Below are positions 1 to 16,261 of a stretch of DNA of 16,261 nucleotides, piece by piece. The translations under genes and the position numbers were made by a program. Position 1 is the stretch's first letter, and every line of letters begins with the position of its first letter. Location: contig CALXSA010000034.1 in the NCBI GenBank assembly GCA_944390995.1, positions 1-16,261 on the forward strand, given 5' to 3'. The DNA comes from an uncultured Clostridia bacterium (lineage in GTDB: Bacteria > Bacillota_A > Clostridia > TANB77 > CAG-508). The notes under the pieces were generated by a model. It made no database searches and was not told the origin of the DNA. It saw only the letters and a program-made list of their open reading frames with translations.

Positions 1-30
1 TGGGCCGTCCGAGCGAAGCGAGTGACATGT

Positions 31-66
31 ATTTCGCCGTTGCTCCAGAGACTAGCCCTGCGAAAT
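31..66. repeat. Inverted repeat downstream of rpsR
   Basis: ATTTCGC at 31-37 is matched by GCGAAAT at 60-66, a 7-bp stem with a 22-base loop, seven bases beyond the rpsR stop. There is no clear T tract, so a terminator role is uncertain. The first 70 bases are clearly richer in G+C than the genes next to them. Confidence 0.4.
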
Positions 67-73
67 GCCTTTC

Positions 74-355
74 TTATTCAGCTGTGTATGGTAATACAGC
101 AATTTGTCTTGCTCTTTTTACTGCTAGAGTAATATCTCTTTGATGTTTTGCACAAGCTCCTGTTGCTCTTCTTGGAAGTATTTTTCCTTTATCGTTTATG
201 AACTTTCTAATTTGGTCTGCATTTTTGTAGTCCAATACTAAGTTCTTATCTGCACATAAAGGGCATACTTTCTTTCTCATTTTTCTGAATTTTGGATTGT
301 AATCATTATCTCCATTATTTCTATTATTTCTTTTATTCTTTTTATTTTCAGCCAT
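74..355 (-). CDS. rpsR: 30S ribosomal protein S18
   Basis: Small-subunit ribosomal protein that binds 16S rRNA as a partner of S6. The 93-aa product has a charged, Asn/Lys-rich N-terminal tail (residues 1-20), then the S18 core. The core carries CPLC near residue 31 and a later CAKH, the zinc-binding (C+) form of S18, and the conserved [14 protein letters not shown] segment. The ATG at 355 is preceded by a purine-rich stretch (GGAGTGAAAAGAGAAG), a usable but not ideal ribosome site. It is the last gene of rpsF-ssb-rpsR and lies 88 bases after ssb, the classic bacterial order. No convincing terminator is seen after it, although an inverted repeat sits at 31-66. Confidence 0.98.
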
Positions 356-443
356 CTTCTCTTTTCACTCCTTACTTCATATATTTTAGCACTAGATTTA
401 CAAGTGCATTTTCTAATTGTAAGGTCTAAGCTATTTCATTCAC

Positions 444-881
444 CTAGAATGGTAAATCATCTCCTGAAGAAATCTCGAAGTCAGAATTTGAACTTCCACC
501 AGCTGTTGGCATAGCTCCAAATGTTGCATCAAAGTTTGCTGAAGAATTGTTATCTCCGTCTCTTTTGCTATCTGCAAAATAAGCTTCCTCTGCTACAACC
601 TCTGTAACATAATGCTTTTGGCCTTGTTCATCATCCCAATTTCTTGTTTGAATTCTTCCTGTTATAGCTACCTGTTGACCTTTTTTATAATATTTACTAC
701 AAAACTCTCCTAATTTTCCCCAAGCGACTATGTTTATAAAGTCAGCTTGTCTTTCTTCTCCTTGTCTTACAAACCTTCTATTTACTGCTAGAGAAAAAGT
801 TGCAACTAGCGTATTGTTAGTTTGTGTGTATCTTACTTCTGGGTCTCTTGTTAATCTTCCCATTAAAATTACTTTGTTCAT
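444..881 (-). CDS. ssb: Single-stranded DNA-binding protein
   Basis: Binds and protects single-stranded DNA in replication, repair and recombination. The N-terminal OB fold (about residues 1-105) begins MNKVILMGRLTRDPEVRYTQ and includes FINIVAWGKLGEFCSKYYKKGQ-like features of bacterial SSB. A flexible Ser/Asn/Gly-rich linker follows, then the acidic tip DDLPF that recruits partner proteins. The start is placed at the ATG at 881 (145 aa). A GTG three codons upstream (890) is in frame but overlaps the ribosome site AAAGGTG, which lies 6 bases before the ATG. It is the middle gene of rpsF-ssb-rpsR, so SSB is made together with its ribosomal neighbours. Confidence 0.97.
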   Translation of the reverse strand: MNKVILMGRLTRDPEVRYTQTNNTLVATFSLAVNRRFVRQGEERQADFINIVAWGKLGEFCSKYYKKGQQVAITGRIQTRNWDDEQGQKHYVTEVVAEEAYFADSKRDGDNNSSANFDATFGAMPTAGGSSNSDFEISSGDDLPF

Positions 882-940
882 ATAATTCACCTTTTACCTT
901 TCTTTATTAAAGGCCCCCGAACGGGTTATAGCAATTATTA

Positions 941-1219
941 CTATTTTTTAACTACTATAAATTTAATTACTTCATCTGTTATTCTGTAATTTCTTTCAAG
1001 CTCTGCAATTAGACCAGGGTTAGCTTCGAAATCATATACAACATAGTATCCTTCTTTGTTTTTCTTAACTTCATAAGCTAATTTCTTTTTGCCTAACTCA
1101 TTAACTTTTTCTACTTTACCATCAGTATTAATCAAATTTTGGAATCTCTCGATAAGCTCCTTCAATGCTGTTTCTTCAACATTTGGATTAATAATGATAA
1201 CACTTTCGTATTTATTCAT
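941..1219 (-). CDS. rpsF: 30S ribosomal protein S6
   Basis: Small-subunit ribosomal protein that binds the 16S central domain as a heterodimer with S18, encoded two genes downstream. The 92-aa product covers the whole ferredoxin-like S6 fold: MNKYESVIIINPNVEE for the first strand, ELIERFQNLI for the helix, LGKKKLAYEVKKNKEGYYVVYDF for the middle strands, and a C-terminal ERNYRITDEVIKFIVVKK. The ATG at 1219 follows a strong AAAGGAGGTG site with 9-base spacing. It is the first gene of the operon, behind a promoter at 1303-1331 and a structured leader. The last 60 bases before ssb hold only a small CCCG/CGGG hairpin. Confidence 0.98.
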   Translation of the reverse strand: MNKYESVIIINPNVEETALKELIERFQNLINTDGKVEKVNELGKKKLAYEVKKNKEGYYVVYDFEANPGLIAELERNYRITDEVIKFIVVKK

Positions 1220-1246
1220 TACCGTTCACCTCCTTTTGGATATTAA

Positions 1247-1292
1247 CCTATGGACACCGCCATAAGTAAGGAAAAATAGCACTGCTATTTTT
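1247..1292 (-). promoter_or_regulatory. Structured rpsF leader, candidate S6:S18 element
   Basis: On the minus strand the rpsF 5' leader folds into two hairpins. The first is a 9-bp stem AAAAATAGC/GCTATTTTT with a triloop (1272-1292), followed by Ts. The second is a 7-bp stem CTTATGG/CCATAGG with loop CGGTGT (1247-1266), just ahead of the ribosome site. In many bacteria the rpsF leader binds the S6:S18 complex and represses its own operon. Position and size fit that role, but the published consensus was not checked base by base. Confidence 0.5.
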
Positions 1293-1302
1293 TAACAGTA
1301 CT

Positions 1303-1331
1303 ATTTTAGCATAATTCTATAATATTTGCAA
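1303..1331 (-). promoter_or_regulatory. Promoter of rpsF-ssb-rpsR
   Basis: On the minus strand TTGCAA (1326-1331) and TAAAAT (1303-1308) are separated by exactly 17 bases. Transcription would start near 1296, giving a leader of about 77 bases that begins with the 9-bp hairpin. Confidence 0.7.
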
Positions 1332-1361
1332 GCTATTTAGTAAAATTTCACAATTTCGCGT

Positions 1362-1382
1362 AAAAAACATGTATCTCACATG
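1362..1382 (-). terminator. Weak intrinsic terminator after the FxLYD-like gene
   Basis: On the minus strand CATGT and ACATG form a 5-bp stem with a 5-base loop, followed directly by TTTTTT (1362-1367). It lies about 50 bases beyond the stop codon of the gene ending at 1435 and before the rpsF promoter. The short stem keeps confidence moderate. Confidence 0.5.
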
Positions 1383-1434
1383 GAACTACTTATAACTAAT
1401 AATTATGAATTTTAACTTGCCAAAATCTTGCTAT

Positions 1435-1968
1435 TTATTCTGCTGTTTCGTTAGTATTAGTTGTATTTTCTGTGTTGTTTGTGTTTGTATTTGTATCAGT
1501 CTTTGCTTCAATTTTAAAATCTTTTGCTTCTGTTATGTCTGCTGTTGCTATTGCGTTAAACTTAGCTGTTTGGCCAGGTTCTATTTTTTCAATTAAAGCA
1601 TCTAATTCATTAAGTACTTCATTATTTTCTCCAAGTATAGTTACTTTTACTGATTCAACTTCATGAGTTGTAGTACCTTTATTTGTAACATCTGCTAACA
1701 AAGTACTAACTCCGTTTGTTGAAGAAAATTGAATGTTAGAAAATTCTAAATCTCCATAAGTTTTTGTTGAATTAAAGTCTTCACTTGTATTAAGTTTTGA
1801 ACCTTGTTCTAGTTCTGTTGTGTATTTTGACTCATTTACAGCTTCGTTTTGTTGTGCTGGTTCGCCCTCACCATTACCTTTTGGTATTACAAATGCTACT
1901 ATTACCACAACTGCAATTATTAGTACAGCGACTAGCAAAATCACCCATCTTTTCTCGTTACTATTCAT
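1435..1968 (-). CDS. Membrane-anchored extracellular protein with FxLYD-like domain
   Basis: Probable surface protein of unknown function, 177 aa. A short charged N-terminus is followed by one hydrophobic helix (about residues 8-29). There is no lipobox cysteine, so it is likely a single-pass anchor with the rest outside. Residues 70-155 form a beta-rich domain with THEVESVKVTILGENNEV and IEKIEPGQTAKF, resembling the FxLYD family of Firmicute surface proteins. The last 22 residues are an Asn/Thr/Glu-rich low-complexity tail. The ATG at 1968 follows AAGGAGGG at good spacing. It has its own promoter (2045-2073) and a weak terminator, so it is probably monocistronic. The family call rests on pattern resemblance only. 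Confidence 0.75.
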   Translation of the reverse strand: MNSNEKRWVILLVAVLIIAVVVIVAFVIPKGNGEGEPAQQNEAVNESKYTTELEQGSKLNTSEDFNSTKTYGDLEFSNIQFSSTNGVSTLLADVTNKGTTTHEVESVKVTILGENNEVLNELDALIEKIEPGQTAKFNAIATADITEAKDFKIEAKTDTNTNTNNTENTTNTNETAE

Positions 1969-1987
1969 TTTTTCCCTCCTTGTTTAA

Positions 1988-2036
1988 TATTCAAATATAG
2001 TGGTCTCCCACCTAGATAAATGAATTTATCTTTTGC
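1988..2036 (-). other. Two hairpins in the 5' leader of the FxLYD-like gene
   Basis: The roughly 70-base leader contains GATAAAT/ATTTATC, a near-perfect short palindrome, followed by GGTGG-GAGA-CCACT. The second is a 5-bp stem (one G-U pair) closed by a GNRA-type tetraloop. Both lie upstream of the ribosome site. They could stabilise the mRNA; no known riboswitch is recognised. Confidence 0.4.
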
Positions 2037-2044
2037 ACACAATT

Positions 2045-2073
2045 ATAATATCACTAGACTAATTTTTTTTCAA
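2045..2073 (-). promoter_or_regulatory. Promoter of the FxLYD-like gene
   Basis: On the minus strand TTGAAA (2068-2073) and TATTAT (2045-2050) are separated by 17 bases. The start would fall near 2038, about 70 bases before the ATG at 1968. Confidence 0.7.
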
Positions 2074-2094
2074 CCCTTTTTATAAATTTTTTTC

Positions 2095-2115
2095 TTGGAC
2101 GCTGGGGACACTCCT
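2095..2115 (+). repeat. GGGGACA-type dispersed repeat, copy A
   Basis: A 21-base unit, TTGGACGC followed by TGGGGACACTCCT. It matches the reverse complement of 14502-14522 at 20 of 21 positions and, more loosely, the reverse complement of 4132-4150. It lies 6 bases beyond the stop codon of the broken glycosyltransferase gene. Similar GGGGACA/TGTCCCC elements are scattered between genes in many Firmicutes and resemble REP-type elements. Confidence 0.75.
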
Positions 2116-2121
2116 ATCTAT

Positions 2122-2935
2122 TTAATCTGAAAATAGAACCTTCTCTATGCTGTCTAGCCTTTTCCTGCACATATTAATTTCCTTTTGTATAATAATGTCA
2201 ATCTCCTTAGTAGGTTCGGTCTTTCTCATTTCTATTAGATCTTGCAAATTTTTACCAGTATCTATTATATTCCTGAAATCAATATCTGTTGTCATGCTGT
2301 TTTTTCTTCCGCTAATATAGTGATGAACAACAAAATCTGCAATTTTATAGCTTCTAGATTTCATAACTCCATTGTACACAAACAAAACGTCTTCATAAAA
2401 TCTATTTTCTGGAAACTTAATGTTGTTCTCCTTCAAAAATTCTCTCCTCCAGCATTTACTCCATACATTAGGGTATTTATCTAATGCTGCCTTATATGTT
2501 TTTGTACAGGTTTCTTCGGTCGGAATTACTAATTCTTCCCTATCGCCTTCTATCTTAAAGCCCATATAAACCACATCAGGCTTGTCTTCTCCTATTAATC
2601 TATCTAATTTTGAAAGCACATCTCCATCTGCTAAATAGTCATCTCCATCAAGGAATACAATGTATTCGCCTGTTGCCATGCCTAGGCCGTGTATTTCTTG
2701 CACCACCTGCTTTCTTGTTTGCTTTATGTGCTTTAAACACAATATTTCCATAGCTGTCAGCTAAGTCTTCTATTATTTTCTTTGTATTATCTGTAGAGCA
2801 ATCGTCCACAACAATTATCTCCATATTTTTTTCGTCTTGTTTTTCTACACTATCTATCGCTCTTTTTATGTAGTTTTCCACATTATATCCTATTATGATA
2901 ACACTAAATCTTGTTTTGTTTGCTTGCAGGCCCAT
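2122..2935 (-). pseudogene. Family 2 glycosyltransferase, broken by a one-base frameshift
   Basis: Would transfer a sugar from a nucleotide-sugar donor onto a surface polysaccharide or glycolipid. The first frame (from ATG 2935) gives 82 good residues: SVIIIGYNVENYIKRAIDS, then VVDDCSTDN, ending AGGARNT. The match then continues in another frame as GLGMATGEYIVFLDGDDYL to the stop at 2122. Removing one base near 2689 restores a 270-aa GT-A enzyme with its DD (44-45) and DGDD (96-99) donor/metal motifs. Without repair, the first frame stops at 2648 after 13 aberrant residues. The start overlaps the end of the GT4 gene by 32 bases, which suggests translational coupling. The lesion may be a real mutation or a sequencing error; both halves otherwise look undamaged. 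Confidence 0.85.
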
Positions 2936-4058
2936 CTTTTACATCAAACTCCTTTCCATATAAAATGCTCTCAAACAGCCTAATTAAATTATTTGCCGCA
3001 ATAGTACTTGTCCATTTTTGCGTAATATATAAGTAAGCATTTTTTCCTAATTTGCTTCTCGCTTCTGCATTTTTAATTAAATATTCCACCTTTTCTTTAA
3101 GTTCTGGATATTTATCATATGTATAACCATTTTCTCCATCTTTTATAAGAATTGGTACCGAACCCATTCTTCGATTTGCAACTATTGCACAGCCCGCATT
3201 CATTGCTTCGTTTACAACAACTCCCCAGCCTTCCTGGCTATCGCTTGTTCCTATAAATATATCCGCTTCTTCCATATAGTCTTTTACTTTGCTACTTGGC
3301 ACTTGACCTACAATCTCTATCTGCCCGCTCAAATCATTTTTTGTAACTTCTTTTTTTATCTTTTCTATTAGCTTGCCTGTCCCAAGCATCTTTATTTTAA
3401 ACTCAACATTTTCTTTTCTTAGCTCTTTAGCAAGTTTTATTACCACCTCTGGATGTTTCCACTTAATGAACCTTGCCACCCAAATTATTTCAACTTTTTT
3501 CTTTTGTTGCTTCTCTTTTAGTAACTTTTCTATATCATAGTTGTTAGTTTCTAAAAAATATCCCCATTCGTATGTTTTGTTTTTATATAGCCCTAGCCTT
3601 TCAAAGTCTTTAGCCCCATATGCATTTGCACATAGCATATATAAATTTTTATTTTTTCTGAATTTAATATGCCTATCATAGAATAATTTTAATTTTTCTT
3701 TGTTAAATATGGTTTTCCAAAAGCCATCTGGAAATATAAATACCCTTGACCTGTATCTAAAAGTTAGCTTGTCTTGTTTTAATCGCTCCACAATTAAGTC
3801 GTCCACGGTCGAGCCAATGATAGCCACATCACTCTCCGTTGCTAGTTTCTGAGCTTTTTTGTACATTTCATCGTTCTCATAAGCTCTAACAACAAAATCA
3901 TATTTTTTGTCTAAATCTTCAAACCCCATGTCTAAACGCCATTGAAATATTTTGACTGTAGAAACAAATTTAAAATCATCTCCCAATTTCTTTTGCATTT
4001 CTAGACAGAACGGTACTTGATGATGCGTCAAAAAATTAGAAATAAAAATTACTTTCAT
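2904..4058 (-). CDS. Family 4 (GT-B) glycosyltransferase
   Basis: Retaining glycosyltransferase, probably cytoplasmic, acting in cell-surface glycan assembly; donor and acceptor cannot be told. The 384-aa product starts MKVIFISNFLTHHQVPF, typical of the GT-B N-terminal domain. After a linker comes the C-terminal donor-binding domain with VEIIWVARFIKWKHPEVVI (about 189-207). The EX7E motif has E276 and E284 within SQEGWGVVVNEAMNAGC, and DGENGYTY follows. The ATG at 4058 follows GGGGGA at 7-8 bases, and a promoter lies at 4085-4113. It overlaps the GT2 reading frame downstream. The pair is bracketed by inverted copies of a dispersed repeat and sits between housekeeping genes rather than in a larger polysaccharide cluster. 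Confidence 0.9.
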   Translation of the reverse strand: MKVIFISNFLTHHQVPFCLEMQKKLGDDFKFVSTVKIFQWRLDMGFEDLDKKYDFVVRAYENDEMYKKAQKLATESDVAIIGSTVDDLIVERLKQDKLTFRYRSRVFIFPDGFWKTIFNKEKLKLFYDRHIKFRKNKNLYMLCANAYGAKDFERLGLYKNKTYEWGYFLETNNYDIEKLLKEKQQKKKVEIIWVARFIKWKHPEVVIKLAKELRKENVEFKIKMLGTGKLIEKIKKEVTKNDLSGQIEIVGQVPSSKVKDYMEEADIFIGTSDSQEGWGVVVNEAMNAGCAIVANRRMGSVPILIKDGENGYTYDKYPELKEKVEYLIKNAEARSKLGKNAYLYITQKWTSTIAANNLIRLFESILYGKEFDVKDGPASKQNKI

Positions 4059-4084
4059 TGCACATCCCCCATTTCATGTTACAT

Positions 4085-4113
4085 ATTATACCATATTTCG
4101 ACAATTTTGGAAA
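4085..4113 (-). promoter_or_regulatory. Promoter of the glycosyltransferase pair
   Basis: On the minus strand TTTCCA (4108-4113) and a perfect TATAAT (4085-4090) are 17 bases apart. The start near 4078 gives a leader of about 20 bases before the GT4 ATG. Confidence 0.6.
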
Positions 4114-4131
4114 GTACTATTGTGACATTAT

Positions 4132-4200
4132 GGAATGTCCCGACGTCCAAAACGAAATTTTTTTCATTGTGAGACCTGTCCCCAAAACGAATTTTGGGGA
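4132..4200. repeat. GGGGACA-type dispersed repeat, copy B, with hairpin
   Basis: GGAATGTCCCGACGTCCAA (4132-4150) is a diverged copy of the repeat at 14502-14522 in the same orientation, and inverted relative to copy A at 2095. After an AT spacer, GACCTGTCCCC (4174-4184) matches in reverse the GGGGACAGGTCT at 14450-14461. It leads into a perfect 9-bp hairpin, TCCCCAAAA (4179-4187) with TTTTGGGGA (4192-4200), loop CGAA. The element ends 5 bases before the glmS -35 box. Confidence 0.7.
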
Positions 4201-4205
4201 AGTAA

Positions 4206-4234
4206 TTGACACATTGCCCAAACTATAGTAATAT
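4206..4234 (+). promoter_or_regulatory. Promoter of glmS
   Basis: A perfect TTGACA (4206-4211) and TAATAT (4229-4234) with a 17-base spacer. The start would be near 4241, leaving a leader of only about 25 bases that is mostly the ribosome site AAAGGAGG. That is too short for a glmS ribozyme. Confidence 0.8.
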
Positions 4235-4265
4235 ACTGGTAATATAGTAGTAAAGGAGGTTTCCT

Positions 4266-6119
4266 ATGTGTGGAATTGTTGGATATATTGGTAGCAAAAA
4301 GGCTACACCAATATTAATTGATGGACTTTTGAGTCTAGAGTATAGAGGATATGACTCTGCTGGTGTTGCAGTTATTGAAAATGATGCAATAAAGATTATG
4401 AAGGATAAGGGCCGAGTAAAGAATTTGTATGAATTAGATGGTATTAATGAGCTAGAGGCTACAGTTGGTATTGCGCATACTAGGTGGGCTACTCATGGCA
4501 AGCCTTCAAAGGAAAATGCGCATCCTCACATGGATAACAGTGGTACTTTCGCTGTTGTACATAATGGAATTATTGAAAATTACAATGACTTGAAGGAGTT
4601 TTTGGTTTCTAAAGGTTATAAATTTTTGTCTCAGACCGATACTGAAATTATCCCAAATTTAATTCATTATTATTATACAAATGGTCCTGTTTCAGTTTTA
4701 AAAGATTCAGAGGAAAAGTTTTTAGGTGCCATAAAGTCGGCTGTGTATGATTTGAAAGGTAGTTATGCAATTGAGGTTATTTCTCCTATTTGTCCTGAGC
4801 AAATTGTTGTTGTTAGAAAAGATAGCCCACTTGTTATTGGGAAAGGTGATGGAGAGAATTTCATAGCTTCTGATATTCCTGCTATTTTAAAGTATACAAA
4901 AGATTTCTATTTGCTTGATGATAATGAATTTGCAGTTATAAAAAGAGATAATATTAAGTTTTTTGACAATAGTTTGTCTCAGCATAATAAGGCAATTAAA
5001 AATATCGAATGGGATGCCAATGCTGCTGGCAAGGACGGATATGAAGATTATATGCTTAAAGAGATTTTCGAGCAACCAACTGCTATAAGGGAGACAATTG
5101 GTTCAAGGTTTAGTTTGGGAGAAAAATGTTCTTTTGATGATATTGAGTTTACGAAGGAGTATCTATCTAGTGTAAATAGAATTTTTATTGTAGCATGTGG
5201 TACTGCTATGCATGCAGGTTTGGTTGGAAAGAACTTGTTTGAAAAGCTTTGCAAAATTCCAACTGAGGTAGATATTGCATCTGAGTTTAGATACAGAAAC
5301 CCTATTATTGATGAGCATACTTTGTGCATATATATTAGCCAGTCTGGTGAAACAGCAGATACAATCGCTGCTTTGAAACTTGCTAAATCTAAAGGAGCAA
5401 AAACTCTTGCTGTGTCAAATGTAATAGGTAGTTCTATAACAAGAGAGGCAGATTATTCAATATATACACATGCAGGTCCAGAAATTGCTGTTGCTTCAAC
5501 AAAGGCATATACTTCTCAAGTAGTACTTATTGCAATTTTGGCAATGTATTTTGCTGAAGTGCTAGAAAGTGTTGATGCTCAAGTTATAGAGGAGCTAAAA
5601 GCTGACATAATAGACCTTCCTTCTAAGATTGAGCAAATATTAGATAATACGGAGCAGATTAAGGAATTTGCTAAAAAAACTTATACAGAAAAAGATATGT
5701 TTTTCTTGGGCAGAGGAACAGACTACAATGTAGCATTAGAGGGGTCTTTGAAGTTAAAGGAAATCTCATACATTCATTCTGAGGCCTATGCCGCAGGAGA
5801 ATTAAAGCATGGCCCTATTGCTCTTATAGAAAATGGTGTTACTGTTATTGGAATTATTACTAACCCAGCTTTAGTGGAAAAGTCTATAAGTAATGTTCAG
5901 GAAGTCATTACAAGAGGTGCTAAAACTCTGATTATTACTAATCAAATTATTCCAAATGGTCATTTTGATTATATAATAAACATTCCTGAGACTAATCCAT
6001 TAATTTCGCCAATTCTTTCTGTTGTGCCAATGCAACTTTTAGCTTACCACATTTCTAAATTAAAAGGGTTAGATGTAGATAAGCCAAGAAATCTTGCAAA
6101 GTCTGTTACGGTAGAGTAA
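4266..6119 (+). CDS. glmS: Glutamine--fructose-6-phosphate aminotransferase (isomerizing)
   Basis: Makes glucosamine-6-phosphate from fructose-6-phosphate and glutamine, the first step to UDP-GlcNAc for peptidoglycan and other glycans. The 617-aa product is full length. The N-terminal class II glutaminase has catalytic Cys2 (MCGIVGYIG), YRGYDSAG (26-33), HTRWATHG (71-78) and NG (100-101). Two SIS domains follow, with VACGTAMHAG and SQSGETADT in the first and GRGTDYNVALEGSLKLKEI and AGELKHGPIALI in the second. The C-terminus is the conserved LAKSVTVE. The ATG at 4266 follows AAAGGAGG by 6 bases. The gene is monocistronic, with a strong promoter at 4206-4234 and a terminator at 6158-6199. No glmS ribozyme precedes it, unlike in Bacillus and many relatives. 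Confidence 0.98.
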   Translation: MCGIVGYIGSKKATPILIDGLLSLEYRGYDSAGVAVIENDAIKIMKDKGRVKNLYELDGINELEATVGIAHTRWATHGKPSKENAHPHMDNSGTFAVVHNGIIENYNDLKEFLVSKGYKFLSQTDTEIIPNLIHYYYTNGPVSVLKDSEEKFLGAIKSAVYDLKGSYAIEVISPICPEQIVVVRKDSPLVIGKGDGENFIASDIPAILKYTKDFYLLDDNEFAVIKRDNIKFFDNSLSQHNKAIKNIEWDANAAGKDGYEDYMLKEIFEQPTAIRETIGSRFSLGEKCSFDDIEFTKEYLSSVNRIFIVACGTAMHAGLVGKNLFEKLCKIPTEVDIASEFRYRNPIIDEHTLCIYISQSGETADTIAALKLAKSKGAKTLAVSNVIGSSITREADYSIYTHAGPEIAVASTKAYTSQVVLIAILAMYFAEVLESVDAQVIEELKADIIDLPSKIEQILDNTEQIKEFAKKTYTEKDMFFLGRGTDYNVALEGSLKLKEISYIHSEAYAAGELKHGPIALIENGVTVIGIITNPALVEKSISNVQEVITRGAKTLIITNQIIPNGHFDYIINIPETNPLISPILSVVPMQLLAYHISKLKGLDVDKPRNLAKSVTVE

Positions 6120-6157
6120 AAGGACATGGCCGCGTCAAAAACTCGTTGTATTAGGCA

Positions 6158-6199
6158 AAAAAAGAAGGAGAAAAGTCTTAATATTTCTCCTTCTTTTTT
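6158..6199. terminator. Bidirectional terminator between glmS and the convergent gene
   Basis: A perfect 16-bp stem: AAAAAAGAAGGAGAAA (6158-6173) pairs with 6184-6199 around a 10-base loop. Each strand ends in a run of Ts, so it can stop both glmS (plus) and the minus-strand gene ending at 6236. Confidence 0.9.
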
Positions 6200-6235
6200 G
6201 TATCCTTCCGAAAAACGGTTGGAGTGATTTGGACT

Positions 6236-6685
6236 TCATTTCCATGATATTAGCTTTTTCTTAAAGCTAAATTCCGCAATTAGCATATTGTTGGTCAAGT
6301 CAATGAGGTATCTAGCATTTGTCGGAAAGAAGTGCCTTATTGCCCCTCCCCTGTATATTCTATCGAATATTCCGATGGAATTACGATTGATAACAAGTAC
6401 GTCAGGTCTCTTGAAAACAAGCCACCTATGACAATACTTTGATTGAGTTTTTGGGTCGCTTCTCAGCAAATCCAAAAAAGCCAATTCCGCACTCGTTCTA
6501 ACGAGTTCCGCTTCTTCCTGGTCAATTTCATCAACCTCATCTTCATCCAAATATTCCGACACGAAGTTTGTTACAAGGGAATGGTGCTCATAACACTGCT
6601 TCATGACATCTGCCATAGCCTTAGCTATTTCAATATCAGTTGCTCCATTTAAGAGCACTCTACCTTCTCTCACCTTAAGCCGCAT
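6236..6685 (-). CDS. Hypothetical protein, 149 aa
   Basis: Not recognised. The product is soluble, with no signal peptide or membrane segment. Residues 1-45 look like a small alpha/beta unit. A very acidic stretch follows (EYLDEDEVDEIDQEEAELV, about 44-62). The C-terminal half is basic and aromatic (YCHRWLVFKRPDVLVINRNS, then FDRIYRGGAIRHFFPTNARYL). The ATG at 6685 follows GGAGG with 7-base spacing and is driven by a perfect consensus promoter (6735-6763). Hand-counted 60-base lines here run about 35-47% G+C, against roughly 23-33% in nearby housekeeping genes, so the gene may have been acquired. It converges on glmS and shares its terminator. Confidence 0.75.
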   Translation of the reverse strand: MRLKVREGRVLLNGATDIEIAKAMADVMKQCYEHHSLVTNFVSEYLDEDEVDEIDQEEAELVRTSAELAFLDLLRSDPKTQSKYCHRWLVFKRPDVLVINRNSIGIFDRIYRGGAIRHFFPTNARYLIDLTNNMLIAEFSFKKKLISWK

Positions 6686-6734
6686 ACATACTCCTCCAAA
6701 TCATTAATACTATGCATTTTTGCATGTGAAGAAT

Positions 6735-6763
6735 ATTATAGCACTGCCATGGTTTTATGTCAA
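6735..6763 (-). promoter_or_regulatory. Consensus promoter of the 149-aa hypothetical gene
   Basis: On the minus strand a perfect TTGACA (6758-6763), a 17-base spacer and a perfect TATAAT (6735-6740). The start near 6728 gives a leader of about 43 bases, including a small ATGCA/TGCAT hairpin. Confidence 0.85.
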
Positions 6764-6814
6764 TTGTTTTGTGAAAAATTGGGTTATATCTCCTGTGCAT
6801 AAAATCATGCATAT

Positions 6815-6843
6815 TTTCCATATTTCCAGCATATACTTATAAT
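6815..6843 (+). promoter_or_regulatory. Promoter of the yaaL-bofA operon
   Basis: TTTCCA (6815-6820) and a perfect TATAAT (6838-6843), 17 bases apart. The start near 6850 gives a leader of about 27 bases before the ATG at 6877. The -35 is the same TTTCCA seen for the glycosyltransferase promoter. Confidence 0.55.
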
Positions 6844-6876
6844 AGTAATATTTGTATTTGAAAGGTGGATGAGTGT

Positions 6877-7152
6877 ATGTCATATGAAGAATATGTTAGA
6901 GAAAACAAAATTGAGGACAAGTCTGAGGATGAGAAAAATTTAGAACTTATTGTAAGTATTATAAAAACAAAAAATGAATTAGACTCAGCTCACAAGAATT
7001 TTGAATATGCAGAGGAAGGGCTAATAGATTATTATTCATATCAGATAAAAGCAAACCAAACCAAGCTTGACTATCTTATGAAGAAAGCACAGAAAAAAGG
7101 TCTGGCATTAGATATGATAAACGAGATTTACATACGAAAGAATAAGGCATAA
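6877..7152 (+). CDS. yaaL: YaaL-like (DUF2508) protein
   Basis: Small protein of unknown function, 91 aa, almost entirely helical: ELIVSIIKTKNELDSAHKNFEYAE, then YYSYQIKANQTKLDYLMKKAQKKGL. The middle part matches the DUF2508/YaaL pattern of a helical pair ending in a YLMKKA-like segment. The call is strengthened by the bofA gene directly downstream, since yaaL and bofA are neighbours in Bacillus subtilis. The ATG at 6877 is preferred because AAAGGTGG ends 8 bases before it. A GTG four codons upstream (6865) is in frame but overlaps that site. Unlike in Bacillus, recR is not upstream here. Confidence 0.8.
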   Translation: MSYEEYVRENKIEDKSEDEKNLELIVSIIKTKNELDSAHKNFEYAEEGLIDYYSYQIKANQTKLDYLMKKAQKKGLALDMINEIYIRKNKA

Positions 7153-7233
7153 TCAAATTGCAAAGAAAAGCATATTTGTCCACATTACAACATATTAATT
7201 AATGTAAAATAATTAATAAAGGAATGTGGTAAT

Positions 7234-7539
7234 ATGGAGTTTAATACTATTATAGCTTTTCTAGCATGTATAATTTTCATATTTATATTTGGCAAAATAT
7301 TTATCTGGCCACTAAAGAACATATTTAAATTAATTTTAAATTCTATCCTGGGCGGGGTACTAATTTATATTATAAATATTGTGGGAATGAATTTTGGCTT
7401 TCACATAGGACTAAACCTAATAACAGCAATAACTGTTGGTCTTTTGGGCATACCAGGAGCAGCATTATTAGTTGTGCTAAAAATAATATTACGGTTAGAT
7501 GCAAATATCCCTATTCAAAAAAATTTTTATATGATATAA
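7234..7539 (+). CDS. bofA: BofA-family pro-sigma-K processing inhibitor
   Basis: In Bacillus, BofA sits in the outer forespore membrane and restrains the SpoIVFB protease, which activates sigma-K during sporulation. The 101-aa product has three hydrophobic segments (about 5-24, 34-55 and 60-87). It shows the family pattern: FGKIFIWPLKNIFKLILNS, then GGVLIYIINIVG, then LNLITAITVGLLGIPGAALL. The last 14 residues extend beyond the usual end. The ATG at 7234 follows AAAGGA at a rather long spacing. It lies 81 bases after yaaL and 47 bases before the ROK kinase gene. Its presence suggests a spore-forming lineage, although BofA homologues also occur in some lineages not known to sporulate. Confidence 0.9.
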   Translation: MEFNTIIAFLACIIFIFIFGKIFIWPLKNIFKLILNSILGGVLIYIINIVGMNFGFHIGLNLITAITVGLLGIPGAALLVVLKIILRLDANIPIQKNFYMI

Positions 7540-7586
7540 TCTGTATGGAAATTATAATATAAAAAATTGGAGAGGGATGATGGCAC

Positions 7587-8468
7587 ATGAATATAGGCAT
7601 AGATATTGGTGGAAGTCATATAGGTATTGCTCTTATAGAAGATGGAAAAATTGTAAAAAAGGTTGAGCAAGATATAGAAAAAATTGATGGGATAGAAAAG
7701 CACATTTTAGACATAATAGACTTTTATATTGATGCATTTTCGCAAATGGGTAATGTAGAAAAGATTGGAATTGTCGCTCCAGGAACGCCAATTAAAAATA
7801 GTTTAGAAATAAAAAGAATTGTTAATTTAGGTATAGAAAAAATTGATTTTGAATATATCTTAAAAAAATACAACATACCAATTCAAGTAGGTAATGACGC
7901 AAAAGCGGCAGGGCTTGCAGAATTTGAGTTTGGGTCACTAAAGCAATATAATGATGCTGTGTTTTTGTGCTTGGGAACTGGAATTGGTTCAGCAGTTTTC
8001 TTGAATGGAAGTTTGCTTAAAGCAAACAAAAACATAGGCTTTGAATTGGGCCATATGGTTATAGATAAAAATGGCATAGAATGTAATTGTGGTAAAAAGG
8101 GATGTTTTGAAACATATTGTTCAATGAAAAGATTTAAGGAACGTGTTAAAAAAATATTGCAACTTGATAATATTGATGCTCCAGATTTGGTTGGCATACT
8201 AGAGAGTAATTTGCAAAAGCCAGAAGTTAGGGAATTAGTTAATAATTACATAGAAAATATGATAGTCGGCCTTTCTAACATAATTGATATTTTCGAGCCA
8301 GAAGCAATTTGTCTAGGTGGAAGTTTTGTTCATTTCAAGAATATTTTTTATGAGCAACTTGTAGATGAAATGGACAAGAGAAAATATTTTTTCAACAAAG
8401 ACAGTAAAACAAGCATAGTACTTGCAGAACTAAAAAATGATGCTGGAATACTTGGCGCAGTAATGTAA
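7587..8468 (+). CDS. ROK-family sugar kinase
   Basis: Probably phosphorylates a hexose or amino sugar with ATP, as a glucokinase-like enzyme; the substrate is not readable from sequence. The 293-aa product has the phosphate-binding DIGGSHIGIAL (6-16), catalytic Asp104 in VGNDAKAAG, GTGIGSAVFLNG (130-141) and ELGH (153-156). The ROK zinc site is formed by H156, C166, C168 and C173 (CNCGKKGCFE). A near C-terminal CLGGSF follows. There is no N-terminal helix-turn-helix, so it is a kinase rather than a ROK repressor. The ATG at 7587 follows GAGAGGG by about 10 bases. It is third in the yaaL-bofA operon; a TATAAT near 7533 might add an internal promoter. The terminator lies at 8552-8591. Confidence 0.92.
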   Translation: MNIGIDIGGSHIGIALIEDGKIVKKVEQDIEKIDGIEKHILDIIDFYIDAFSQMGNVEKIGIVAPGTPIKNSLEIKRIVNLGIEKIDFEYILKKYNIPIQVGNDAKAAGLAEFEFGSLKQYNDAVFLCLGTGIGSAVFLNGSLLKANKNIGFELGHMVIDKNGIECNCGKKGCFETYCSMKRFKERVKKILQLDNIDAPDLVGILESNLQKPEVRELVNNYIENMIVGLSNIIDIFEPEAICLGGSFVHFKNIFYEQLVDEMDKRKYFFNKDSKTSIVLAELKNDAGILGAVM

Positions 8469-8551
8469 ATGCCACATAATAGGAACCTTACTCTATGTAG
8501 TAATCAAGAATAGCACTCCATGTACACCAGAGCATCGTTTATATGCTAGTA

Positions 8552-8591
8552 AAACACCGAATACTGACACACTGCTCAGTATCCGGTGTTT
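8552..8591. terminator. Long hairpin terminator after the ROK kinase gene
   Basis: A 16-position stem, AAACACCG-A-ATACTGA (8552-8567) with TCAGTAT-C-CGGTGTTT (8576-8591). It has one A-C mismatch on the plus strand, which becomes a T-G wobble on the minus strand. The plus side continues into TTTCTGTTT. It lies 83 bases after the kinase stop codon. Confidence 0.75.
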
Positions 8592-8672
8592 CTGTTTCCC
8601 AAAAGCTGTTTTTTTGCTCCGTCCCGAAAAACTACATTTTGCACGGTTAATAACAAATTAATAACAATTAGA

Positions 8673-8702
8673 TAATACCAAGACTGCAAAGCCTTGGTAT
8701 TA
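8673..8702 (-). terminator. Terminator hairpin after rnj
   Basis: A perfect 10-bp stem, TAATACCAAG (8673-8682) with CTTGGTATTA (8693-8702), beginning 10 bases beyond the rnj stop codon. The following minus-strand bases are AT-rich (TCTAATTGTTATT) but not a pure T run, so termination is likely rather than certain. Confidence 0.65.
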
Positions 8703-8712
8703 CTGCATTTTA

Positions 8713-10599
8713 TTACACTTCCATTATTATAGGGAGTATCATCGGGTTGCGTTTTGTTCTTTGGAAAATGTAGTCTCTTAGGTCGTCCTTAAGAGTTGAT
8801 TTAATTGTAGACCAATCTCTTACTCCTTCTTCTTCGAAGGTTCTTACTTCTTGGTTTATTACTTTTTTCACATCTTCCATTAATGTTTCAGATTCTCTTA
8901 CATATACAAAGCCTCTTGATACAACATCTGGTCCAGAAATAATTTCTCCTGTACTTCCATCCATTGTCATAACTATTACGATTAAACCGTCTTGAGACAA
9001 ATGTTGTCTATCTCTTAAAACAATATTTCCTACATCTCCAACACCTAAGCCGTCCACAAGAATTTTTCCGCAAGGTACTGAATTTGTAATTTTGGCTTCT
9101 TTGCTGTTTACCTCAAGAGTTTTTCCATTTTCTAATATGAAAATGTTTTCTGGAGGTATACCCATTTTCTTACCTGTTTCCGCATGTGCTCGTAATTGTC
9201 TGTATTCACCATGCACAGGTATGAAAAATTTTGGTTTTGCAAGAGCTATTATTAATTTTTGTTCTTCTTGGCATGCGTGTCCAGATACGTGTATTGCCTC
9301 TAATGCGCTGTAAATTACTTCTGCTCCTATTTGCATTAAGTCATTTATTACGTTAGAAACTAATTTCTCGTTTCCAGGTATAGGTGTAGCAGAGATAATT
9401 ACCATGTCATTTGGTGTTATTACAACTTTTTTGTGTTCACCTGCTGCCATTCTTGTAAGTGCAGACATTGTCTCTCCCTGGCTTCCAGTAGTTATAATAA
9501 CTAATTGGTCGTCAGGATAGTTTTTAATCATATCAATATCAATAAACATGTTTGTAGGAGCATTGATATATCCTAACTCTCTTGCTGTTTCAATCATGTT
9601 TATCATACTTCTACCACAAACAGCAATTTTTCTACCATACTTCTCTGCTGAATTTACTATTTGCTGTACTCTATGCACATTTGATGCAAAAGTAGCAACA
9701 ACAATTCTTTTTGTGTTATTTTGAAATAACCTGTCAAACACTTCTCCTACTGTGCTTTCAGACATTGTGTAGCCTTTTCTCTCTGAGTTTGTACTGTCTG
9801 ACATTAATGCAATAACTCCTTTATTTCCTAATTCTGCAATTCTGCCTAAGTCCATTAGCTTATCATCAATAGGAGTAAAGTCCACCTTAAAGTCTCCTGT
9901 ATGAAGAACAACACCAACAGGTGTATGAATTGCAAGCATAACTGAGTCCGGTATACTGTGGTTACTTCTAATAAATTCTACCTTTATGCTACCGAAATTA
10001 ATTGTTTGACCCTGTTCTACTGGAATTAATTTCGTAGAAGCTAATAATTTATGCTCCTCAAGTTTGTTTTTTATCAAGCCAACAGTTAATTTTGTTGCAT
10101 AAATAGGCACATTTATCTGCCTTAATACATAAGGAATTGCGCCAATATGGTCTTCATGACCATGTGTTATAACCATTCCTTTAATTTTTTCCTTGTTTTT
10201 CTCAAGATAAGTTACATCTGGTATTACCAAATCAACTCCAAGCATGTCGTCTTCTGGGAATTCTAGCCCACAGTCAACTAACACTATTTCATTGCCATAC
10301 TCGAATACCGTAATATTTTTTCCTATCTCGTCTAAACCTCCTAGAGGTATTATTTTTAAATTATCTTTTTTAAATTCAAATTTTGGCAGACTTTTTCTTC
10401 TACTTTCAACAACCTTTTTTTCAATATTCTCTTTTGAAAATTTGTTGTCTAAATGACTCTCTCCTCTAGTTTCCCTTCCCCCGCTAGTTTTAAGTGTATT
10501 AGCTGCACTTTCTTTTTTGGCACTTTTTCTTGGTGCTCTTTTTCTCGTGTTTTCCGTTTTTACGAAAACTTTTTCTTCAACTGTTTTCTTTCTTTCCAT
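8713..10599 (-). CDS. rnj: Ribonuclease J
   Basis: Metallo-beta-lactamase/beta-CASP ribonuclease with endo- and 5'-exonuclease activity in RNA decay and rRNA maturation. The family core starts at LKIIPLGGLDEIGKN (81-95). The zinc motif HGHEDH is at 146-151, LHTGDFKVDF follows, then the beta-CASP region and HVSGHA, and the C-terminal domain after VPCGKILVDG. At 628 aa it is about 75 residues longer than typical RNase J. The extra N-terminus is Lys/Arg/Ser/Glu-rich, probably disordered, and RNA-contacting at most by inference. The ATG at 10599 follows AAGGAGAG. No good promoter lies in the 200 bases upstream; the strongest one is at 11063-11091, ahead of an intrinsic terminator at 10809-10843. 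Confidence 0.96.
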   Translation of the reverse strand: MERKKTVEEKVFVKTENTRKRAPRKSAKKESAANTLKTSGGRETRGESHLDNKFSKENIEKKVVESRRKSLPKFEFKKDNLKIIPLGGLDEIGKNITVFEYGNEIVLVDCGLEFPEDDMLGVDLVIPDVTYLEKNKEKIKGMVITHGHEDHIGAIPYVLRQINVPIYATKLTVGLIKNKLEEHKLLASTKLIPVEQGQTINFGSIKVEFIRSNHSIPDSVMLAIHTPVGVVLHTGDFKVDFTPIDDKLMDLGRIAELGNKGVIALMSDSTNSERKGYTMSESTVGEVFDRLFQNNTKRIVVATFASNVHRVQQIVNSAEKYGRKIAVCGRSMINMIETARELGYINAPTNMFIDIDMIKNYPDDQLVIITTGSQGETMSALTRMAAGEHKKVVITPNDMVIISATPIPGNEKLVSNVINDLMQIGAEVIYSALEAIHVSGHACQEEQKLIIALAKPKFFIPVHGEYRQLRAHAETGKKMGIPPENIFILENGKTLEVNSKEAKITNSVPCGKILVDGLGVGDVGNIVLRDRQHLSQDGLIVIVMTMDGSTGEIISGPDVVSRGFVYVRESETLMEDVKKVINQEVRTFEEEGVRDWSTIKSTLKDDLRDYIFQRTKRNPMILPIIMEV

Positions 10600-10770
10600 T
10601 TAATAAAATCTCTCCTTTTCTAATTATTAAGATGTTTCTAATACTACTCTAAATATAAAAGCATATTATCAATCTCACCGTATTTGTTGTATCTCTTTAA
10701 AATAAGGTCTATCTTTTACATATAATGTTACAAAAAACAAATTTTTATAACACAATTTAAAAAAATATTA

Positions 10771-10809
10771 AATTATTATTACAGCCGCTCTTACAAAATT
10801 ATTATTACA
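10771..10809. repeat. Short AT-rich direct repeat upstream of rnj
   Basis: AATTATTATTACA occurs at 10771-10783 and again at 10797-10809, separated by 13 bases that include the only GC-rich patch nearby (CAGCCGCTC begins at 10782). The second copy overlaps the T tract of the minus-strand terminator. This may be chance in AT-rich DNA. Confidence 0.35.
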
Positions 10810-11056
10810 AAAAAGTAGTTTATACTATCCATTATAAACTACTAAAACCAGATTAAATATTAAGTCTCTTACTACATTTTTACACGCCAAAATTCAACAT
10901 GCTTATCTTTCCGCACAATAAGCATTTTAGCAAGGCATGATTTGTTTTGCATGAATTAATTTGCAAAACCTATTTTTATATTCTCAATAACCCGTTCAAT
11001 AATTTACAATATTTTTTAAAATTTCTCTCATCTTTACCTTATTTTGGTAACAACTG
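10808..11056 (-). ncRNA. Candidate structured RNA of about 250 nt upstream of rnj
   Basis: A complete transcription unit without a protein gene. It starts from a perfect consensus promoter at 11063-11091 and ends at an intrinsic terminator at 10809-10843. In between, on the minus strand, are three further hairpins: TTACC/GGTAA near the 5' end (11034-11050), GTTTTGCA/TGCAAAAC (8 bp, 10944-10969), and ATGCTTAT/ATAAGCAT (8 bp, 10899-10925) with loop TGTGCGGAAAG. The longest plausible reading frame is an 11-codon one at 10996-11031. I do not recognise it as 6S RNA, SRP RNA, tmRNA, RNase P RNA or a T-box. It could be a free small RNA or a prematurely terminated leader of rnj, which begins about 200 bases further on. 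Confidence 0.6.
10809..10843 (-). terminator. Intrinsic terminator of the orphan RNA or rnj leader
   Basis: A perfect 11-bp stem, AGTAGTTTATA (10814-10824) with TATAAACTACT (10833-10843), and an 8-base loop. On the minus strand it is followed by a run of six Ts (the first closes the stem). No protein gene precedes it on that strand within 300 bases. Confidence 0.8.
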
Positions 11057-11062
11057 TAAATT

Positions 11063-11091
11063 ATTATACAACAAAAAATATTATTTGTCAA
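11063..11091 (-). promoter_or_regulatory. Perfect consensus promoter of the orphan RNA
   Basis: On the minus strand TTGACA (11086-11091), a 17-base spacer and TATAAT (11063-11068) match the housekeeping consensus exactly. Transcription would start near 11056 and run toward rnj. Confidence 0.85.
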
Positions 11092-11123
11092 ATGTTTTTT
11101 GCAAACGTAGGTTTGTAGTGTTG

Positions 11124-11156
11124 CAGGACAGACATATTTTAAAAACTATTGTCCTG
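11124..11156. promoter_or_regulatory. Dyad between two divergent promoters
   Basis: CAGGACA (11124-11130) and TGTCCTG (11150-11156) form a perfect 7-base inverted repeat with a 19-base AT-rich centre. It sits midway between the minus-strand promoter at 11063-11091 and the plus-strand promoter at 11168-11196, where an operator for both would be expected. No regulator gene is adjacent. Confidence 0.4.
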
Positions 11157-11167
11157 TAATTTTGTAA

Positions 11168-11196
11168 TTGACTTTTGCATATCTATCCTATATAAT
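11168..11196 (+). promoter_or_regulatory. Promoter of the 113-aa hypothetical gene
   Basis: TTGACT (11168-11173) and TATAAT (11191-11196) are separated by 17 bases, one mismatch from full consensus. The start near 11203 leaves a leader of about 79 bases with a small GTTCT/AGAAC hairpin. Confidence 0.8.
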
Positions 11197-11281
11197 TGAC
11201 CAAGAGAAGTTATCTTCCAATTATTGTTCCTTTAACCTTTTTATGTTCTTGAATTAGAACGACCTTTAAGGAGGGGAGATT

Positions 11282-11623
11282 ATGTTTAGGACTTTAGTAG
11301 CAACTATTCAGCACATACGGTTCGAATTGTCGAATAAGCGGCCTTATCTAGTCTTTTATGTAACAAGCGCTGACAACTATTCCGAGTTTTTGAGGTTTGA
11401 TTTCACACATCCCAGGACCAAACAGCTCATGCTGGCTTTGCTGGAGTACTCTGGTGTGGATGATATTTCGAAGCTGGAAAACAAGAAAATTTGTGTGTTA
11501 CTAAAAGATGGAAAAGTTTATGCTTTGGGGCATTTGTTCGAGGATAAGTTTTTTACTGTGGAGCAAGAAAATGATGAGCTTATTATCAAAACTTTTGCGG
11601 AAATTGCTAATGAAGACCACTAA
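11282..11623 (+). CDS. Hypothetical protein, 113 aa
   Basis: Not recognised. A small soluble protein with alternating beta strands, a short helix (TKQLMLALLEY) and a final strand-rich part with KKICVLLKDGKVYALGHLFEDKFF. It has no membrane segment, signal or cysteine pair. The ATG at 11282 follows AAGGAGGGG at good spacing. A near-consensus promoter (11168-11196) and a strong terminator (11636-11667) make it a well-defined single-gene unit, so it is very likely real. Hand-counted lines are about 38-52% G+C, above the neighbours, with CTG and CGG codons that are rare nearby. This could mean recent acquisition. Confidence 0.8.
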   Translation: MFRTLVATIQHIRFELSNKRPYLVFYVTSADNYSEFLRFDFTHPRTKQLMLALLEYSGVDDISKLENKKICVLLKDGKVYALGHLFEDKFFTVEQENDELIIKTFAEIANEDH

Positions 11624-11635
11624 AAGCATACTCCC

Positions 11636-11667
11636 AAAAAACCAACTCTAAAAAGAGCTGGTTTTTT
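11636..11667. terminator. Bidirectional terminator between convergent genes
   Basis: AAAAAACCAACTCT (11636-11649) pairs with AGAGCTGGTTTTTT (11654-11667) around loop AAAA. There is one A-C mismatch on the plus strand and a G-U wobble on the minus strand. T runs on both sides fit termination of the 113-aa gene and of the DUF951 gene from the other side. Confidence 0.9.
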
Positions 11668-11696
11668 GGTTTTTTAGTTATATTCTGGGATAATTG

Positions 11697-11900
11697 TTAT
11701 TGACCACTTCCCTGTAACAGTGTGTTCTCTACTTTTCTCTCAATCATTTTTAGAGCCTTTGGGCGCTCAATCATTATTGTATGCCCGCACCCTAAGCATT
11801 TTAATTTAAAGTCAACCCCTACTCTAGTAATTTCCCATAATTTGCTACCACATGGGTGCTGTTTTTTTGTTCTAACTACGTCTCCCACATTATATTCCAT
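11697..11900 (-). CDS. DUF951 domain-containing protein
   Basis: Small protein of 67 aa and unknown function, widespread in Firmicutes. It begins MEYNVGDVVRTKKQHPCGSKLWEITRVG and contains KCLGCGHTIMIERPK, the DUF951 signature. The cysteines in HPCG and CLGCGH could bind a metal, which is inference. The ATG at 11900 follows AAGGAGG with 11 bases between. It lies 92 bases after gltX on the same strand and may be cotranscribed with it; no distinct promoter was found in the gap. The shared terminator at 11636-11667 ends it. Confidence 0.93.
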   Translation of the reverse strand: MEYNVGDVVRTKKQHPCGSKLWEITRVGVDFKLKCLGCGHTIMIERPKALKMIERKVENTLLQGSGQ

Positions 11901-11992
11901 GAAATAATCTTCCTCCTTTAAAATGTTTTAGAATTAAAGTTCTGCAAGATATTTTATGTAGGAAATTTTCAAATTTATAGCTTCAGTTAAAA

Positions 11993-13642
11993 TTATTTTT
12001 TGATAGCTGTCTCAATTCTTTTAAGTACACTATCTTTTCCTAGTACTTGCATGATTTCGAACATGTCTGGAGTATTTTGTCTGCCTGTAAGCGCCACTCT
12101 AAGCACAGTGCTTATATCGCCCACATGGCCTGGCCATTTTTCAGGTTCTGCCTTGTATTCTTTTACTTCTCTTGCAAAACCTTTTTCTTCTGCCAAATCT
12201 TTAATCTTATTAAACCATGTTTCTTTATCATCATTTATGTCAAAATATTTTTGAGCATATGCTTCCAAAATATCATTTATTTGCTCTTTATCATTTACTT
12301 TGCCATATTCATATGTTGGGTTTTCGAAGAATTTTTCATCATACATGTATATTATTGAATTCTTCACATCAGACCATTTTGAAATGTCTTTTCTTGGCTT
12401 TTTATTGCCTCTTTCAATTCCTATTATTTTTAGTGAATACTCTTTATCTGCAAGCATTTTAGCAAGTTCTTCGTCATATTCTTTGGCCCAAGTAAGTGAG
12501 TAATCATATACTTGTTCAGCAGTCATTTTTGAAATTACATTTTTGCCTATATCCAATAATTTTACCATATCAAATAATGCACCACTAACGCTCATTTTTT
12601 TAATATCGAATTTGAATTCTTCTAGAGCTTTGTCTTGGTTTGCCCTTCTCCAATTTTCGAATGTTGAGTTTGAAATGTTTAAAAGATATTCTTTTACAGC
12701 CTGTACAGGTATTCCATTTTCTTTATAGTAAGAAACAGCAGCCTCGGGGTCTTTTCTTTTACTTATTTTTCTTTTATTTCCATTGTCATTTTTCATAATA
12801 GGTGCAATGTGTGCATACTTTGGAGGTTTGAAACCAAGTTCATGGAATAGTTGCAAATGCAAAGGCATTGATGAAAGCCATTCATCTCCACGAATCACAA
12901 GTGTTGTTCTCATTAAATGGTCATCTACAGCATGTGCAAAATGATATGTAGGAAGTCCATCAGCTTTAATTATTACAATGTCTAAGTCATTTTCTGGGAA
13001 ATCAACATTTCCTTTTATCACATCATGGTGTTTTATTTTTCTGTCCTCTCTACCAGGAGATTTGAACCTTATTATATATGGCTCTCCATTTTTTATCTTC
13101 TCGGCAGCTTCTTCAACAGTAATATTTCTGCACTTTGCCCATACTCCATAATATCCAGGTCTTATCTTGGCAGCCTCTTGCTTTTTCCTTAATTCTTCGC
13201 CTTCCTCAGGAGTACAGAAGCAAGGATAAGCTTTTCCTTGTTCAATTAAATACTTAGCATATGCTTGATAAATATCTTTTCTTAAAGATTGCTTATATGG
13301 TCCATAATTTCCTTTTTCCTCTATCTCTGTAAACATACCTTCATCTGGCAATAGCTCAAACTCTTTAAGTGAATTTATTATTCCTGTAATACCATTTTCA
13401 ACTTCTCTCTTTTGGTCTGTATCTTCTACTCTTAAAAAGAAAACACCACCAGTTTGTGAGGTCATCTCCTTTGCAACCAAAGCTTGATATAGTCCCCCTA
13501 TATGTACAAAACCAGTTGGACTAGGCGCAAATCTTGAAACAACAGCACCTTCTGGCAAATTCCTTTCTGGATATTTTTCCTCATAATATGAAATATCTTT
13601 CGCATCTGGAAAGATTAAATTTGCTAAATCTTTATAATCCAT
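11993..13642 (-). CDS. gltX: Glutamate--tRNA ligase, long clostridial type
   Basis: Class I aminoacyl-tRNA synthetase that charges tRNA(Glu), and possibly tRNA(Gln) if non-discriminating. The 549-aa product is longer than the usual 470-500. About 36 residues precede RFAPSPTG, the HIGH motif is HIGG at 47-50, and the KMSKS-type motif is KISKR at 292-296, followed by DPEAAVSYY. Cys141, Cys143 and Cys171 lie where the GluRS zinc-binding segment is expected. The remainder is the helical anticodon-binding part. The ATG at 13642 is chosen because GGAGG (13648-13652) lies 5 bases before it. An in-frame ATG at 13654 overlaps that site and would add MEVI. Its promoter is at 13694-13722. Confidence 0.93.
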   Translation of the reverse strand: MDYKDLANLIFPDAKDISYYEEKYPERNLPEGAVVSRFAPSPTGFVHIGGLYQALVAKEMTSQTGGVFFLRVEDTDQKREVENGITGIINSLKEFELLPDEGMFTEIEEKGNYGPYKQSLRKDIYQAYAKYLIEQGKAYPCFCTPEEGEELRKKQEAAKIRPGYYGVWAKCRNITVEEAAEKIKNGEPYIIRFKSPGREDRKIKHHDVIKGNVDFPENDLDIVIIKADGLPTYHFAHAVDDHLMRTTLVIRGDEWLSSMPLHLQLFHELGFKPPKYAHIAPIMKNDNGNKRKISKRKDPEAAVSYYKENGIPVQAVKEYLLNISNSTFENWRRANQDKALEEFKFDIKKMSVSGALFDMVKLLDIGKNVISKMTAEQVYDYSLTWAKEYDEELAKMLADKEYSLKIIGIERGNKKPRKDISKWSDVKNSIIYMYDEKFFENPTYEYGKVNDKEQINDILEAYAQKYFDINDDKETWFNKIKDLAEEKGFAREVKEYKAEPEKWPGHVGDISTVLRVALTGRQNTPDMFEIMQVLGKDSVLKRIETAIKK

Positions 13643-13693
13643 AATTACCTCCATTTGAGCTGTCGAGCTCTTTCATTTTTCACTTTCAGTAGT

Positions 13694-13722
13694 ATTATAC
13701 AACATGTCTTCTTCTTTATCAA
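13694..13722 (-). promoter_or_regulatory. Promoter of gltX
   Basis: On the minus strand TTGATA (13717-13722), a 17-base spacer and a perfect TATAAT (13694-13699). The start near 13687 gives a leader of about 45 bases containing a GAGCT/AGCTC dyad close to the ribosome site. Confidence 0.8.
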
Positions 13723-13753
13723 CTGCCTATACTATAATAATGCTTTTGCATTG

Positions 13754-14335
13754 TTACAAAAACTTCTCGATTTCGTCCCAAGCTTTTTCGGTGTAAATTT
13801 TTCTTTCTGCTGAGAATGGCAAAAATACTAGGTCATGTAATGGGTTAAGCTCGTCTTGTAGTTTTCTTACTTGAGCATCTACTTTTGTGATAGCAATCTT
13901 ATCAGCCTTGTTTGCAATGATAATACAAGGTCTTTCCGAATCAATAACATATCTGTACATTAATTTGTCATTCTCACCAGGTAAATGCCTAATATCAATC
14001 AATAAAATTATCAAGGCAATATTTGGGCTCTTGTGTAAATACTCCTCAATAAAATTGCCAACTCGCACTTGTTCTTTTTTAGACATTTTACTGTATCCAT
14101 AGCCTGGCAAATCAACAAAATAAAATTTATTATCCATATTATAAAAATTAATCTGCCTCGTCTTGCCAGGCTCACTGCTCGTCCTTGCGAGCCTCTTTCT
14201 ATTAATCATAGTATTTATGAAAGAAGATTTACCAACATTAGACTTACCAACTAAAACTATTTGAGGAAGCCCATCGTCAGGATATTGTTTAGGACTAACA
14301 GCTGAAATCTTAAATTCAGGATTGTTTATTTTCAC
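13754..14335 (-). CDS. engB: Ribosome biogenesis GTPase EngB (YihA/YsxC)
   Basis: Essential GTPase needed for late assembly of the 50S ribosomal subunit. The 193-aa product has the usual length and all G motifs: GKSNVGKS (30-37) for G1, Thr59 in PGKTRQINFY for G2, DLPGYG (75-80) for G3, NKAD (142-145) for G4 and SAE (175-177) for G5. The start codon is GTG at 14335, placed by GGAGG (14343-14347) with 7-base spacing. It lies between serS and gltX on the same strand. The gap to serS holds the repeat array, and gltX has its own promoter. Confidence 0.96.
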   Translation of the reverse strand: MKINNPEFKISAVSPKQYPDDGLPQIVLVGKSNVGKSSFINTMINRKRLARTSSEPGKTRQINFYNMDNKFYFVDLPGYGYSKMSKKEQVRVGNFIEEYLHKSPNIALIILLIDIRHLPGENDKLMYRYVIDSERPCIIIANKADKIAITKVDAQVRKLQDELNPLHDLVFLPFSAERKIYTEKAWDEIEKFL

Positions 14336-14370
14336 TTCTTAACCTCCATTCGCGTAAATTTACCTTCCTA

Positions 14371-14522
14371 TTGCAAGGTAGGGACACGTTTAAAATTGCA
14401 AAAACTTGCAAGAAAAGAGGTGTCCCTAGTTTGCAAATTTTTGCAAGATGGGGACAGGTCTGAGCAAGGAGTGTCCTCAATGTTCAAGTTCTTGGACAAA
14501 AAGGAGTGTCCCCAACGTCCAA
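14371..14522. repeat. Compound array of GGGGACA-type repeats, copy C
   Basis: This 150-base gap between engB and serS is filled by related short units. A 9-base inverted pair, TAGGGACAC (14379-14387) and GTGTCCCTA (14420-14428), encloses paired TTGCAA motifs. TTGCAA occurs five times between 14371 and 14446. GGGGACAGGTCT (14450-14461) matches copy B. AAGGAGTGTCC appears at 14467 and again at 14501. The last unit (14502-14522) matches copy A in reverse at 20 of 21 positions and touches the serS stop codon. TTGGAC (14492-14497) and GTCCAA (14517-14522) can close a stem. Confidence 0.75.
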
Positions 14523-15803
14523 CTATGGTACTAACTTATCAATTCCTCCCATGTAAGGGCGAAGTACTTCAGGGATATTTATGCTTCCGTCTTGATTGTA
14601 GTTGTTTTCCAAAAATGCGATTAGCATACGAGGTGGGGCAACTACAGTATTATTCAATGTGTGGGCATAATAATTACCTTTTTCGCCTTTAATTCTAATT
14701 CCTAAACGCCTTGCTTGAGCATCTGTTAAGTTAGAACAGCTGCCAACTTCAAAATATTTTTGCTGTCTTGGGCTCCATGCTTCTACATCACAGCTTTTTG
14801 CTTTTAAGTCGGCTAAATCGCCACTGCAACATTCAAGTGTACGTACTGGTATGTCCATACTTCTAAATAGCTCAACTGTATATTGCCACATCTTTTCATA
14901 CCAATTCCAGCTGTCTTCTGGTTCACATACAACAATCATTTCCTGCTTTTCAAATTGATGTATACGGTATACTCCACGTTCTTCAATTCCATGTGCTCCT
15001 TTTTCTTTTCTAAAACATGGTGAGTATGATGTCATTGTATATGGCATGTTTTCTTTGGCAAGAATTTGTCCTTTGAATTTACCAATCATAGAATGCTCAC
15101 TTGTCCCAATAAGGTATAAATCTTCGCCCTCTATTTTATACATCATGGCGTCCATTTCTTCAAAGCTCATAACACCAGTAACTACATTACTACGTATCAT
15201 GTATGGTGGTATGCAATAAGTAAAGCCTTTATTTATCATAAAGTCCCTTGCATAAGATAACACAGCAGAATGAAGCCTTGCAATATCTCCTACCAAATAG
15301 TAGAAACCGTTTCCTGCAACTCTACGAGCAGAGTCTAAGTCTAGCCCGCCAAAGCTTTCCATTATATCTGCATGGTATGGTATTTCGTAATCTGGAACAA
15401 CAGGTTCACCAAACTTTTCTATTTCTACATTCTTGCTATCATCTTCACCAATTGGAACTGACTCATGAATAATGTTTGGAATTTTAAGCATTCTCTCATT
15501 AATTTGCTCTGAGAGCTCTGTTTCCTGTTTTTCAACTTCTTCAAGTTCTTTATTAATATTCTGAACTTTTGCTTTTATTTCTTCAGCCTCGTCTTTTTTT
15601 CCATTTTTCATAAGATTGCCAATCTCAGAGCTCAAAGAATTCCTTTGGCTTCTAAGCTCATCACCTTTTAGTTTAGCTTGTCTATTTTGGGTGTCTAATT
15701 CTAATATTTCATCAATCAAAACAAGTTTATGGTCCTGAAATTTTTTTCTAATGTTCTCTTTTACAAGTTCAGGGTTTTCCCTAATCAATTTAATATCTAT
15801 CAT
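14523..15803 (-). CDS. serS: Serine--tRNA ligase
   Basis: Class II synthetase that charges tRNA(Ser). The 426-aa product has the usual length. The N-terminal tRNA-binding coiled-coil arm spans about residues 28-105. The catalytic core follows, with RRVAGNGFYYL (160-170), TSEHSMIGKF (234-243), motif 2 as CFRKEKGAHGIEERGVYRIHQFEK (263-286), FEVGSCSNLTDAQARRLGI (351-369) and motif 3 as TLNNTVVAPPRMLIAFLENN (382-401). TSEH and the APPR version of motif 3 differ from the Escherichia coli type (TAEV, AVGR). The ATG at 15803 follows GGAGG (15809-15813) by 5 bases. An in-frame ATG at 15815 overlaps that site and is rejected. A T-box with a serine specifier controls it. Confidence 0.96.
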   Translation of the reverse strand: MIDIKLIRENPELVKENIRKKFQDHKLVLIDEILELDTQNRQAKLKGDELRSQRNSLSSEIGNLMKNGKKDEAEEIKAKVQNINKELEEVEKQETELSEQINERMLKIPNIIHESVPIGEDDSKNVEIEKFGEPVVPDYEIPYHADIMESFGGLDLDSARRVAGNGFYYLVGDIARLHSAVLSYARDFMINKGFTYCIPPYMIRSNVVTGVMSFEEMDAMMYKIEGEDLYLIGTSEHSMIGKFKGQILAKENMPYTMTSYSPCFRKEKGAHGIEERGVYRIHQFEKQEMIVVCEPEDSWNWYEKMWQYTVELFRSMDIPVRTLECCSGDLADLKAKSCDVEAWSPRQQKYFEVGSCSNLTDAQARRLGIRIKGEKGNYYAHTLNNTVVAPPRMLIAFLENNYNQDGSINIPEVLRPYMGGIDKLVP

Positions 15804-15932
15804 TTTAACCTCCATCCGAGCGAATTTACGCTTCTTTCCAAAAATTTTATTTAATAACCTCTTTTAAACAATGCACATATCAATAAATTGCATATGACAA
15901 TGTTCTTTAAAAAAATTTTAGGTAATACCTTT

Positions 15933-16176
15933 TAAATCAAAAAGCCCTTATGCTAAATGCATAAGGGCGAATTTTTCCGCGGTACCACCTTAATTGTCAA
16001 TAAAATTGACATCTCTTAAAATGCTTATAACCTAGCATCACCCGGTTTTATTTTCATAAAAAGCTTCTAAAAGTAGATTCACAAAACATTTTAAACTATT
16101 TCCACCAACCATAGCCTCTCTTTATAAAATTATCTTTGCTACTAATCTTTTATCAAACGCCTTTTTATATAACAAT
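15933..16176 (-). promoter_or_regulatory. T-box leader with UCU (serine) specifier
   Basis: Senses uncharged tRNA(Ser) and permits read-through into serS. On the minus strand the hallmark AGGTGGTACCGCG lies at 15978-15990, where it pairs with the tRNA acceptor end. The competing terminator GCCCTTATGC/GCATAAGGGC (15944-15968, perfect 10-bp stem) is followed by TTTTTGATTT. Stem I includes GATTAGTAGCAAAG near 16150-16137 and the GGTTGGTGGAAA region near 16110. The specifier TCT (16075-16077) sits in GTGAATCTACT, a UCU serine codon followed by A. About 130 bases separate the terminator from the serS ATG. Confidence 0.93.
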
Positions 16177-16182
16177 ACAGTT

Positions 16183-16211
16183 ATTGTACCACACATCACT
16201 AAAATTATCAA
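16183..16211 (-). promoter_or_regulatory. Promoter of the serS T-box transcript
   Basis: On the minus strand TTGATA (16206-16211) and TACAAT (16183-16188) are 17 bases apart. The start near 16176 lies just upstream of T-box stem I. Confidence 0.8.
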
Positions 16212-16261
16212 GCTTTTCTATTGATTTTTTTTGAAGTTTATTTTATTAGCTATAAGTAGCT

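Follow-up and report, generated by a model that had tools for sequence, protein, structure and literature searches.

A predicted leader of the RNase J gene, conserved in one order of Clostridia, and its probable role in transcription attenuation

Results

The window (the whole 16,261-nt stretch of DNA analyzed here) carries rnj, the gene for RNase J, on its minus strand, with an array of predicted RNA elements between its start codon at 10599 and a promoter further upstream. In order of transcription, the features are:

11063–11091, minus strand: sigma-A-type promoter of the rnj leader, TTGACA-17-TATAAT, 12 of 12 consensus matches
11034–11050, minus strand: P0, a 5′-proximal hairpin (UUACC-AAAAUAA-GGUAA) about 7 nt from the predicted start, suggested by covariation
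11025–11032, minus strand: conserved single-stranded GAUGAGAG, with GAGA invariant in 49 of 49 aligned leaders
11009–11028, minus strand: 5′ strand of the predicted long-range helix P1, drawn from relatives, diverged in the window and overlapping the antiterminator strand (−8.2 kcal/mol here)
10992–11013, minus strand: putative antiterminator strand AATATTGTAAATTATTGAACGG, ending in CGG site 1 (10994–10992) and pairing with the terminator 5′ arm
10943–10970, minus strand: 8-bp hairpin GGTTTTGC..GCAAAACA, folded and located in the window only
10899–10925, minus strand: hairpin whose apical loop TGTGCGGAAAG contains CGG site 2; CGG lies in a loop more often than random positions do
10831–10849, minus strand: putative antiterminator partner, comprising the 5′ flank and 5′ arm of the terminator, from complementarity
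10809–10843, minus strand: predicted intrinsic terminator, a hairpin (10843–10814) and T run found by folding, with a candidate in most leaders
10751–10769, minus strand: putative P1 3′ strand, downstream of the terminator, from a pairing of −8.2 kcal/mol
10609–10619, minus strand: rnj Shine-Dalgarno region AAAAGGAGAGA; GGAGAGA is commoner at rnj than at other genes
8713–10599, minus strand: rnj, encoding RNase J (TIGR00649; 628 aa), whose N terminus carries a basic extension

The promoter, which an earlier sequence-only reading had called perfect, matches the consensus throughout, from TTGACA starting at 11091 to TATAAT ending at 11063. It is the only one on the minus strand among seven promoter-like sites found at the scan threshold in 10500–11400. 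Transcription is predicted to start near 11057, as read off the −10 box. The 11-bp terminator claimed in the same reading was recovered by folding as a hairpin followed by a T run (AGTAGTTTATA/TATAAACTACT, −9.7 kcal/mol); it had been absent from the first promoter/terminator scan, which demands at least three G-C pairs. Two further hairpins from that reading, the one with loop UGUGCGGAAAG (10925–10899) and that at 10970–10943, also proved real. No ORF of at least 80 aa, the length from which frames were listed, lies in the interval 10808–11091, in keeping with the claim that it holds no protein gene. The terminator ends 214 nt before the rnj ATG, close to the 200 or so bases first given, and the downstream gene had been named correctly: its product scores 678.6 bits against TIGR00649 (cut-off 400) and 766.3 bits against NF047419, under the cut-off of 820. 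A helix from the window fold, UAAUUUACAGU/AUUGUAAAUUA, was rejected; the predicted start would leave its outer half untranscribed, and by inspection the helix is broken without compensation in two relatives (L008/L009). By eye, an 11-codon ATG-to-TGA frame (11030–10995, minus strand) starts at the conserved GAUGAGA and stops within the antiterminator strand; most relatives are without its ATG because GAAGAGA replaces GAUGAGA.

Searches of the whole window for tRNA and tmRNA found none, and a plasmid DNA search gave no match. Rfam 15 had nothing within the interval at E ≤ 1 and no match at the gathering threshold in ten relatives (115 kb). The earlier impression that no known family is present holds for both, 6S RNA and riboswitches included; with no threshold-level covariance-model score, every Rfam 15 family (6S, rne-II, riboswitches and others) was rejected as an identity for the leader. 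The folding energy of the window leader is mildly unusual (z −2.04; 5 of 200 shuffles as good), a weak signal that leaves the case to comparison with relatives. By that comparison the leader goes beyond chance, since its 5′ element is conserved, P0 covaries and terminator-like hairpins are enriched.

Relatives were drawn from an RNase J scan covering 84,980 species, each represented by a single genome, from which the best 80 of at least 475 candidate loci were taken. With the window these make 81 sources; all 80 loci are metagenome-assembled and titled Clostridia or subgroups. Three (L005, L012, L029) have too little upstream sequence, leaving 78 readable leaders. As the loci are mutually related, no test over the leaders counts independent events. 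An nhmmer search with the 331-nt unit returned a matching region, on the same strand and immediately 5′ of rnj, in many loci; the alignments cover P0 and GAGA and little of the leader's middle. A promoter with 17-nt spacing stands 5′ of rnj in all 78 readable leaders, 76 of them with exact TTGAC[ACT] and TATAAT and the other two with one mismatch. From promoter to rnj start codon, the latter chosen by Shine-Dalgarno, the distance ranges from 57 to 731 nt. The Shine-Dalgarno GGAGAGA occurs in 36 of 71 rnj ribosome-binding sites (RBSs) versus 16 of 349 for other genes; GGAGG is scarce at rnj (3/71 versus 133/349). GGAGAGA echoes the GAGA of the 5′ element.

The 5′ element runs from the predicted start through about 7 nt to the P0 hairpin and then to (A)AGA(A/U)GAGAUUUAUAUA. 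Its alignment comprises 49 of 71 listed leaders. P0 has 28 cells changed on both sides, versus 7.0 in shuffles and 2–14 in slid structures, and a covariation score of 0.291 (0.128 shuffled, 0.019–0.070 slid). Double-change pairs (3 versus 2.3) and further pair types (9 versus 9.7) in P0 were not in excess over shuffles. Homologues upstream of rnj were collected, as had been proposed, and a covariance model of the element was run on the 81 sources; at E ≤ 1 it recognized the rnj leader in 71 (70 at 0.0019 or better, L066 at 0.86). Training had used 48 of the matched sources, whereas the other 23 had no part in it; one training row, L070, was missed. Weak matches away from the leader fell in L040 (E 0.01) and L014 (E 0.46). 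A recognizable 5′ element is absent from L034, L036, L038, L055, L063 and L080. The first three of these have the same promoter and no 5′ hairpin, and their leader opens directly with the CGG hairpin.

Whole genomes were searched with the same model. Of 24, 23 have a single strong match (E 5.3e-5 or better), at rnj, and the next best match anywhere reaches E 0.0096; seven weak matches retrieved as loci of 1.6–3.0 kb contain no rnj. In a sample of the order, 54 of 143 genomes match at E ≤ 0.01, one match apiece under strict filters. Thirty of these were taken as loci, and rnj is present in 29; the thirtieth (L125) is short. The remaining 89 genomes gave no match to the 5′ element under the strict filters. 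One of them, G029 (L142), has TTGACT-17-TATAAT and two CGG 5′ of rnj, so divergent leaders are likely missed by the model. In a class sample, 4 of 291 genomes match at E ≤ 0.001, all four also within the order sample.

Judged from these comparisons, the 5′ element is the rnj leader of one order of Clostridia, and we regard its status as a conserved rnj leader as close to certain. It was found at the RNase gene only. Being tied to rnj with one strong match per genome, it is neither an orphan RNA nor a multi-gene riboswitch, and a multi-gene element of the latter kind was dropped because whole genomes hold no second convincing site. The orphan or small-RNA reading offered earlier is thus not supported as the primary role, given the position of the element 5′ of rnj in relatives. 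Termination should nevertheless yield a leader RNA of roughly 250 nt, for which a function of its own is conceivable. One metagenome bin (CANQUT01) contributed two distinct rnj loci, L023 and L043, both preceded by the leader; possibly two species were binned together, or else one species has two rnj genes.

Terminator candidates at least as stable as −4 kcal/mol and followed by a T run are present in 59 of 78 leaders versus 15.0 expected, and at −8 kcal/mol in 31 versus 2.4, the expectation being taken from 624 dinucleotide-shuffled leaders. No terminator was called in 19 of the 78. An attenuator has an intrinsic terminator between promoter and gene, and a predicted one was found there. In the window, 11013–10992 can pair with 10849–10831 as a 20-bp antiterminator helix of −13.3 kcal/mol. 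The generality of this pairing was assessed by sliding a 22-nt window along the leader against the terminator 5′ arm plus 10 nt of flank, in the 49 leaders that have a CGG upstream of a terminator called at −5.5 kcal/mol or better. Pairing was strongest 6 nt on the 5′ side of the first CGG (mean z −1.71 versus rnj coding windows) and ranged from −0.47 to +0.26 from 6 nt beyond CGG onward. A second, smaller dip 60 nt before CGG (−1.53) contains 19 values. With the bare 5′ arm the dip was weak and broad; it was sharp when CGG-aligned with the 10-nt flank. Pairing equalled by no more than 5% of CDS windows was seen in only 20 of the 49 leaders, and 15 gave no signal (z above −0.5; L040, L050, L062, L064 and L076 among them), perhaps in part through miscalled terminators.

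Exchange of strands between lineages was also informative. Three hand-chosen groups, A, D and C (14, 3 and 6 leaders), were compared. Antiterminator strands of A pair at −10.1 kcal/mol with A arms and at −3.2 with D arms; those of D pair at −14.1 with D arms and at −2.7 with A arms; those of C give −8.2 with D, −8.1 with C and −3.3 with A arms. On sequence, antiterminator and terminator strands have changed together in the two best-separated lineages, A and D. An upstream strand complementary to the terminator arm is found, with compensatory change, though C is inseparable from D. Antiterminator and terminator energies are alike within each group (A, −10.1 versus −11.6; D, −14.3 versus −13.1; C, −8.7 versus −7.7 kcal/mol), and similar energy of both folds is what a switch needs. 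Over all 49 leaders, pairing with the own arm averaged −7.6 and cross pairing −5.4, with the own partner at a median rank of only 0.31 and 0.29. We consider it likely that the two strands form an antiterminator/terminator switch.

A second predicted interaction, the long-range helix P1, joins the GAGAUUUAUAUA strand to a strand such as UAUAUAAAUU, which in most leaders follows the terminator and occupies roughly −55 to −22 relative to the rnj ATG. In the first test, 43 of 71 leaders fell within the best 5% of shuffles (mean z −1.98), with the wrong GAGA taken in L053, L054 and L062 and the right one in the control-gene comparison. Mean energy was −9.9 kcal/mol; the same strands gave −5.7 against sequence upstream of 349 other genes and −6.9 when matched to rnj regions from different loci. 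The own rnj region beat every control in 38 of 51 loci having at least four controls. Along the leader, pairing peaked at −40 (z −1.58) and lay between −0.33 and +0.51 outside −60 to −25. In a fixed gap-free register, a perfect 11 bp was found in 18 of 71 leaders versus 0, 0, 0, 0, 0 and 2 in six control windows, and at least 10 pairs in 35 leaders versus 9 and 7 in two upstream controls and 0–7 in coding controls. Variants of the two strands track each other (GAUUUUAUUAA with UUAAUAAGAUU, GAUUUAUAUAU with AUAUAUAAAUU). P1 is very probably real for the family, and its formation requires that transcription has read through. It is poorly represented by the window, where z is +0.37 at the expected place; the best partner there, 10769–10751, lies about 150 nt before the ATG (−8.2 kcal/mol). 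Sequestration of the RBS by the P1 3′ strand was rejected, as own pairing is weaker than in other genes (−4.4 versus −5.7 kcal/mol, z +0.13).

Downstream of the 5′ element, CGG is the top enriched triplet (132 versus 37.5 expected from dinucleotide shuffles). It is present in 71 of 78 leaders with the loose consensus UG(A/U)NCGGRAA. CGGAAA is not enriched at 359 other genes of the same loci (−150 to −12; 3 versus 6.1). A CGG-loop hairpin of −2 kcal/mol or better is found in 61% of 71 leaders versus 20% at random positions. In 28 leaders, 211 of 224 outer-stem cells pair, versus 144 ± 7.5 with strands permuted, a figure inflated because these leaders were picked and trimmed for folding. The fifth pair is GC in 17, AU in 4, UA in 3, CG in 2 and GU in 2; such varied pair types speak for a kept stem. 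A mini-hairpin closing directly on CGG (UUU/AAA) was rejected, no fixed register having beaten permutation by z 3.

A weaker CGGAAA excess 5′ of rnj is also seen beyond the order. Sequence upstream of rnj was taken from other Clostridia, L142 being left out as a member of the order, and 117 of 128 regions were usable. Among their 3-, 4- and 6-mers, CGG, CGGA and CGGAAA rank first, at 189 versus 101.7, 92 versus 31.9 and 26 versus 4.5 in shuffles. CGGA falls within −60 to −13 in 33 of 117 regions (9.8 expected) and in two windows further up in 24 and 29 (11.7 and 10.7 expected); its occurrence is therefore not limited to the Shine-Dalgarno. CGGAAA exceeds shuffles 4.8-fold upstream of rnj, versus 1.8-fold in rnj coding sequence, 2.2-fold further upstream and 1.3-fold antisense; since coding and further-upstream sequence also exceed shuffles, the shuffle control overstates the class-wide signal, and the remaining excess is some 2.2- to 2.7-fold. 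An old class-wide CGGAAA site is possible from these counts. Seven loci, not all of them from the order (L063, L074, L142, L150, L160, L169 and L180), have an rnj leader that is short or divergent, with CGG motifs between a TATAAT-like box and the start codon. It looks, from such leaders, as if the CGG site predates the attenuator.

The RNase J proteins of these species carry an N-terminal extension of 42–183 residues (median 88 in 78 proteins; 30% Lys+Arg); in the window protein, 84 residues precede the conserved core. Sixty genomes sampled from the class gave 57 near-full-length RNase J matches, and 49 of these have frames of 553–610 aa, so that most are without the extension. The other eight belong to order genomes G001 and G029 and to G210, G176, G200, G161, G198 and G184, which lie outside the order or are unplaced; further long frames occur in the class beyond those eight. 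Tailed RNase J is also found elsewhere in the class, in G210, G176 and G200. Co-occurrence of basic tail and leader on one branch amounts to at best one evolutionary event. An element at rnj only, together with a basic tail of RNA-binding type, makes autogenous control the simplest hypothesis; RNase J itself may tentatively be put forward as the ligand. CsrA was considered as a reader of the CGG loops and rejected, a CsrA gene having been found in 0 of 24 genomes (the control search was positive in 3 of 14 known genomes).

Discussion

The sequence-only reading had left a choice between a small RNA and an attenuated rnj leader, and the latter gains from rnj linkage in relatives, terminator enrichment, the antiterminator found in many leaders and P1. 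On balance, we favor 10808–11091 as an rnj mRNA leader and transcription attenuator, most likely for RNase J feedback. The anatomy of the leader is supported by comparison, though not in every leader; that cells make use of it, in which direction it acts and what it binds are inferred. Two exclusive folds would decide between termination and read-through. With the switch on, the strand ending at CGG site 1 would pair with the terminator 5′ arm and polymerase would read through, and the resulting mRNA would close P1, joining its 5′ end region to the segment before the rnj RBS. With the switch off, a factor would hold the CGG site 1 strand, the terminator would form and only the leader RNA of about 250 nt would be made. 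The factor would most likely be RNase J or an RNA-decay partner, acting on CGG site 1 and the CGG loop, and surplus RNase J would then switch off its own transcription. The opposite sign, in which the factor stabilizes the antiterminator, is possible. A more specific version, in which RNase J binds the CGG motifs of the nascent leader and blocks the antiterminator, with CGGAAA an old rnj operator that many Clostridia would carry in short 5′ UTRs and that this order would have built into the attenuator, is conceivable but unlikely. If true, it would make for a nuclease controlled by attenuation and not by decay of its own mRNA.

Several other explanations compete with this attenuator. Its sensor could be another factor signalling RNA-decay load, be it a protein (ribosomal, or RNA-binding of the KH or S1 type), an RNA or a metabolite; the CGG sites resemble a site for a trans-acting factor and, with CsrA missing, some other reader is needed, but confinement of the 5′ element to rnj favors an rnj-specific loop, and we hold this doubtful. 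Rather less likely is a constitutive stability leader, in which P0 and P1 shield the 5′ end from 5′-3′ exonuclease and leave the RBS open while the terminator lowers dose. P1 does connect the 5′ region to just before the Shine-Dalgarno, and in 52 of 68 leaders the RBS is predicted to be more accessible when the 5′ element is present (0.71 versus 0.63). Such a leader, however, would leave unexplained both the antiterminator/terminator match in lineages A and D and the CGG sites.

That the main product is a free small RNA of about 250 nt acting elsewhere, with rnj a mere neighbor fed by read-through, appears improbable. The consensus promoter and terminator enclose a compact unit, and CGG sites in loops could be seed or protein-binding sites. 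A stand-alone small RNA would, however, sit at loci independent of one downstream gene, whereas strong matches were found 5′ of rnj wherever the neighbor is readable; P1 moreover links the leader to the rnj RBS region, and relatives align over P0 and GAGA and little in the middle. A translational switch, in which the P1 3′ strand hides the rnj RBS unless the RBS-like 5′ element captures that strand, has GGAGAGA/GAGAU common to element and RBS in its favor, yet it is barely credible given the weaker-than-control pairing of that strand with the RBS reported above.

Leaders built on a terminator and an antiterminator are familiar from the T-box, riboswitches, the LicT/SacY RAT and TRAP. The rnj attenuator as proposed is like them in having two exclusive helices that decide read-through, but no such family reached threshold at the rnj leader. 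CsrA/RsmA binding hairpins have GGA in apical loops, often at two sites per leader, and are alike in both respects; the constant part of the rnj leaders is, however, CGG and not GGA, and the genomes searched gave no CsrA. Leaders of RNase E, among them the E. coli rne 5′ UTR element, which we take to be the one called rne5, and Pseudomonas rne-II, are likewise described, in the available part of the sources, as structured 5′ UTRs of a main mRNA-decay enzyme. They belong to another enzyme, and the rnj leader has no Rfam match and a predicted intrinsic terminator and antiterminator in place of decay control.

In the part of a review available here, RNase E, PNPase and RNase III (genes rne, pnp and rnc) are given as autoregulated RNases, and E. 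coli RNase E is said to bind a stem-loop of its own leader (PMC3997798). The candidate structured RNA rne-II is assigned to Pseudomonadales, and the portion of that source at hand makes no mention of RNase J (PMC2864571). Also comparable is RNase Y of Bacillus subtilis, a Gram-positive decay enzyme with self-control of its mRNA; according to the accessible part of a 2023 study, the rny 5′ UTR is cleaved and control proceeds by cleavage and RNase J1 trimming, mostly via the ORF, with neither attenuator nor long-range helix described there for rny (PMC10303841). No title dealing with a leader for RNase J or with attenuation of rnj emerged from a literature search, mainly of open-access work with most subscription papers outside its scope.

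The leader bears on how bacteria without RNase E set their level of RNase J, and probably lets certain Clostridia tune a main RNA-degrading enzyme. With its dedicated, conserved leader, rnj would offer a well-defined switch, a candidate site for binding and the individual base pairs at which mutations could be aimed. Annotation gains a new class of leader, for Clostridia represented here by metagenome-assembled genomes, and the CGG motif is testable in culturable Clostridia.

Other features of the window

A T-box leader (RF00230) lies at 15960–16166 on the minus strand, the only T-box in the window (101.7 bits; gathering threshold 93). It adjoins, just downstream, an ORF at 14523–15815 (minus) that looks to us like seryl-tRNA synthetase. 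Two overlapping minus-strand ORFs, 2122–2751 and 2648–2935 (region 2122–2935), look like one family 2 glycosyltransferase split by a frameshift or sequencing error. Between converging ORFs, a near-perfect inverted repeat at 6158–6199 (AAGAAGGAGAAA..TTTCTCCTTCTT) has T runs on both strands and sub-threshold Rfam matches on both, and is probably a bidirectional terminator. A BofA-like protein is encoded at 7234–7539 on the plus strand (TIGR02862, named pro-sigma-K processing inhibitor; 62.5 bits, cut-off 53.35). Divergent from the rnj promoter, a 113-aa ORF at 11282–11623 (plus) has no NCBIfam match; a plus-strand promoter-like TTGACT-17-TATAAT at 11168–11196 could serve it.
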